Part shown: in pieces, positions 1-64,000 of the stretch
How the letters are laid out: every line of letters begins with the position of its first letter
How positions within the stretch are numbered: position 1 is the stretch's first letter
Assembly (NCBI RefSeq): GCF_003269425.1
Contig: NZ_CP030104.1
Location: forward strand, 868,001-932,000
Direction of reading: 5' to 3'
DNA: 64,000 nt
From: Flagellimonas maritima
GTDB taxonomy: Bacteria > Bacteroidota > Bacteroidia > Flavobacteriales > Flavobacteriaceae
Program-made: the position numbers and the translations under genes
Notes under the pieces: model-generated
Database searches by the model: none
What the model was told of the DNA's origin: nothing
Seen by the model: only the letters and a program-made list of their open reading frames with translations

Positions 1-16
1 AGCTCAAGTATAAGTT

Positions 17-128
17 CAACTGCATTTCGTCACCTGTCAACCGTCAGCCATTATCCGTTATGAGGCAACTGTCATCGGTCATTTGTCAACCGTCATCAAT
101 CATCAGTCAACTGTCATCAGTCAACAAA
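17..128. repeat. Degenerate heptanucleotide tandem array
   Basis: Sixteen consecutive 7-nt units run without a phase break. Most begin with CA and end with GT, for example CAACTGT, CATCGGT, CAACCGT and CATCAGT (consensus roughly CAnCnGT). The array ends three bases before the stop codon of the CtlX-like gene on the minus strand, so it would form the 3' untranslated part of that transcript. It is too short-period and too degenerate for a CRISPR, and it encodes nothing obvious. Its left limit may lie outside the window. The periodicity is read directly from the sequence; its role is unknown. Confidence 0.8.
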
Positions 129-130
129 AA

Positions 131-1078
131 TCACGCTTTCGGCAAAAACACTTCTGCCATCATACAACGTGCACTGCCACCACCACAGGTTTCAATAGTA
201 TCCAATGGACTGTGAATAATGGCGCAATGTTTTTTAATGGCTTCTATTTGTGAATTCTCCAAGCTTTTATAAGCTGCGGAACTCATCACCATAAAACGTT
301 GGTCATCGGCACCTATTACCTGAAGCATGTTGCCCGCAAATTGGTACATCTGCTGCTCGGTAATCGAAATGATTTCCCGACCGTCCTTTTTAATATGCTC
401 CACTACATTCTTTCGCTCTTTTTTATCATCAATGGTCTCTAGGCAGATTACTACGAAGGTTTCCGCCATTGCCATCATAACATTGGTATGATAAATGGGC
501 AAACGTTCGCCCTCAACAGTTTGGTTGGCCGTGAATATCACCGGGAAACAATCAAAGTCCTCACAAAATTCTATAAAAAGTTCTTCATGAGCACGTTCTG
601 ACAATGCACAATATGCTTTTTGGTTTACTCTGTCCTTTAAAATACTACCTGTTCCTTCAAGAAAAACACCTTCTTCCTCTGCAGCGGTATAATCGACAAC
701 ATTGTCTATGCGAAAACCATGCGTTTCCAAAATATCAAAAATATCCGCTCTACGCTCTTTTCTACGATTTTCCGCAAACATGGGATAAACACAGGCAATT
801 CCGTTACTATGAAATGAAATCCAATTATTGGGGAAGATGGAATCTGGCGTATCGGTCTCTTTTTTATCGTCTACAACTATAACATTGACCCCATGATCTC
901 GCAAGGTGTTCACAAAATCATCGAACTCCTTTTGCGCTTTTTTGTTGATTTGGTCGTTCCTTATACTTAAATCTTCTTGAAAGTAATTGTTGACCGCAGT
1001 CTGCTCGTTCATACGAAAGTTGACGGGCCTGATCATTAGAATTGTATTTGTTACTTGCATTGATTTGGTTTGGTTCAT
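131..1078 (-). CDS. CtlX-like amidinohydrolase (arginine/citrulline-type hydrolase)
   Basis: This 315-aa cytoplasmic protein belongs to the guanidino-group modifying (pentein) superfamily and resembles the citrulline-utilisation hydrolase CtlX group. The N-terminal half has the family-typical IRPVNF and FPNNWISFH segments (about residues 16-21 and 82-90). LEGTGS at 140-145 and YHTNV with His197 supply acidic and His active-site positions, and the C-terminal GGGSARCM places the nucleophilic Cys at about 305. Its start codon overlaps the stop of the upstream hydrolase gene as ATGA, so the two are probably co-translated. The exact substrate (citrulline, arginine or a methylated arginine) cannot be decided from sequence. 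A second Met at residue 7 is an alternative start, but the overlap favours the first. Confidence 0.85.
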   Translation of the reverse strand: MNQTKSMQVTNTILMIRPVNFRMNEQTAVNNYFQEDLSIRNDQINKKAQKEFDDFVNTLRDHGVNVIVVDDKKETDTPDSIFPNNWISFHSNGIACVYPMFAENRRKERRADIFDILETHGFRIDNVVDYTAAEEEGVFLEGTGSILKDRVNQKAYCALSERAHEELFIEFCEDFDCFPVIFTANQTVEGERLPIYHTNVMMAMAETFVVICLETIDDKKERKNVVEHIKKDGREIISITEQQMYQFAGNMLQVIGADDQRFMVMSSAAYKSLENSQIEAIKKHCAIIHSPLDTIETCGGGSARCMMAEVFLPKA

Positions 1079-1989
1079 TCCCTTATTAAAGGCAGCGTGC
1101 TACAACGTAAAAGTCCTTCTTGCTTTGCAATTTCCGCATATGGAATTTCTTCTACGATAAAACCCTGCTCCCTGAGCCAATAGTTCAGTCGTGTAAAATT
1201 TTGCTCCGAAACCACAATATCAGGTGAAATGGAAAAGACGTTGCTGAACATCCTGTACATTTCATCCTTGGTAATCTCAAAGATGTTTTCCTTTCCAAAA
1301 TAATCTACCAACCATTGATATTCTTCTTCAATCAAAAATCCGTTTTTATGAAGTATGGCTTTGCCTTTGCCAATGGGCTGAAAACAACAATCCAAATGTA
1401 GGGCGTTCTCTTTGGCATTGGTGTTGGACTTTCTCAACTCAAAAGACTTTATTTTTTTATGTGGAAATTGTTCGCGTATATATTCCACAGCCTCCTTATT
1501 GGTTCTTGCTGTAATAAAGTCTGCATAATCCTCTCCGGTATATGTTCCAATAAAAATATATTCGTTCCATGGCATTACATCACCACCTTCTATATGAACT
1601 TCTTCGGGTGGTCTGATAACTTTGCTTGGGTCTATCTTTTCCAGAACCTCATGGATTGCCACAAATTCGCGTTCCCTATCCGGTAAAATGTTAGCATGAA
1701 ACAGTTTGTCTTCAATCACAAAAGCGATATCCCGAGAAAATATCTGGTTGCAGTCCTTTAATACCTCAGGTCTAAAAACCGTTATATCATATTTTTCAAA
1801 AACCGCTGCAAAAGCCTCCATTTCCTTTATCATATCATCTTCTTTGGGATAAGTCCCTGCCAAGATATGTTCCAAAGATTTTGGATCATACGCTTCGTCC
1901 GGATCAGGTATGGGTCCACTACTTTTTGCCGTACCTAAAACCACTGCCTTTAAAGAATCTGTTTCATTCTGAATATGCAATCGCATCAT
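1075..1989 (-). CDS. Dimethylarginine dimethylaminohydrolase/arginine deiminase family protein
   Basis: This 304-aa pentein-fold hydrolase is distinct from its downstream partner. Family signatures are SRDIAF near 85-90, EGGD at 134-137, HLDCCFQP with His198, and a C-terminal RCSTLPL with the nucleophilic Cys at 296. Members act on guanidino substrates through a covalent Cys-thiouronium intermediate: arginine deiminases, dimethylarginine hydrolases or amidinotransferases. It is the first gene of a two-gene unit with the CtlX-like gene and shares an ATGA overlap with it. This suggests that both enzymes act on the same arginine-derived pathway. Two adjacent Met codons start the gene, and either could be used. 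Substrate specificity is unresolved. Confidence 0.85.
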   Translation of the reverse strand: MMRLHIQNETDSLKAVVLGTAKSSGPIPDPDEAYDPKSLEHILAGTYPKEDDMIKEMEAFAAVFEKYDITVFRPEVLKDCNQIFSRDIAFVIEDKLFHANILPDREREFVAIHEVLEKIDPSKVIRPPEEVHIEGGDVMPWNEYIFIGTYTGEDYADFITARTNKEAVEYIREQFPHKKIKSFELRKSNTNAKENALHLDCCFQPIGKGKAILHKNGFLIEEEYQWLVDYFGKENIFEITKDEMYRMFSNVFSISPDIVVSEQNFTRLNYWLREQGFIVEEIPYAEIAKQEGLLRCSTLPLIRE

Positions 1990-2055
1990 AAATTATAATT
2001 AATAGCTTAGGAATATATAATATGCCGTTAAAGGAAATCCTTAAAAAATCTAAGG

Positions 2056-2063
2056 CAAAACTA
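2056..2063 (-). promoter_or_regulatory. Candidate -7 element for the hydrolase pair
   Basis: On the minus strand this reads TAGTTTTG, a full match to the Bacteroidota -7 consensus TAnnTTTG, about 67 bases before the first hydrolase gene. No TTG at the usual -33 distance is visible, so this is a weak call. Confidence 0.3.
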
Positions 2064-2272
2064 GTGCTTTACTTGCGATTTTCCTTTTCTGCACACAGAA
2101 AAATAATTAGTCAAATTATGGGTTTCCGTAATACCATTTAAATTTTTATCTTAATCATTCAACTATCTGATTTGCAGCTACATAAAGTCAATAAAAATAC
2201 ATATATTTAAATTGTGAAGCCGTTGGGAACACGAATAAATTGCTATGTTTAACTTAAGAAAAAAGCTTGAGG

Positions 2273-2743
2273 ATGAAAAAATCTATTTTCCCTTTATGTT
2301 TTTTGGCTATGATCGGTGTAGGCATTTTATCAATGAATTCTTTTTCTGGTAAAACTAGTTTTTCGAATATATTCGCGGATGGTAAAAATTCAGTATCGGA
2401 ATATTCCGTGAAGTATTCTGATTGTATCAGCGAAATGAATTTTTCAGATTTTGATGATTATGATTTGGATAAACCATTTCCCAAAAAACCTGATTTCTTA
2501 AAGGAAATAAATAGATTTCTGAAAGAATATGAAGTTTCGTTGGATGCTACAGTAAAAAATTTAAATGCCATTGATGCACACGAATTTCTACACAATGAAT
2601 TTGAAAGATGTGAAAATAAAATCCGCAAGAACCTGCGGTCAGAGATTCAATTATATTACAACTTCCATGTAATGAAAATGTGTTACGAAAAGGACAAGTA
2701 TCTAAACTTGGATTCGAACAAAAATTTGTTAAAGCACAAATAA
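2273..2743 (+). CDS. Small secreted or membrane-anchored protein of unknown function
   Basis: I do not recognise a family. The 156-aa product starts with two Lys and a hydrophobic stretch (about residues 3-21) that reads as a signal peptide or membrane anchor. The rest is acidic at first (a DDYDLDKPFP segment) and then charged and likely helical, with Cys residues in SDC, ERCE and KMCYEK contexts that might form disulfides outside the cytoplasm. The reading frame could also open at a TTG two codons earlier, but the ATG is preferred. The gene stands alone between divergent and convergent neighbours and is clearly more AT-rich than the housekeeping genes nearby. It could be a lineage-specific protein. 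Confidence 0.55.
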   Translation: MKKSIFPLCFLAMIGVGILSMNSFSGKTSFSNIFADGKNSVSEYSVKYSDCISEMNFSDFDDYDLDKPFPKKPDFLKEINRFLKEYEVSLDATVKNLNAIDAHEFLHNEFERCENKIRKNLRSEIQLYYNFHVMKMCYEKDKYLNLDSNKNLLKHK

Positions 2744-2909
2744 AACAGAGGCTTTCCAAAAAAAATCAAAGTTCAATAGAGTTATCAGATTTAGGCCGTC
2801 AAAACCGATGATAAATATTTATTTGCCAAAATATTTAAGCAAAAAAAATGTGACTGCAATTACTTTTTAAAAAAACTACTTTTAATCGCAATTTTCAAAT
2901 AATTCCATC

Positions 2910-4193
2910 TTATCTATTGTCCAGTTTTACAAAAGACCTTAGATTTTCTCCTATATATACCTGTCTTGGTCTGCCTATTGGCTCTCCGCGCAATCTCATT
3001 TCTCTCCATTGTGCAATCCAACCTGGCAGCCTGCCCAAAGCGAACATTACCGTAAACATTTCAGTAGGTATCCCCAAAGCACGATAGATGATTCCTGAGT
3101 AAAAATCTACGTTTGGATATAATTTTCTCTTTACAAAGTAATCATCTTCCAAGGCTTCTTTCTCCAAGCCCTTGGCAATATCCAGTATGGGGTCTTGGAT
3201 ACCCAAATTTCCCAAAACTTCATCAGCGGATTTTTTGATGATTTTTGCTCTTGGGTCAAAATTCTTGTATACTCTATGCCCAAAACCCATTAATCTAAAC
3301 GGGTCGTCTTTATCTTTGGCCTTGGCCATGTATTTTTTAGTATCACCTCCATCTTCTTGAATGGCCTGGAGCATTTCCAATACTGCTTGGTTGGCGCCAC
3401 CATGTAGAGGCCCCCAAAGTGCAGAAATCCCTGCAGAAAGCGAAGCAAAAAGTCCAGCATGTGATGAACCTACAATACGGACCGTTGAGGTAGAACAATT
3501 CTGTTCGTGATCGGCATGAAGAATCAAAAGTTTATCCAGTGCGTTGATGGCAATAGGATCCTTTTTATATTCTTGGTTTGGCTTCTTGAACATCATCTTA
3601 TGGATGTTTTCCACATAGCCTAAAGTATCATCACCATAATCCAAGGGCAATCCTTTCTTTTTTCGCTGTGTCCATGCTACAAGTACAGGAAATTTAGCGA
3701 GAATACGGACGATTGAATTATACATTGCAGTATCTGATGATACATCTACCGAGGTTGGGTTAAAAGCTACCAAAGCGCTTGTTAATGATGACAGAACGCC
3801 CATAGGATGTGCTGATTTTGGAAAACCATCCAAAATCTTTTTCATTTCTTCATCAACTTGGGATTCTTCTTTGATATCGTTGTGAAAAGTAGTGAGCTGT
3901 TCTTTATTGGGCAATTCACCAAATATCAATAGATAAGCTACTTCTAGAAAATCTGCCTTTTCAGCCAAATCCTCTATGGCATAGCCCCTATAGCGAAGTA
4001 TACCTTTTTCCCCGTCCAAAAAAGTTATAGAACTTTCACAAGAACCCGTGTTTTTATAACCTGGATCAATGGTCACCATACCACTTATAGCTCTAAGTGT
4101 TTTTATGTCTATGGCTAGTTCGTCCTCAGTGCCTTTTATAACTGGGAATTCATATTTTTTACCCTCGTACTCAAGTGTAGCTTTATCAGACAT
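2910..4193 (-). CDS. gltA: Citrate synthase
   Basis: This 427-aa type II (hexameric, bacterial) citrate synthase condenses oxaloacetate and acetyl-CoA in the first step of the TCA cycle. The catalytic triad is present: His264 in GPLHGGAN, His306 in GFGHRVYKNFDPRA, and Asp363 in NVDFYSG. The N-terminal beta-rich domain (about 1-60) with a SSITFLDGEKGILRYRGY-type segment is typical of the NADH-sensitive Gram-negative form, and the length is normal. It is preceded by a candidate promoter and followed by an AT-rich spacer, so it is likely monocistronic. Identification is secure. Confidence 0.97.
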   Translation of the reverse strand: MSDKATLEYEGKKYEFPVIKGTEDELAIDIKTLRAISGMVTIDPGYKNTGSCESSITFLDGEKGILRYRGYAIEDLAEKADFLEVAYLLIFGELPNKEQLTTFHNDIKEESQVDEEMKKILDGFPKSAHPMGVLSSLTSALVAFNPTSVDVSSDTAMYNSIVRILAKFPVLVAWTQRKKKGLPLDYGDDTLGYVENIHKMMFKKPNQEYKKDPIAINALDKLLILHADHEQNCSTSTVRIVGSSHAGLFASLSAGISALWGPLHGGANQAVLEMLQAIQEDGGDTKKYMAKAKDKDDPFRLMGFGHRVYKNFDPRAKIIKKSADEVLGNLGIQDPILDIAKGLEKEALEDDYFVKRKLYPNVDFYSGIIYRALGIPTEMFTVMFALGRLPGWIAQWREMRLRGEPIGRPRQVYIGENLRSFVKLDNR

Positions 4194-4226
4194 TGTATAA
4201 TTTAAAAGATTAAAAAAATAGAAAGG

Positions 4227-4257
4227 GAAAATTACGAAAAACCAAGACCATTAACAA
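4227..4257 (-). promoter_or_regulatory. Candidate gltA promoter
   Basis: On the minus strand a TTG (complement of 4255-4257) is followed after 20 bases by TAATTTTC (complement of 4227-4234), which matches TAnnTTTG at seven of eight positions. The spacing suits the Bacteroidota housekeeping sigma factor and places a start about 30 bases before gltA. Confidence 0.4.
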
Positions 4258-4316
4258 TTTATACACTTTCTTTCTGCAAGGTTGAAAGCACAAAAAAATG
4301 TTAAGTTCAAAGGGGT

Positions 4317-5861
4317 TCAAATATTGCCAAAACCATAAAGGTCTCTGTAATAATTGTCAACCGATTTCTTCCAAGTAAATCTTTTCCTTTTGGCCGCGGA
4401 CTGGATTTTTTTCCATGTAGGCTTGTCTTTGCTAAAGACATCCAAGGCAATATCAAAACCTTTTAGCATGCTCTTGATTTTCTCATCATAGGTATTTCCA
4501 TCAAAACTGAATCCAGTTTTCATGTGCGAAACGGTATCCTTAAGACCACCCGTATGGTGAACCAAACAGGGATTGCCATTCCGCATGGCCAGCATTTGGC
4601 TTATACCGCAAGGCTCAAAGAGACTGGGCATAAAATACAGATCGGATTCCAAGTAAATAGAGTCTATCAGACTCTCGGATTGTCCGTTGGTAAATACAAA
4701 GTTTTTGTGCTCATAGCTCAATTGCCTGAACAGCTCCTCGTATTCCGGTGCACCTGTGCCCAATAACATAAAAATTCCATCCACTCTTTTTAGTTTTTCC
4801 AAGATTTCAACAAATGCTTCTGGTGAACGCTTGAAAAAATAAAATTTCTGTTCGGTCAATCGTGCTACGCTAGAAGCTATGAATTTTGGCCTATTATCAA
4901 CAAAATCCATGATCTTTTCTCCAGTATGCGCCAAAAAATCCGCTTTATATTTTTTAGATTCTTCTTGGAGCCATCTAAACAGTGCTTTGACGGTATTTCT
5001 ATAAATGAAGCCTTTTTCCTCTTGATTGATATTTTTATAATTACACCCATTTAAGATACCGAACAGCCGCCACTCATTATCAGCTTTTCCCAAATCTTTT
5101 TCGAGACCTTCCCCCCCAATAAATTCTGGCGGAGAACTGGGCAACAGCACATCTTCTTTGTAGGAAGGGGAAACAGTATGTACAGCGTCCGCAAAACGTA
5201 TGCCCACGGCCATTAGATTGATACAATCTTGGTATCGATAATCCATCAAGGATTTGTAATCTATCGGCACTTCTGGAAACCAATTTTTTAAGGAGGAATA
5301 ATTATCGGCAAAAGGGCGAATACCTTGAATGGCCAAATTATGGATACTATATACAGTCCGTATACTTTTTAAATTTTTATAGCTATTGTGATACTCTCTT
5401 AGAAACAACAATAAGCTCGAATGCCAATCGTGTAGATGTATGATGTCCAAATTTCCAAAAGCACCCTTTTTTATTGCTTCTGCGACACCGGTGCAAAAGA
5501 TAAAATATTTTATGGCATCTGTATAAAAAGGCTCTTCAGGGTCATTGTGGTATATATGCGCTATGTCCCCAGCTTCTATTTCTGGGTGATGCAGTACATA
5601 GTGAACAATATTGGAAAATTCCTTCTTGGGTTTGACCTCATAGAGCTCTGCAGTATATGACAACCCTCTTAAACTAAAATTTAGACTTGTTTTAAACAGG
5701 CCATTATGATGAAGTCTACTATAGGAAGGAACTACAACGTGGACCTTATCGCCACGTTCGGAAATTTGTCTTGGAACATCCCTAACAACATCACCCATTC
5801 CACCCGCTTTGCAATTGGCCAAGGCATCATTTTCTGCCGCGACAAAGAGAAAATTGTTCAT
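4317..5861 (-). CDS. glgA: Glycogen/starch synthase, GT5 family
   Basis: This 514-aa cytoplasmic glycosyltransferase of family GT5 transfers glucose from a nucleotide sugar to a growing alpha-1,4-glucan. The N-terminal domain carries the sugar-nucleotide binding motif as KAGGMGDV (from Lys18; the common form is KTGGLGDV). The C-terminal Rossmann domain has the FEPCGISQ and HHTGGLKDTV signatures that close the active site. No glgB, glgC or phosphorylase gene lies beside it, so donor preference (ADP- or UDP-glucose) is open. The eno terminator lies between its start and enolase, so it has its own transcription start or depends on read-through. Confidence 0.88.
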   Translation of the reverse strand: MNNFLFVAAENDALANCKAGGMGDVVRDVPRQISERGDKVHVVVPSYSRLHHNGLFKTSLNFSLRGLSYTAELYEVKPKKEFSNIVHYVLHHPEIEAGDIAHIYHNDPEEPFYTDAIKYFIFCTGVAEAIKKGAFGNLDIIHLHDWHSSLLLFLREYHNSYKNLKSIRTVYSIHNLAIQGIRPFADNYSSLKNWFPEVPIDYKSLMDYRYQDCINLMAVGIRFADAVHTVSPSYKEDVLLPSSPPEFIGGEGLEKDLGKADNEWRLFGILNGCNYKNINQEEKGFIYRNTVKALFRWLQEESKKYKADFLAHTGEKIMDFVDNRPKFIASSVARLTEQKFYFFKRSPEAFVEILEKLKRVDGIFMLLGTGAPEYEELFRQLSYEHKNFVFTNGQSESLIDSIYLESDLYFMPSLFEPCGISQMLAMRNGNPCLVHHTGGLKDTVSHMKTGFSFDGNTYDEKIKSMLKGFDIALDVFSKDKPTWKKIQSAAKRKRFTWKKSVDNYYRDLYGFGNI

Positions 5862-5933
5862 TAAGTTAATTTTGATAAGTTACATTTGGTTTAGTCTCTT
5901 AAGTTAACCAAAGTTTATTTCTGAAACAAAAAA

Positions 5934-5961
5934 AAGCCTTTCCTAATTGGGAAAGGCTTTT
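5934..5961 (-). terminator. Intrinsic terminator after enolase (bidirectional shape)
   Basis: A perfect 10-bp stem (AAGCCTTTCC at 5934-5943 with GGAAAGGCTT at 5950-5959) encloses a 6-nt loop. It is flanked by an A-run on the left and a T-rich end on the right, so minus-strand transcripts end in a U-tract just after eno. Confidence 0.85.
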
Positions 5962-5984
5962 GCTATGCTAAAAAAACATTATCA

Positions 5985-7283
<1,299 letters not shown>

Positions 7284-7484
7284 TTAGTATTTATGGTTGA
7301 AATTAATTCGGCTAAGATACGAAAGGAGAGGTTTTAACCTTCATGATAAGGGTCATAAAAACATGGATGAAAACCTAAAAAATAAACTATAACGTTTGAG
7401 AAACCATTTTTAATATGTACAAAATTTTAATGTACTTTTTGCCCTACTTTAATATGCTAACTGAGCGAAGGGCATAGGAGGTAT

Positions 7485-7492
7485 CAAATGTA
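7485..7492 (-). promoter_or_regulatory. Candidate -7 element upstream of enolase
   Basis: The minus strand reads TACATTTG, a perfect TAnnTTTG, about 208 bases before the eno start codon. No TTG is seen at the usual -33 distance. A weaker TATCTTAG lies closer to eno, near 7313. Either could drive eno; the choice is open. Confidence 0.35.
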
Positions 7493-7526
7493 ATATAGCT
7501 TTGCTAAAGTGGTTTGGAAAAATCCC

Positions 7527-8639
7527 TTAGTTGCGACTTGTCTTAATTGCTTCAAAAAACTGATCGAACAAATAATCTGCATCATGTGGTCCAGGACTTG
7601 CTTCTGGATGATATTGAACTGAAAAGACCTCTTTACCTTTCATTTTTATACCAGCAACCGTATCGTCATTCAAATGCACATGTGTAATCTCTAAAGCTGA
7701 ATTTGCTTCTGTTTGTTCCCTATTGACTGCAAAACCATGATTCTGTGAAGTAATTTCACCTTTCCCCGTTACCAAATTTAGAATAGGATGATTAATGCCC
7801 CTATGCCCATTATGCATTTTATAGGTGGATACGCCATTTGCCAATGCAAGTACTTGGTGACCTAGACATATGCCGAAAAGTGGTTTATTGGATTCGATCA
7901 TCTCCTTCGTGGTTGAAATGGCTTCGGTCAAAGGCTCTGGATCCCCTGGACCGTTAGAAATAAAATAGCCATCAGGATTCCATTTAGACATTTCTTCAAA
8001 TGAGGTATTGTAAGGAAACACTTTTATATAGGCACCTCTTTTAGCAAGATTTCTCAGTATATTTTTCTTTATCCCTATATCCAAAGCAGAAATTTTGTAT
8101 GCTGAATTTTCCTCACCGAAGTAATAAGGTTCCGTTGTGGACACTTTCGAAGAAAGTTCAAGACCTTCCATGCTAGGCACTTCTGCCAATTCTTTTTTCA
8201 ATGTTTCAATATCGTTGACCCGAGTGGAGATTAAAGCGTTCATGGCGCCGTTATCCCGTATATAACTCACCAAGGCCCTTGTATCTACATCTGAAATTGC
8301 AAAAAGATTGTTTTTTTCCAAGAATTCCAGCAAGCTCATATTTGCACTTGGCCTAGAATATTCATAACTAAAATTTTTACAAATGAGCCCAGCTATTTTA
8401 ATTGAATCAGATTCCACTTCATCTGGATTGGTTCCATAATTACCAATATGTGCGTTAGTGGTGACCATTAATTGTCCAAAATAAGATGGGTCTGTAAATA
8501 TTTCTTGGTAACCTGTCATACCCGTATTAAAACAAACTTCTCCTACGGCTGTACCTTCCTTGTCCCCAATGGCCTTACCATAAAAAATAGTACCATCTGC
8601 AAGTAGTACTATTGCTTTTTTCTTTGAGTGATACTTCAT
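7527..8639 (-). CDS. carA: Carbamoyl-phosphate synthase small (glutaminase) subunit
   Basis: This 370-aa subunit hydrolyses glutamine and channels ammonia to CarB for carbamoyl phosphate, the precursor of arginine and pyrimidines. The N-terminal CPSase small-chain domain covers about 1-150. The class I glutamine amidotransferase domain has the nucleophile Cys258 in GICLGHQ, plus His344 and Glu346 in VQYHPEASPGP. FNTGMTGYQEIFTDPSY is the conserved N-terminal signature. carB is not adjacent in this window. The gene follows rplQ on the same strand but is separated from it by a strong terminator. Confidence 0.97.
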   Translation of the reverse strand: MKYHSKKKAIVLLADGTIFYGKAIGDKEGTAVGEVCFNTGMTGYQEIFTDPSYFGQLMVTTNAHIGNYGTNPDEVESDSIKIAGLICKNFSYEYSRPSANMSLLEFLEKNNLFAISDVDTRALVSYIRDNGAMNALISTRVNDIETLKKELAEVPSMEGLELSSKVSTTEPYYFGEENSAYKISALDIGIKKNILRNLAKRGAYIKVFPYNTSFEEMSKWNPDGYFISNGPGDPEPLTEAISTTKEMIESNKPLFGICLGHQVLALANGVSTYKMHNGHRGINHPILNLVTGKGEITSQNHGFAVNREQTEANSALEITHVHLNDDTVAGIKMKGKEVFSVQYHPEASPGPHDADYLFDQFFEAIKTSRN

Positions 8640-8673
8640 TTTGGTTTTAAATTTCGATTTGACAAAAAAACAT

Positions 8674-8708
8674 AAAAAAAGGATAAGTTTCCACTTATCC
8701 TTTTTTTA
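8674..8708 (-). terminator. Terminator of the ribosomal-protein operon
   Basis: An 8-bp perfect stem (GGATAAGT at 8681-8688 with ACTTATCC at 8693-8700) encloses a TTCC loop and is flanked by a seven-A run and an eight-T run. It works as an intrinsic terminator in either direction. It lies 27 bases past the rplQ stop and marks the 3' end of the alpha operon. Confidence 0.88.
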
Positions 8709-8734
8709 CTAATACAATAGTTAATAACATATTG

Positions 8735-9238
8735 TTATTCTTCTGAATCATCTGTAGTTTTGGTTTCAGCTACAGGAACTACAGTTTCTGCTTTTTTACT
8801 ACCACCTCTTCTACTTCTTCTTGTAGTTTTCTTGGTAGATTTTCCAGCATTGTAAAGCTCGTTGAAATCAACCAGTTCTATCAAAGCCATATCGGCATTA
8901 TCACCAAGACGGTTTCCCAACTTAATGATTCTTGTATATCCTCCTGGTCTATCCCCAACCTTTTCTGCAACGGTTCCAAAAAGTTCGGTAACCGCATATT
9001 TATCCCTTAAGTTGCTAAAAACAACCCTTCTGTTATGTGTACCTTTTTCGGTAGTTTGGTTGTTCTCGGTTTTGGACTTCGTAATCAACGGCTCTATAAA
9101 TTGCTTTAATGCTTTTGCCTTCGCAACGGTTGTGTTGATCCTTTTATGTTCTATTAGGGAACAGGCCATATTTGCCAACATTGCTTTTCTGTGGGCGGCC
9201 GTTCTACCTAAATGGTTGAATTTTTTTCCGTGTCTCAT
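8735..9238 (-). CDS. rplQ: 50S ribosomal protein L17
   Basis: L17 of the large ribosomal subunit. The conserved core ([21 protein letters not shown] at the start, then [11 protein letters not shown]) is followed by a tail from about residue 130 that is rich in Lys, Arg, Thr and Ser and ends in acidic residues (TDDSEE). At 167 aa it is about 40 residues longer than the E. coli protein; such tails occur in Bacteroidota L17. It is the last gene of the alpha operon and follows rpoA after a 62-base spacer that holds a near-palindrome. Confidence 0.96.
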
Positions 9239-9266
9239 GTTATTTATTTATCATCTTGCTTCTAAA

Positions 9267-9284
9267 TCCCAATAGCTATCGGGA
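9267..9284. repeat. Near-palindromic element between rpoA and rplQ
   Basis: The 18-bp sequence TCCCaATAGCTATcGGGA is a dyad with one mismatched pair. It sits in the spacer before rplQ. Similar GATAGCTATCGGG-type palindromes are, from general familiarity, dispersed in flavobacterial genomes. A related short hairpin (ACCC-GATA-GGGT) lies before rpsD. Confidence 0.5.
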
Positions 9285-9300
9285 GAGCAAAATATGATTA

Positions 9301-10293
9301 TTAGTCTTTGTCCAGTTTATATTTGGAAAGATCCATTCCAAACTGAAGCCCCTTGTTAATAACCAACTCTTCTAATTCGGTCAATGATTTTTTACCAAAA
9401 TTTCTGAACTTCATCAAATCGTTTTTGTTGAAAGAAACCAAATCTCCCAAAGTATCAACTTCAGCAGCTTTAAGACAGTTCAATGCCCTAACGGACAAAT
9501 CCATATCTACCAATTTGGTTTTTAACAACTGACGCATATGTAACGATTCTTCGTCATATGTTTCTGTTTGGGCAATTTCATCAGCTTCCAAAGTGATGCG
9601 TTCGTCTGAAAACAGCATAAAATGGTGAATCAAAACTTTTGCAGCTTCGGTCAATGCATCTTTAGGATGAATAGAGCCATCTGTTACGATTTCAAAAACC
9701 AATTTTTCATAATCGGTCTTTTGCTCTACCCTAAAGTTCTCTATGCTATATTTTACGTTTTTTACGGGAGTATAGACAGAATCTACAGCAATGCTTCCTA
9801 AAGGTGCATTGGATTTTTTGTTTTCTTCCGCAGGAACGTAACCACGACCTTTTTCAATAATAACCTCAAGGTTAATACTTACTTTGGGATCCATGTTACA
9901 GATCACCAAATCTGGATTGAGAACTTGATATCCTGAAATAAATTTTTGGAAGTCTCCAGCAGTCAACTGACCTTTTCCGCTTACTGAAACAGAAACTGTC
10001 TCACTTTCAACATCATCGATTTGTCTTTTAAAGCGAACCTGCTTAAGGTTCAAAATCATTTCTGTAACGTCTTCTACAACGCCCGGTATAACAGAGAACT
10101 CATGTTCTACTCCGTCTATACGTACTGAAGTAATTGCAAAACCTTCCAAAGAGGAAAGTAAAACTCTTCGCAACGCGTTCCCAACTGTTAATCCATAGCC
10201 AGGTTCCAAAGGGCGAAATTCAAATTTCCCTTCGAAATCTGTAGAATCTATCATTATAACTTTATCGGGCTTCTGAAAATTAAGTAATGCCAT
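9301..10293 (-). CDS. rpoA: DNA-directed RNA polymerase subunit alpha
   Basis: This 330-aa alpha subunit dimerises through its N-terminal domain (about 1-230, with the conserved [19 protein letters not shown] region near 28-46) to nucleate RNA polymerase assembly. The C-terminal helix-hairpin-helix domain (about 250-320, containing [17 protein letters not shown] and [11 protein letters not shown]) contacts DNA and regulators. Length and order (rpsD-rpoA-rplQ) are standard for the alpha operon. Confidence 0.98.
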
Positions 10294-10311
10294 ATTGGAT
10301 CAATGTTGATT

Positions 10312-10917
10312 TTATTTAGAGTATAACTCGACGATTAATTGTTCCTTGATATTTTCAGGAATCTGCATTCTTTCTGGAATAGCTACGTATGTACCTTCTT
10401 TCTTTTCAGTGTTCCAGGTAATCCATTCGTAAACGCTACTATTGTTGTCCAATGAATCTTGAATTGCTTGAACGGACTTTGATTTTTCCCTAACTCCGAT
10501 AACATCACCTGGTTTTAGGGCATATGATGGAATATTTACAATTTCACCATTAACGGTTATATGTCTATGGGAAACTAACTGTCTAGCACCACTTCTTGAA
10601 GGGGATAGACCCATCCTGTAAACAACGTTGTCCAATCGGGATTCACACATTTGAAGTAAAACTTCACCTGTAACTCCTTTACTACGATTAGCTTTTTCGA
10701 ATAGGTTTCTGAACTGTTTTTCCAATATACCATAAGTATACTTGGCTTTTTGCTTTTCCATTAATTGGATTGCATATTCAGATTTTTTTCCTCGGCGTCT
10801 ATTATTGCCGTGTTGTCCTGGAGGATAACTTTTCTTTTCGAAGGCTTTATCGTCTCCGAAAATCGCTTCTCCAAATTTTCTAGCGATTTTTGATTTTGGT
10901 CCTGTGTATCTTGCCAT
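10312..10917 (-). CDS. rpsD: 30S ribosomal protein S4
   Basis: This 201-aa primary 16S rRNA-binding protein has an N-terminal [17 protein letters not shown] and an S4 RNA-binding domain (about 95-155, with [24 protein letters not shown]). It lacks the Zn-binding CxxC motif of some S4 proteins. In E. coli S4 is the translational repressor of the alpha operon. Here the 100-base spacer before rpsD holds several hairpins that could serve a similar purpose. Confidence 0.97.
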
Positions 10918-11017
10918 CTTCTTTAAATTAAAAAGTGCGATTATGAATTAAGGCTTATCCTTCGATAATCAATAAAGCACCTTTTTGAAAACCCTATCGG
11001 GTACGTAATTATTAAAA
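10918..11017 (-). promoter_or_regulatory. Structured leader between rpsK and rpsD
   Basis: The 100-base spacer contains, in transcript order, ACCC-GATA-GGGT (10991-11002), a long-range stem pairing AAAAAGGTGC (10977-10986) with GCACTTTTT (10930-10938), and inside it TTATC-GAAG-GATAA (10955-10968). The unusual length for this operon and the nested stems suggest a regulatory leader, perhaps an S4 autoregulatory site. That role is inferred. Confidence 0.4.
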
Positions 11018-11410
11018 TTAAACTCTTCTTCTTTTGGGTGGTCTACAACCATTGTGTGGCAATGGTGTAACATCTATTATTTCGGTAACTTCTATTCCTG
11101 AATTATGAATAGCTCGTATTGCAGACTCTCTACCGTTTCCGGGGCCTTTAACATAAACCTTCACTTTTCTAAGACCTGCTTCGTGTGCTACTTTAGCACA
11201 ATCTTCCGCAGCAACTTGGGCTGCATAGGGTGTGTTCTTTTTTGAACCTCTAAATCCCTGTTTACCAGCAGATGACCAAGAAATTACATCTCCCTTTTTA
11301 TTTGTCAAGGATATGATGATGTTATTAAATGAAGCGGTAACATGTGCCTCACCTGTAGATTCTACTACTACCTTGCGCTTTTTAGTTGTTTTAGTGCTTG
11401 CCTTTGCCAT
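11018..11410 (-). CDS. rpsK: 30S ribosomal protein S11
   Basis: This 130-aa platform protein of the small subunit has the conserved [15 protein letters not shown] and [13 protein letters not shown] segments and ends in a basic [13 protein letters not shown] tail. Order and length are standard. The 105-base spacer between it and rpsM is filled by an inverted heptad-repeat array. Confidence 0.97.
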
Positions 11411-11415
11411 ATTTG

Positions 11416-11515
11416 TTAGTTTCTAGTTGTTAGTTCTTAGTTATTGGAATCCTAGACTTTTACATTTCGAACAGATTCTTCTAACGTCTAAATACTAATG
11501 ACTACTATCTAATTA
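11416..11515. repeat. Inverted heptad-repeat array in the rpsM-rpsK spacer
   Basis: The left arm has four in-phase units of the type yTAGTTn at 11416-11443 (TTAGTTT, CTAGTTG, TTAGTTC, TTAGTTA). The right arm has five units of the type CTAnnnn at 11481-11515 (CTAACGT, CTAAATA, CTAATGA, CTACTAT, CTAATTA), which are broadly the reverse complement of the left units. About 37 bases separate the arms. The array fills almost the whole spacer and would be transcribed. Confidence 0.75.
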
Positions 11516-11890
11516 TTATTTAGTTGCTTTCTTTTTATTGGCAACCGTTTTTCTTTTTCCTTTTCTTGTCCTAGAGTTATTCTTGGTACGCTGGCCCCTT
11601 AAAGGCAATCCCGATCTATGGCGAATTCCACGATAACACCCAATATCCATCAATCTTTTGATGTTCAATTGTGTTTCTGAGCGGAGTTCACCTTCTATAG
11701 TGTAAGAAGACACGGCCTCTCTTATCCTTCCTATTTCGTCGTCATTCCAGTCCGAAACTTTGGTATCTACACTTACTTGTGCCTTTTCCAAAATTTCTTC
11801 GGCCCTACTTTTGCCAATTCCGTAAATGTAGGTAAGTGAAATAACTCCACGCTTTTGTTTAGGTATATCTACACCTGCGATTCTTGCCAT
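11516..11890 (-). CDS. rpsM: 30S ribosomal protein S13
   Basis: This 124-aa head protein of the small subunit contacts the P-site tRNA and 5S-L5 bridge. It has the conserved [10 protein letters not shown] start, a helix-two-turn-helix region ([15 protein letters not shown]) and the [29 protein letters not shown] basic tail. It is preceded by rpmJ with a two-base gap. Confidence 0.97.
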
Positions 11891-11892
11891 AA

Positions 11893-12009
11893 TTACCCTT
11901 GTCTTTGTTTAAATCTAGGATTCTTTTTGTTGATCACGTATAATCTGCCTTTTCTGCGAACTATCTTGCATTCGGCACTTCTCTTCTTTATTGATGCTCT
12001 TACTTTCAT
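11893..12009 (-). CDS. rpmJ: 50S ribosomal protein L36, zinc-free form
   Basis: This 38-aa protein begins [19 protein letters not shown] and ends in the family-typical KQRQG. The canonical four zinc ligands (three Cys and one His) are not conserved: only one Cys remains, so this is the zinc-independent form. It lies between infA and rpsM, where L36 is expected, with five and two bases to its neighbours. It is too short for most ORF cut-offs. Confidence 0.95.
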
Positions 12010-12014
12010 CGTAA

Positions 12015-12230
12015 TTAGTATCTGTAAGTAATTCTTGCTTTTGTTAAATCATACGGGCTCATTTCCAACTTTACTTTATCACCAGGAAGTAATTTTATGT
12101 AATGCATTCGCATTTTCCCAGAGATATGTGCCGTAACCACATGCCCATTTTCCAATTCTACTCGAAACATAGCATTTGATAATGCTTCTATAATAGTTCC
12201 GTCTTGTTCTATTGCTGGCTGTTTTGCCAT
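12015..12230 (-). CDS. infA: Translation initiation factor IF-1
   Basis: This 71-aa single S1/OB-fold domain protein binds the ribosomal A site during initiation. The conserved core includes [43 protein letters not shown] and the terminal ITYRY. It lies between secY and rpmJ. The map gene, often found between secY and infA in other phyla, is absent, and a heptad array occupies that spacer. Confidence 0.97.
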
Positions 12231-12235
12231 ATTAT

Positions 12236-12299
12236 TTAGTTGTTTGTTTTTTCGTTGCTGTTGTTGGCTTTACCATCAACTATCAACTATTAACTAACT
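12236..12299. repeat. Inverted heptad-repeat array in the secY-infA spacer
   Basis: The right arm has units CAACTAT, CAACTAT and TAACTAA at 12277-12297. The left arm (12236-12270) is a degenerate GTTG-rich series in 7-nt steps (TTAGTTG, TTTGTTT, TTTCGTT, GCTGTTG), opposite in orientation. The array fills the transcribed spacer and touches the secY stop codon. Confidence 0.65.
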
Positions 12300-13641
12300 A
12301 TGCTACTTTTCTATTTTTACCGGTTTTCATCAAACCATCATAATGCCTATTCAACAAATATGAATTTACTTGTTGAACTGTATCAATCGCAACTCCTACC
12401 ATAATCAATAATGATGTCCCCCCATAAAACAATGCCCAACCAGCTTGAACGTCCATTAACTTTACGACCACTGCAGGTAAAACTGCGAGCAGTGCCAAGA
12501 AAACAGAGCCTGGAAGTGTTATCAAGGACATAATCTTATCTAAGTAATCACCAGTTTCTTTACCTGGACGAATTCCAGGGATAAAACCGCCACTTCTTTT
12601 TAAATCATCTGCCATTTTGTTTGTTGGAACTGTAATGGCAGTATAGAAGTAGGTAAATATGATAATCAATATTGCAAACAATATATTATACGCCAGTCCA
12701 AAAATATCTGCAAACTGCACTTCCATCCACTGTCCTACAGCTGTGTCATTAAAAGTTCTGCCCAATAGACTTGGCGCAAACATAATAGCTTGTGCAAAGA
12801 TGATAGGCATTACTCCAGATGCATTCAGTTTTAATGGAATATACTGTCTAGAACCCATAATGTTTTTTTCATATCCTCCTGAAGCAGTTCTTCTAGCATA
12901 TTGTACGGGAATCTGCCTTATTGCCATTACCAGTAGTACACTTGCCAAAATCACTAAGAACCAAAGAATCACTTCGATAAGTATGAACATGATACCACCA
13001 GTGTTATTTGTAGTTCTTGAAATAAATTCTTGAACAAATGATTGTGGCATAGTGGCTATAATTCCAATCATAATCAATAAAGAAATACCGTTTCCGATAC
13101 CCTTATCGGTGATTTTTTCACCAAGCCACATTGCAAAAACACATCCGGTAACCAATATTATTACCGCTGGGATAATGAAATCTAAACCTTTCCCTAAAAC
13201 AAAGGCACTGTCAGGAACACCCAGAGCACCCAAACCGAACAAATAAGCAGGAGCTTGAACGATACAAATCCCTATAGTCAGCCAACGTGTGATTTGATTG
13301 ATGGTTTTTCTACCACTTTCTCCTTCCTTCTGCAATTTCTGAAGATAAGGAATCGCAATACCCATCAATTGCACTACAATGGAAGCTGAAATATAAGGCA
13401 TGATACCCAATGCAAATACAGAAGCATTTGCAAAAGCACCTCCTGTGAAAGCATTAAGTAAGCCCAATATTCCTTCACCGGCAGCACTGTTTAATTGTGC
13501 CAATTGGGAAGTATCAATACCGGGAAGGACGACTTGGGCACCAAAACGATACACTATAAGCAAACCAAGAGTAACGAGGATTCGCTGCCTTAGTTCTTCT
13601 ATCTTCCAAATATTTGATATGGTCTCAATAAATTTCTTCAT
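12298..13641 (-). CDS. secY: Preprotein translocase subunit SecY
   Basis: This 447-aa channel-forming core of the Sec translocon is an inner-membrane protein with ten predicted transmembrane helices. The conserved PYISASIVVQLM, GIGNGISLLI and FFIGGIRPGKET-like (GFIPGIRPGKETGDYLD) segments are present, and the protein ends in NRHYDGLMKTGKNRKVA. It follows rplO in the spc operon, as usual. Confidence 0.97.
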   Translation of the reverse strand: MKKFIETISNIWKIEELRQRILVTLGLLIVYRFGAQVVLPGIDTSQLAQLNSAAGEGILGLLNAFTGGAFANASVFALGIMPYISASIVVQLMGIAIPYLQKLQKEGESGRKTINQITRWLTIGICIVQAPAYLFGLGALGVPDSAFVLGKGLDFIIPAVIILVTGCVFAMWLGEKITDKGIGNGISLLIMIGIIATMPQSFVQEFISRTTNNTGGIMFILIEVILWFLVILASVLLVMAIRQIPVQYARRTASGGYEKNIMGSRQYIPLKLNASGVMPIIFAQAIMFAPSLLGRTFNDTAVGQWMEVQFADIFGLAYNILFAILIIIFTYFYTAITVPTNKMADDLKRSGGFIPGIRPGKETGDYLDKIMSLITLPGSVFLALLAVLPAVVVKLMDVQAGWALFYGGTSLLIMVGVAIDTVQQVNSYLLNRHYDGLMKTGKNRKVA

Positions 13642-13654
13642 GCTATTCTATTCC

Positions 13655-14107
13655 TTATAGACTTATTGCCTCTCCTCCTGCAGCTTCAATCGCAGATTTA
13701 GCTGAAGCAGTAAATTTATGTACGGATACTTTTAAAGATGCTTTTAACTCGCCATCCCCTAAAATTTTCACCAAATCGTTTTTGCGGGCCAATCTATTTT
13801 CTACAAGGGTATCCAACGTTACTTCATTTTTTATAGTACCGTTATCTACCAACTCTTGCAATTTGCTCAAATTGATTCCTTGATATTCCTTTCTATTGAT
13901 GTTGTTAAAACCAAATTTAGGAACACGTCTTTGCAAAGGCATTTGTCCACCTTCAAAACCAATTTTTTTGGAATATCCAGATCTGGATTTTGCTCCTTTG
14001 TGACCTCTTGCTGCAGTTCCGCCCTTACCAGAGGCTTGGCCTCTTCCTAAACGTTTTCCATCTCTGTTTACAGCGCCTTCTGCTGGTTTAAGATTATGTA
14101 AATCCAT
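13655..14107 (-). CDS. rplO: 50S ribosomal protein L15
   Basis: This 150-aa large-subunit assembly protein has the Gly/Arg-rich N-terminal extension (KRLGRGQASGKGGTAARGHKG) and the conserved GFEGGQMPLQRRVPKFGF motif. It lies between rpmD and secY. Confidence 0.97.
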   Translation of the reverse strand: MDLHNLKPAEGAVNRDGKRLGRGQASGKGGTAARGHKGAKSRSGYSKKIGFEGGQMPLQRRVPKFGFNNINRKEYQGINLSKLQELVDNGTIKNEVTLDTLVENRLARKNDLVKILGDGELKASLKVSVHKFTASAKSAIEAAGGEAISL

Positions 14108-14122
14108 TACCGTTATATATTT

Positions 14123-14302
14123 TTAAGCCTCCTCAGTGGAAACTAAATGTTTTACCTTATTGATCATTCCAAGGATATTGGGGGTTGCATCGTGCTCAAC
14201 AACATGCCCAATCTTACGCAGTCCCAATGCCTCCAGAGTTCTCTTCTGATTCTGGGTTCTTTTAATAGCGCTCTTTACCTGTTTAACTTTAATCTTTGAC
14301 AT
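14123..14302 (-). CDS. rpmD: 50S ribosomal protein L30
   Basis: A 59-aa protein read from the reverse complement, beginning MSKIKVKQVKSAIKRTQNQ. The family hallmark LEALGLRKIGHVVEHDATP is followed by an N-I-L-G-M-I-N-K-V helix, and the protein ends in STEEA. Order between rpsE and rplO is canonical, with a 13-base gap to the rpsE stop and a 15-base gap to the rplO start. It is short, so easily missed. Confidence 0.96.
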   Translation of the reverse strand: MSKIKVKQVKSAIKRTQNQKRTLEALGLRKIGHVVEHDATPNILGMINKVKHLVSTEEA

Positions 14303-14315
14303 TGTATCCTTCTAT

Positions 14316-14840
14316 TTATCCCTTAAAGACTTTTTCCAAAGAAATACCTCTTTGGTTGGCAACGGTTTGAGCTCCTCTTAGTTGTAAGAGAGCATCAAAT
14401 GTAGCTTTAACAACATTATGTGGGTTGGAAGAACCTTGCGATTTTGATAATACATCGTTAACGCCAACTGCTTCCAGTACTGCTCTAACCGCACCTCCTG
14501 CAATTACTCCCGTACCATGCGATGCTGGTTTAATAAACACGCGTGCACCTCCAAATTTACCTTTTTGCTCATGTGGAAGCGTTCCTTTATTTAAAGGAAT
14601 TCTAATTAGATTTTTCTTTGCATCTTCAATTGCTTTTGCAATGGCAGTGGCAACTTCCTTGGATTTTCCCAATCCATGTCCAACAACCCCGTTCTCATCA
14701 CCAACTACAACAATTGCCGAAAAACCAAATGCTCTACCACCTTTAGTAACTTTAGTGACCCTTTGGACACCTACTAAGCGGTCTTTCAACTCCAGTCCTC
14801 CTGGCTTGACTGTTTCTACGTTTTTATATTTTTGGTACAT
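14316..14840 (-). CDS. rpsE: 30S ribosomal protein S5
   Basis: This 174-aa protein sits at the mRNA entry tunnel and contributes to accuracy. An N-terminal double-stranded RNA-binding domain (about 18-85, with [19 protein letters not shown]) is followed by the C-terminal fold ([24 protein letters not shown]). Start and length are standard. Confidence 0.97.
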
Positions 14841-14847
14841 AGTCTTT

Positions 14848-15201
14848 TTAGAATTTTAGTCCTGCTTCTCTTGCGCCTTCTGCCAATGATTTTACCCTAC
14901 CGTGATAAAGGTTTCCGCCTCTATCAAAAGCTACAGCTTCTATACCTAGCTTTTTTCCTTTTTCTGCAATTGCCTTACCAACCTGAGTAGCAATCTCAGT
15001 CTTTGTTCCTTTAGCTTCTACACCTTTATCTCGTGATGATGCAGCTGCTAACGTAACTCCATTAATATCATCTATCAATTGAGCGTATATCTCTTTATTA
15101 CTTCTAAAAACAGACAATCTTGGTCTTGTTTCAGTACCAGAAGATACTTTTCGTATTCTTCTTCTGATTCGTAATTTTCTTTCAGTTTTAGATAATCCCA
15201 T
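14848..15201 (-). CDS. rplR: 50S ribosomal protein L18
   Basis: This 117-aa 5S rRNA-binding protein of the central protuberance carries [20 protein letters not shown] and the terminal [26 protein letters not shown]. It lies between rplF and rpsE. Confidence 0.97.
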
Positions 15202-15212
15202 AGTACTGTTAA

Positions 15213-15755
15213 TTATGCTGATTTACCTGCTTTTCTTCTTAATTGTTCACCGACAAACTTAATTCCTTTTCCTTTGTAAGGCTCAGGCTTACGGAAAGCC
15301 CTAATTTTCGCCGCTACTTGACCTACCAATTGTTTGTCATGAGACGTTAGTTTTACGATAGGATTCTTTCCTTTTTCAGAAATCGTCTCGATTTTTACTT
15401 CAGGAGCTATATCCAATACGATATTATGAGAGAAACCCAAAGCCAGATCCAATTTTTGACCTTGGTTACTTGCTCTATACCCTACACCTACCAATTCCAA
15501 TTCTTTTGTCCATCCTTTAGAAACACCGTCTACCATATTGCTTACCAAGGAGCGATATAGTCCATGTTTTGCTTTGTGCTCCTTTGAATCAGATGGGCGA
15601 GCTATATGAACATTTCCTTCCTCAACTTTTATAGCAACTCCTGAAAATTCTTGGGAAAGCTCCCCCAATTTACCTTTTACGGTAACTACATTCTCATTCA
15701 CTTCTACAGTGACACCCTCTGAAATTGCAATTGGATTGTTACCTATTCTAGACAT
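15213..15755 (-). CDS. rplF: 50S ribosomal protein L6
   Basis: This 180-aa protein has two related alpha-beta domains and sits near the factor-binding centre. The MSRIGNNPI start and the C-terminal signature [23 protein letters not shown] are diagnostic. It lies between rpsH and rplR. Confidence 0.97.
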
Positions 15756-15774
15756 TTTTTTTCTCTTTACTCAA

Positions 15775-16173
15775 TTAATAAACGTAGCACAATACTTCGC
15801 CACCAACATTGTCTTGCTTTGCTTGTTTGCTTGTCATAACACCATATGATGTTGAGACTATGGCCACACCCAACCCGTTAAGCACTCTTGGAAGCTCACC
15901 TGAACCTGAATATTTACGAAGTCCTGGCTTACTGACTCTTTGTAATTTTTTGATTACTGGTTCTTTGGTAAACTTGTCATATTTTAAGGCAATTTTTATG
16001 TTCCCTTGAACTTTGTTATCCTCAAACTTGTAACTTAATATATATCCTTGATCGAACAATATTTTAGTAATCTGTCTTTTTAGGTTGGAAGCAGGGATAT
16101 CCACTACCCTATGACCCGCACTGCTAGCGTTTCTTATTCTGGTCAAATAATCTGAAATTGGATCTGTAAGCAT
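15775..16173 (-). CDS. rpsH: 30S ribosomal protein S8
   Basis: This 132-aa primary 16S rRNA-binding protein starts with LTDPISDYLTRIRNA and has the conserved C-terminal GVAIVSTSYGVMTSKQA and GGEVLCYVY. In E. coli S8 represses translation of the spc operon by binding near rplE. No comparable site was examined in detail here. Confidence 0.97.
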   Translation of the reverse strand: MLTDPISDYLTRIRNASSAGHRVVDIPASNLKRQITKILFDQGYILSYKFEDNKVQGNIKIALKYDKFTKEPVIKKLQRVSKPGLRKYSGSGELPRVLNGLGVAIVSTSYGVMTSKQAKQDNVGGEVLCYVY

Positions 16174-16190
16174 TTCTTTTCTTTATCTAT

Positions 16191-16460
16191 TTACCAACTT
16201 GCTTTTTTAACTCCTGGTATCAAGCCTTGATTGGCCATCTCCCTAAAAGTAACCCTAGATATACCAAATGTTCTCATGTATCCTCTTGGTCTACCTGTTA
16301 ATTTGCAACGATTTCTCATACGAACCGGAGAAGCATTTTTAGGAAGCTTCTGTAAAGCTTCATAATCGCCAGCTTCTTTTAAAGCTTTTCTCTTTTCCGC
16401 GTATTTTGCAACCATTTTTGCCCTTTTTACCTCACGGGCTTTCATTGATTCCTTAGCCAT
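16191..16460 (-). CDS. rpsN: 30S ribosomal protein S14, zinc-free long form
   Basis: This 89-aa protein has the C-terminal signature [20 protein letters not shown] and ends in GVKKASW. It is the long form without a CxxC zinc ribbon. Its start is separated by one base from the rplE stop, which suggests coupling. Confidence 0.97.
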
Positions 16461-16461
16461 A

Positions 16462-17013
16462 CTAGTTCTTTTTAAAGGGTAATCCCAATTCGCTTAGCAA
16501 TGATTTTGCTTCTTTATCTGTATCTGCAGAAGTTACGAATGTGATATCCATCCCATTTATTCTGTTGATTTTGTCTATATTGATTTCTGGGAAAATAATT
16601 TGCTCAGTAATACCAAGGTTATAATTTCCTCTACCATCAAAACCAGTAGCTCTGATTCCTTGAAAATCACGAACACGGGGAAGAGCGGAAGTAATCAATC
16701 TATCCAGAAACTCATACATTCTTTCTCCACGTAGTGTAACTTTAGCTCCAATAGGCATGCCCTTTCTCAATTTGAAGGTCGCAACATCTTTCTTGGACAT
16801 TGTAGCAATGGCTTTTTGACCAGTGATATTTGTCAACTCATCAACAGCATGGTCAATAAGCTTTTTATCAGATACTGCAGCTCCAACTCCGCGGCTTACC
16901 ACTATTTTTTCCAACTTTGGGACCTGCATTACATTTTTGTAACCAAATTCCTCAGAAAGTGCCTTAACAACACGTTCTTTATATTCTTTTTTTAATCTTG
17001 GAATGTAACTCAT
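16462..17013 (-). CDS. rplE: 50S ribosomal protein L5
   Basis: This 183-aa 5S rRNA-binding protein forms bridge B1b with S13. It contains [21 protein letters not shown] and the [18 protein letters not shown] signature. It is flanked by rplX (two-base gap) and rpsN (one-base gap). Confidence 0.97.
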
Positions 17014-17015
17014 AA

Positions 17016-17327
17016 CTAAATTACTTCATTGGATTTTTTGGAAAGCCTTACTTTTTTCCCATCCCTTACTTCATAACCTATTCTTGTTGTTTCTCCTGAT
17101 TTGGGATCAATCAACGAAAGATTGGAAATATGGATAGGGGCTTCCTTTTTTACAATTCCTCCCTGAGGGTTGTTAGCACTTGGCTTCTCGTGTTTGGAAA
17201 CTGTGTTAGCACCTTCAACGATAGCCTTGTTCTTTTCACGGTCAACCCGAAGTACTTTACCTTCTGTGCCCTTGTGGTCTCCCGCAATGACTCTAACCGT
17301 ATCCCCTGTTTTAATTTTCAACTTCAT
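17016..17327 (-). CDS. rplX: 50S ribosomal protein L24
   Basis: This 103-aa assembly initiator has the KOW motif (about 5-35, with [21 protein letters not shown]) and the conserved [22 protein letters not shown]. Order between rplN and rplE is canonical. Confidence 0.97.
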
Positions 17328-17343
17328 CTGTCTGAAATTTCTT

Positions 17344-17712
17344 TTAAAGCACCTCTGGAGCTAGTGAAACTATTTTCATGAACTGTTTGTCCCTTAATTC
17401 TCTGGCAACTGGTCCAAATACTCTGGTCCCTCTCATTTCTCCTGTTGGATTCAGCAAAACACAAGCGTTGTCATCAAAACGAATATAAGATCCATCAGGT
17501 CTTCTTACTTCTTTTTTTGTTCTAACTACAACAGCCGTAGAGACAGAACCTTTTTTTACTGTTCCATTTGGAGCGGCCTCTTTGACAGTAACCACTATTT
17601 TATCTCCCAGAGAAGCATATCTTCTTTTTGTTCCTCCCAGTACGCGAATGGTCAAAACTTCTTTTGCACCTGTATTGTCCGCGACCTTTAATCTAGATTC
17701 TTGCTGTAACAT
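17344..17712 (-). CDS. rplN: 50S ribosomal protein L14
   Basis: This 122-aa protein at the subunit interface contacts 16S rRNA. It has [19 protein letters not shown] and the basic [25 protein letters not shown] region, ending in SLAPEVL. It lies between rpsQ (two-base gap) and rplX. Confidence 0.97.
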
Positions 17713-17714
17713 AA

Positions 17715-17972
17715 TTATTTAGCTCTTTCAAGGATTTCAACCAATCTCCAACATTTAGTCTTGCTCAATGGTCTTGTCTCCATTATTTTGACGGTGTCAC
17801 CTTCATTACAATCATTTTTCTCGTCATGGGCAACATATTTCTTTGTCTTCAAAACGAACTTACCGTACATTGGATGTTTTACACGCTTTACCTCAGAAAC
17901 CACTATTGATTTCTCCATTTTGTTGCTGGTAACAACGCCCACTCTTTCTTTTCTTAAATTTCTTTTTTCCAT
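17715..17972 (-). CDS. rpsQ: 30S ribosomal protein S17
   Basis: This 85-aa OB-fold protein binds the 5' domain of 16S rRNA. It contains [19 protein letters not shown] and the signature [23 protein letters not shown]. It is preceded by rpmC. Confidence 0.97.
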
Positions 17973-17985
17973 AAGGCAGAACCAA

Positions 17986-18177
17986 TTATTGTAATTCCCT
18001 TTTAGTTAATTCTGTTGCAAGTCTTGCTACCGTCCTTCTTGTTTTTCTTATCTGTAATGGATTTTCCAAAGGTGTAACCGAATGTGCCATCCTTAAATCG
18101 GCATGCTGCTTTTTCAACTCGGCCAATCGTTCTTTTAGCTCTTCAATTGAAAGTTCCTTTATCTCTGACTGTTTCAT
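17986..18177 (-). CDS. rpmC: 50S ribosomal protein L29
   Basis: This 63-aa two-helix protein lies near the polypeptide exit, where signal-recognition particle and trigger factor dock. The family pattern is [19 protein letters not shown] followed by [15 protein letters not shown]. It lies between rplP and rpsQ. Confidence 0.96.
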
Positions 18178-18191
18178 CTTTCTTCTAAATA

Positions 18192-18611
18192 TTAAGCGGA
18201 ATAATCCCTAGCTACGATAAATTTAGTTTTCACGGGCAATTTTTGAGCTGCAAGTCTTAAAGCTTCCTTTGCAATGTCCATGGGAACACCTGCAACTTCA
18301 AACATAATTCTTCCAGGTTTGACAACCGCTACAAAATATTCTGGAGCACCCTTACCCTTACCCATACGTACCTCAAGAGGCTTTTTGGTAATGGGCTTGT
18401 CCGGAAATATTTTAATCCAAAGTTGACCTTGCCTCTTCATATACCTTGTCGCAGCAATACGCGCAGCCTCTATTTGACGGGAAGTTATGAAGTGTGAATC
18501 CAAGGACTTGATACCAAACATTCCGTTGGAAAGTTGGTGCCCCCTTTGTGAATTACCTTTCATACGTCCCTTCTGGGCTTTACGAAATTTTGTTCTTTTT
18601 GGCTGTAACAT
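18192..18611 (-). CDS. rplP: 50S ribosomal protein L16
   Basis: This 139-aa protein helps position A-site tRNA. It has [20 protein letters not shown] and the signatures [21 protein letters not shown] and [20 protein letters not shown]. It lies between rpsC and rpmC. Confidence 0.97.
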
Positions 18612-18632
18612 TTTACCTTTACTTTATCTTAA

Positions 18633-19349
18633 TTACTTTCTACGGCGTTGTGGCTTTTTGCCATCTTGTTTGCCGCCTTTTCCTTGACCTTTTGACAATC
18701 CTACCAACGGGGATAGTTCTCTTTTACCATAAACTTCACCCTTCATGATCCAAACCTTTATTCCAAGCCTACCATAAGTAGTATGCGCCTCATGCAAAGC
18801 ATAATCAATATCTGCCCTAAATGTAGACAAAGGTATTCTGCCATCTTTGTACGATTCTGAACGTGCCATTTCAGCTCCGTTCAAACGTCCGGAGATTTGA
18901 ATCTTTATACCTTCTGCATTCATACGCATTGCTGCTGCAATTGCCATTTTAATGGCACGTCTGTATGAAATCCTGCTTTCAATCTGTCGTGCTACGCTAG
19001 CAGCAACCAGATTGGCATCAACTTCAGGTCTTTTTATTTCGTGAATATTGATTTGAACTTCTTTATTGGTGATTTTCTTTAGCTCTTCTTTAAGCTTATC
19101 AACTTCTTGCCCACCTTTACCAATAATAATACCAGGTCTAGCTGTAGTAATAGTAATGGTAATTAGTTTTAAAGTTCTTTCAATAATTACTCTTGATACA
19201 CTGGCCTTTGCCAAACGTGCATGAATGTACTTTCTTATTTTGTCATCTTCAGCCAGCTTATCGCCATAATCGTTACCACCATACCAGTTGGATTCCCATC
19301 CTCTGATGATTCCTAAACGATTCCCTATCGGATTGGTCTTTTGTCCCAT
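18633..19349 (-). CDS. rpsC: 30S ribosomal protein S3
   Basis: This 238-aa protein lines the mRNA entry site. An N-terminal KH type 2 domain has the [14 protein letters not shown] loop (about 74-88). The C-terminal domain has [13 protein letters not shown] and a basic tail from about 215 ending in KKPQRRRK. It lies between rplV and rplP. Confidence 0.97.
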
Positions 19350-19357
19350 ATTATACT

Positions 19358-19765
19358 CTAGCTTTCAACGTTGTTATTGGATTCCAAAATCATGGTAACA
19401 TGATTGGAACGTTTTCTAATTCTATGTGCTCTCCCCTGTGGCGCTGGTCTTAGTCTTTTTAACATAGTACCTCCATCCACACGGATTTCCTTTATAACAA
19501 GGTCAGCATCTTCAATATTGGCCTCCTCATTCTTCGATTCCCAATTGGCGATCGCGGAAAGTAATAATTTCTCTAGCTTCCTTGAAGCTTCCTTAGGATT
19601 AAATCTCAAAATTGCGAGTGCCATCTCTACTTGTTTTCCTCTTACCAAGTCGGCGACCAAACGCATTTTTCTTGGTGAAGTAGGACAATTGTTCAACTTG
19701 GCAATAGCAAGCTGCTTTTTTTCTTCTTTTAACCTTTCGGCCATCTGTCTTTTACGAACTCCCAT
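19358..19765 (-). CDS. rplV: 50S ribosomal protein L22
   Basis: This 135-aa protein has a long hairpin that lines the exit tunnel. The conserved [18 protein letters not shown] start of the fold and the C-terminal [22 protein letters not shown] are present. It carries an N-terminal extension of about 20 residues relative to E. coli. The ATG at 19765 is kept because it closely follows rpsS. Confidence 0.96.
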
Positions 19766-19772
19766 AGCTTAC

Positions 19773-20051
19773 TTACTTTTTACCTTTGTTTTTAGCTCCT
19801 GCATGACCTCTAAAAGATCTAGTAGGTGAAAATTCCCCAAGCTTGTGACCCACCATATTTTCCGTAACGTAAACAGGAACGAATTGTCTCCCATTGTGTA
19901 CAGCTATGGTTTGTCCTACGAAATCTGGCGTTATCATTGAGGCTCTAGACCATGTTTTGATAACCGTTTTCTTACCTGAATCTATGTTGTTCTGGACTTT
20001 CTTTTCCAGACTATGATGAACGTAAGGTCCTTTTTTTAATGAACGTGCCAT
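19773..20051 (-). CDS. rpsS: 30S ribosomal protein S19
   Basis: This 92-aa head protein pairs with S13. It begins [15 protein letters not shown] and has the signature [16 protein letters not shown]. It lies between rplB and rplV. Confidence 0.97.
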
Positions 20052-20063
20052 TTTCTTTTACTT

Positions 20064-20888
20064 TTATTTCTTTCTACGTTCTATGATATATCTATTCGTA
20101 TCTTTTGTCTTAGATCGGGTTCTAAATCCTTTGGCAGGAATACCGTTCTTAGATCTTGGATGGCCTCCAGAAGCCCTTCCTTCACCACCACCCATTGGAT
20201 GATCGACAGGGTTCATTGCTACTGGTCTAGTTCTTGGCCTTCTGCCCAACCATCTGCTTCTACCTGCTTTACCGGATACCAACAATTGGTGATCAGAGTT
20301 GGAAACAGCTCCAATAGTGGCCAAACAGTTGGCTAAAATCATACGTGTTTCACCAGATGGCAATTTAATAGTGACAAATTTTCCATCCTTAGCCATTAGC
20401 TGTGCAAAAGTACCTGCACTTCTAGCCATAACGGCTCCTTGACCAGGTCTTAATTCGATACAGGAAATAATAGTACCCAATGGAATTTCACTCAATGGAA
20501 GTGCATTTCCTATTTCTGGAGAAGCTTTTGATCCTGAAGATATCTTCTGACCTACTTGCATTCCATTTTGGGCAACTACATATCTCTTCTTACCATCTTT
20601 ATATTCGACTAGCGCAATAAATGCAGTTCTATTGGGATCGTACTGTATAGATACAATTTTAGCATCTACTCCTTGTTTATCTCTTTTGAAGTCGATAACA
20701 CGATACCTTCTTTTATGACCTCCACCTCTATGGCGTATGGTCATTTTTCCTTGACTGTTCCTACCGCCCGACTTTTTTAACGGAGCAAGCAAACTTTTCT
20801 CCGGCTTATCAGTAGTAATCGCGTCAAATCCGTTTACTACTCTAAAACGCTGTCCAGGGGTTATCGGTTTTAATTTTCTAACTGACAT
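20064..20888 (-). CDS. rplB: 50S ribosomal protein L2
   Basis: This 274-aa protein is essential for peptidyl transferase and subunit association. It has an OB-fold and an SH3-like domain, with the conserved C-terminal [19 protein letters not shown] that approaches the catalytic centre. It lies between rplW and rpsS. Confidence 0.98.
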
Positions 20889-20897
20889 TTCTCGTCT

Positions 20898-21188
20898 TTA
20901 TAGATTACTGTAAAAATCAATAATATCGCCTTCCACTACATCAACAATTGCCTTTTTCAAGGAATTTGTTTTTCCGTGTTGGATTCCTGTTTTGGCATAA
21001 CGACTCTTACGATTTGGACCATAATTCATAGTTCTAACCTTTTTCACAGAAACACCATAGGTGGCCTCAACAGCATCTTTAATTTGAAGCTTGTTGGCCG
21101 TTGGATTAACGTAGAAACCATAACGATTGAAAAGCTCGCTGTCCGCGGTCATTTTTTCCGTAATGATTGGTTTTATCAACACACTCAT
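20898..21188 (-). CDS. rplW: 50S ribosomal protein L23
   Basis: This 96-aa protein at the tunnel exit docks trigger factor and SRP. It contains IKPIITEKMT, the signature ANKLQIKDAVEATYGVSVKKVRTMN, and a short C-terminal strand. It lies between rplD and rplB. Confidence 0.96.
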   Translation of the reverse strand: MSVLIKPIITEKMTADSELFNRYGFYVNPTANKLQIKDAVEATYGVSVKKVRTMNYGPNRKSRYAKTGIQHGKTNSLKKAIVDVVEGDIIDFYSNL

Positions 21189-21195
21189 GATATTC

Positions 21196-21825
21196 TTATT
21201 TCTTTAGGTTCGATTCTATTCCTTCCAGAGCACTTTCGGTCAATACTACATTTTTAGCATTAATTATTTTGTAAGTACTTAATTCTGAATTGATTATGAC
21301 TTCTGAACGCTCTAAATTGCGCGACGACAAATATACATTATTATTTGAATCGCCCAACACGATAAGAGACTTTTTATTTTCTATTCCAAGAGAAGTCAAA
21401 AATGCTTTGAAATCCTTAGTTTTTGGAGCTTCAAAATTGAAGTCCTCGACCACCATTATAGACTTTTCTTTTGACTTTAATGTTAAGGCTGATTTACGAG
21501 CTAAACGCTTAACATTTTTGTTCAATTTTTGCTGGTAATTTTTAGGTCTTGGGCCAAAAATTCTACCACCTCCTCTAAAAATAGGAGATTTGATACTACC
21601 TGCCCTAGCTGTACCAGTGCCCTTCTGTTTCTTGATTTTTCTAGTACTACCGGCTATTTCAGCTCTTTCCTTAGCTTTGTGGGTACCCTGTCTTTGGTGC
21701 GCCAAATACTGCTTAACATCTAAATATATAGCATGCTCATTGGGCTCTATAGCGAAAACATCATCAGAAAGGTCAACCTTTCTTCCTGTTTCTTTTCCTT
21801 TAATATCTAAAACTGCAACCTTCAT
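21196..21825 (-). CDS. rplD: 50S ribosomal protein L4
   Basis: This 209-aa protein has a tunnel-lining loop rich in Gly and Arg (KGTGTARAGSIKSPIFRGGG, about 69-88). In gammaproteobacteria L4 represses the S10 operon. Whether it does so here is unknown, but the terminator-like leader before rplC is a possible target. Its start codon directly follows the rplC stop. Confidence 0.97.
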   Translation of the reverse strand: MKVAVLDIKGKETGRKVDLSDDVFAIEPNEHAIYLDVKQYLAHQRQGTHKAKERAEIAGSTRKIKKQKGTGTARAGSIKSPIFRGGGRIFGPRPKNYQQKLNKNVKRLARKSALTLKSKEKSIMVVEDFNFEAPKTKDFKAFLTSLGIENKKSLIVLGDSNNNVYLSSRNLERSEVIINSELSTYKIINAKNVVLTESALEGIESNLKK

Positions 21826-22442
21826 TACTTCTCAATTGTTACGTAAGCATTTTTATGACCTGGAACGCAACCCTTCACTACGATAAGGTTTTTCTCAGGA
21901 ACCACTTTCAATACTCTCAAGTTTTGAACTGTTACTCTTTCACCACCCATTCTACCTGCCATTTTCATTCCTTTAAAAACTCTTGCAGGATACGAGGCAG
22001 CACCAATAGAACCGGGGGCTCTTAATCTGTTGTGCTGTCCATGGGTTGCTTGACCAACACCGGCAAAACCGTGTCTTTTAACAACACCTTGGAAACCTTT
22101 ACCTTTTGATGTACCAATAACATCAACAAACTCTCCTTCTGTGAAAAGCTCAACATTTAAAGTATCTCCTAATTTAAACTCACCTTCAAAATCTCGGAAC
22201 TCAACGACTTTCTTTTTAGGAGAAGCACCTGCTTTTTTAACATGACCCAATTCAGCCTTGTTTGCACGTCTTTCTGCCTTGTCATCGAAACCAAGCTGAA
22301 GGGCACTGTACCCGTCGACCTCTTCGGTTCTGACTTGGGTAACCACGCATGGTCCAGCTTCAAGAACGGTACATGGAATGTTCTTTCCATTCTCGTCGAA
22401 GATGCTGGTCATACCGATTTTTCTTCCTATTAACCCAGACAT
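21825..22442 (-). CDS. rplC: 50S ribosomal protein L3
   Basis: This 205-aa protein is an early assembly factor near the peptidyl transferase centre. It begins [19 protein letters not shown] and has the signatures [21 protein letters not shown] and [16 protein letters not shown]. It is the first gene after a 160-base structured spacer downstream of rpsJ. Confidence 0.98.
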
Positions 22443-22489
22443 ATTTATAATTATTAATTGTTTAAATTTTATTGTGCCAATTTGTTGGC

Positions 22490-22523
22490 AAAAAAATTTG
22501 GGTCAAGAAAATCCTCTGACCCA
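22490..22523 (-). terminator. Terminator or attenuator between rpsJ and rplC
   Basis: On the minus strand a perfect 7-bp stem (TGGGTCA, 22523-22517, with TGACCCA, 22505-22499) closes an 11-nt loop and is followed by AA and seven Us. A second hairpin (GCCAAC...) overlaps the end of the U-run. The shape is that of an intrinsic terminator inside a ribosomal-protein operon, so partial termination or attenuation is likely. No promoter matching TAnnTTTG was found between it and rplC. Confidence 0.55.
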
Positions 22524-22602
22524 GATTTTTTTCTTTCACCATTTTTCCTTTGCGAAACGCTCAGGACATGTCCACCACCTTTTAACAAGGTAGTTTAATA
22601 AC

Positions 22603-22908
22603 TTACACTTTTATCTCCACCTCAACGCCACTAGGAAGCTCAAGCTTCATAAGTGCGTCAATGGTTTTTGATGAAGAGCTATAAATATCCAGGAGCCTCT
22701 TGTAAGAACTCAATTGGAACTGCTCTCTGGATTTCTTGTTCACGTGAGGTGAACGCAAAACCGTAAATATTTTTTTGTGCGTTGGCAATGGAATTGGACC
22801 CGTAACCACAGCGCCTGTTGTCTTAACTGTCTTTACAATCTTCTCAGCAGATTTATCCACCAAGTTGTGATCATAAGACTTAAGTTTTATTCTAATTTTT
22901 TGACTCAT
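22603..22908 (-). CDS. rpsJ: 30S ribosomal protein S10
   Basis: This 101-aa head protein (NusE) also takes part in transcription antitermination with NusB. It has [21 protein letters not shown] and the signature [25 protein letters not shown]. It is placed 12 bases after fusA, so it belongs to the str transcript. The gap to rplC is much larger and structured. Confidence 0.97.
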
Positions 22909-22920
22909 CTTGCTGAAAAA

Positions 22921-25047
22921 TTAAGCGGTTACTCCTTTAACTGATTTAATAACTTCTTCTGCAATATTGGTTGGAGTTTCTGCATAATGCGAAAATTCCA
23001 TAGTTGAAGTTGCTCTACCCGAAGACAATGTTCTCAATGACGTAACATAACCGAACATTTCTGATAAAGGCACCTCACCTTTAACTACTTTGGAACCAGC
23101 TCTATCACTCATATCGCTAATTGTTCCTCTTCGTCTATTAAGGTCGCCAACAATATCACCCATGTTTTCTTCAGGGGTTAATACCTCAATTTTCATGATA
23201 GGCTCCATCAATACTGACCTTGCAGATTTTGCAGCGGCTTTGTATCCCATTTTTGCGGCCAACTCGAAGGATAGTGAATCTGAATCCACAGGGTGGAAAG
23301 AACCATCCTTTAAAGTAACCTTCATACTATCCATCTCAAACCCGGCCAATGGACCATTCTTCATAGCCTCTTTAAATCCTTTTTCTACAGATGGAATATA
23401 TTCTTTAGGTATGTTACCACCTTTAATAACATTTACAAATTCCAATCCTTCCACATCATCACCAGCGGGCTCCATAGTAAATACGATGTCTGCAAATTTA
23501 CCACGACCACCAGATTGCTTTTTGTAGACTTCTCTATGATCGGCAGATTGTGTAATCGCTTCCTTGTATTCAACTTGAGGTTGACCTTGATTAACCTCAA
23601 CTTTAAACTCACGACGTAAGCGGTCAACGATAATATCTAAGTGAAGTTCACCCATACCGGAAATAATGGTCTGGCCAGATGCCTCATCCGTTTTTACTTG
23701 GAATGTAGGATCTTCTTCGGCCAATTTTGCCAAAGACATACCCAATTTATCGACATCAGCTTTGGTTTTAGGCTCCACTGCGATACCTATTACAGGATCT
23801 GGAAAATCCATGCTTTCAAGTATGATAGGGTGCTTTTCGGAAGACATAGTATCACCAGTCTTTATATCCTTAAAACCTACAGCAGCTCCAATATCACCAG
23901 CTTCTATATAGTCGATAGCATTTTGCTTATTTGAATGCATTTGGTAAATACGGGAAATACGTTCTTTTTTTCCTGAACGATTATTCAAGATATAAGAACC
24001 TGCATCCAAGCGACCGGAATATGCCCTAAAGAATGCCAAGCGACCTACGAAAGGGTCTGTAGCAATTTTAAATGCCAAAGCAGAAAATGGCTCCTTTGGG
24101 TCTGGCTTTCTGGTAATTTCATTACCTGTATCTGGATCAGTCCCAACAATATCGTCCTTGTCAATTGGTGATGGCAAATAACGACATACGGCATCCAATA
24201 AAAACTGAACTCCTTTATTCTTGAATGAAGAACCACAAATCATGGGAATTATAGCCCTATCCATTACAGCTGCTCTTAATGCGGCATGCACTTCTTCTTC
24301 TGTGATAGAATCTTCATCTTCAAAGAATTTTTCCATCAATTCTTCATCGTACTCTGCAACGGCTTCAATTAAGGCAGCTCTATATTCCTTAACCTCACCT
24401 TTCATTTCTTCTGGAATATCAACAACATCGAATGTTGAACCAAAATTATCATCGTGCCAAACTATAGCCCTATTCTTGGCCAAGTCGACAATACCTCTAA
24501 AATCGGCCTCGTCTCCAATTGGTAGTACAATTGGAACAGCATTAGATCCAAGCATGGTTTTCACTTGCTTGCAAACCATCAAAAAGTTAGATCCTTGACG
24601 GTCCATTTTGTTAACGAACCCAATTCTTGGAACTTTGTAATTATCGGCCAATCTCCAGTTAGTTTCTGATTGTGGCTCAACACCATCAACTGCGCTAAAC
24701 AAGAAAACCAAACCATCCAAGACACGTAGTGAACGATTCACTTCTACAGTAAAATCAACGTGTCCAGGAGTATCAATGATATTAAAATGGTATCCTTTGG
24801 TATCTTCTGTAGGCTTTCCATTTTCTATAGGAAATTCCCATGTACAGGTGGTTGCAGCAGAGGTAATGGTAATACCACGTTCTTGCTCTTGCTCCATCCA
24901 GTCCATAGTGGCCGCACCATCGTGCACCTCACCAATTTTATGACTTACACCTGTATAAAAAAGTATACGCTCTGTAGTGGTGGTTTTTCCAGCATCAATA
25001 TGCGCTGCAATTCCTATATTCCTTGTATATTTTAAATCTCTTGACAT
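22921..25047 (-). CDS. fusA: Elongation factor G
   Basis: This 708-aa translational GTPase drives tRNA-mRNA translocation and, with RRF, ribosome recycling. The G domain has AHIDAGKT at 15-22, RGITI at 57-61, DTPGH at 92-96 and NKMD at 146-149. Domains II-V follow, with [18 protein letters not shown] and a C-terminal [21 protein letters not shown]. It lies in rpsL-rpsG-fusA-rpsJ order. tuf does not follow, unlike in proteobacterial str operons. Confidence 0.98.
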
Positions 25048-25055
25048 TTTACCAA

Positions 25056-25532
25056 CTAGAATCTAAAGTGAGAGAATGCTTTATTGGCTTCAGCCATTTT
25101 GTGAGTATCCACTCTTTTCTTAACTGCTGCACCTTCTTCTTTTGCTGCAGCTAAAACTTCTGCAGCCAATTTTTGAGCCATGGATTTTTCGTTACGCTTT
25201 CTAGAGTAACTGATCAACCATTTCATGGCTGTAGATATTTTTCTATCTGGACGTATTTGCATTGGAATCTGAAATGTAGCACCACCGACTCTTCTACTTC
25301 TCACTTCAACATGTGGCATTACATTGGAAAGTGCATCTTTCCACAATTCCAAAGCAGTTTTTTCCTCGTCTGTGTTTTTCTCTTCTACAATATCGATTGC
25401 ATCATAAAAAACCTTGAAAGCAACTGATTTTTTTCCATCCCACATCATCATGTTCACAAAACGTGTAACCAATTGGTCATTAAATCTTGGGTCTGGCAAC
25501 AATGGCCTTTTCTTTGCCTGCTTTTTTCTCAT
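25056..25532 (-). CDS. rpsG: 30S ribosomal protein S7
   Basis: This 158-aa protein organises the 3' major domain of 16S rRNA and lies at the E site. It begins [17 protein letters not shown] and contains [24 protein letters not shown] sequence ([21 protein letters not shown]). In E. coli S7 represses the str operon. It lies 6 bases after rpsL and 8 bases before fusA. Confidence 0.97.
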
Positions 25533-25538
25533 CTCTTC

Positions 25539-25913
25539 TTATTTTTTAGGACGTTTTGCACCATACTTAGATCTACGTTGCGTTCTACCTGCAACACCCG
25601 CTGTATCCAATGCGCCACGGACGATATGATATCGAACCCCTGGCAAATCCTTTACTCTTCCACCTCTAACCAATACTATCGAGTGCTCTTGCAGATTGTG
25701 ACCTTCACCAGGGATATACGCATTTACTTCCTTTCCATTTGTAAGCCTAACCCTTGCAACTTTACGCATTGCAGAATTTGGTTTTTTTGGCGTGGTTGTG
25801 TATACACGTGTACAAACCCCTCTTCGTTGAGGACACGAATCCAAAGCAGCCGATTTACTCTTCTTGGTAATTGTGACTCTTCCTTTTCGTACTAATTGTG
25901 AAATTGTTGGCAT
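25539..25913 (-). CDS. rpsL: 30S ribosomal protein S12
   Basis: This 124-aa decoding-centre protein contains the [16 protein letters not shown] and [20 protein letters not shown] segments. The Lys positions where streptomycin-resistance changes occur have the wild-type residue. The frame is open 25 codons further upstream, but that extension overlaps the promoter and leader hairpin and is not conserved; the ATG starting [11 protein letters not shown] is the real start. It is the first gene of the str-S10-spc-alpha run. Confidence 0.97.
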
Positions 25914-25940
25914 TAAAATTTCTATTAAAAATGTAAACAA

Positions 25941-25955
25941 CCCTCTTTTTGAGGG
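25941..25955 (-). promoter_or_regulatory. 5'-proximal hairpin of the str operon mRNA
   Basis: On the minus strand CCCTC-AAAAA-GAGGG forms a perfect 5-bp stem with a 5-nt loop, starting about 4-5 bases after the -7 element. It would be at or within a few bases of the mRNA 5' end, about 28 bases before rpsL. It may protect the mRNA end or control initiation. Confidence 0.5.
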
Positions 25956-25958
25956 CTG

Positions 25959-25988
25959 CAAATGTAGTGATATTTCGGAATAATTCAA
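25959..25988 (-). promoter_or_regulatory. Promoter of the str-S10-spc-alpha genes
   Basis: On the minus strand a TTG at the -33 region (complement of 25986-25988) is followed after 19 bases by TACATTTG (complement of 25959-25966), a perfect Bacteroidota -7 element. It lies about 45 bases before the rpsL ATG. This is the best promoter in the window. Confidence 0.75.
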
Positions 25989-26445
25989 ATCCCAGAAGAT
26001 TAATTTTAAACATATAGAAAAAAAATATGAAATCAGCTTTATTTAAAAGCTTTTGAGCTATTGATAGCTTTTACGGATTTGAGTGATTATATTCTTTGAT
26101 ATTAAAATCCAATCAACATAAAAAGGATAAAAAAAGTACATATAATATTAAGGTATAATTATAAATCCAACATATATATTACCAGCAACACATTTAAAAA
26201 TAATTTTATTGAATGATAAATACCACGAGTAATCGTTTTTTATTTAAATATAATAGTCTCAAATTATATTCCTATTTATCATCCTATCAATAATTTACCC
26301 ACCCTATTGAATACTCTTTAAAAATTGAATCTGATTTTGATTAAAACACATTTGCCAAAGATTTCTTAAAAAATTAGTAACATTAGTTTGGATTATTAAC
26401 ATGAAATTATGACTTTAGGGCCAGCTAATTCAAATAAATTTAAAA
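25989..26445. other. Long AT-rich region between rpsL and susC
   Basis: No coding sequence is seen here. The left edge carries the rpsL promoter. A 14-bp dyad, AGCTAT-TG-ATAGCT (26056-26069), lies inside a wider AAAAGCT...AGCTTTT inverted repeat and could be an operator or a weak terminator. The remainder is very AT-rich, and no clear TAnnTTTG with a -33 TTG was found for susC. The susC control elements must lie here but were not resolved. Confidence 0.4.
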
Positions 26446-29400
26446 ATGAGAACAAAACTTAATGGATTGTTAACGCTGTTATTGGCGTTTGTTGTGCAGG
26501 TAACCTTTGCACAAGACAAGACGATTTCAGGTACAGTTACGGATTCCGATGGATTACCGTTGCCTGGAGTTAACATTGTCGTGGAAGGTACTACTAATGG
26601 TACCCAAACAGATTTTGATGGAAATTATTCCATCACGGCCAGTACAGGTCAAACACTTCTTTTTACTTATATAGGTCAAAAGGAGCAAAGACAAACAGTT
26701 GGAGCCAGTTCCACGATTAACGTGCAGATGTCCGAAGATGCCCAAGCACTTGAAGAGGTTATTGTGACCGCCCAGGGTATAAAGCGTGAAAAGCAAGCTT
26801 TAGGATATGCGGTATCTGAAGTTGGAAGCGAAGAATTGGAGCAAAGACCTGAAGGAGATGTCGGAAGGGTTTTAACTGGTAAGGCATCAGGTCTTAACAT
26901 TACCCAACAAAGTGGTCTTTCCGGTTCGGGAACGAATATTGTAATACGTGGCTTCAGCTCTTTTAGCGGAAGTAACCAACCACTGTTTATAGTTGACGGC
27001 GTTCCTTTCTCCAGTGAGACGAATTCATCTGGAGCTGCAACCGGAGCTTCTGGGGATGATTTCCTCAACGGTAACTCGGGATCCAGTAGATTTTTGGACT
27101 TAGACCCAAATAACATTGAAAGTGTAAATATTCTAAAAGGTTTGGCTGCAGCCACCTTATACGGAACGCAAGGGCGTAATGGTGTAATCCTTATTACTAC
27201 CAAAAACGGATCTGCATCCGGAGCAGTAAAGAAAACGGAAATAACCGTTAATTCTTCTTTGTTCTTTAACGAAATTGCCTCCTTGCCTGATTACCAAGAT
27301 GAGTTTGGTAACGGATTTGATCAAGCATTTGGTTGGTTCTTCAGTAACTGGGGACCTGGTTTTGATAGAGATGGAGTAGCAGGTTGGGGGAATGGTATAG
27401 ATGCAAGACCAAATGTAGGTTTTGATGAAAATGGCACCTTGGCGCATCCATATTCCACAGCTTCAGCAGCGACTGGAATTCCAGCTGCTTTTCCAGAATT
27501 TGCAGGTGCTCGTTATGATTGGAGACCTTATGATAGTGTCGAGAATTTCTTTAGAACAGGAGCGGTTACGAGTAACTCGGTTAACGTAAGAGGTTCATCT
27601 GAAGATGGAAAAGTATCTTATAATGCAAACTTTGGCCACTTGGATGATACTGGATTTACGCCTGGCAACAACCTTAAAAGATACACTTTAGGGGTTGGAG
27701 GTAGAGCAATTTTATCCAATAAATTCACTGTAGCAGGAACACTTAACTTCTCGAATACGGATTTTAGGTCACCTCCTGTTGCCGCAAGTGAAGGTAACGG
27801 TGCTACAGGTACAGGCTCATCAATCTTTGGGGAACTGTTCTTCACACCGCGAAGTGTTGATATACAAGGCTTGCCTTTTCAGAATCCAATTGATGGTTCC
27901 AGTACCTACTACAGACAGAACAATAGTATCCAACATCCACTTTGGACCGTGAATAATTCAGGTTTCAGACAGAATGTAAATAGAGTTTTTGGGCAATCTT
28001 CAATTACCTATAACATTAATGATAACTTGAACATCCTTTACCGTTTTGGCTTGGATGTCTATAGTGAAAACAACACGAATTATCAGAACAGGGGTGGTCG
28101 TGGACAAGAAGATGCTGCACTGGTAAGCGGTATTTATCAAACTTGGAACAACACCAATACCATTCAAAACCATGATATTATTTTAAATGGTGATTATGAT
28201 ATTTCCGACAAAGTTGGCCTAACGTTCAATGCTGGGCTTACTTCCAGAAGAGAAGTTTTTGATCAAAATGGAGTTTCCAGTAACGGTCAACAAGTATTCA
28301 ATGTTCTTAGACACGTGAACTTTGCTAATCAAAATGAGATACAGTCTTTTCAAGAACGTAATATTGCAGGTGTTTTTGCGCAGACCGATATCGACTATGA
28401 TCGCTGGATATATTTGACGCTTGCCGCCAGAAATGACTGGGTCTCAAATTTAATTACTGAGAACAGGTCAGCATTTTATCCTAGTGCAAGTTTGTCTTTT
28501 ATACCTACAACAGTAATTGATGGGCTTAAAAGTGAAAAAGGACTTAACTATTTAAAGTTTAGAGCTGGTTACGGAACATCTGCAAACTTCCCGACCGGAT
28601 ATCCAACGGTTTCTGTTCTAAACATCAATACACAGTTTTTTCAAAATGGCGGGAACGATATAGTGACCAACTCTGTTGGAAATCTTTTGGGAAATCCTGA
28701 CCTACAGCCTGAACTATTAAGGGAATTCGAAGTTGGGATAGAGTCCCGTTTCTTTAACAATAGGGTTTCTCTTGAAGCATCCTATTACAACAGAACAACA
28801 ACAGATTTAATTGTAACACGTCCGCTTGATCCATCTACTGGATTTTATGCACAACAGACCAACGTTGGTAAAATCAGCGGAGATGGATTGGAAGTTGATC
28901 TTGGTGTAGATATTTTCAGGAATGATTCAGATGGCGTGAATTGGTCAATCAACGGAAACTTCACGACCAATAACACCACAGTCGATGATTTGGGTCAAGA
29001 TACCGATATTATTGTTTATGCAGGTGCCAGTACGCTTAACAGTTTAGGTAATGCTGCCATAGAAGGGGAACAACTGGGTGTAATAGTAGGAAATAGAATT
29101 GCCAGAAACGATGCAGGTGAATTCTTAGTAGATAGTGGTGGAGATTATGTTGTTGAACAAGGACAGTTCGTAATCGGAGATCCTAATCCGGATTGGGTAT
29201 TGAACGTTAGCAATAATTTCTCTTTCAAGAATTTCAATTTTTCATTCTTGATGAATTACACACAAGGTGGCGATATTTATTCAAGAACAGTTTCCACACT
29301 GCTCGGTAGAGGTTTAACAACTGATACAGTTGACCGTATCAATACATTCATCTTACCTGGAGTTCAAGAATCTGATGGTAGTGTAAATACAAAACAAATC

Positions 29401-29718
29401 AATAACTCCACGTTCTACTTTAATAACGTGTTGTTCGGACCTGATGAGCTTGGAATTTTTGATGGTACTGTGATTCGTTTACAGGAAGTTGCATTAGGCT
29501 ACTCCTTACCTTCCAAATTCTTGGATAAGACTCCGTTTGGAGCCTTGACCTTTACGGTATCAGGTCAGAATTTATTTTACAAAGCCTTGAATGTGCCTGA
29601 TGGAACTAATTTCGACCCTAACCAAGCTGGTTTAGGTGTAGGTAACGGTAGAGGTTTTGATTATTTGGCAGGACCTAGTGGCAGAAGATATGGTTTAAGT
29701 ATAAAAGCTACTTTTTAA
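26446..29718 (+). CDS. SusC/RagA-family TonB-dependent outer-membrane transporter
   Basis: This 1090-aa outer-membrane barrel imports a bound ligand with TonB energy, in partnership with a SusD lipoprotein lid. A signal peptide (about 1-22, ending TFAQ) is followed by a carboxypeptidase-regulatory-like beta-sandwich (about 25-100, ISGTVTDSDGLPLPGVNIVVEG), a TonB-box-like EEVIVTAQG, and a plug domain with NIVIRGFSSFSG and PLFIVDGVP. The rest is a 22-strand barrel ending in an aromatic-rich strand (YGLSIKATF). The substrate is unknown: no glycosidase, peptidase or sigma/anti-sigma gene is adjacent. It is cotranscribed with the next two genes. Confidence 0.95.
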   Translation: MRTKLNGLLTLLLAFVVQVTFAQDKTISGTVTDSDGLPLPGVNIVVEGTTNGTQTDFDGNYSITASTGQTLLFTYIGQKEQRQTVGASSTINVQMSEDAQALEEVIVTAQGIKREKQALGYAVSEVGSEELEQRPEGDVGRVLTGKASGLNITQQSGLSGSGTNIVIRGFSSFSGSNQPLFIVDGVPFSSETNSSGAATGASGDDFLNGNSGSSRFLDLDPNNIESVNILKGLAAATLYGTQGRNGVILITTKNGSASGAVKKTEITVNSSLFFNEIASLPDYQDEFGNGFDQAFGWFFSNWGPGFDRDGVAGWGNGIDARPNVGFDENGTLAHPYSTASAATGIPAAFPEFAGARYDWRPYDSVENFFRTGAVTSNSVNVRGSSEDGKVSYNANFGHLDDTGFTPGNNLKRYTLGVGGRAILSNKFTVAGTLNFSNTDFRSPPVAASEGNGATGTGSSIFGELFFTPRSVDIQGLPFQNPIDGSSTYYRQNNSIQHPLWTVNNSGFRQNVNRVFGQSSITYNINDNLNILYRFGLDVYSENNTNYQNRGGRGQEDAALVSGIYQTWNNTNTIQNHDIILNGDYDISDKVGLTFNAGLTSRREVFDQNGVSSNGQQVFNVLRHVNFANQNEIQSFQERNIAGVFAQTDIDYDRWIYLTLAARNDWVSNLITENRSAFYPSASLSFIPTTVIDGLKSEKGLNYLKFRAGYGTSANFPTGYPTVSVLNINTQFFQNGGNDIVTNSVGNLLGNPDLQPELLREFEVGIESRFFNNRVSLEASYYNRTTTDLIVTRPLDPSTGFYAQQTNVGKISGDGLEVDLGVDIFRNDSDGVNWSINGNFTTNNTTVDDLGQDTDIIVYAGASTLNSLGNAAIEGEQLGVIVGNRIARNDAGEFLVDSGGDYVVEQGQFVIGDPNPDWVLNVSNNFSFKNFNFSFLMNYTQGGDIYSRTVSTLLGRGLTTDTVDRINTFILPGVQESDGSVNTKQINNSTFYFNNVLFGPDELGIFDGTVIRLQEVALGYSLPSKFLDKTPFGALTFTVSGQNLFYKALNVPDGTNFDPNQAGLGVGNGRGFDYLAGPSGRRYGLSIKATF

Positions 29719-29739
29719 GTAAAACAACAGTAAAAAATT

Positions 29740-31458
29740 ATGACAATGAAAAACATATATAAATATCTAGGTTTGGTGTTGTTTTCAGGAGTACTCTTCA
29801 TGACCTCCTGTGAGACCGTGGAACTAGATTTAACGGAAAATCCTAATCAACTTCGACCAGACCAATCGAGTCCAGATTTATTCTTGAACTCCATTCAAGT
29901 TGATTTTGCAACCTTCACAGAACTGATGGGTTGGAATGGAGGAGATTTGGTACGAATTGGTTACATGAACGGACGTAACTATCAAAATGTCGTTAACTAC
30001 AATCCAAATCAGCTTAACGCAGAGTGGCAAATAGCTTTTCAAGCAGATGCCAACCAAACCTTGGCCAGCGGTCTTGAATTCAACGGAATTTTAGCTGATA
30101 TTAGAGCGATGACCCCAGCTGCTGTAGAAGGTAATTTGTATCATCATATAGGTATTGGAGAGGTTATCGAAGCCTATACTATTGTGACATTAGTAGATTT
30201 CTTTGGGGACATTCCTTATTCTGAGGCATTACAAGGTGATGCGGAAACTCCAATCCTAAATCCAAATGTAGATTCAGGGTCCAGTATCTATGATGCGGCA
30301 TTGGCACTTTTGGACGATGCCATTGCAAATTTTGAACTCGATGCACCCAATGAGCCTGCCAATGATTTTTATTATAATGGAAATTGGGACAATTGGATCA
30401 AGGCAGCCAACACTTTAAAAATGAAAATCCATTTACAAAGAAGATTGGTGGAGCCTAACGCCATTGCCAGCTTTAATGCCATCTTGGATTCTGGGGATTA
30501 TATCGACGAGACATCTGAGGATTTTCAATTCCAATGGGGATCGAATCCGGTACAGCCAGATGCAAGACATCCACGATACGCGCAGAATTATACTCCTTCG
30601 GGCGGTGGGGATTATCTCCCAAATTGGTTGATGAACTATATGAACGAAAGTAGTGATCCAAGGATCCGTTACTATTTTTACCGTCAAAACTCAGCTACTC
30701 CTGGAGCAGAAGCTCCACCAAATGAAGAGACTTTGGCATGTTCTTTAGAACCTGTTCCTGCACACTACATAGATGGTGGGTTCACATTTTGTTTCCTTCC
30801 CAATGGATACTGGGGAAGAGATCACGGACAAAACGCAGGTATTCCGCCAGATGGATTTCTAAGAACCGTATATGGTGTTTATCCATCAGGAGGAAAATTT
30901 GATGATAGTAGCTTTGACGGCTTATCCGTAGGCTCGGGTGGTGGTGGAGCCGGTGTAACACCTATTCTACTGGCTTCTTGGGTAGATTTCTGGAGAGCAG
31001 AGGAAGCTATGCTTTCTGATATAGATGCAGGTAAAGCTTTTATGATTGAGGGAGCAAGAAAGTCTATCGAAAAAGTGCTTACATTCGGTTCACTGGATAG
31101 TGGAGCTGATGACTCATTCGCTGCTGCACCAGGTGACGTAACTAATTTTGTAAATCAAATTGATCAAGATTTTGACAATGCAGCTGATGATGATGCTAAA
31201 TGGGATCTTGTTGCAGAACAATATTTCGTAGCATTGTTCGGAAATGGTATAGATGGTTACAATTATTATAGAAGAACCGGCTATCCAACTACATTGCAAC
31301 CAAATTTTGAACCTGATCCAGGAGCATTTATCAGGTCATTGAATTATCCAGCCGATTTTGTGAACAATAATTCTTCTCAAGATCCTAAGCCTAATCAAAC
31401 TGTAAAGGTTTTTTGGGATAACAATGGAGACTTTCCAGAATTTCCACCAGCAAACTAA
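29740..31458 (+). CDS. SusD/RagB-family outer-membrane lipoprotein
   Basis: This 572-aa surface lipoprotein acts as the ligand-binding lid on the SusC barrel encoded 21 bases upstream. A lipobox ends at Cys24 (FMTSC), followed by an acidic stretch that fits the Bacteroidota lipoprotein export signal for surface display. The rest is helical with TPR-like pairs, including segments such as DFFGDIPYSEAL and YNGNWDNWIKAANTLKMKIHLQRR that are typical of the SusD/RagB fold. A Gly-rich loop (SGGGGAGV, about 404-411) is unusual but not disruptive. The ligand is unknown. Confidence 0.93.
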   Translation: MTMKNIYKYLGLVLFSGVLFMTSCETVELDLTENPNQLRPDQSSPDLFLNSIQVDFATFTELMGWNGGDLVRIGYMNGRNYQNVVNYNPNQLNAEWQIAFQADANQTLASGLEFNGILADIRAMTPAAVEGNLYHHIGIGEVIEAYTIVTLVDFFGDIPYSEALQGDAETPILNPNVDSGSSIYDAALALLDDAIANFELDAPNEPANDFYYNGNWDNWIKAANTLKMKIHLQRRLVEPNAIASFNAILDSGDYIDETSEDFQFQWGSNPVQPDARHPRYAQNYTPSGGGDYLPNWLMNYMNESSDPRIRYYFYRQNSATPGAEAPPNEETLACSLEPVPAHYIDGGFTFCFLPNGYWGRDHGQNAGIPPDGFLRTVYGVYPSGGKFDDSSFDGLSVGSGGGGAGVTPILLASWVDFWRAEEAMLSDIDAGKAFMIEGARKSIEKVLTFGSLDSGADDSFAAAPGDVTNFVNQIDQDFDNAADDDAKWDLVAEQYFVALFGNGIDGYNYYRRTGYPTTLQPNFEPDPGAFIRSLNYPADFVNNNSSQDPKPNQTVKVFWDNNGDFPEFPPAN

Positions 31459-31478
31459 TAATTTTGATAAAAAAAAAT

Positions 31479-32549
31479 ATGAAAACATATAATAATAAAA
31501 TTGCAATTTTAGGTTTGGCGCTCGCTACCCTAATTGCCTGTGATGATGAAGAAAAGGTCGTTGATGAGATTCTCGCACAGGTGGGTACTGGAGCAGTTTT
31601 AAGAACCATAGATGAGGACAATAATCTTGTGTACAATTTTGATACCAACGAATTTGAGGATGGATCATCATATACAATAGATTTAGAAGAACAGGATGAA
31701 GAAAGTGGCGACCTTTTGGAAAGTGTAGAGGTTTATGTGAACTTTGATGATAATTCTGATGATGGTACCGACATCTCCACTACAGAAGTGTTATTACAAA
31801 CACTTACAGCAAGCGAATTTACGGATGGTGAGAGAGGACTTCCTGTTGCAACCGTTTCATATACTGCCGACGAGTTGATAGCTGCTACTGGTATTGATGA
31901 GACTATGATTGTAGGAAAAGATCGTTTTGAATTCCGTCTAGTGCTATCATTGACCAATGGTGAAGTATATACGAATTCAGATGTTGGTGGTCCAGTAAGT
32001 GGAGGAGCTTATTTCTCTGCACCTTTTGAATATTTCCCAGTGATAGCTTGTTCCATCACTGATGATTTATCCGGAACGCACAGCTATGTAACGACTATAA
32101 ATACTACTGCACCCGGTCAAGAGCCTCCTGGAGATAATGTTCCAATAGGTTGCTCACAAGGTACCATAGTTGCAGGAAATGTTACTTGGACACAAATTGC
32201 TGGCGGAGAAGGAAGTCCTATATCTGGAGAGTATTCTTCCTCAGATATGAGCTTTGGCCAGTTTGAAAGCTGCTACCCAGGTAGAGGTCCAGCAACTGGT
32301 GAAGACGTAACTATCATATGGGATTGTATAAGTTTAAATCCTGATGGCGAAGTTTACTTAAAAGATAGTGTTGTGGTTCCCAATGATGACAACGATGATA
32401 CTGATTTCACCTATGGATATGAAATCACAAGTGTTGTTGGTCCAGTAATGACTATTGACTTTTCCAATTCTCTAGGTGATACAGGAAGTGTAGTACTTAC
32501 AAGAGAAGGTGGTGAAGATTGGCCAGCTATATTTTTAGGAAATAACTAA
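31479..32549 (+). CDS. SusE/F-position surface lipoprotein of unknown ligand
   Basis: This 356-aa lipoprotein is encoded 20 bases after susD. The lipobox Cys21 is followed by Asp-Asp-Glu-Glu, a strong surface-export signal. The mature part is Asp/Glu/Thr-rich and beta-predicted, without an enzyme motif I recognise. Its position is that of SusE-like accessory binding proteins, but sequence similarity to a named family is not evident. A TTG five codons upstream keeps the frame open; the ATG gives a normal signal peptide. A strong terminator follows 25 bases after the stop. Confidence 0.7.
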   Translation: MKTYNNKIAILGLALATLIACDDEEKVVDEILAQVGTGAVLRTIDEDNNLVYNFDTNEFEDGSSYTIDLEEQDEESGDLLESVEVYVNFDDNSDDGTDISTTEVLLQTLTASEFTDGERGLPVATVSYTADELIAATGIDETMIVGKDRFEFRLVLSLTNGEVYTNSDVGGPVSGGAYFSAPFEYFPVIACSITDDLSGTHSYVTTINTTAPGQEPPGDNVPIGCSQGTIVAGNVTWTQIAGGEGSPISGEYSSSDMSFGQFESCYPGRGPATGEDVTIIWDCISLNPDGEVYLKDSVVVPNDDNDDTDFTYGYEITSVVGPVMTIDFSNSLGDTGSVVLTREGGEDWPAIFLGNN

Positions 32550-32573
32550 AGAAATCCATAAATAAGCTTAATT

Positions 32574-32603
32574 AAAAAACCGCGCTAAGAGCGCGGTTTT
32601 TTT
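32574..32603 (+). terminator. Strong bidirectional terminator after the Sus locus
   Basis: A perfect 7-bp GC-rich stem (CCGCGCT, 32580-32586, with AGCGCGG, 32590-32596) and a 3-nt loop are flanked by six As and seven Ts. It serves the Sus operon from the left and the convergent unknown gene from the right. Confidence 0.92.
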
Positions 32604-32622
32604 ATGTTTAAATTAAGGTCTA

Positions 32623-33360
32623 TTATAAATTATTGTAGAAATAAAAAACTTGGACAATATCCCGTGTATCTTTATGATTTAAATTGTGACCCGAAATAAA
32701 TTTTTTCAATTTTTCATTTTTGGTTTTATCATCAGTTTTAAACAGCGTCATTAAATTTTTTTTAGAAGGTTTAAAGAACCGAATTTTATTTTCATCCTTA
32801 TCCAAGTAATAGAGTTCTGTCTGTAAAACGAAACGGCTTGCAACAGGTACTTCAAAAGATGTTGTAGCTGCTTTTCCTTCTTTATATTTTTTCATTCTAC
32901 GCTCATACAGTGCCAAATCGTCTGCCTCTGCCAATTTGAACAGATGTCCGTTTATAGCTTCACCATCTTTATTGAAATATTCCCTGTAAACTATTTTTTC
33001 CCTACCTAAAACACAGTATATGTCTTTATTCTGTGTCAATTTAACTATGGCCGTATCCTTTGGATTAATTTTTATTTGCACCTCATCGTTATAACCATCA
33101 TAGCGCATAAGACTTTTGCCCTCTAGGCCATCTTTACTATAAATTGAGCCCTCTAAAAAACCCCTTCTATAAAAAGGCGATCCCTTAATGTTAGCTTCAT
33201 CAATTTTTTGCAATGATTTACTGCTTAGTTGTTGAAAAGCATATTGTAACATAGGCTGATTTCCAAAAGACTCATTATCTGCATTGTAGTCAGCTCCTTG
33301 TGCCAAAACGGACTGAGCGGATAGTAGTCCAAGTGTGATATAAAAAAAACTTCGCTTCAT
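32623..33360 (-). CDS. Secreted protein of unknown function
   Basis: I do not recognise a family. The 245-aa product has a clear signal peptide (about 1-20, ending SVLAQ). The mature protein is basic and contains repeated short segments resembling MORN or WG-type turns (GFLEGSIYSKDGLEGKSLMRY, YFNKDGEAINGHLFKL), which may be a beta-rich periplasmic domain. It ends in VQVFYFYNNL. It stands alone and is convergent with the Sus locus, sharing its terminator. A role in the cell envelope is possible but not shown. Confidence 0.6.
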   Translation of the reverse strand: MKRSFFYITLGLLSAQSVLAQGADYNADNESFGNQPMLQYAFQQLSSKSLQKIDEANIKGSPFYRRGFLEGSIYSKDGLEGKSLMRYDGYNDEVQIKINPKDTAIVKLTQNKDIYCVLGREKIVYREYFNKDGEAINGHLFKLAEADDLALYERRMKKYKEGKAATTSFEVPVASRFVLQTELYYLDKDENKIRFFKPSKKNLMTLFKTDDKTKNEKLKKFISGHNLNHKDTRDIVQVFYFYNNL

Positions 33361-33561
33361 GATTGATATTTGTTTATTACTTAATTGATTATAGAATTAT
33401 TCTTTAAAGATATGAAAAGAGTTATAGGCTTCTTTTTACAAAAATGAATATATCAATTTTTTTTTAGGAGCATTTGTCAATTTTTCACATTTTAGAATTA
33501 AATGAAAATCCTCTAGCGCTAAGTTTTGGTGTTTCAATATTTAAGAACCTACGTTTTTGCC

Positions 33562-33569
33562 TATTTTTG
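33562..33569 (+). promoter_or_regulatory. Candidate -7 element just before rlmB
   Basis: TATTTTTG matches TAnnTTTG perfectly and ends 5 bases before the chosen rlmB ATG. If used, the transcript would be leaderless or nearly so. No TTG at -33 is seen. Confidence 0.35.
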
Positions 33570-33574
33570 CTTTT

Positions 33575-34312
33575 ATGCAAAAAACCAGCCAAATTTATGG
33601 GATACGCGCCATTATAGAAGCTATCGACTCCCAACGTCCAATCAATAAAATCTTTCTTCAAAAAGGCTTGGGAGGTGAATTGTTTAAAGAATTGGAAGTT
33701 TCAATACGAAAAAATGGCATAAGTTGCTCTTATGTTCCCGTTGAAAAGCTGAATCGTTTAACAAAAAATAATCATCAAGGCGCCGTTGCAAATATCTCAC
33801 CTGTTGATTTTCATGATTTTGAGGAACTAGTTGAAGGAATTCTTGAAAAGGATCATAAGCCTTTATTTTTGCTTCTGGACCAAGTTTCCGATGTCAGAAA
33901 TTTTGGTGCCATCATAAGAACTGCCGAATGTTGTGGTGTTGATGGAATCATAATTCCCAAAAGTGGGGCAGCACCTATAACGGAAGATACTGTAAAAACA
34001 TCAGCGGGAGCGGTATTTAATGTTCCCGTTTCAAAAGTAGATCATTTAAAAGATGCCATATTCTACTTACAATCTTCGGGAATCCAAATTGTGGCGGCTA
34101 CTGAAAAAACAGAAAGCACTGTTTATGCCATTGATTTCAATGTACCATGCGCCATCATCATGGGAGCCGAAGGCAAGGGTATATCGTCTTCAATTATAGA
34201 TTCGGTAGATCATAAGGCCAAATTGCCTTTACTTGGTAAAATTGGTTCCTTAAATGTTTCTGTGGCCTGTGGAGTATTTCTTTATGAAGCAGTACGACAA
34301 AGGATGGCTTAG
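33575..34312 (+). CDS. rlmB: 23S rRNA (guanosine-2'-O-)-methyltransferase, SpoU/TrmH family
   Basis: This 245-aa SPOUT-class methyltransferase uses SAM. An N-terminal substrate-binding domain (about 1-75, with IYGIRAIIEAI) precedes the knotted catalytic domain. The three SpoU motifs are visible: NFGAIIRTAE, AIIMGAEGKGIS, and LPLLGKIGSLNVSVACGVFLYE. RlmB modifies G2251 in E. coli 23S rRNA; the exact site here is inferred from family. The frame extends six codons upstream to a TTG, which would overlap the -7 element, so the ATG is preferred. It overlaps the convergent rhomboid gene by four bases. Confidence 0.88.
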   Translation: MQKTSQIYGIRAIIEAIDSQRPINKIFLQKGLGGELFKELEVSIRKNGISCSYVPVEKLNRLTKNNHQGAVANISPVDFHDFEELVEGILEKDHKPLFLLLDQVSDVRNFGAIIRTAECCGVDGIIIPKSGAAPITEDTVKTSAGAVFNVPVSKVDHLKDAIFYLQSSGIQIVAATEKTESTVYAIDFNVPCAIIMGAEGKGISSSIIDSVDHKAKLPLLGKIGSLNVSVACGVFLYEAVRQRMA

Positions 34313-35043
34313 ATTTTATCAGTGGGTTTCCTTTTATAATGATAATTGATTTTGACTTTCTCATCATCCAACTCATCCACACCATTTTCAATAAAATTTC
34401 CGTTTTCATCAAAATGTTTTAGAAAAGTATCTTTTCCTTCGTCATAATCCTCTTTTTCCCAATCATATTTCTTTTCCAAAGGAATTCTCACTTTAATCAA
34501 GATTGCCAAAAGAAGACCTGTAATGAAGCCTGAAAGATGTCCTTCCCATGAAATACCCTCTTTAATGGGAAAAATATACCAAATCATACTACCATAAATG
34601 AAAACTATAACCAATGAAAGTGCTATCCATCTAAAATGTCCTGCAAAAACACCTTTAAAAAAAATAAAGCTTGCCAAGACATATATTACCCCGCTTGCAC
34701 CAATATGATAGGAAGGCCTTCCAATTATCCATGTTAAAATTCCTGATATAAAAATGCCCAGAATAAGTGTTCTTAAAGCTGCCTCCCTATAGAAATACAT
34801 TAAAAATGAAATAAGAACCGCCAATGGAATGGTATTGTTATATAAATGTTCCACGGAACCATGTAAAAAAGGACTGAACAGAATACCTTTCAATCCTGAA
34901 AGGTTTCTGGGATAAATACCATATTCATTAAAATTAGCGCCCAATCTAAGCTCAATCAAAAAAACCGTCCAAATAGTCAATATGGCTAACAGAGGAGCCA
35001 ATATAACCCAATTTGAAAAATTGAAATGATTATTCGTTGTCAT
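34309..35043 (-). CDS. Rhomboid-family intramembrane serine protease
   Basis: This 244-aa integral membrane protease cleaves substrates within the bilayer. The catalytic dyad is visible: Ser117 in GASGVIYVL and His169 in WEGHLSGF. About six membrane segments are predicted between 12 and 185, followed by a charged cytoplasmic tail (about 190-244). The HLYNNTIPL segment is a feature of many Bacteroidota rhomboids. A TTG six codons upstream keeps the frame open; the ATG is preferred. Substrates are unknown. Confidence 0.85.
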   Translation of the reverse strand: MTTNNHFNFSNWVILAPLLAILTIWTVFLIELRLGANFNEYGIYPRNLSGLKGILFSPFLHGSVEHLYNNTIPLAVLISFLMYFYREAALRTLILGIFISGILTWIIGRPSYHIGASGVIYVLASFIFFKGVFAGHFRWIALSLVIVFIYGSMIWYIFPIKEGISWEGHLSGFITGLLLAILIKVRIPLEKKYDWEKEDYDEGKDTFLKHFDENGNFIENGVDELDDEKVKINYHYKRKPTDKI

Positions 35044-35166
35044 ATCGAAAAAGGTAAGCAATTACCTGACCATACCGTTGAGCCTTTACAAATTGTCATG
35101 TAATCTACATTTCTACACAGAGAAAACCATATAGCTATACTGTAAATTTATATTATTTTTATCTTT

Positions 35167-36444
35167 ATGAACGAACCTCTTGCAGAACGAATACGTCCTA
35201 AAACACTCGAAGAGTACATAAGCCAAAACCATTTGGTCGGCGAGCAAGGTTCCTTAACCAACCAAATCAAGAACGGGATTATACCATCACTGATCTTGTG
35301 GGGGCCACCCGGAACCGGTAAGACCACACTCGCAAACATTATAGCCAACGAGAGCCAGAGACCTTTTTATACGTTGAGTGCAATAAGCAGTGGGGTAAAG
35401 GATGTTAGGGAAGTTATTGAAAAAGCAAAACAGAGTGGAGGTTTGTTTACTTCCAAAAATCCTATTTTATTTATTGATGAAATCCATCGCTTCAGTAAAT
35501 CTCAACAGGATTCTTTATTGGGTGCGGTTGAAAAAGGCTGGGTCACACTTATTGGAGCCACTACCGAAAATCCAAGTTTTGAAGTTATTCCAGCATTGTT
35601 ATCCCGATGTCAAGTATATGTTTTGAATCCTTTTGAAAAAAAAGATTTGGAAGCTCTCTTGAGCAGAGCTATGCATACTGACAATATGCTCAAGTCAAAA
35701 AAAATAATCCTTAAAGAAACTGAAGCCTTGTTGCGATTATCTGGCGGTGATGGAAGAAAACTGCTGAACATTTTTGAATTGATCATCAATTCTGAAAGAG
35801 ATATAGAAGTTATCATAACCAATGATTTGGTGCTTAACAAAGTTCAAAAGAATACGGTTCTTTATGATAAAACAGGAGAACAACATTATGATATTATCTC
35901 TGCATTCATTAAATCCATTAGAGGAAGTGATCCAAATGCTGCAGTATACTGGTTGGCACGAATGATTGAAGGTGGAGAAGATGTTAAGTTTATTGCAAGG
36001 AGAATGGTCATTTTGGCTTCTGAAGATATAGGAAATGCTAATCCAACAGCACTGGTAATGGCTACATCAGCTTTTCAAGCGGTAAATACGATTGGATATC
36101 CAGAAGCTAGAATAATCCTTAGCCAATGTGCAACCTACCTTGCAAGTTCCGCGAAGAGCAATGCAAGCTATCTGGCCATAAAAGAAGCACAACAAAAAGT
36201 AAAGGAAACAGGGGATTTATCCGTTCCATTAGCTATTAGAAACTCTCCAACAAAGCTGATGAAGGATTTAGGTTATGGAAAAGGTTACGGCTATGCCCAC
36301 GACCATGAGGACAATTTTATTGATATCGAGTTTCTACCTGAAGAAATATCCGGAACAACATTTTATAGACCTGGAGAAAATCCTAGAGAAAAAGCTATGA
36401 AGGAATTTTTAAAAAAACGTTGGAAGGATAAATACCAATTTTAG
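35167..36444 (+). CDS. rarA: Replication-associated recombination protein A (AAA+ ATPase)
   Basis: This 425-aa RarA/MgsA/WRNIP1-family ATPase acts at stalled replication forks. Walker A GPPGTGKT is at 46-53, Walker B FIDEIHRF at about 102-109, a sensor region [11 protein letters not shown] near 130-140, and an arginine finger in LLSRCQVY. The C-terminal tetramerisation region has [22 protein letters not shown]. The standard length and conserved C-terminus ([20 protein letters not shown]) make the call secure. It overlaps the convergent gene at its 3' end by four bases. Confidence 0.95.
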
Positions 36445-37280
36445 AACTTGATGTTGAGCTCTTCTATTTTCTTGGTACCCCCTTCCAAATATTCTAAGAA
36501 CCATCTATTTTCTTTTTTTAGGACAACACCGCTTATTCCTTTATAATCTATCAAAAAAACATTTTCTATGGAGGTTTCTATCAATTTCATCCTAACCTTA
36601 GGAGCACTGTCCACAAGTTGATAGCCATTTTCTATAGGTTGCGCATATAAAAGTTCAGAAGTAAAGGATTCATTCATCTTGGTTTCCGCTTTTTTAAAGT
36701 TTGAAGATTTGGGCTCCATACTTTTAAAGCTCTGGTTCTCTGGAGTAGCTTCTTGAACGACCATTTTGGGTTTTGATGCTTCATCCAATGATTTCACATC
36801 ATTTTTAAAACTTACTGTTATAGGTTTTTCGGTTACTTCTATATTTTTCCTTGGTTCGTATTTGTACTGCAGTCCATCAAAAGAACCGAATGACTTTTCA
36901 ATAGCTTCTGAATATGCCGCTCTATAGTCTTTTACTTTACTTCTACCTTCCAATGTTCTAAAAATCTCATTGGATGTGCAGTCCCTCATTACTAGAACAG
37001 TTTTTGTACTAAACATCGATGAATTGTCCTCAAGATTTACCAAAAGCCCCAGACATCTATCCCTGCTCAAATCCTCCGGTAATTCGTCATCATAGACTGC
37101 ATTGAATCCCTTTTGTGCAAAAAGGTGCTTTATCATCGTACTGGTCTGGTGTTTGTTCTCAGTTTTGTATGCATCAAACTTCTTTGGCACAATAATATAT
37201 TTATAATCGTTAAGCTGTCCATACACAGAACTACTTAAAACCATCGCAAAAACCATTAAAAACATTAGTTTCGAATTCAT
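36441..37280 (-). CDS. Secreted protein of unknown function, coupled to a DUF5723 gene
   Basis: I do not recognise a named family. The 279-aa product has a signal peptide (about 1-22, ending SSVYGQ), then NDYKYIIVPKKFDAYKTENKHQT, a segment found in a group of flavobacterial secreted proteins of unknown role. A charged linker (about 150-215) leads to a small C-terminal beta domain. The frame is open 27 codons upstream, but that part overlaps the previous gene; the Met at 37280 begins a proper signal peptide. The gene starts 13 bases after the DUF5723 gene, so it probably shares its function in the envelope. Confidence 0.65.
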   Translation of the reverse strand: MNSKLMFLMVFAMVLSSSVYGQLNDYKYIIVPKKFDAYKTENKHQTSTMIKHLFAQKGFNAVYDDELPEDLSRDRCLGLLVNLEDNSSMFSTKTVLVMRDCTSNEIFRTLEGRSKVKDYRAAYSEAIEKSFGSFDGLQYKYEPRKNIEVTEKPITVSFKNDVKSLDEASKPKMVVQEATPENQSFKSMEPKSSNFKKAETKMNESFTSELLYAQPIENGYQLVDSAPKVRMKLIETSIENVFLIDYKGISGVVLKKENRWFLEYLEGGTKKIEELNIKF

Positions 37281-37293
37281 ATAATGCAAGTAA

Positions 37294-38751
37294 TCAATTA
37301 TTGTTCCAAGATATAATATTAAATCCAAATTGTAAAGAGGCGTAATGGCTGTCGGCAACATTTCTATATGCCAGAAGGTTGTCTCCCAAAATATAAAAAT
37401 TAAGAGGGCCCGCTTGTAAATTTAGGCCTAATCCAATATTGGTAAAAGAATACTTGTCCACCGTGTATGCAGTTTTTAAAGAAAGGGTTCTGCCCAATCT
37501 TTTCTGATAAAAACCAGTGAGTGCTGCCTGTATTTCCAAAGGTCTTTTCATAAGAAACAATTGTCCGCCCACACTATTTCCGTACAAATCTTCATTTTGA
37601 CCAGAAGTGGTATTAACCGCACAGCCACAATTTTTAAATGAATTTTCCCGCTGTCCAAAATTATGGCGAATAGAGCCATAAAGCTTGATCGGCCTAAACG
37701 ATATATACCCTGAAGAATTTTCATCGAAAGGCACGGTTGCTTCAATTTCATCTATCAAATCCTGCCAAAGATCTACTCCTAAATTGGTAACATCCTCGGG
37801 TAAAACAACTTCTATACCTTCATTGGTTGCACTTCCCCTTAGAGTAAAATTTCGAACGTCCTTTGAATTATAAATAAGCCCAATGTCCAATATACTGCCC
37901 GTGATGGTCGTTTGCGGACTTAAGTTATATGAAAATCCCAAATCGAAACCCAAGCCTAAATTTCCCCCAAATAAAACCCTTTTAGTGAACAAACGCTGTA
38001 GGTCATCTCTTCTTGAGGAAGATGTATCATCATCTATAATATCTAAAAAGCCATCAGCGCCGGATGTTTGTAATTCCATATCTGCCGTAATGGAATTTGC
38101 ATAGATGTTATTCACACCCTCAGTTGTACTGAAAGAACCTGAGTTTTTTGTAGACCTAAAGTGAAAAATACTGGAATAAATCTTGGCTCTACCCCCAATA
38201 GTCAACTCGTTATTGACCTTACGATTGATACCAAAATGAAATACGCTGACCATTTCTCCCCTAAGATTCAGATGACCAAGGTCAAAGCTTCTTCCAATGT
38301 TGGCACCCCCATTACCTTCAAAAGCCAATGTTGCAAGATCTTTGGGCCAATATGCAATTAAATCCGTTTCACCGTACATCCCGAAGGAATAAAAATTTTC
38401 TGGCCTGTTTTTTCCTCTGAACCCTATATTGAACCCTTCTATTTGACTAGTAGTGCTAAAATCATCTTTTTGGCTCATTCCCTCTATTAACCTTTCTCTA
38501 AATTTTGTGGTAAAATCTATTCCATCGTTGGCAAAAAGGTCATTTACTGTGGCTCCACTTGTAGCAGCTTGAAATGAAAGACCGGACAAGGTTGGAATCC
38601 CTGCATGCCATTTTTGTTGGGTTTTTACTCCAGGGTTTACCATGATAGCCTGGGGAATCTCATAAAAGTCATAAAGTAGTTGCTTATTTTGGGCGCTCAG
38701 GAATATCGCCCAAAAAAAAGTTATCAAAAAAGATAGAGTGATAAATCTCAT
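37294..38751 (-). CDS. DUF5723 family outer-membrane protein
   Basis: This 485-aa protein has a signal peptide (about 1-20) and alternating beta-strand sequence throughout, typical of an outer-membrane barrel. The AIMVNPGVKTQQKWHAGIPTLSG opening resembles the DUF5723 group, which is related in style to PorV/PorP barrels of Bacteroidota. A CGCAVN segment near 368 carries a Cys pair. Its start codon overlaps the lipoprotein stop as ATGA, so the two are made together. No function is assigned; partner lipoprotein and secreted protein suggest an envelope complex. Confidence 0.8.
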   Translation of the reverse strand: MRFITLSFLITFFWAIFLSAQNKQLLYDFYEIPQAIMVNPGVKTQQKWHAGIPTLSGLSFQAATSGATVNDLFANDGIDFTTKFRERLIEGMSQKDDFSTTSQIEGFNIGFRGKNRPENFYSFGMYGETDLIAYWPKDLATLAFEGNGGANIGRSFDLGHLNLRGEMVSVFHFGINRKVNNELTIGGRAKIYSSIFHFRSTKNSGSFSTTEGVNNIYANSITADMELQTSGADGFLDIIDDDTSSSRRDDLQRLFTKRVLFGGNLGLGFDLGFSYNLSPQTTITGSILDIGLIYNSKDVRNFTLRGSATNEGIEVVLPEDVTNLGVDLWQDLIDEIEATVPFDENSSGYISFRPIKLYGSIRHNFGQRENSFKNCGCAVNTTSGQNEDLYGNSVGGQLFLMKRPLEIQAALTGFYQKRLGRTLSLKTAYTVDKYSFTNIGLGLNLQAGPLNFYILGDNLLAYRNVADSHYASLQFGFNIISWNNN

Positions 38752-39299
38752 TCTATTCCGAATATAAAATCAGCAGCGGACCTGAAGATAATTTTTGGTT
38801 CTGAGATTGAAGAAGTACTAGAGGTATCGCTTAAATTATTTCCAGTTACCCTAAGGTTTGAGGTAGTGGTGAGAATACCTAAATCTTTGCCGTTGGGACC
38901 GTATGGCACTTCAATGCGCTGCATTTGAGCTGGCGTGGGTTCTATCTCAAACAGTTCCAAATCAATTACGTTGCCAGCTTCATCAAGAAATTCCACAGTA
39001 ACTCTAATTCTTTTACTCGTAGTATTTTCTATTTCATAAATTATTACACCTTCCAATAATCGTTCAGCTACGAATTCCTCGTTAAATGCATCAAAACTGA
39101 AAGTTTGGGAATAAAATGATTGGATTGTTGTCGCCGAGTTTATAAATTGTTCGTCAGATTCTAGATAAAAAATACTCGATGCTACATTTGAAATTACGTC
39201 CAAATCGTCAATTTGGTCGAAGTCCTGCTCGTCAGAACATCCAAGCGATGATATCAAAGAGTAAAAAACAATAAATAAATAAAATAGCAATTTTCTCAT
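38748..39299 (-). CDS. Surface lipoprotein of unknown function
   Basis: This 183-aa protein has a lipoprotein signal peptide with Cys21 (SSLGC) followed by SDEQDFDQIDD, an acidic stretch that fits surface export in Bacteroidota. The mature part is short, beta-rich and acidic, without a motif I know. It is translationally coupled (ATGA) to the DUF5723 barrel gene, a strong sign of a physical partnership. Confidence 0.7.
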   Translation of the reverse strand: MRKLLFYLFIVFYSLISSLGCSDEQDFDQIDDLDVISNVASSIFYLESDEQFINSATTIQSFYSQTFSFDAFNEEFVAERLLEGVIIYEIENTTSKRIRVTVEFLDEAGNVIDLELFEIEPTPAQMQRIEVPYGPNGKDLGILTTTSNLRVTGNNLSDTSSTSSISEPKIIFRSAADFIFGIE

Positions 39300-39355
39300 G
39301 GGGGTTGAGGCTTTTTAAGAAGGCGCAAAAGAAAGTTGTTATACCATATATAACT

Positions 39356-40045
39356 CTACAATATACTTTTTATTTCAATGAGATTATTGATGATTTTACA
39401 TAAATCGTGCAGCTGTTCATTATGTGAGTTGAAATGCACTGTGTTTATTCCAATTGCTTGCGCACCTTTAATATCTGCCTCTAAACTATCGCCCACCATC
39501 AAAGCATTCTTTTGCTTAACATTGGCTTTTTCAAGGGCCAGTTCAAAAATATATGGATGCGGTTTTTTAACGCCTGCAGTTTCAGAATCTATTATATTTT
39601 GAAAATATTTATGGATTCTTGAGTTCTTCAGTTTTTTCTCTTGAACTTCCTGAAATCCATTTGTTATAATATGCAACCGGTATTTTGGCGATAAATATTC
39701 CAAGACCTCAATGGTGTGCGGAAAAAGATGGGTGTGAACAGATAGTTGTTCTATATACTTATGGGACAAAGTATTAATTGAACTATCTGAAACGGTTTTG
39801 CCCATAGTATCAAAAGTCTTTCTTAATCGTTGATACCTGAGTTCTTTTTTACTGATTTTTTCCTCTCGATATAGTTTCCAATAATCAAAGTTGATAGGTA
39901 CGTAAACTTTCAGAAAATCATCCAAGTGAACATCAATGTTAGTATTCTTCAGGATTTTTTGGAATGTAAGTGCCGAATTCTTTTCAAAATCCCAAAGTGT
40001 ATGGTCCAAATCAAAAAAAATATCAGTGATTGTTTCTTTAAACAT
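39356..40045 (-). CDS. YjjG-family noncanonical pyrimidine nucleotidase (HAD hydrolase)
   Basis: This 229-aa HAD-superfamily phosphatase is likely to remove phosphate from unusual pyrimidine nucleotides (house-cleaning). Motif I FFDLDHTLWDF places the nucleophile Asp12 and acid Asp14. Motif II is IITNGF, and motif III/IV is VGDSLEADIKGAQAIGI with the Lys in AGVKKPHP. The cap domain spans about 20-95. It overlaps the deacetylase-like gene by eight bases. Confidence 0.88.
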   Translation of the reverse strand: MFKETITDIFFDLDHTLWDFEKNSALTFQKILKNTNIDVHLDDFLKVYVPINFDYWKLYREEKISKKELRYQRLRKTFDTMGKTVSDSSINTLSHKYIEQLSVHTHLFPHTIEVLEYLSPKYRLHIITNGFQEVQEKKLKNSRIHKYFQNIIDSETAGVKKPHPYIFELALEKANVKQKNALMVGDSLEADIKGAQAIGINTVHFNSHNEQLHDLCKIINNLIEIKSIL

Positions 40046-41333
40046 AATAACGCTTCAAAAAAGACTGATAGAGTTCCAACCAGTTCAATTTATGGTTACT
40101 GCCCAGCAGCTCATTGGAAAAAACTGTTACCAATTGTCCATTTACTTGCTTTACATTTCTATAAATGCTATCCATTTTGCTGAAGACTTCTTCTCTTTTT
40201 TTATAATGTATCATAGCATAATCATGCATGGCGAAAGGATGTACCTTTAAAGGCTGCCTTACCTCCATATTTATATCATAAAAATAAAATGGCGTACACG
40301 TTCCAGCCCTAAAACCGATTTCATGTGTATACCCCATAGAGAAATCATCTGTAAACTCCACTTCTATTAGATTTCTATATGTACTTGGAACATTTACTCT
40401 ATTATACCTGAGTCGTGAATAATTTATCGGTCTATTGATCAGATTATTTAGTTGCTTCTTCTCCTCTTTTAATACAATCTTATCCGTAGATGACAGAAAA
40501 GAAGTACTTAAAGATACTGTGCTATAATCTGCCACTGATTTAATCAGATACCCAAACTTATTATTGTTTGGAGAAATATTCTTATCGTGAGAGGAATATT
40601 TTGCAAACTGAAAGAAGAACATAGTTTTTATGGGAAATTTTTTATGGATTTCCACCAATTCGCTGAAATTGTTGTACGGGTCCTTCTTTAGTCCTAATAA
40701 TACGGACATCCTATTGACCAAACTTTTAAATTTTAAACTTCCCAGATCTAAAAAGAACCCCCCAACACTTCTCGTAAAACCTCTCAATGCGTAGCAATGC
40801 GAAGTGGTAACATTAATTATCGACGTAAAACTATAGGTTCTTTTGGCACTTTTAATGTCTGGAAAACGTTGCTGAAGGGAATTTAAGAGTTTATAGGCCC
40901 AAATATCAACAATAGGAAGCTCCAAAAATTTATTTTGGTACGCCACACTTTCTTTAGCAGGAAATCTCCCAACACTATCTTTTACGTGAGGCAAGTATTC
41001 TTCATACCTGCTCAATAAAAAAAAACTTGCTGAAAAAACATCATATGGTATTGAACTATTTTCCCCACAAGAAAAAAAGCAGGGCATACCGTCCCAATCA
41101 GAAATTTTAATGTCCAAATCGTTGATCCCCTGCTCAAATAATAGGTCATTGCACCTAATGAAGAATTCGTTTTGCAGCGGTTTTTTTGAATAGGTTATTT
41201 TAGGACCAGAGTGTTTTATAAAATCTTCAACCTTTGTCGTAAACGTTATTTCCAGACCAAGAATGTTCTCAAAAATCTGCTTTGTCACAAATGTGAGACG
41301 GTTAGTGATTTTATGGGTATATATCAATAACAT
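40038..41333 (-). CDS. Polysaccharide deacetylase-like (DUF7033) protein, probable pseudoenzyme
   Basis: The 431-aa protein has the N-terminal DUF7033-like region and a C-terminal NodB-like fold, recognised by RYEEYLPHVKDSVGRFPAKES, GFRAGTCTPFYFYDI and VHPFAMHDY. The expected catalytic points are altered. The Asp motif (typically TIDVDxA-like) reads SIINVTTSH, the HPSY motif in the middle reads LSTSF, and SRQHYLR reads SRLRYNR. The scaffold is retained but the metal-binding His and Asp seem lost. Family comparison rests on recall and should be checked. The gene lies between radC and the HAD phosphatase in one transcription run. Confidence 0.75.
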   Translation of the reverse strand: MLLIYTHKITNRLTFVTKQIFENILGLEITFTTKVEDFIKHSGPKITYSKKPLQNEFFIRCNDLLFEQGINDLDIKISDWDGMPCFFSCGENSSIPYDVFSASFFLLSRYEEYLPHVKDSVGRFPAKESVAYQNKFLELPIVDIWAYKLLNSLQQRFPDIKSAKRTYSFTSIINVTTSHCYALRGFTRSVGGFFLDLGSLKFKSLVNRMSVLLGLKKDPYNNFSELVEIHKKFPIKTMFFFQFAKYSSHDKNISPNNNKFGYLIKSVADYSTVSLSTSFLSSTDKIVLKEEKKQLNNLINRPINYSRLRYNRVNVPSTYRNLIEVEFTDDFSMGYTHEIGFRAGTCTPFYFYDINMEVRQPLKVHPFAMHDYAMIHYKKREEVFSKMDSIYRNVKQVNGQLVTVFSNELLGSNHKLNWLELYQSFLKRYYV

Positions 41334-41344
41334 AGCTATATCGA

Positions 41345-42043
41345 CTAAAGTATTCCTTGATCGGCAAAACTTAAGTATGAATTCCCTGTAAGTATCAAAT
41401 GGTCCAATATCTTTATATCCAAAGCCTCTGAGGCTTTTTTTAGCTTCTGGGTGATTTGTTTGTCCGCAGTGCTCGGAGTTAGTGTGCCCGATGGATGATT
41501 GTGTGCCAACACTATACCTACTGCACCAAGCTCCAGAGCTTGTTTTAATACCAATCTAACATCTACCAAAGTTCCCGTTATGCCACCTTTGCTTAATTGG
41601 GCTTTATGGATTACCTTGTTGGAATTGTTTAGATACACGATCCAGAACTCTTCATGTTCCAAATCGCCCACTAGAGGATACAAAAGTTCAAAGGCGTCCC
41701 TACTTCCAGAAATTTTAGATACTTTTTCGTTATTTTCGCCCCTTCTTCGTCTCCCTACCTCGAGAGCGGCTGCTATTGAAACTGCTTTTGCTTCTCCGAT
41801 ACCCTTAAACTGCATCAGTTGGTTTATGGAAAGTTTGCCAAGCTCGTTGAGATTGTTGTTTGCCGATGCCAAAATACGTTTGGCGAGCTGTACAGCGCTT
41901 TCCTCCTTATTTCCTGAACCTATCAATATTGCTATTAATTCTGCATCAGACAGTACTGATCGTCCTTTGTGCGCCAACTTTTCTCTTGGTCTATCATCGT
42001 CTGCCCATCTTTTTATGGGAAAAGAAACCATTTTTTCTTGCAT
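41345..42043 (-). CDS. radC: RadC family JAB/MPN-domain protein
   Basis: This 232-aa protein has a helix-hairpin-helix-like N-terminal region (about 10-100, QFKGIGEAKAVSIAAALE) and a C-terminal JAMM metalloprotease-like domain with His181, His183, Ser185 and Asp194 (HNHPSGTLTPSTADKQ). The name comes from an old DNA-repair assignment that is disputed; the biochemical role is uncertain. It is probably the first gene of a minus-strand run of six. Confidence 0.92.
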   Translation of the reverse strand: MQEKMVSFPIKRWADDDRPREKLAHKGRSVLSDAELIAILIGSGNKEESAVQLAKRILASANNNLNELGKLSINQLMQFKGIGEAKAVSIAAALEVGRRRRGENNEKVSKISGSRDAFELLYPLVGDLEHEEFWIVYLNNSNKVIHKAQLSKGGITGTLVDVRLVLKQALELGAVGIVLAHNHPSGTLTPSTADKQITQKLKKASEALDIKILDHLILTGNSYLSFADQGIL

Positions 42044-42179
42044 GGTCTAAATATAATGGAATTTAGATTGCTTTAAAGCTCGATAACCGAATCGGTCCAA
42101 GGTTTTTATACAAAAATTCTATAGGAACTTGAAACTGAATTATGAACTTCGTAATTTGAAGATCAACAAATCGAAATAT

Positions 42180-42629
42180 ATGAAATCCCTGTTTGAGACC
42201 CAATCCCATAACGAAATTATTGAACGTATAAATCAATTGGATAAATCTACTAAACCCCAATGGGGCAAAATGAAGGTTGGACAAATGCTCTACCATTGTC
42301 AATTTCCCCTAAATTTAGCATTGGGAAGGTATGAGATGGAAAAACCAAACCCTGTCATGAAGCTCTTGTTCAAAAGCTTTAAAAAGAGTATGTACAATGA
42401 TAAATTATGGAAACATAGCTTACCCACTCCTAGTCCTTTTAAAGTAGAAGTAGAAAAAGGGTTTGATCAAGAAAAAGAAAAATTGATATCGCTTATCAAT
42501 GACTTTCACAGAGAAAAAAATAAAAAGTCGTGGGAGCCCCATCCTGCTTTTGGTGCTTTCACGCATGAGCAATGGGGACAAATGCAATATAAACATCTAG
42601 ACCATCATTTAAGACAGTTTGGGGTTTAA
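42180..42629 (+). CDS. DUF1569 protein, DinB-like fold
   Basis: This 149-aa protein has the pattern of DUF1569, a DinB/YfiT-like four-helix group: KPQWGKMKVGQMLYHCQFPLNLALG and a C-terminal GAFTHEQWGQMQYKHLDHHLRQFG. Conserved His residues (His of YHC, and the HLDHH cluster) may bind a metal. The frame is open back to a TTG 17 codons upstream; the ATG at 42180 is preferred. It stands alone between divergent radC and convergent mpl. Confidence 0.8.
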   Translation: MKSLFETQSHNEIIERINQLDKSTKPQWGKMKVGQMLYHCQFPLNLALGRYEMEKPNPVMKLLFKSFKKSMYNDKLWKHSLPTPSPFKVEVEKGFDQEKEKLISLINDFHREKNKKSWEPHPAFGAFTHEQWGQMQYKHLDHHLRQFGV

Positions 42630-42654
42630 TTCAGTGCAATAAACTTATACTTTA

Positions 42655-44010
42655 TCATTGAAAGTGGGATTTAAGCTTGCCAAAATCCAACCCTCCATAA
42701 TTTCCTGAACTCATTAATAGCAAAGCAGTTTCATCAAATTCTTGGCTGAACAAATATTCCTTAAAAGTATTTGCGTCCGTAAAAACGTTAACCCCTTGCT
42801 TATTAAAAGCCTTTTCAATTTGTGCTGAAGAGACTTCTTGCAATCGTTTTATTTTAATGGCCTCGGGCGAATAAAAAACAAGCGCTTCATCCGCCGAATC
42901 CAAAGCTCCGTCATATTCCTTTAAGAAATCCAGATTAAGGCTGCTATATGTATGAAGTTCTAAGCAGGCTATTAATTTTCGCTGTGGATATTGTTCTTTT
43001 ACGGCCATAGTAGTTGCCCTTACCTTACTTGGCGAATGCGCAAAATCTTTATATGCCACTTTATTTGAGCTTTCTGCAATTTTTTCCAATCGTTTTGATG
43101 CTCCTACAAATGATGCTACAGCCTCGTAAAAATCAGCTTCGTCAACACCCATTTGTTGACAAATCCATTTTGCCCCCGCAAGGTTGTTTAAATTATGCTT
43201 CCCAAAAACTTCAATGGGCATTTCTCCTTCAGGCGTATCCAGTAAAGTAACACCTTCTTCAACCCTATACTTAGGGGTAATATATGGAAATTTACGAATG
43301 GGATTTTCAGTAGCCTCAACTACATTTTTTACCTCGCTATCTTCCTCATTATAAGTAATGCTTCCCCCTTTGACTATACTATCTACAAAAATCCGAAACT
43401 GCTCTACGTAATTTTCATAGGTTGGAAAAACGTTGATATGGTCCCATGCTATTCCACTTAAAAGGGCAATGTTCGGTTGATATAAGTGAAACTTTGGTCT
43501 TCTATCGATTGGAGAGGATAAATACTCATCACCTTCCAAAACTATGAAATCGTTCTCCTCCGTAAGATGAACCATTCGATCAAAACCCTCCAATTGTGCA
43601 CCTACCATATAATCTACATTGATATCATTGTAGTCCAATACATGAAGAATCATTGAGGTTATCGTCGTTTTGCCATGACTTCCCCCAATAACGACTCTTG
43701 TTTTGTGCTTTGATTGTTCAAAAAGAAACTCTGGGTAAGAGTAAATCTTCAATCCCAATTGTTGTGCCTTTAGCAATTCAGGATTGTCAGGTTTGGCATG
43801 CATTCCCAAAATAACGGCATCCAATTCATCATGGATTTTTTCTGGGAACCATCCAAATTCCAAAGGCAGCAAATTCTTTTGCTCTAAACGGCTTTTAGAA
43901 GGTTCAAAAATTACGTCATCGCTTCCTGTAACCACATACCCCTTGTGTTCCAAGGCCAAGGCCAAATTGTGCATGGCACTCCCCCCGATAGCTATAAAAT
44001 GTATCTGCAT
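42655..44010 (-). CDS. mpl: UDP-N-acetylmuramate:L-alanyl-gamma-D-glutamyl-meso-diaminopimelate ligase
   Basis: This 451-aa Mur ligase recycles murein tripeptide by joining it to UDP-MurNAc. The N-terminal domain has QIHFIAIGGSAMHNLALAL, the central ATP site has IGGSHGKTTITSM, and the rest fits the Mpl type (VLEGDEYLSSPIDRRPKF, AWDHINVFPTYENY, KDFAHSPSKVRAT). A GTG 26 codons upstream keeps the frame open; the ATG is chosen because it starts the conserved fold. Peptidoglycan recycling is inferred from family. Confidence 0.92.
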   Translation of the reverse strand: MQIHFIAIGGSAMHNLALALEHKGYVVTGSDDVIFEPSKSRLEQKNLLPLEFGWFPEKIHDELDAVILGMHAKPDNPELLKAQQLGLKIYSYPEFLFEQSKHKTRVVIGGSHGKTTITSMILHVLDYNDINVDYMVGAQLEGFDRMVHLTEENDFIVLEGDEYLSSPIDRRPKFHLYQPNIALLSGIAWDHINVFPTYENYVEQFRIFVDSIVKGGSITYNEEDSEVKNVVEATENPIRKFPYITPKYRVEEGVTLLDTPEGEMPIEVFGKHNLNNLAGAKWICQQMGVDEADFYEAVASFVGASKRLEKIAESSNKVAYKDFAHSPSKVRATTMAVKEQYPQRKLIACLELHTYSSLNLDFLKEYDGALDSADEALVFYSPEAIKIKRLQEVSSAQIEKAFNKQGVNVFTDANTFKEYLFSQEFDETALLLMSSGNYGGLDFGKLKSHFQ

Positions 44011-44101
44011 TTTCTTGGTCTTAATAAATGTCCAAATATACTCATAGACATTTAATGCGAATCTTACATCTAAAATAATAAAGCTCACTTAAATCCGTCA
44101 A

Positions 44102-44293
44102 ATGAAACAAGGCTTATATGAACTCATATCGCTATTCTATCAGTTTAAAAAAGTTCATGAAATGAAATTAACGATATTGGCCTTTAAGTCAATTTTGAAG
44201 AATATTTACAAGGATGGCTTAAACTATAATTTTTATCACTATACGCATGAAATAGATGCAACTTTCCAATATGCAACACCCAACAAGATTTAG
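44102..44293 (+). CDS. Short open frame of doubtful coding status
   Basis: A 63-aa frame lies in the 299-base gap between mpl and the gliding cassette. It begins with an ATG and is rich in Lys, Tyr and Phe, with no signal peptide and no family I know. It ends 16 bases before the next gene. It is more likely spurious or part of the leader than a real protein. Confidence 0.2.
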   Translation: MKQGLYELISLFYQFKKVHEMKLTILAFKSILKNIYKDGLNYNFYHYTHEIDATFQYATPNKI

Positions 44294-44309
44294 CAAAAAA
44301 CTATTTTAG

Positions 44310-47177
44310 ATGAAGAACAACAGCTTGAAAACCTATATATGGTTAACGATTGCTTTTATCTTGAACATATATGTAGGAAAGTCCCAATGTGCCGGAGAGG
44401 ACAATACTGTTACCGTATGTGATAAATTTTTGGATATTTCCAACCAAAACTTTGATTTATTTTCAAACCTGAACGGTATGCCCCAAATGGGCGGTACTTG
44501 GTCAACAACCAATTCCGCTAATCTAGATGCTTTAAATATCAATACAGGAACTTTAGACCTGTGGCTGATTAATGAGTTTGGCGAACATCAATTTACCTAT
44601 ACCAACGGGAATTGTGGAGAATCCGCAATCGTTACTTTACTATTAGGTGGATACTCTGGAGAAGACAATGTGGATGGAAGTGCGAATGCATGCAGTGATA
44701 TGCCTACAAACATGTTCAACTTTCTCGGTAGTTTAGTAGATGGTGCTATTCCAGATTCGAATGGTGTATGGGAAGAAGACCCCATGACCGCAACAGGAGA
44801 TTTGAGCGGAAATATCTTTGACACCACATTGGCTGGACCAGGGGAATATATCTTCACTTACACAGTACCTGATGTCGATGCTTGCCTAGGCAGCGTATCA
44901 ACTATCTTTCTAGAGGTTCATAAAGCACCCGAATCGGGAGATCCTTTGGAATTTGTGGTTTGTACAACGGATGATCTATCTGGTTTTACCAATTTAAATC
45001 TGAATAGTCTACTTGTAGGGGAAGACATGAACGGTACTTGGAGCGAAGCTTTTACAAACCAGATTGACGGAATCTTGGACGATATCATAAATGTAGAGGA
45101 AATCAATGCAAATTTTGGATATGGGGTATATGATTTTACCTATACAGTATTGCCGGACCACCCCGTTTGTTCAGAAGCTTCTACTACAATATCCATTGTT
45201 ATTCTGCCCACGCTCCAAGGGAACATGCAAGTGGATAACTATTGTGCTGGCTCGGATTATGAAGTTTCCCTAGAGTATGATGATTCCCTTTTACCTGCTG
45301 GAACCTATGATCTTACTTATAGGGTAACAAGTTCACAGGGCATGGAAGATATCATAATCTCCATTCCATTTAACAATGGATCTGGCACCTTCAACGTACT
45401 TCCAGCGGCAGTACCTCTAAATGAAGATGTAGATTTGAATATTATCGGCATTATTGGTAAAGTGCCAGAACGAGATGTCTGTACTAATATTGACGTTCCT
45501 CAAGTAAGCTTTTTAACCGCTAGCCCTTCCGCAACAGGTGAAAGCGTATGCCCAGACAATGAAGTGGACATTCAATTGCAAAATATCTTGGACATGGGTG
45601 GTAATCTATCCAATGAATCTCATGCTGTTAATTATTCCCTGACATTCCCTGACAATACATCCACAGACCTCACTACTGGAAGCCTTGATTTTACGGACGG
45701 TGTGGTTTCATTTACCATTCCATCTTCAAATTTTAACCTAGATGGTTCGTATACTGTGGACATAGAGATTGAAGATAGCTACGACCTAGATTGTACGATC
45801 AGTACCAATATTGAAGTTATACCAACCCCTGAAGAAATTCAACTACAAATCATAGTGGACAATAGTTGTGATGCAACAGGAATAGATGTTTTGGTAGATG
45901 CGCCCATACTTGTTAATGGGAGCTATACCATAGATTACGAAGTGGTGGAACAAAATTCTATGGAGATACTAACCGATAATTCTATAAATTTTGCAGGTGG
46001 AATTGCACAATACGAAATAGACATAGCCAATTTGCCCGATGGTGATTACCTGGTGTTGCTACAAAGCATCCAGAATGACAATACTCCTTGTAGAGAGGTA
46101 TTCGAATTTCAACTAGAGGAAAGCTTCACCATTGGAGGATCCCCTACGGTAATTGATGCGGAAAGTAGTCAAACCTTCTGCCTAAACGATGGCGTGCCCA
46201 CGCTAGTCGATGTGGAGGTCAATACACTTGGAGATGTAGTGTTCTATGAAAACGCCGAAAACGATATTCCCCTTCCACTGAATACCCTTCTGGTAAATGG
46301 TGAAGACTATTATGTCTTCAGCGAGAACGAAAACGATAATTGTTCCCCTGACGAAAGGATAAGGATAGTAGTTTCCCTCATACAAGCATCAACCCCAACA
46401 TCGGAAAATCCAAACCCGGTACTGTGCGGTAGTGAAAACCCAATGTTGACCGATATACAGGTAAGTTCTCCCAATAACGGAAGTATAATATGGTACGATT
46501 CAGCTTCGGGAGGAGCACCATTGGATATCACAGAAACGCTTATCGATAACCAATCATATTTTGCAGCGGAAATCTTGGGCGGATTCTGCGAAAGTGAAAT
46601 ACGATTAGAAATCACGCCAACTATCGTAAATCCTCTACTACCAGACTTAACGGCCAGTGAACTTACACTTTGTGCCTTGGACAATCCCACGGTAGTGGAG
46701 CTTGAAAACTTAGAAATCCCCATTGATGGTGTCGAGATTGAGTGGTTCTTGGAAGAAGAAGGAGAAAATGTAGTATCAAGTTCAGAACTTCTACTCGATG
46801 ACACCATTTATTATGCGCAAAGCAAAGATATTGAAACTGGCTGTATCAACCTTGAAAGATTTCCCGTTACCGTAGATTTGAACAATTGCGATCCAGAAAA
46901 ATACGGGTTTTTCATCCCTGATGGTTTCTCTCCCAACAGTGATGGAAGAAACGACACGTTCTATGTTCCGAACATTGAAATTATTTTCCCTGACTTTACT
47001 ATTGAAATATTCAACCGCTACGGCAATTCCATTTTTAAGGGAGATGCTGGCAATCCAGCTTGGAGCGGTTCGGAAGTGGGCAGAAACATGGCTCCAAATG
47101 GAATATATTTCTTCATTATAAACTTTAATCGTGAAGGTTTTGAACCAAGACAGGGCAGACTGTATCTCAATCAATAA
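44310..47177 (+). CDS. Gliding-motility-type adhesin with a type B (CHU_C) type IX sorting domain
   Basis: This 955-aa secreted protein has a signal peptide (about 1-25, ending VGKSQ), a long series of acidic, Cys-containing Ig-like beta modules (about 26-865, with repeated APxxxDP..., and Ig_7-like NGEDYYVFSEN and LIDNQSYFAAE segments), and a C-terminal CHU_C domain (about 868-955, IPDGFSPNSDGRNDTFYVP to NGIYFFIINF). Such domains direct export and surface attachment through the type IX secretion system. It resembles SprB-like adhesins in layout but is much shorter. Its stop codon is directly followed by the PorP/SprF start. Confidence 0.88.
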   Translation: MKNNSLKTYIWLTIAFILNIYVGKSQCAGEDNTVTVCDKFLDISNQNFDLFSNLNGMPQMGGTWSTTNSANLDALNINTGTLDLWLINEFGEHQFTYTNGNCGESAIVTLLLGGYSGEDNVDGSANACSDMPTNMFNFLGSLVDGAIPDSNGVWEEDPMTATGDLSGNIFDTTLAGPGEYIFTYTVPDVDACLGSVSTIFLEVHKAPESGDPLEFVVCTTDDLSGFTNLNLNSLLVGEDMNGTWSEAFTNQIDGILDDIINVEEINANFGYGVYDFTYTVLPDHPVCSEASTTISIVILPTLQGNMQVDNYCAGSDYEVSLEYDDSLLPAGTYDLTYRVTSSQGMEDIIISIPFNNGSGTFNVLPAAVPLNEDVDLNIIGIIGKVPERDVCTNIDVPQVSFLTASPSATGESVCPDNEVDIQLQNILDMGGNLSNESHAVNYSLTFPDNTSTDLTTGSLDFTDGVVSFTIPSSNFNLDGSYTVDIEIEDSYDLDCTISTNIEVIPTPEEIQLQIIVDNSCDATGIDVLVDAPILVNGSYTIDYEVVEQNSMEILTDNSINFAGGIAQYEIDIANLPDGDYLVLLQSIQNDNTPCREVFEFQLEESFTIGGSPTVIDAESSQTFCLNDGVPTLVDVEVNTLGDVVFYENAENDIPLPLNTLLVNGEDYYVFSENENDNCSPDERIRIVVSLIQASTPTSENPNPVLCGSENPMLTDIQVSSPNNGSIIWYDSASGGAPLDITETLIDNQSYFAAEILGGFCESEIRLEITPTIVNPLLPDLTASELTLCALDNPTVVELENLEIPIDGVEIEWFLEEEGENVVSSSELLLDDTIYYAQSKDIETGCINLERFPVTVDLNNCDPEKYGFFIPDGFSPNSDGRNDTFYVPNIEIIFPDFTIEIFNRYGNSIFKGDAGNPAWSGSEVGRNMAPNGIYFFIINFNREGFEPRQGRLYLNQ

Positions 47178-48125
47178 ATGAGCATGAAAATAAAAAAAAT
47201 ACAGGTGGCCATCACCTTTGTGCTATACGCCCTTATGGCAAAAGCCCAACAAGATCCACAATACACCCAGTACATGTACAATATGAGCGTATTAAACCCC
47301 GCTTATACCACAAACGAAAGAGGGCTCGTAAATTTAGGATCCCTGTACCGTTCCCAATGGCAAAACGTTGTTGGAGCACCACAGACAATCACTTTCTTTG
47401 CACATGCCGCACTAAACGATAAAATAGAAACCGGATTCTCCATAATAAGCGATGAAATTGGGGAGGGTGCATTAAAGGAAAGTAACTTTTATACCGATTT
47501 TGCCTATGTGTTAAAAATGGATAGCGAAAGTAATATATCACTTGGACTTAAAGCGGGCTTCACAAGTTTTGAAGCTAATTTTGATGGTTTTGTACTCCCC
47601 GAATTTCAAGATGACTCCGCATTCAATGAAAATATCAACAGTATTTTCCCCAACGTCGGTATTGGAGCTTTTTATACGAGGCCCAATTTTTACGCCGGTA
47701 TATCTGCACCCAACCTTTTAACCTCAAAACATTTGGACAATCAAGATGGAATAAAAAGGATAGGTTCCGAAGAGATTCATCTGTTTTTTACATCGGGATA
47801 TGTGTACGAGGTAAACCCCGATTTAAAATTAAAACCATCCATCATGAGTAAAATTGTACAAGGATCGCCCATTTCTTTTGATGCTTCCTTTAATGTTTTG
47901 TTCAATGACCAATTTGAAGGAGGGCTGTCCTATAGATGGGAAGATTCAATAGCGGCCATGTTCAATTTTTATGTGCTCCCATCCATTCGCTTGGGATATG
48001 CATACGATTATACTTTATCCAATCTTGGAGATTTCAGTTCGGGTACCCATGAGATTTTTGCTCTGTTCGATCTTGACCTTTTCGGTCTCAAAAAAGGATA
48101 TGATAAATCCCCCAGATTTTATTAA
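47178..48125 (+). CDS. PorP/SprF family type IX secretion system membrane protein
   Basis: This 315-aa outer-membrane protein has a signal peptide (about 1-23, ending AKAQ) and the family-typical QQDPQYTQYMYNMSVLNPAYT and YRSQWQNVVGAPQT segments, followed by a beta barrel. SprF-like proteins help export and anchor the CHU_C-type substrate encoded just before them. It starts with no gap after the adhesin gene and is three bases from the OmpA gene, so the three act as one cassette. Confidence 0.93.
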   Translation: MSMKIKKIQVAITFVLYALMAKAQQDPQYTQYMYNMSVLNPAYTTNERGLVNLGSLYRSQWQNVVGAPQTITFFAHAALNDKIETGFSIISDEIGEGALKESNFYTDFAYVLKMDSESNISLGLKAGFTSFEANFDGFVLPEFQDDSAFNENINSIFPNVGIGAFYTRPNFYAGISAPNLLTSKHLDNQDGIKRIGSEEIHLFFTSGYVYEVNPDLKLKPSIMSKIVQGSPISFDASFNVLFNDQFEGGLSYRWEDSIAAMFNFYVLPSIRLGYAYDYTLSNLGDFSSGTHEIFALFDLDLFGLKKGYDKSPRFY

Positions 48126-48128
48126 AAT

Positions 48129-50096
48129 ATGATAAGAACACTTCTATTCGTCATTTTCTGTTCAGTATTACAGTCGATATCGGCTCAACAAGAGTTGCAT
48201 AGGGCCAATACCTATTTTGAAAGGGCCTTTTATGCTGACGCGATTCCACTATATGAAAAAATAGTGGTTAATGACCGAAGCAAAAAAGTGCTAAAAAATT
48301 TGGCAGATTCTTATTATAGCGTTTATAACCTAGGCTCGGCAGCCCGATGGTACAAGATTCTATTTTCCAAGTATGGCGAGAATCTGGATGAATCCTATCA
48401 TCTCAAGTACAGCCAATCCCTGAAGGCACTGGGCAAATATGATGAAGCCGAAAAAATCTTGGAGGATTTCTATACCCGATCAAACGATATCGCCTCACAA
48501 AATAAGCTATTTCAAGGATCAAAATATTTAGAGAACGTGAGTGCCATTGGAAACCGGTTTGATATTGAAAACTTGGCCTTGAACACTCCCGCATCTGAAT
48601 TTTCTGCCATGAAAATAGATTCCAGCTTAATATACACCGCATCAAAAAGAAACAAGAATAAAAAGATATATAGGTGGAACAACCAAGGTTATCTTGACAT
48701 CTATTCACATCCTATTGACAAAATACACAAACCCGAAATTGAAAGTCAAAGTTTTTCTGAAAACATCAACACCAAAATGCACGAAGGTACCTTTGCAATG
48801 ACCAAGGACCGAAAAACAATCTATTTTACGCGCAACAACTTTTTAAACGGTAAAAAACGTACTGATGACGATAAAATAAACAATTTGAAAATATATAGGG
48901 CGGAACGGTCCGGTACGGCATGGACCAACATTACTGAACTGCCCTTTAATAGCAAAGAATTCTCTACGGAACACCCTGCTTTGAACAATGAAGAGACAGC
49001 ACTTTATTTTTCTTCCAATCGGCCAGGTGGCTACGGCTCATTTGATCTTTACAAGGTTTCAATCCTTCCAAACGGTCATTTTGGAAATCCAGAAAACCTC
49101 GGAGACGATATTAACACAACTCAAAGAGAGCAATTTCCATATTTGGATGTGAAGAACAACCTGTACTTTGCTTCTGACGGGCATCCAAGTTTTGGTCTAC
49201 TGGATATTTTCAAATCTGTTTATAGTTCTGGAAATCATGGTAAACCCGATAATTTGGGATTGCCCATAAACAGCGGTTATGATGATTTTTCAATTTCGTT
49301 TCACTCTAAAAAAGATGGTTTTTTTGCATCAAACAGGCCATCTGGAAAAGGCAGTGACGATATTTATTCCTTTTATGAGACTAAGCCGCTAATCATAAAA
49401 GATTGTCAACAGTTTATCGCTGGAACTCTTACCGATAAAACAACTAAGAAACCCATTTCAAACGGCACGGTAAAGCTATTGGACAGCCATGGAAATGTAT
49501 TGAGGGAAATACTGACGGGCAAAGAGGCAAAATATAATTTTAAAATCTCTTGCTCCTCCAATTTTAAGGTCCATGGAAGCCGTTTGGGTTATAAAGACAG
49601 TTCAAAAAGCATAGCAAGTACCAAGGAACGAAAAAAGACTTTCGATGGGTCATTGCAATTATTGCCTTTGAATGCTCCTGATAATGGTAGAGATATCACT
49701 GGTGATGAAAGTGTTCTTATAAAAGAAAAGGATAGAACTTTAATCAAGACCGAGAAAATATATTTTGATTACAATTTATGGTATTTGAGAAAAGAAGCTA
49801 GAAATCGTATGGACGTTGTTGTCCAGATAATGGAACGTAATCCTAGCATGGTGATAGAAATTGGTACGCATACCGACATCCGAGGAAACGAAAACTATAA
49901 CCAAGGACTTTCCCAGAAACGTGCCGATTCGGCAAAAAAATTCTTAATAAGCAAAGGAATAGACCAAGATAGAGTGATAGCGAAAGGATATGGAGAATCA
50001 AGACCACTTATTGAATGTACAATAGAAAATGATTGCAGCGAAGAAGATCATGAACGGAACAGACGTTGCGAATTTGTTATCGTTAAATGGAAATGA
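48129..50096 (+). CDS. OmpA-family protein with TPR and beta-propeller (PorE-like)
   Basis: This 655-aa envelope protein has a signal peptide (about 1-19), TPR-like helices (about 20-130), a WD40/PD40-type beta-propeller (about 140-415, with repeats such as TLYFSSNRPGGYGSFDLY and DDIYSF), a carboxypeptidase-regulatory-like domain (about 430-500), and a C-terminal OmpA peptidoglycan-binding domain (about 545-655, EIGTHTDIRGNENYN). The order TPR-propeller-CRD-OmpA is that of PorE, a type IX secretion component. It probably ties the adhesin-SprF complex to the cell wall. Confidence 0.9.
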   Translation: MIRTLLFVIFCSVLQSISAQQELHRANTYFERAFYADAIPLYEKIVVNDRSKKVLKNLADSYYSVYNLGSAARWYKILFSKYGENLDESYHLKYSQSLKALGKYDEAEKILEDFYTRSNDIASQNKLFQGSKYLENVSAIGNRFDIENLALNTPASEFSAMKIDSSLIYTASKRNKNKKIYRWNNQGYLDIYSHPIDKIHKPEIESQSFSENINTKMHEGTFAMTKDRKTIYFTRNNFLNGKKRTDDDKINNLKIYRAERSGTAWTNITELPFNSKEFSTEHPALNNEETALYFSSNRPGGYGSFDLYKVSILPNGHFGNPENLGDDINTTQREQFPYLDVKNNLYFASDGHPSFGLLDIFKSVYSSGNHGKPDNLGLPINSGYDDFSISFHSKKDGFFASNRPSGKGSDDIYSFYETKPLIIKDCQQFIAGTLTDKTTKKPISNGTVKLLDSHGNVLREILTGKEAKYNFKISCSSNFKVHGSRLGYKDSSKSIASTKERKKTFDGSLQLLPLNAPDNGRDITGDESVLIKEKDRTLIKTEKIYFDYNLWYLRKEARNRMDVVVQIMERNPSMVIEIGTHTDIRGNENYNQGLSQKRADSAKKFLISKGIDQDRVIAKGYGESRPLIECTIENDCSEEDHERNRRCEFVIVKWK

Positions 50097-50165
50097 TTTT
50101 TTAAAAAACTCCGTTTACAGTATTTCATTCATTTCTTATTGCTATTTTTCGGTAAATAAGAAATT

Positions 50166-50477
50166 ATGAATCTATCTACCATAAAATCTAAGGAGATTAT
50201 GCCAGGGTATCATGGAAGAATGGTACATGGCGAATCCATGACCTGGGCCTTTTGGGATGTTGAAAAGAATGCAGAAGTACCAGAACATTATCATGTGCAC
50301 GAGCAAATTATGCATGTTCTGGAAGGTAGTTTTGAATTTACGCTTGGAGGAAACACTGCAATTTATCAATCCGGTGATGTGGTCATAGTGCCATCCAACG
50401 TACCCCATAGCGGAAAAGCACTGACGCCCTGTAAATTGATGGATGTATTTAGTCCTGTAAGGGAGGAATACAAATAA
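50166..50477 (+). CDS. Cupin-domain protein
   Basis: This 103-aa single-domain cupin has both motifs: HYHVHEQIMHVLEG (about 41-54, His ligands and Glu) and a second His in PSNVPHSGKA (about 79-88). It may be a metal-binding isomerase, dioxygenase or sensor; the substrate cannot be told. One base separates it from the SDR gene, so they are cotranscribed and may act on the same compound. Confidence 0.85.
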   Translation: MNLSTIKSKEIMPGYHGRMVHGESMTWAFWDVEKNAEVPEHYHVHEQIMHVLEGSFEFTLGGNTAIYQSGDVVIVPSNVPHSGKALTPCKLMDVFSPVREEYK

Positions 50478-50478
50478 T

Positions 50479-51264
50479 ATGGAAATCTCATTATTAGGAA
50501 AAAATGCGCTCGTAGGTGGCAGCAGCAAAGGTATTGGAGAGGCCATTGCGAGACAACTGGCCGCAAGTGGTGCCAATGTAACCTTAATGTCTAGGAATGA
50601 AACCAAAATGAAGAGACTCATTACTGAGTTTGACTCTGAGCAAGGACAAAAGCATAACTACTTGGTTGTCGATTTTTCAAGTTTTGAAGCTTTTAAACAA
50701 AGAATTTCCAAGTTTTTCCAAGAAAATACTATCGATATATTGGTAAACAACACGCAAGGCCCCGAAGCAGGAGGAGCTCTGGAAAAGAATGTTGAAGATT
50801 ACCAGCAAGCGTTTGATCTATTGTTCAAATCTGTTGTTTTCACTACGGAACTTGCCTTAAAAAACATGATAAAAAACCAATGGGGAAGAATTATCAATGT
50901 GGCCTCGATATCCGTTAAGGAACCCTTAAGTTACTTAGCGCTCTCAAATTCGATAAGGGCAGCAGTGGTCACTTGGGCAAAAAGTCTTTCCATCGATGTT
51001 GCAAAAAACGGAATTACGATAAACAATGTACTCACAGGTTATTTTGATACTGACCGTATTACACAACTCAACGCAAAAAAAGCCAAAAAACTAGGAGTTT
51101 TAGAATCAGAGGTTCGTTCTAATATGGAAAATCAAGTTCCAGCACAACGTATCGGAAATCCTCATGAATACGGTTTTTTAGTGGCATTCTTAGCTTCGGA
51201 AAAGTCCGCTTACATTACCGGGACCAATATTCCAATTGATGGTGGTTTATTGAAGTCGCTTTAA
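50479..51264 (+). CDS. Short-chain dehydrogenase/reductase-like protein lacking canonical catalytic Tyr/Lys
   Basis: This 261-aa Rossmann-fold protein has a modified nucleotide-binding loop (GGSSKGIGEAIARQL, about 13-27) and the SDR NNTQGP and GITINNVLTGYFDTDR segments. The usual YxxxK is absent: the region reads SYLALSNSIRAAVVTW, where Tyr and Lys are replaced by Ser/Asn and Arg. This agrees with a known FabG-like subgroup that lacks a perfect catalytic tetrad. Its reaction is unknown. The adjacent cupin suggests a shared pathway. Confidence 0.85.
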   Translation: MEISLLGKNALVGGSSKGIGEAIARQLAASGANVTLMSRNETKMKRLITEFDSEQGQKHNYLVVDFSSFEAFKQRISKFFQENTIDILVNNTQGPEAGGALEKNVEDYQQAFDLLFKSVVFTTELALKNMIKNQWGRIINVASISVKEPLSYLALSNSIRAAVVTWAKSLSIDVAKNGITINNVLTGYFDTDRITQLNAKKAKKLGVLESEVRSNMENQVPAQRIGNPHEYGFLVAFLASEKSAYITGTNIPIDGGLLKSL

Positions 51265-51293
51265 TGGGGTTACCCTTTTTTAGTTTTTACGGA

Positions 51294-52307
51294 TTATTTT
51301 GTTAGGGCAATCTCAATAGCATTCTTAAAATTCATAGGGTCATCTACGAATAGAACTAGATTCTTGTAGGACTTTTTAATTCCATAAAGTCCAATTAGAA
51401 TGTTTTCATTTTTTAATCGGATTACCGTATTATGGGACTCTAAATCTCCTAAGAAGGATAATTTCCTTGTTTCATGATTCAATTTAATTTCCTTCGATGA
51501 CAATTCAATAGCGTCAATATCGCTCAAATCGATAATGGATTCGTTCATAATTCCATATCTTAGGTAGAGCTTATCGCCCTCAATGGATATAGGCCTAAAG
51601 AGCATGGATTTTAAGAACCCAAAGACTTGAATTCCTGAATAAATACTCAAAAAAGTTAAAATCCAGGCGGCAATAACGCTCCATTTGGAAATGATAACAT
51701 GAAACACAACGGTTTCTATAGCCACAATGAAAATTATTGAAGCTAGCAAGGTTATTGTTCCCGAATTTTTATGATAAGAAAATTCATTTTCTCTTAAATT
51801 TCTTTTTTTCCAATACAAAAAGCCATAATAGACAACCGAGATTTCCATAACAACGGGCATCGTTACGGCTTTAGGCAGAATTTCAGCGGATACTTTTTTA
51901 AGGGTAAAAAAGAAATCAAAAGAATTTCTTTTTTCAGTATTGAACCGTTTTATTGCTCCATATAGTTTATAAAGCACAAAAGTTAAAATGAACAATTCGA
52001 TTACCGGAAGAAACCAGACTTTAAAAAGTCCCAAATAAAATTGATTTTCTTGGGGGAGAACGATTGAACAAATAATTGTTGCAAGAATCAAAAAAGGGAT
52101 AACCGTAGTATTTGGAATATTTGTTTTTCTGATCGATAAAAAATATGCAAATGGTGCAGTCAATAATATATCAAAGGTGATACCTAATGCCAATATATCT
52201 GGACTGTTTTGAAACCATACAGATTTTGTTAGCATGACCATGCTACCAATAATAAGTGCTGGCAATGCAACTATCATTGAGAATTTAAAAATTTCTGCTC
52301 TATACAT
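51294..52307 (-). CDS. Membrane protein with C-terminal PH-like domain, unknown function
   Basis: This 337-aa protein has about seven predicted membrane segments: FSMIVALPALIIGSMVML, ILALGITFDILLTAPFAYF, VIPFLILATIICSIVL and others to about residue 230. A cytoplasmic beta-rich tail follows (about 235-337, PISIEGDKLYLRYGIMNESIIDLSDIDAIEL), which looks like a bacterial PH domain. I know no function for it. It lies next to the LytTR regulator on the same strand with a 40-base gap and could be a sensor partner or a target of that system. Confidence 0.65.
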   Translation of the reverse strand: MYRAEIFKFSMIVALPALIIGSMVMLTKSVWFQNSPDILALGITFDILLTAPFAYFLSIRKTNIPNTTVIPFLILATIICSIVLPQENQFYLGLFKVWFLPVIELFILTFVLYKLYGAIKRFNTEKRNSFDFFFTLKKVSAEILPKAVTMPVVMEISVVYYGFLYWKKRNLRENEFSYHKNSGTITLLASIIFIVAIETVVFHVIISKWSVIAAWILTFLSIYSGIQVFGFLKSMLFRPISIEGDKLYLRYGIMNESIIDLSDIDAIELSSKEIKLNHETRKLSFLGDLESHNTVIRLKNENILIGLYGIKKSYKNLVLFVDDPMNFKNAIEIALTK

Positions 52308-52347
52308 TTTTTTCTGCCACGACTTAAATTACATTGAAAAAGTCATC

Positions 52348-53073
52348 CTACAGACTCATTTTGTCTTTAAATATATAGGACTGCCTTCTTGACACTTCAA
52401 TTTCTTCTCCGTTTTTCATTTGCAATTTCAACTTACCATTAAACCATGGTACCACATTATTTATAAAATTGGTATTTACGATTTGTTGTCTATTTGCCTT
52501 AAAAAAAGACTGTTCAGGGAGTTTTTCTTCTACTTGATTCAATGATCTATAGAGTAAAGGTTTTTTATCCTCAAAAAATACCCTGGTATAATTCCCTACG
52601 ATTTCAAAATGTGAAATATCCCTAATCCTGACAAGCCAACATGACTCTCCGTCCTTAATAAAAATCTGACTATTATATGAAAGTTGTTCTGTCTTTATTA
52701 TACCATCTTTATTACCTGCCAGTTTTGCTTTTACTTTATCCAGAGCCATGGCAAAACGCTTTTCGTTTATGGGTTTCAATAAATAATCTAGGGCATTGTA
52801 TTCAAAAGATTTTATAGCGTACTCGTCAAATGCGGTAGTAAATACAGTTATGGGCACGTCATCCAGCATCTCAAGAAGTTCAAAACCATCTTTTTCCGGC
52901 ATATTGATGTCCAAAAACAACAAATCCGGTCGTTCTTTTTGTATGAGTTCATAACCTAAATCAACATTTTCAGCCTCACCCAACAATTCTATTCCATCAT
53001 GTTTTTTTATCAGTTCCTTTAGCTCATTGCGAGCTAACCTGGAATCCTCAACTATTACGGCCCTTATATTCAT
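52348..53073 (-). CDS. LytTR-type response regulator
   Basis: This 241-aa regulator has a receiver domain (about 3-118) with the phosphoacceptor Asp55 (LLFLDINMPEKDG), a Thr/Ala switch (FTTAFDEYA) and Lys in LLKPI. A LytTR DNA-binding domain follows (about 135-235, with EIVGNYTRVFF and FFKANRQQIVN). Its start overlaps the kinase stop as ATGA, which fits a LytS/LytR-type two-component system. Targets are unknown. Confidence 0.93.
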   Translation of the reverse strand: MNIRAVIVEDSRLARNELKELIKKHDGIELLGEAENVDLGYELIQKERPDLLFLDINMPEKDGFELLEMLDDVPITVFTTAFDEYAIKSFEYNALDYLLKPINEKRFAMALDKVKAKLAGNKDGIIKTEQLSYNSQIFIKDGESCWLVRIRDISHFEIVGNYTRVFFEDKKPLLYRSLNQVEEKLPEQSFFKANRQQIVNTNFINNVVPWFNGKLKLQMKNGEEIEVSRRQSYIFKDKMSL

Positions 53074-54128
53074 ACCAAAGGAATTTTGATGTTCGCTACA
53101 ACTTCGCCATCAACCTCATTAATTTGAAATGAAGCCCTTTCAGCGTATAACAATTTTAATCTCTGTCTTATATTTTTCAATCCCAGTTGTGTACTATTCT
53201 TATTTATTTGAAGCTTTCCACTATTCCTGACTTCGATTATAAGTTGCTGCCCTTCTTGCTTCAAACTCAAAACTATTCTACCTCCATTTTTTAGATTTGA
53301 GATTCCGTGCTTAACGGCATTTTCAATCAATAATTGAACAATCATAGGCGGTATCTGCAAGGACAGTGTTTCCTTACCGATGTCCTTGTTGAATTCCAAT
53401 CTATCTTCGAACTGTATTTTTGATAGATCGATATAGTTGTCCACCATATCCAATTCTTCTTCAACTGAAATTGCATTTGTATTGTTTTTGGTCAGGGAGT
53501 AGCGTAGAATCTCTGAGAGTTTTGTGAGCATTTCCCTAGATTTCTCAATATCTTCCAACATTAATCCCCTTATATTGTTTAAACTATTGAACATGAAATG
53601 GGGATTTATCTGTCCTTTTAACGTATTGAGTTGAGCTTGTTTTAAGTTTGCATTCAACTCCAAACGCTCAATCCTATCCCTATTCAGTTTAAGTAATAGT
53701 TTTATGACCAAATAGCAGACTACCCAAGCAAAAATCATGAAAAGCGAACTAATAATGAGCAGCCATACTTTATTATAGGCTTTTAAAATTTTTAGTTCTT
53801 CTTCAGAAACCGAAGTTCCGAAAGTATGGTACAAATAGCCGAGTCCTACGTTTAATAGTCCATATAATAAAGAGGCGATTAGGCCAGCAATTATGATTTT
53901 GATTATGTCCGAGACACCAAAATCTTCAAAAGAAATATTGCGCTTTAAATAGTATCTCAATAGTGAAGTTGATGAGATACCAATAAAAATTCCACCCACA
54001 AAGTTGTACATCATAAATTCTGAACTACTGTTTTTCAATGTGAAAAAAGACAACGAGTTCAAGAAACCCCATCCTAAAAACTGAAGTAGCCAAAAAATAG
54101 AATTGCTATTTCTTTTGTTTATTTCCAT
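53070..54128 (-). CDS. LytS-type membrane sensor histidine kinase
   Basis: This 352-aa kinase has four predicted membrane helices (about 12-31, 38-60, 75-100, 120-148), a short linker helix, and a His_kinase/HATPase_c pair. The phosphoacceptor His177 lies in QINPHFMFNSLNNIRG. The ATP site has Asn270 in LLIENAVKHG and GLKNIRQRL. There is no large extracellular sensor domain, so the signal may be in the membrane or supplied by partners. The regulator gene overlaps its 3' end; two tiny membrane genes lie upstream. Confidence 0.93.
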   Translation of the reverse strand: MEINKRNSNSIFWLLQFLGWGFLNSLSFFTLKNSSSEFMMYNFVGGIFIGISSTSLLRYYLKRNISFEDFGVSDIIKIIIAGLIASLLYGLLNVGLGYLYHTFGTSVSEEELKILKAYNKVWLLIISSLFMIFAWVVCYLVIKLLLKLNRDRIERLELNANLKQAQLNTLKGQINPHFMFNSLNNIRGLMLEDIEKSREMLTKLSEILRYSLTKNNTNAISVEEELDMVDNYIDLSKIQFEDRLEFNKDIGKETLSLQIPPMIVQLLIENAVKHGISNLKNGGRIVLSLKQEGQQLIIEVRNSGKLQINKNSTQLGLKNIRQRLKLLYAERASFQINEVDGEVVANIKIPLV

Positions 54129-54176
54129 AAATCAAATCAAAAAAGGTCAAAATATAGCTCTTTGGGAAATTGAGAT

Positions 54177-54272
54177 TTAATGCAAGGTATGGAATAGAAT
54201 TTTTCCTAAACCAAATCCCAAGCCAAATAGAATGATAGCCATGATTTCTATTATTTTTTTATTCTTATCCAT
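54177..54272 (-). CDS. 31-residue single-pass membrane peptide upstream of the LytS-type kinase
   Basis: Read from the reverse complement, this frame begins ATGGATAAGAATAAA and codes for a 31-aa peptide: a charged start (MDKNKK), then a hydrophobic helix with Gly spacing (about residues 7-28), then FHTLH. It lies between the 68-aa membrane protein (four-base gap) and the kinase (48-base gap), on the same strand. It has the composition of a real membrane peptide, but at this length the coding call is uncertain. Confidence 0.5.
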   Translation of the reverse strand: MDKNKKIIEIMAIILFGLGFGLGKILFHTLH

Positions 54273-54276
54273 TTTA

Positions 54277-54483
54277 TCATCTTTTAAAAATCCTCTTTAG
54301 GAATCGGTATTCACATTTATTGTCAGTATTCAGAAAAGCGATCCATATAAAAGAAGTTCCTATATAAAGAGGTATAAAATAACTTTTATATTCCCAGCCT
54401 AGCCATTTTCCATAAATACCAATACATATTCCCACTATTCCCGAAATCAATATTGCCTTTTGAGTTACATTCAATTTTTTCAT
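54277..54483 (-). CDS. Small two-helix membrane protein
   Basis: This 68-aa protein has a short basic start (MKKLNVTQK), a first membrane helix (about 10-27), a second (about 34-51, YFIPLYIGTSFIWIAF), and a basic tail (RFLKRIFKR). No family is recognised. It is the first gene of a compact minus-strand unit (68-aa, 31-aa, kinase, regulator) and might modulate the kinase. Confidence 0.6.
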   Translation of the reverse strand: MKKLNVTQKAILISGIVGICIGIYGKWLGWEYKSYFIPLYIGTSFIWIAFLNTDNKCEYRFLKRIFKR

Positions 54484-54594
54484 GGTCGCTATTTTAGATT
54501 TTAAAACGTAGAATTTTATACAAGAACCGTTACAAGTAATGAGATGATTAATTTGGCTAATGCTATCATGATTATTGTTTTACTGATTACACTT

Positions 54595-54602
54595 CAAAAA
54601 TA
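54595..54602 (-). promoter_or_regulatory. Candidate -7 element for the small-gene/LytS/LytR unit
   Basis: The minus strand reads TATTTTTG, a perfect TAnnTTTG, 111 bases before the 68-aa gene. No TTG at -33 is visible. Confidence 0.35.
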
Positions 54603-54695
54603 AAGTCTATACACTGCTATTTGTAATAGATTATGACCAATGGTAAAATTGAAACCGCGAACGGCAAAGCTACTTTTTGAACAAAATGCAAAAAC

Positions 54696-54721
54696 AAAAA
54701 GGAGCCATGTGGCTCCTTTTT
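54696..54721 (-). terminator. Bidirectional intrinsic terminator after the S9 peptidase
   Basis: A perfect 6-bp stem (GGAGCC, 54701-54706, with GGCTCC, 54711-54716) and a 4-nt loop are flanked by five As and five Ts. It lies 23 bases past the peptidase stop. Confidence 0.88.
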
Positions 54722-54744
54722 GTTCGTTAATCAAAAGTTTGAAA

Positions 54745-57054
54745 CTAGTCTTTTAAAGGCGTAGGAATTTCTTTGTCCCCTAAATGCTTGGCATAAAAGC
54801 CCATCATTGTCTTGTAGAGTTCTATCCTGTTTTCTTCTTTGCCAAAACCGTGGCCTTCATCATACTTGACCATGTAGGGAACATCGAACCCTTTAGCTCT
54901 AAGTGCACTGACAATCTGGTCAGATTCATCAATGTTTACCCTTGGGTCATTAGCACCTTGAACCACGAATAAAGGCTTCTTGATTTTGTCGATTTGATAC
55001 ACTGGTGATACTTCCTCCATTATTTTCTTTTCTTCGGCAATATCCTCATCATACCAAATTTCCTTAATGATTTTTAGATAAGGTTTCCAATATGGTGGAA
55101 TGGTTTTCATGAATGTGAAAATGTTAGAAACACCAACATAGTCAACACCACAGGCATATAAATCCGGTGTTTTTGTCAATCCGCGCAAAACGGCATAACC
55201 ACCATGACTTCCTCCGTATATTGCTGCCTTATCGGCATCTACCCAACCTTGGTCAACCACGTATGCCAATCCATCTTCCACATCGTCCATGGCCTTTCTT
55301 CCAATCTGCTTAAATCCAGATTCCAAAAACTTCTTTCCGTAACCCCCTGAAATCCTAAAATTAACTTGGAGTGTGGCATATCCCCTGCTAGCAAACAATT
55401 GGGCTTCAGGGTTGAAGCCCCATGAATCGCGGATACCTTGTGGACCTCCATGTGGGTTAACTATTACCGGAACTTTTTGTCCGGACAATGCTGCTTTGGG
55501 CAAAGTAATATAACCATGTAAGGTAATGCCGTCCCTACTCTTGAAAGTGATAGGGCGCATTTCTGACATATCTTCTTCCTTGAGCTGTGGCATTAGGTTG
55601 TACAAGAATTTAAACTCATCGTCTTTTACATTGTAAGAATGGTATTCTCCATATAGTTTATCACTTTGTATGAAAATCAAAATGTTATTTTCATCATCAG
55701 TTGCATCGGCAATGGTGTATTGTTTGTTCGGGAATTTATCAGTAATTTTTTTATGTAGTTTTTTGTAAGATTCACTTATGGGTACAATCTCTGTTTTTTC
55801 ACCCTCGTACATAAAATAATCCAATTCGTATCCTCGCTTTTTGGATATGTGCATATCCTGTACATCATATTGATCGTTGGAAAAAACCTTTTTAAGAATC
55901 TTTCCCTCTTTTAAATCATAAAGAACAACCTCGGCCTTGTCATTATCCAGGTTGGATATTACATAAGCATCATCAGGATTTTCAGTGGCATAGTTGAAAT
56001 CCAGAATACCGAAAGAATCTTTCCAGTTAAGGCTTTTTACAATCTTATATCCTCCATTTCCATCTTCATAATACAGGTCCTGTTCAACACCGTCCCTCAT
56101 TTTAGTATAAGCTTTTAGATTGCCATCTTTATCAAAATCATAGCCCGCTATTGGATTTGCAGGGTCATCGTTATTAAATAGTTGTTCTAGCTCACCGGTA
56201 ACCACATTTACCTTATAGGGTTCAAAAACCTGAGGGTTGTTTTTGTTCATAGAGACGATGATATGGTCTTTATCCTCCTTAAGAAGTTCAGTAAACTGAG
56301 CTTGAATCCCTTCAAACGGAGTCAAATCCTTTAAATCAGATCCATCCAAATCCACTGCATATACATGGTAGTTTTCATCGCCGCCCTTATCCATAATATA
56401 GGCCAAACGCTCGTTATTTAGCCAAGCGTACCCCCTAACCAATTCTTCTTTTTCCTCAATGGCCTTTTTTACATCTCCTGTTGAAATGTTCTTGACCATT
56501 ACATGCCTTTTTCCGTTTTCATCTTTTTCACGATAGGACATATATGTACCATCGGGAGAAAAACGGAAGGTCGAGGCTTTGGGCCTTGCAAAATAATCTT
56601 CTACCGTATACCTGTAATCACCTTTATCCAATGCTGCCAAAGCTTTTAATTCCTCATCCGAACTTACCAATGAGGGGTTTCCAGGAACAGTTTTCTCCTT
56701 TTTTTCCAAATTCAAGGGAAACTCCATTCCTCCTTGGTAAAATGTACCTTTCATCATAGCACCTTCGGGCGTACCCACGTATTTAATTCCTGCTTGCTTA
56801 AAGACAATGGTTAGTTGGTTGTCCGCAAATAAAGTTTCGTCCATAGGAATACCTGTTGCACCTTGCGATGGGCTATCCATGGTAGCTTTTAATGTTCCCG
56901 CTTCCTGGTTTATATCAAAAATAAGAGGCATTTCGTTGCCTTGTACAGTTAGTGTACCTTGCCAAGAACCTGCAATGTCCTGTGCAAATGTGGTCATCCC
57001 CATACATAGAAAGAGGATACTACCGATAATTTTAAAATTAGATAGTGTTTTCAT
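54745..57054 (-). CDS. Secreted S9-family (prolyl oligopeptidase-like) peptidase
   Basis: This 769-aa protein has a signal peptide (about 1-24, ending TTFAQ), an extra N-terminal beta domain (about 25-120), a seven-blade-like propeller region (about 150-480), and the C-terminal alpha/beta-hydrolase. The triad is Ser616 (YGGSHGGYA), Asp703 (GANDPRVN) and His735 (DEGHGFG). S9 enzymes remove dipeptides or cut short peptides; substrate class (dipeptidyl-peptidase or acylaminoacyl-peptidase type) is open. Likely periplasmic. A terminator follows. Confidence 0.9.
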   Translation of the reverse strand: MKTLSNFKIIGSILFLCMGMTTFAQDIAGSWQGTLTVQGNEMPLIFDINQEAGTLKATMDSPSQGATGIPMDETLFADNQLTIVFKQAGIKYVGTPEGAMMKGTFYQGGMEFPLNLEKKEKTVPGNPSLVSSDEELKALAALDKGDYRYTVEDYFARPKASTFRFSPDGTYMSYREKDENGKRHVMVKNISTGDVKKAIEEKEELVRGYAWLNNERLAYIMDKGGDENYHVYAVDLDGSDLKDLTPFEGIQAQFTELLKEDKDHIIVSMNKNNPQVFEPYKVNVVTGELEQLFNNDDPANPIAGYDFDKDGNLKAYTKMRDGVEQDLYYEDGNGGYKIVKSLNWKDSFGILDFNYATENPDDAYVISNLDNDKAEVVLYDLKEGKILKKVFSNDQYDVQDMHISKKRGYELDYFMYEGEKTEIVPISESYKKLHKKITDKFPNKQYTIADATDDENNILIFIQSDKLYGEYHSYNVKDDEFKFLYNLMPQLKEEDMSEMRPITFKSRDGITLHGYITLPKAALSGQKVPVIVNPHGGPQGIRDSWGFNPEAQLFASRGYATLQVNFRISGGYGKKFLESGFKQIGRKAMDDVEDGLAYVVDQGWVDADKAAIYGGSHGGYAVLRGLTKTPDLYACGVDYVGVSNIFTFMKTIPPYWKPYLKIIKEIWYDEDIAEEKKIMEEVSPVYQIDKIKKPLFVVQGANDPRVNIDESDQIVSALRAKGFDVPYMVKYDEGHGFGKEENRIELYKTMMGFYAKHLGDKEIPTPLKD

Positions 57055-57211
57055 TGTGCTTAAATAAATTAATAGTAGTTTAAAATAAGTTTCTAATATG
57101 ACTGTTTTATAACATTAGCGTTACATGTTTATGGAAGTAAATATACTTTTAGAAAAGAAAATAAGTAAAATAGATTATGACAAGCGGTAAATTAACTAAG
57201 GTCAACGGATT

Positions 57212-57754
57212 TTAATTATTTTCAGGAGGAAATTTTGAAAAAACTTTTTTAACGACCGCCCTCAATTTTTCTTGTCGTACGCTGGGCGAGGCATTTTCCC
57301 GAAATCCACTTTCACTGGAGGCTTGCCAGATAAGTGCATCTTTTTCCGCATCGACAAAATCAAACTGTATCATTCTTTGAATTCCCGAATTTCCAATAGG
57401 GATTCCAAAGGAAACTCCACCTCCTACATTTCTTCCACCTCCCCCAACACCAACGCCAACGTTATTATTGGGATTGTTCCTAAATTGATTACTGAGAATG
57501 TTGATATAGAGATCTGGTTCTTCTGCCAGAAGATATCCTTTTGATTGTAAAGTGGAGTCTAAAATCCTAAATAATCTTTTTTCATCCAACCCACTCAATC
57601 CAGAATTGATATCGGAAAAATAATTATAGCTGGTATAGTTTGAAAAGTTTGTGGATTTGTCATAGTCATAATTAACCCGAACACTACTGCAGGCCAAAAA
57701 AATTGAGCAAAACAATAAAATTAAAAAAGGCTTTATACATTCAAGAGTCTTCAT
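57212..57754 (-). CDS. DUF4136 lipoprotein
   Basis: This 180-aa lipoprotein has Cys22 (FLACSS) after the signal peptide, and DUF4136 features: VNYDYDKSTNFSNYTSYNYF, a Gly-rich VGVGVGGGGRNVGGGVSFGIPIG segment (about 98-120), and WQASSESGF. The function of DUF4136 proteins is unknown. It has no acidic residues after Cys22, so it may face the periplasm. Confidence 0.88.
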   Translation of the reverse strand: MKTLECIKPFLILLFCSIFLACSSVRVNYDYDKSTNFSNYTSYNYFSDINSGLSGLDEKRLFRILDSTLQSKGYLLAEEPDLYINILSNQFRNNPNNNVGVGVGGGGRNVGGGVSFGIPIGNSGIQRMIQFDFVDAEKDALIWQASSESGFRENASPSVRQEKLRAVVKKVFSKFPPENN

Positions 57755-57793
57755 AAAATCAATATCAACAATTTCTTATTATCAATCATCACA

Positions 57794-57868
57794 CTGAATT
57801 TATTTCAGGGTAACATCAAAATTTTCGGCTTACTACTATATGAGATGCTGAAACGAGTTCAGCATAAC
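57794..57868. repeat. Pair of REP-like short palindromes
   Basis: CTGAA-ttatt-TTCAG (57794-57808) and a perfect 8-bp stem, ATGCTGAA-acgag-TTCAGCAT (57845-57865), lie 36 bases apart in the spacer upstream of the DUF4136 gene. Both are followed by a TAAC-type end (TTCAGxxTAAC). Similar CTGAA...TTCAG palindromes are, from general knowledge, scattered through flavobacterial intergenic DNA. Confidence 0.6.
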
Positions 57869-57949
57869 TTGAGAGCAGCCATTACAAAAACATAGAACTG
57901 TTTGATATAAATTTAATCAAAATTAGTTTCGAATGAACTATGAACGCGC

Positions 57950-58951
57950 TTATTCGTTCAACAATTTCCAAAGGTCATCCTTAAGTTCTTGAATACCTTG
58001 CTGTGCCACTGAAGATATAAATCTATAGCCAACACTCTTGAAATCCCTATCAAGTTCAACACTCATTTCTTCCATTAGCTCTTCATCCAACATGTCACTT
58101 TTAGAAATTGCAACCAATCTTTCCTTATGCAAAAGCTCGGGGTTGTAACGCCTCAACTCATCAAGCAGGATTTTATATTCTTTAAAAATATCATTGCTGT
58201 CTGCAGGAATCAAAAAAAGTAAGGTCGCGTTACGCTCAATGTGTCTTAAAAAGTAGTGGCCCAATCCTTTTCCTTCAGCAGCACCTTCAATAATCCCGGG
58301 AATATCGGCCATAACAAAGCTTCTAAAATCACGGTATTCCACAATTCCCAGATTAGGTTTTAAGGTCGTGAATTCATAATCAGCGATTTTTGGCTTGGCA
58401 GAGGTCATCACGGATAGCAGGGTCGATTTACCGGCATTGGGAAAACCTACAAGTCCTACGTCTGCCAGCACCTTTAATTCTAAAGTAACCTGAGCCTCTT
58501 CACCGGGGATTCCTGGCTGGGCATACCGTGGAGTCTGATTGGTAGCACTTTTAAAATGCCAATTACCTCGACCTCCCATTCCACCTTTGGCCACAATTTT
58601 TTCTTCTCCGTCCTCGGTAATTTCAAAAAGAATCTTATTTGTTTCGCTGTCTCTGACCACAGTGCCCAATGGTACATCCATATAAACATCTTGACCATCT
58701 GCTCCAGTACTACGATTTTTACTGCCATGCTCTCCATGGCCTGCTTTAAAGTGTTTTTTGAATTTGAAGGTGACCAATGTCCAAAGATTGCTGTTACCTC
58801 GAACGATCACATGTCCGCCACGGCCTCCGTCACCACCATCTGGCCCACCTTTGGTGATATACTTTTCACGATGCAAGTGTACGGATCCTTTACCTCCATT
58901 ACCAGAAGCTACATTTACTTTAACATAATCGACAAAATTACCTTCGGTCAT
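57950..58951 (-). CDS. obgE: GTPase Obg/CgtA
   Basis: This 333-aa ribosome-assembly GTPase has a Gly-rich Obg domain (about 4-158, with [18 protein letters not shown]), then a G domain with GFPNAGKST at 169-177, DIPGIIEGA at 216-224, and SKSDM as G4. It lacks the C-terminal OCT domain of some homologues. It lies 35 bases downstream of hpt-adk on the same strand and may be cotranscribed. Confidence 0.96.
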
Positions 58952-58986
58952 GGTTCTTTTTAAAAAATGGTCTAAACGAAATGAAT

Positions 58987-60093
58987 TTATAGGGTGTCGA
59001 CAACCGCACCCAAACGCTCGGAAATTTCAGAAATCTCACCTATTCCATTTACCGAATGGAACTTGCCTTGTTTTTCGTAGTAAGCTTTTAAAGGGGCTGT
59101 TTTTTGATTGTACTCATCAAATCGATTTCGTATTTTACCTTCATCCTGATCATCGGTACGTCCGCTAAGCTTTCCACGTTCCAACAGACGGGCAACTAAA
59201 ATATTATCATCTGCTTCTAAGGCAATAGTGGCGTTGATTTCCATATCCTTAGAACCTAAAAAGTTATCCAATGCTTCCGCCTGGGCCGTTGTTCTTGGAA
59301 AACCATCAAAAATAAAACCTGCGGCATCAGGATTTTTCTCCACTTCTTCTTTCAGCATATCAATGGTTACCTCATCTGGCACCAAATCACCTCTGTCCAT
59401 AAACGACTTGGCCAATTTGCCTAGTTCAGTGCCGTTTTTTATGTTATATCTAAAAACATCTCCTGTTGATATATGTTTTAGATTGTATTTTTCCTTTAAA
59501 ACATCAGCTTGGGTTCCTTTTCCTGCACCAGGCTTTCCAAAAAGCACTAGGTTGATCATAGTTGTTTGATTTAGTTGGTATACTTCTCTTAAATTTCTGC
59601 CCAATTCTTTATAGTCCAATCCATATCCCACGATAAACGTATCAGGAATTTCCATGCCCACATAGTCAATGGTGTACTCGCCATTATAAATATCCGACTT
59701 GTAAAACAATGAAGCAATCTTGAATTCTTTTGCGTTGGTTTGGGAAAACAGATGCACCAATTTTTTTAAGGTTCTGCCAGTATCGATAACATCTTCGAGA
59801 ATGATTACGCTACGTCCTTCAATATCTTCGGGTACATCCAATAAAGTCTCTACAATTCCTGTGGAAGTCAATCCTTGATAAGAACTCAATCGCACAAAGG
59901 AAACTTGACAAGGATGTTGATATGCCTTTAGAAAATCGGAGACAAACATGAAAGCTCCATTGAGCACCCCAACAAAAATAGGGGTATCGTCCTTGTAATC
60001 GGCAGTGATTTCCGACGCAATCCTTTTTACGGCCGCCAGAATTTCTTCCTCTTTCAAATAGGGCTTAAAAACCTTGTCATGAAGCTTAATCAA
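58987..60093 (-). CDS. Fused hypoxanthine phosphoribosyltransferase-adenylate kinase
   Basis: This 368-aa bifunctional protein has an HPRT domain (about 1-172, PRPP site [13 protein letters not shown] at 96-108) joined by a short linker to an adenylate kinase domain (about 179-368, P-loop GKPGAGKGT at 186-194, DGFPRT, short [13 protein letters not shown]). It makes IMP or GMP from free bases and balances AMP/ADP/ATP. The frame opens at a TTG preceded by AGAAGG 5 bases before it, with no ATG upstream; this TTG is the likely start. An ATG at the adk junction (59559) could allow separate kinase synthesis. Confidence 0.93.
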
Positions 60094-60118
60094 TGCCTTC
60101 TTACTTTTATTGGGTTGG

Positions 60119-60126
60119 CAAAGATA
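60119..60126 (-). promoter_or_regulatory. Candidate -7 element for hpt-adk
   Basis: The minus strand reads TATCTTTG, a perfect TAnnTTTG, 25 bases before the TTG start codon. No clear -33 TTG. The position supports the TTG start. Confidence 0.5.
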
Positions 60127-60180
60127 ACACTTTAGGGGCGCTTTACCGCTTCATACTTTTATCCCTTAAAGGAATTCATG

Positions 60181-60188
60181 TATTTTTG
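60181..60188 (+). promoter_or_regulatory. Candidate -7 element for purK
   Basis: TATTTTTG is a perfect TAnnTTTG, 22 bases before the chosen purK ATG. It immediately follows an upstream in-frame ATG at 60178, which is therefore unlikely to be used. No -33 TTG is seen. Confidence 0.5.
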
Positions 60189-60210
60189 TTTTCCTTGCAA
60201 AAACAGTTCA

Positions 60211-61365
60211 ATGAATTTTTTCTCTTCCAGTTTTAAACTTGGCATTCTCGGTGGCGGGCAACTAGGTAAAATGTTACTCTATGAAACCAGAAAATGGGAC
60301 ATACGCACTAAGGTAATGGATGCTTCCACGGATGCCCCTTGCAGAATAGCATGCAATGAATTCATACAGGGCAACCTTTTGGATTTTGATGCGGTCTATA
60401 ACTTTGGAAAAGATGTAGATGTCCTTACCATTGAAATTGAAAACGTTAATGTGGATGCCTTGGAAAAGTTGGAGCATGAAGGTGTGAAAGTATATCCTCC
60501 CACAAAAACATTGAGAACTATTCAGAATAAGGCAACACAAAAGTTGTTTTATACGGATAATGACATCCCTACCTCTCCATTTACTCGATTTGCCTACACT
60601 TCGGAAATAGAGGATAGTATATCCAATGGCGGACTTCGGTACCCCTTTGTATGGAAAAGTGCTCAGTTCGGGTACGATGGACAGGGCGTAAAGATTATAA
60701 GAAAATTGGCAGATTTAGATGAACTTCCGAATGTTGAATGTATTGCTGAGGAAATGATCAATTTTAAAAATGAACTGGCGGTTATCGTTGTGAGGAATAC
60801 GGTCGGTAAGGTAAAAACCTATCCTGTAGTTGAAATGGAATTTCATCCCGAAGCCAATCAAGTGGAATATGTTATCTGTCCCGCCAGGATTGAAGAAGCC
60901 GTAGCTAAAAAAGCTACAGAGGTCGCTTTACGGGTATCTGAAAAATTAGAGCACGTCGGATTACTTGCTGTAGAATTGTTCCAAACCAAGGATGATGAAA
61001 TTTTAGTGAACGAAGTTGCGCCAAGACCCCATAACAGTGGCCATTATAGTATCGAGGCCAGTTACACCAATCAGTTTGAGCAACACATTAGAGCTATATT
61101 GGGATTACCTTTGGGTAAAACGAAAAGCAAAGTGGCGGGAATAATGGTAAATCTTGTAGGAGCGGAAGGACATATGGGAGACGTTGTCTATGAAAATATA
61201 GATGCCATTTTAGAAATGGATGGAGTGACCCCGCACATATACGGAAAAAAACAAACACGACCCTTTCGGAAAATGGGACATGTTACGATTGTTGATGAGG
61301 ATATGGGCAAAGCCAGAGCCATTGCACAAAAAGTGAAGGAAACGATTAAAGTTATAAGTAAATAA
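60211..61365 (+). CDS. purK: N5-carboxyaminoimidazole ribonucleotide synthase
   Basis: This 384-aa ATP-grasp enzyme carboxylates AIR to N5-CAIR, feeding PurE in purine synthesis. The N-terminal LGILGGGQLGKML loop, an ATP-grasp core with FVWKSAQFGYDGQGVKII and NEVAPRPHNSGHYSIEA, and a C-terminal domain are present. The frame is open 11 codons upstream to an ATG adjacent to the -7 element; the start at 60211 is preferred. An unrelated gene lies between it and purE. Confidence 0.94.
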   Translation: MNFFSSSFKLGILGGGQLGKMLLYETRKWDIRTKVMDASTDAPCRIACNEFIQGNLLDFDAVYNFGKDVDVLTIEIENVNVDALEKLEHEGVKVYPPTKTLRTIQNKATQKLFYTDNDIPTSPFTRFAYTSEIEDSISNGGLRYPFVWKSAQFGYDGQGVKIIRKLADLDELPNVECIAEEMINFKNELAVIVVRNTVGKVKTYPVVEMEFHPEANQVEYVICPARIEEAVAKKATEVALRVSEKLEHVGLLAVELFQTKDDEILVNEVAPRPHNSGHYSIEASYTNQFEQHIRAILGLPLGKTKSKVAGIMVNLVGAEGHMGDVVYENIDAILEMDGVTPHIYGKKQTRPFRKMGHVTIVDEDMGKARAIAQKVKETIKVISK

Positions 61366-61374
61366 AACTGTTAT

Positions 61375-62769
61375 ATGCCCAAATATTTAATACTATACCT
61401 ACTAATTCTATTTAATAATGCTTACGGACAAGAAATTATTTTTTCTTCTGAACTTGAGTATAATCCAAATAATATTTTCAACAGTCCTAATAGTTTTTTA
61501 AGTACTAATGTCAAAGTATCAGATTTAAAAAATTATTTGATCATTGACTATACAAGGAATAATTACAGCCACAGCTTCATAATTGATGAGAACTTTAACA
61601 CTTTAAAAGTTCAATTTAAAAAAAATAGAAATGAAGAATTTAGACATTTTATAGAGAGCTTCGGAGCAAAAGAAAATCATTGGTTGGTTTATAAGGGATT
61701 TGATGATAATAAATTTCTCTTCAGTAATAGTAGTGACAAACAACAGGAGAAAATTATCAAATTTGATAAAAGCAGGTTTATCGGTGCATTCATCAATTCT
61801 AGTATATTTTATCAATTAGGTTACAATAAAAAAGAAAATGAATTGATTTTGAATATGGTAGATACTAATTTAAACATAACGACAAGAAAATTTAGCCTTG
61901 CGCTATTGTTTAAAAATTTTGACATAAAAACTAGATCTTCCATTAAAAAGATTTTTCTCAATGAGAAATTTGATGAAATCAGCTATCAACAAGTCAATAC
62001 AGTCAAGGAAATTTCTCGTAAAAACAAATTTTACATTCTTGACAACAAGTTGATAGTTACATTAAATCCAAAGAAAGATGAAAATCATTTGAATTTCAGT
62101 GTATTAAAGATAGATTTAAAAGAATTTAAATACATATCGGATAATTATAAAATTGATTTACCCAAATCTGATGATAGATTTAAATCTTTTAAAAAATCTT
62201 GTTCTTATTTGCAAGACAATACGTTATTTGCCATAGTAGGATTTAAAGACAATTTTTTATTGTCGATTATTGATACCGATGCAAAAAAGAGCATTCTTAA
62301 AGAATGGTTTGTAAACGACGCTGTAAACGACAAAAAAGTATCACAAAAAAAAATAAATTCAATCCTCAAGTTAAGTAGGGTTGGGTTGAAAATTAATAAG
62401 TTGAATAGCGTGTATTATTTAACTTTAGGAGGTTACGAAGAAAGCAGTGGTCTTAGAAATAGTATAGGAGGTTCTATGGGCAGTGCTTTAAATTCAATCT
62501 ATTCCTACGAAATAGCGAAATCCATAAGGCTTGTTTTAGACATAAATTTTTCTGTTAAAGACAGTGAAATGGAATACCATCCTTTTGAAAAAATTGAAGC
62601 TTTTCGAAAAAAATCTTTTTTCAATCAAAGTCGAATTCTTGGAAAAAAATTTAGTGATCCAAATAAAGACCTACCAAAAGGGGAAATCCAATTTAAATTT
62701 CAGAATAAATATTTCTATGCTTATTTTGACAAAAAGACGAATCTTTATACCATAAGAAAATTTAATTAA
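61375..62769 (+). CDS. AT-rich secreted protein of unknown function inside the pur operon
   Basis: I recognise no family. The 464-aa product has a signal peptide (about 1-18, ending NAYGQ). The mature protein is rich in Asn, Lys, Ile, Phe and Ser, with many short beta segments and few conserved-looking motifs. GC content is clearly lower than in purK or purE (estimated by eye). It starts 9 bases after purK and ends one base before purE, so it is tightly fitted into the operon. It could be a recently acquired gene that kept the operon intact. Confidence 0.7.
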   Translation: MPKYLILYLLILFNNAYGQEIIFSSELEYNPNNIFNSPNSFLSTNVKVSDLKNYLIIDYTRNNYSHSFIIDENFNTLKVQFKKNRNEEFRHFIESFGAKENHWLVYKGFDDNKFLFSNSSDKQQEKIIKFDKSRFIGAFINSSIFYQLGYNKKENELILNMVDTNLNITTRKFSLALLFKNFDIKTRSSIKKIFLNEKFDEISYQQVNTVKEISRKNKFYILDNKLIVTLNPKKDENHLNFSVLKIDLKEFKYISDNYKIDLPKSDDRFKSFKKSCSYLQDNTLFAIVGFKDNFLLSIIDTDAKKSILKEWFVNDAVNDKKVSQKKINSILKLSRVGLKINKLNSVYYLTLGGYEESSGLRNSIGGSMGSALNSIYSYEIAKSIRLVLDINFSVKDSEMEYHPFEKIEAFRKKSFFNQSRILGKKFSDPNKDLPKGEIQFKFQNKYFYAYFDKKTNLYTIRKFN

Positions 62770-62770
62770 T

Positions 62771-63262
62771 ATGAGCAAAGTAGCCGTAATCATGGGAAGC
62801 ACAAGTGACCTTCCCGTAATGCAAGATGCTGTTGAAATCTTAAAGGGTTTTGACATTGAGGTGGATGTCGATATCGTTTCAGCGCACCGTACCCCGGAAA
62901 AACTTTTTGATTTTGGAAAAAATGCCCATAAAAATGGATATTCCGTTATCATAGCTGGGGCAGGTGGTGCAGCCCATTTACCTGGCATGGTGGCTTCTTT
63001 ATCGCCTTTGCCCGTAATAGGAGTCCCTGTAAGAAGCAGTAATTCCATTGATGGATGGGATTCCATACTCTCCATACTTCAAATGCCTGGTGGAGTTCCC
63101 GTTGCCACTGTAGCTCTTAACGGAGCCAAAAATGCAGGTATTCTTGCAGCCCAGATTATTGGGGCTTCGGACAAATGTGTGCTGGATAAAGTTGAAGTCT
63201 ACAAACAAGGATTAAAGGAAAAAGTTATCAAGGGAGCCGAAGAGGTAAGAGGTAAGAGGTAA
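62771..63262 (+). CDS. purE: N5-carboxyaminoimidazole ribonucleotide mutase
   Basis: This 163-aa class I PurE converts N5-CAIR to CAIR. VIMGSTSDLPVM (about 6-17) and SAHRTPE with His39 are the active-site motifs, and GAGGAAHLPGM follows. The last seven codons (EEVRGKR-stop) fall in the beginning of a heptad repeat array (GAGGTAA units), so the C-terminus is set by repeat sequence. It forms an operon with purK and the unknown gene. Confidence 0.95.
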   Translation: MSKVAVIMGSTSDLPVMQDAVEILKGFDIEVDVDIVSAHRTPEKLFDFGKNAHKNGYSVIIAGAGGAAHLPGMVASLSPLPVIGVPVRSSNSIDGWDSILSILQMPGGVPVATVALNGAKNAGILAAQIIGASDKCVLDKVEVYKQGLKEKVIKGAEEVRGKR

Positions 63263-63405
63263 AAGGTCCGTTGTTCGTTGTTCGTTAAAACATATATTAT
63301 AAATCAATTTTATAAAATCAAAAAGTCCAACAGCCTAAAAATCCAACAATCTATTTTAAGACTATTTTTCTCAATACTCAATTCTAAAATCTCATATCTA
63401 AGCCA
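63242..63405. repeat. Heptad-repeat array overlapping the purE end
   Basis: The left arm has three GAGGTAA units (63242-63262), then AAGGTCC, two GTTGTTC and GTTAAAA. The right arm (about 63322-63405) has in-phase units such as AAAGTCC, AACAGCC, CCAACAA, TCAATAC, TCAATTC, TAAAATC and TCATATC. Read on the other strand, the right arm starts with GATATGA/GATTTTA/GAATTGA and goes inward to TTGTTGG, mirroring the left arm's GAGGTAA then GTTGTTC order. Confidence 0.65.
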
Positions 63406-64000
63406 TGCAAAATCCCCTTCTTCAACCTTTTGACCAAGCGCCCTTTGAGCAAATAAAAAATGAGAATTTTAAACCAGCTTTCTTACGGGCTATTGAAGAC
63501 GCTAAGATTCAAATTGATAAAATTGCCAAGAACCCAGATCCTCCCACTTTTGAAAACACCTTGGAAGCTCTGGATTTTTCAGGTCGTCAGTTGGATAGAA
63601 TCTCCAGTGTTTTCTTCAATCTGAATTCAGCCGAAACCAATGATGAAATTCAAAAAATCGCGCAAGAAATCTCTCCACTATTATCCGAGTTCAGTAATGA
63701 TATCACGTTGAATGAGGAACTTTTTAGACGAATTAAATCAGTCTACCAACAAAAAAATTCCTTGAATCTTTCCACAGAACAGCAAACCTTGTTGGAGAAA
63801 AGGTACAAAAGCTTCAGTCGCAATGGTGCGAATCTTGGTGATGATGCTAAAAAAAGGCTTCGGGAAATCGATGCCGAATTATCAAAACTGAAATTAAAGT
63901 TTGGAGAAAACGTTCTAGCAGAAACCAATAAATTCGAATTGTTCCTTACGGATGAAAAAGATTTAAATGGCCTCCCTGACGGAGCCAAAGAAGCAGCAGC
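63405..64000 (+). CDS. M3-family metallopeptidase (Dcp-like), N-terminal part
   Basis: The frame starts at an ATG (MQNPLLQPFDQAPFEQIKN) and runs off the window, giving 198 residues. The pattern PPTFENTLEALDFSGRQLDRISSVFFNL and KRLREIDAELSKLKLKFGENVL is typical of the N-terminal helical domain of M3 peptidases (peptidyl-dipeptidase Dcp/oligopeptidase A type). The HExxH zinc motif would lie beyond the window. No signal peptide is seen, so this form is probably cytoplasmic. Confidence 0.85.
   Translation, partial: MQNPLLQPFDQAPFEQIKNENFKPAFLRAIEDAKIQIDKIAKNPDPPTFENTLEALDFSGRQLDRISSVFFNLNSAETNDEIQKIAQEISPLLSEFSNDITLNEELFRRIKSVYQQKNSLNLSTEQQTLLEKRYKSFSRNGANLGDDAKKRLREIDAELSKLKLKFGENVLAETNKFELFLTDEKDLNGLPDGAKEAA

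Follow-up and report, generated by a model that had tools for sequence, protein, structure and literature searches.

The spacer between the ribosomal protein genes rpsM and rpsK of Flagellimonas maritima consists of two inverted arms, each built in 7-nt steps, on either side of a 46-nt core that is nearly invariant in the genus. It lies in the window studied here, that is, the whole 64,000-nucleotide stretch of DNA analyzed, which covers bases 868001 to 932000 of the genome (Table 1). The element has a set place, from the rpsM stop codon to the rpsK start codon, and among congeners it alternates with gaps of 8 to 12 nt. Its strongest signal comes from the non-heptad core rather than from the heptads, and this core is strongly constrained, yet has been repeatedly gained or lost. 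As an explanation we tentatively favor, at somewhat less than an even chance, an intercistronic RNA hairpin that would hold the stop and start codons close together and whose conserved apex would be read by a protein; such a hairpin may preserve or control the translation of rpsK.

Table 1. Features of the rpsM-rpsK junction and of a related spacer in the same operon (window positions)
Feature	Position	Strand	Remark
Whole intercistronic element, 105 nt	11411..11515	-	rpsM (S13) stop to rpsK (S11) start
5' arm (gene strand), TTAGnnn-type heptads directly after the rpsM stop	11486..11515	-	
46-nt conserved core, GTTAGAAGAATC...GGATTCCAATAAC	11440..11485	-	between the two arms
GAATC, 5' side of predicted apical stem, pairs with 11447-11451	11474..11478	-	fold prediction
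GATTC, 3' side of predicted apical stem	11447..11451	-	fold prediction
3' arm, AACTAnn-type heptads up to the rpsK start codon; first 3 bases overlap the core	11411..11442	-	
rpsM, ribosomal protein S13, upstream gene	11516..11890	-	Pfam PF00416
rpsK, ribosomal protein S11, downstream gene	11018..11410	-	Pfam PF00411
secY-infA spacer, same operon: TTAGTTA ATAGTTG ATAGTTG ... AACAACT, without the core	12231..12297	-	

An earlier, sequence-only reading had placed inverted heptad arrays in this spacer, within a ribosomal protein operon. The S13 and S11 genes identified by Pfam on either side agree with that location, and the bounds of 11416 to 11515 given there are corrected to 11411 to 11515. 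On the plus strand, the heptads of the low side read TTGTTAG TTTCTAG TTGTTAG TTCTTAG TTATTGG and those of the high side CTAACGT CTAAATA CTAATGA CTACTAT CTAATTA. The proposed count of four units against five in a common 7-nt step is borne out (four to five on the low side, exactly five on the high side), as is the inverted orientation of arms that are reverse-complementary in pattern. The heptads do not fill the spacer as had been claimed, since about 46 nt in its middle (11440 to 11485) belong to the non-heptad core. No coding frame is open in the spacer, which by eye has stops throughout.

The 7-nt step is distinct in the spacer and common in the genome. Tandem Repeats Finder (TRF) gave a period of 7/14 at 11413 to 11442, the lag-7 match within the spacer reached 21/28, and shuffling each arm separately gave P values for lag 7 of 0.013 (arm after rpsM) and 0.003 (arm before rpsK). 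Across the 64-kb window, seven lag-7 peaks reached at least 19/28; the other lags from 4 to 13 had 0 to 4 each, and lag 14, a multiple of 7, had 4. Lag 7 also gave the most peaks in 464 kb sampled from the genome (19 at ≥19/28, compared to 14 for lag 21 and 13 for lags 6 and 14), and 17 of these 19 were intergenic according to crude open reading frame calls. One of the 17 is a direct array of the CAACTGT/CATCAGT type at 17 to 128, downstream of the gene at 131 to 1078. At another locus (L004:7442-7584), a perfect tandem ATTAGCA array is followed by a TACTGAC-type array immediately before a start codon.

To follow the element in the genus, we searched 60 Muricauda-like congeners and obtained S13 from 55. 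The rpsM-rpsK junction was readable at 55 of the 56 loci tried (L107, at a contig edge, was left out): 40 had a spacer of about 100 to 140 nt with the core, and 15 had gaps of 8 to 12 nt. With BLAST, 41 of the 60 genomes each gave a single strong match (E ≤ 1.6e-26), all remaining matches having E ≥ 9.9e-4. All 40 strong-match loci that were parsed lie between rpsM and rpsK; the 41st (genome G007) is at a contig edge. Of the 40 element-bearing species, 39 have an identical core, and the single substitution is in the F. maritima genome itself. Fourfold-degenerate sites of rpsM and rpsK in the same 40 species have a mean identity of 0.58 (780 pairs). The columns of the predicted apical stem show no variation in the alignment. 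A GC-rich side hairpin occurs in the 3' arm of five congeners (L027, L028, L029, L034, and L049), with one match per genome by pattern and a second, weaker one in G042.

The sequence-only reading had named two observations that would speak against it. Poor assembly is ruled out, as the genome is one contig of 3,772,469 bases and the element recurs in 40 of the 55 parsed congeners. An unrelated short spacer in relatives is what the 15 congeners with 8- to 12-nt gaps have and what the other 40 do not. The element is dispensable because these 15 live without it.

Could replication slippage and template switching account for the arms, with heptad arrays growing and inverting without function? The many-unit, mostly intergenic heptad arrays across the genome point that way, and heptamer repeats are known from Bacteroidetes and Cyanobacteria, as described in the available part of MacGregor (2015; PMC4679880). 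We nevertheless consider slippage improbable, because it leaves unexplained both why a nonrepetitive 46-nt core should be unaltered in 39 of 40 species and why the element recurs at one and the same junction of genes in many genera.

Presence and absence of the element require seven changes on the tree of the flanking genes, at least five of which are forced by well-supported branches (compared to 13.3 in shuffles). Two sister species illustrate one such change: the locus with the element (L092) and the one lacking it (L097) have flanks that are 92 to 100% identical per 50-nt window, and therefore the spacer alone was exchanged. Both the number of changes and this swap suggest that a small palindromic element, mobile or passed on laterally and similar to miniature transposable elements (MITEs) or repetitive extragenic palindromes (REPs), would replace operon spacers. 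It would be tolerated because it can fold, and its core would be what a candidate mobilizer recognizes. Other palindromic inserts at atpA-atpG in congeners and the patchy occurrence among genera (17 of the 77 named loci that were parsed) fit the same idea. However, the core was found only at ribosomal-operon positions and usually in one or two copies per genome, and the element has no clean insertion boundary, as the empty spacers hold bases that the full ones lack. Element distances, moreover, track gene distances (Mantel r = 0.35, P = 0.001; 37 of the 40 species, with 3 dropped for rpsK length), and therefore much of the inheritance was vertical, with the core almost unchanged. Taken together, we regard mobility as rather unlikely.

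At the family level, BLAST matches at E ≤ 2e-9 were present in at least 84 of the 299 genomes; the count is a minimum because at most three candidates per genome were scored. Two more (G298 and G214) had weaker scores and a core that could be read, and another (G218), missed by BLAST, was found with a covariance model. The core is usually present in one or two copies per family genome. We parsed 114 family loci (L212, L213, and L221 were left out), picked mostly for their matches, so the following counts are not frequencies. The core lay between rpsM and rpsK in 76; 31 loci had spacers of 8 to 46 nt and 7 had other long spacers. A copy preceded rpsM in 13 loci, 2 of which had none before rpsK. 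The spacer at L175 holds a variant of the core, and in the rpmJ-rpsM copy at L122 the 3' arm is broken by some 30 nt of unrelated sequence. In a set of 80 loci from named genera, 77 were parsed (L275, L281, and L300 were dropped). The core was present in 17, among them Muricauda, Kriegella, Cellulophaga, Winogradskyella, Lacinutrix, Algibacter, and Tamlana. Another 55 had spacers of 5 to 33 nt (e.g., Flavobacterium, Maribacter, Robiginitalea, and Mesonia), and 5 had other long spacers. The core match of L233 falls outside its 15-nt spacer. In the genus and family searches, all copies of the core that were read lie at ribosomal-operon positions.

The inverted 7-nt layout also occurs without the core. 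Lag 7 was the best lag in 31 of 33 5' arms and 27 of 33 3' arms among distinct genus spacers; for 126 distinct spacers, it was the best among lags 4 to 13 in 111 of the 5' arms and 109 of the 3' arms. At six loci (L149, L150, L154, L164, L173, and L283) the core is absent and opposed arms in a 7-nt step are made of other units. In genome G184, inverted 7-nt spacers without the core precede rpsM and rpmD. The sequence-only reading had suggested that units might change among relatives while the phase is kept; the step and the inversion are indeed kept, whereas the phase is not strictly so, as the 3' arm slips by 1 to 2 nt in many congeners. The secY-infA spacer of the same operon had a fold z score of −3.48, a rod P value of 0.01, and arm-swap ranks of 13 and 4 of 17.

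A covariance model of the element matched 22 of 296 genomes of the order at E ≤ 1e-3. In seven of these the best match was at the rpsM-rpsK operon (E ≤ 1.1e-15); five of the other 15 were read, and all five matches lie between genes for ATP synthase alpha-type and gamma subunits. The atpA-atpG spacer of F. maritima (L331) has the same inverted-heptad design. Among 29 congeners, we assigned the atpA-atpG spacers by eye to 8 of 12 to 30 nt, 6 inverted heptad rods, and 15 palindromic inserts (29 of 30 loci parsed, with L328 dropped; L342 was classed only in part). The 15 inserts are GTCATTCC...GGAATGAC palindromes (e.g., L326, L332, L333, and L343). Two further spacers of the F. maritima genome look similar in design by eye, their genes being named via Pfam: hisB-hisH (arm lag-7 P values of 0.070 and 0.003) and accB-accC (rod P = 0.03, with no significant lag). 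In 91 ordinary spacers, lag 7 reached significance in the first arm 8 times, in the last arm 12 times, and in both arms 3 times; other lags did so at most 7, 5, and 2 times, respectively. The spacer at 63263 to 63404 carries heptads at either end (both P = 0.003), but its arms do not pair (ranks 16 and 17 of 17). Of its two neighboring genes, one is for an AIR carboxylase (purE-like), and the other matches the oligopeptidase N-terminal domain weakly, below the cutoff.

Folding of the arms in RNA is supported but unproven. The sequence-only reading had suspected an unusual stem. In relatives, the predicted fold is indeed a rod of 3- to 6-bp helices with small internal loops; the F. maritima copy, however, barely beats its shuffles (z scores of −0.64 and −1.03), and clear covariation is absent. 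The mean z score was −0.69 in the genus and about −2 in the family sets, and z was below zero in 124 of 126 distinct spacers, whose sequences are related to one another. In 26 chosen spacers, the mean hairpin span was 0.77, compared to 0.64 in shuffles. The rod was longer than in 95% of shuffles in 12 of these 26, compared to 8 of 114 ordinary spacers of the F. maritima genome. Those below the 95% mark were L148, L150, L154, L160, L237, L306, L323, L324, and L342, as well as both clade B rods, the atpA-atpG spacer of F. maritima, and the two GTCATTCC types. The exterior path after folding was hardly shorter than in shuffles (about 18 to 25 versus 20 to 25).

Pairing between arms was better with the native partner than with a swapped one in 17 spacers (P = 0.0016), in line with a joint change of units in both arms; these spacers were hand-chosen, so that the result is support and not proof. 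The nine rpsM-rpsK spacers gave P = 0.006, the others P = 0.069, and spacers of the F. maritima genome only P = 0.30. RNAalifold found a double change in 0 of 15 pairs, most of which are invariant, and a scan of all columns for covariation yielded no convincing nested compensation. As a test for a ribosomal protein leader, covariation is thus divided, with column scans against and whole-arm tests (lag, rod, and swap) for. We dropped a general, genome-wide rod rule: symmetric helical steps of 7 nt were not significantly enriched (21 versus 16.5 expected), and ordinary spacers were not enriched for spanning hairpins.

In the hairpin explanation that we favor, the spacer would be transcribed as part of the rpsM-rpsK message, and its arms would form an imperfect rod of 3- to 6-bp helices and small internal loops, with about 7 nt per step. 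The rod would loop the spacer out, leaving the rpsM stop about as close to the rpsK start as with a short gap. With stop and start kept close, terminating ribosomes would therefore still be able to serve rpsK. The apical core is a putative sequence-specific protein site, judging from its conservation. Its most plausible reader would be a ribosomal protein of the same operon, acting by feedback on rpsK translation; where a copy precedes rpsM, the feedback would extend to that gene.

A rival explanation is a leader specific to S11. On 16S rRNA, the site of S11 is helix 23, at the 690 loop, and a core mimicking this loop would let S11 repress its own gene, in keeping with the position directly before rpsK and with the string GAAAT common to core and loop. 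Copies before rpsM are left unexplained by an S11 leader, which we judge most improbable. We rejected mimicry of the 690 loop: when seven core variants were locally aligned to the rRNA stretch of the F. maritima genome, the 690 window was beaten by 19 to 136 of 1,150 windows (shuffle P values of 0.24 to 0.84). A signal in DNA serving rpsK-rpsD-rpoA-rplQ, for example an internal promoter or a protein-binding site, seems very improbable as well. Sequence conservation does exceed structural covariation, as such a site would predict. Bacteroidota promoters are of the type TTTG, about 19 nt, TAnnTTTG; none of this type was seen by eye on the gene strand of the core. The 3' arm, furthermore, runs to the start codon, and lineages lacking the core retain inverted arms.

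A wider reading would make such rods a general device of Flavobacteriales: sequence-flexible, with inverted 7-nt arms, they would splint long gaps within operons that are essential (those for the ribosome, ATP synthase, biotin carboxylase, and histidine), so that stop and start stay side by side and translation is coupled, the rpsM-rpsK apex being rRNA-like and read by a regulator. Bacteria of this group hardly use Shine-Dalgarno sites. We think this reading unlikely as a whole. The core is nonetheless a testable way into translation coupling within Bacteroidota operons: a noncoding sequence of 46 nt lacking an Rfam model sits at an essential gene junction, is far more conserved than expected under neutrality, and yet is lost or absent in a quarter of congeners. 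Heptamer repeats, long described without a function, may have a structural role as opposed arms of RNA rods.

Among known systems, the element resembles ribosomal protein leaders in being a conserved cis element adjoining a ribosomal protein gene. No Rfam model matches it up to E = 10. The S4-Flavobacteria leader (RF03141), which lies at 10939 to 10970 before rpsD, is likewise a cis element in the same operon and bacterial order; it differs in being a 33-nt hairpin before rpsD that lacks heptad arms. REP/MITE-like palindromes are a class found in intergenic regions. The palindromic inserts in operon gaps (GTCATTCC...GGAATGAC at atpA-atpG, 15 of 29 congeners) recall them, and the rpsM-rpsK element shares their turnover between close relatives. 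It does not share their many dispersed copies, as 41 of 60 congeners have a single strong match each, and unlike them it has a core found only at ribosomal-operon junctions and arms of degenerate heptads. The short tandemly repeated repetitive (STRR) sequences of cyanobacteria are intergenic and tandem with a heptanucleotide period. The rpsM-rpsK element shares this period in intergenic DNA and differs in being inverted and in having, at a single essential gene junction, a core that is conserved. Closest in step are the heptamer direct repeats TAACTGA and related sequences, which the available part of MacGregor (2015; PMC4679880) describes as AACT-type units in a 7-nt step, directly before start codons, also inside ribosomal protein operons and in some Bacteroidetes. 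That part of the paper reports one heptamer in direct repeat, one inverted case, and no predicted fold. Neither exact TAACTGA nor a single heptamer in direct tandem occurs in our element, whose units are degenerate (TTAGnnn/AACTAnn). Thus, so far as that part of the paper goes, the two share the 7-nt step, AACT-type units, and a position before start codons and within ribosomal operons, whereas the rpsM-rpsK element sets opposed degenerate arms around a core and spans the gap from stop to start.
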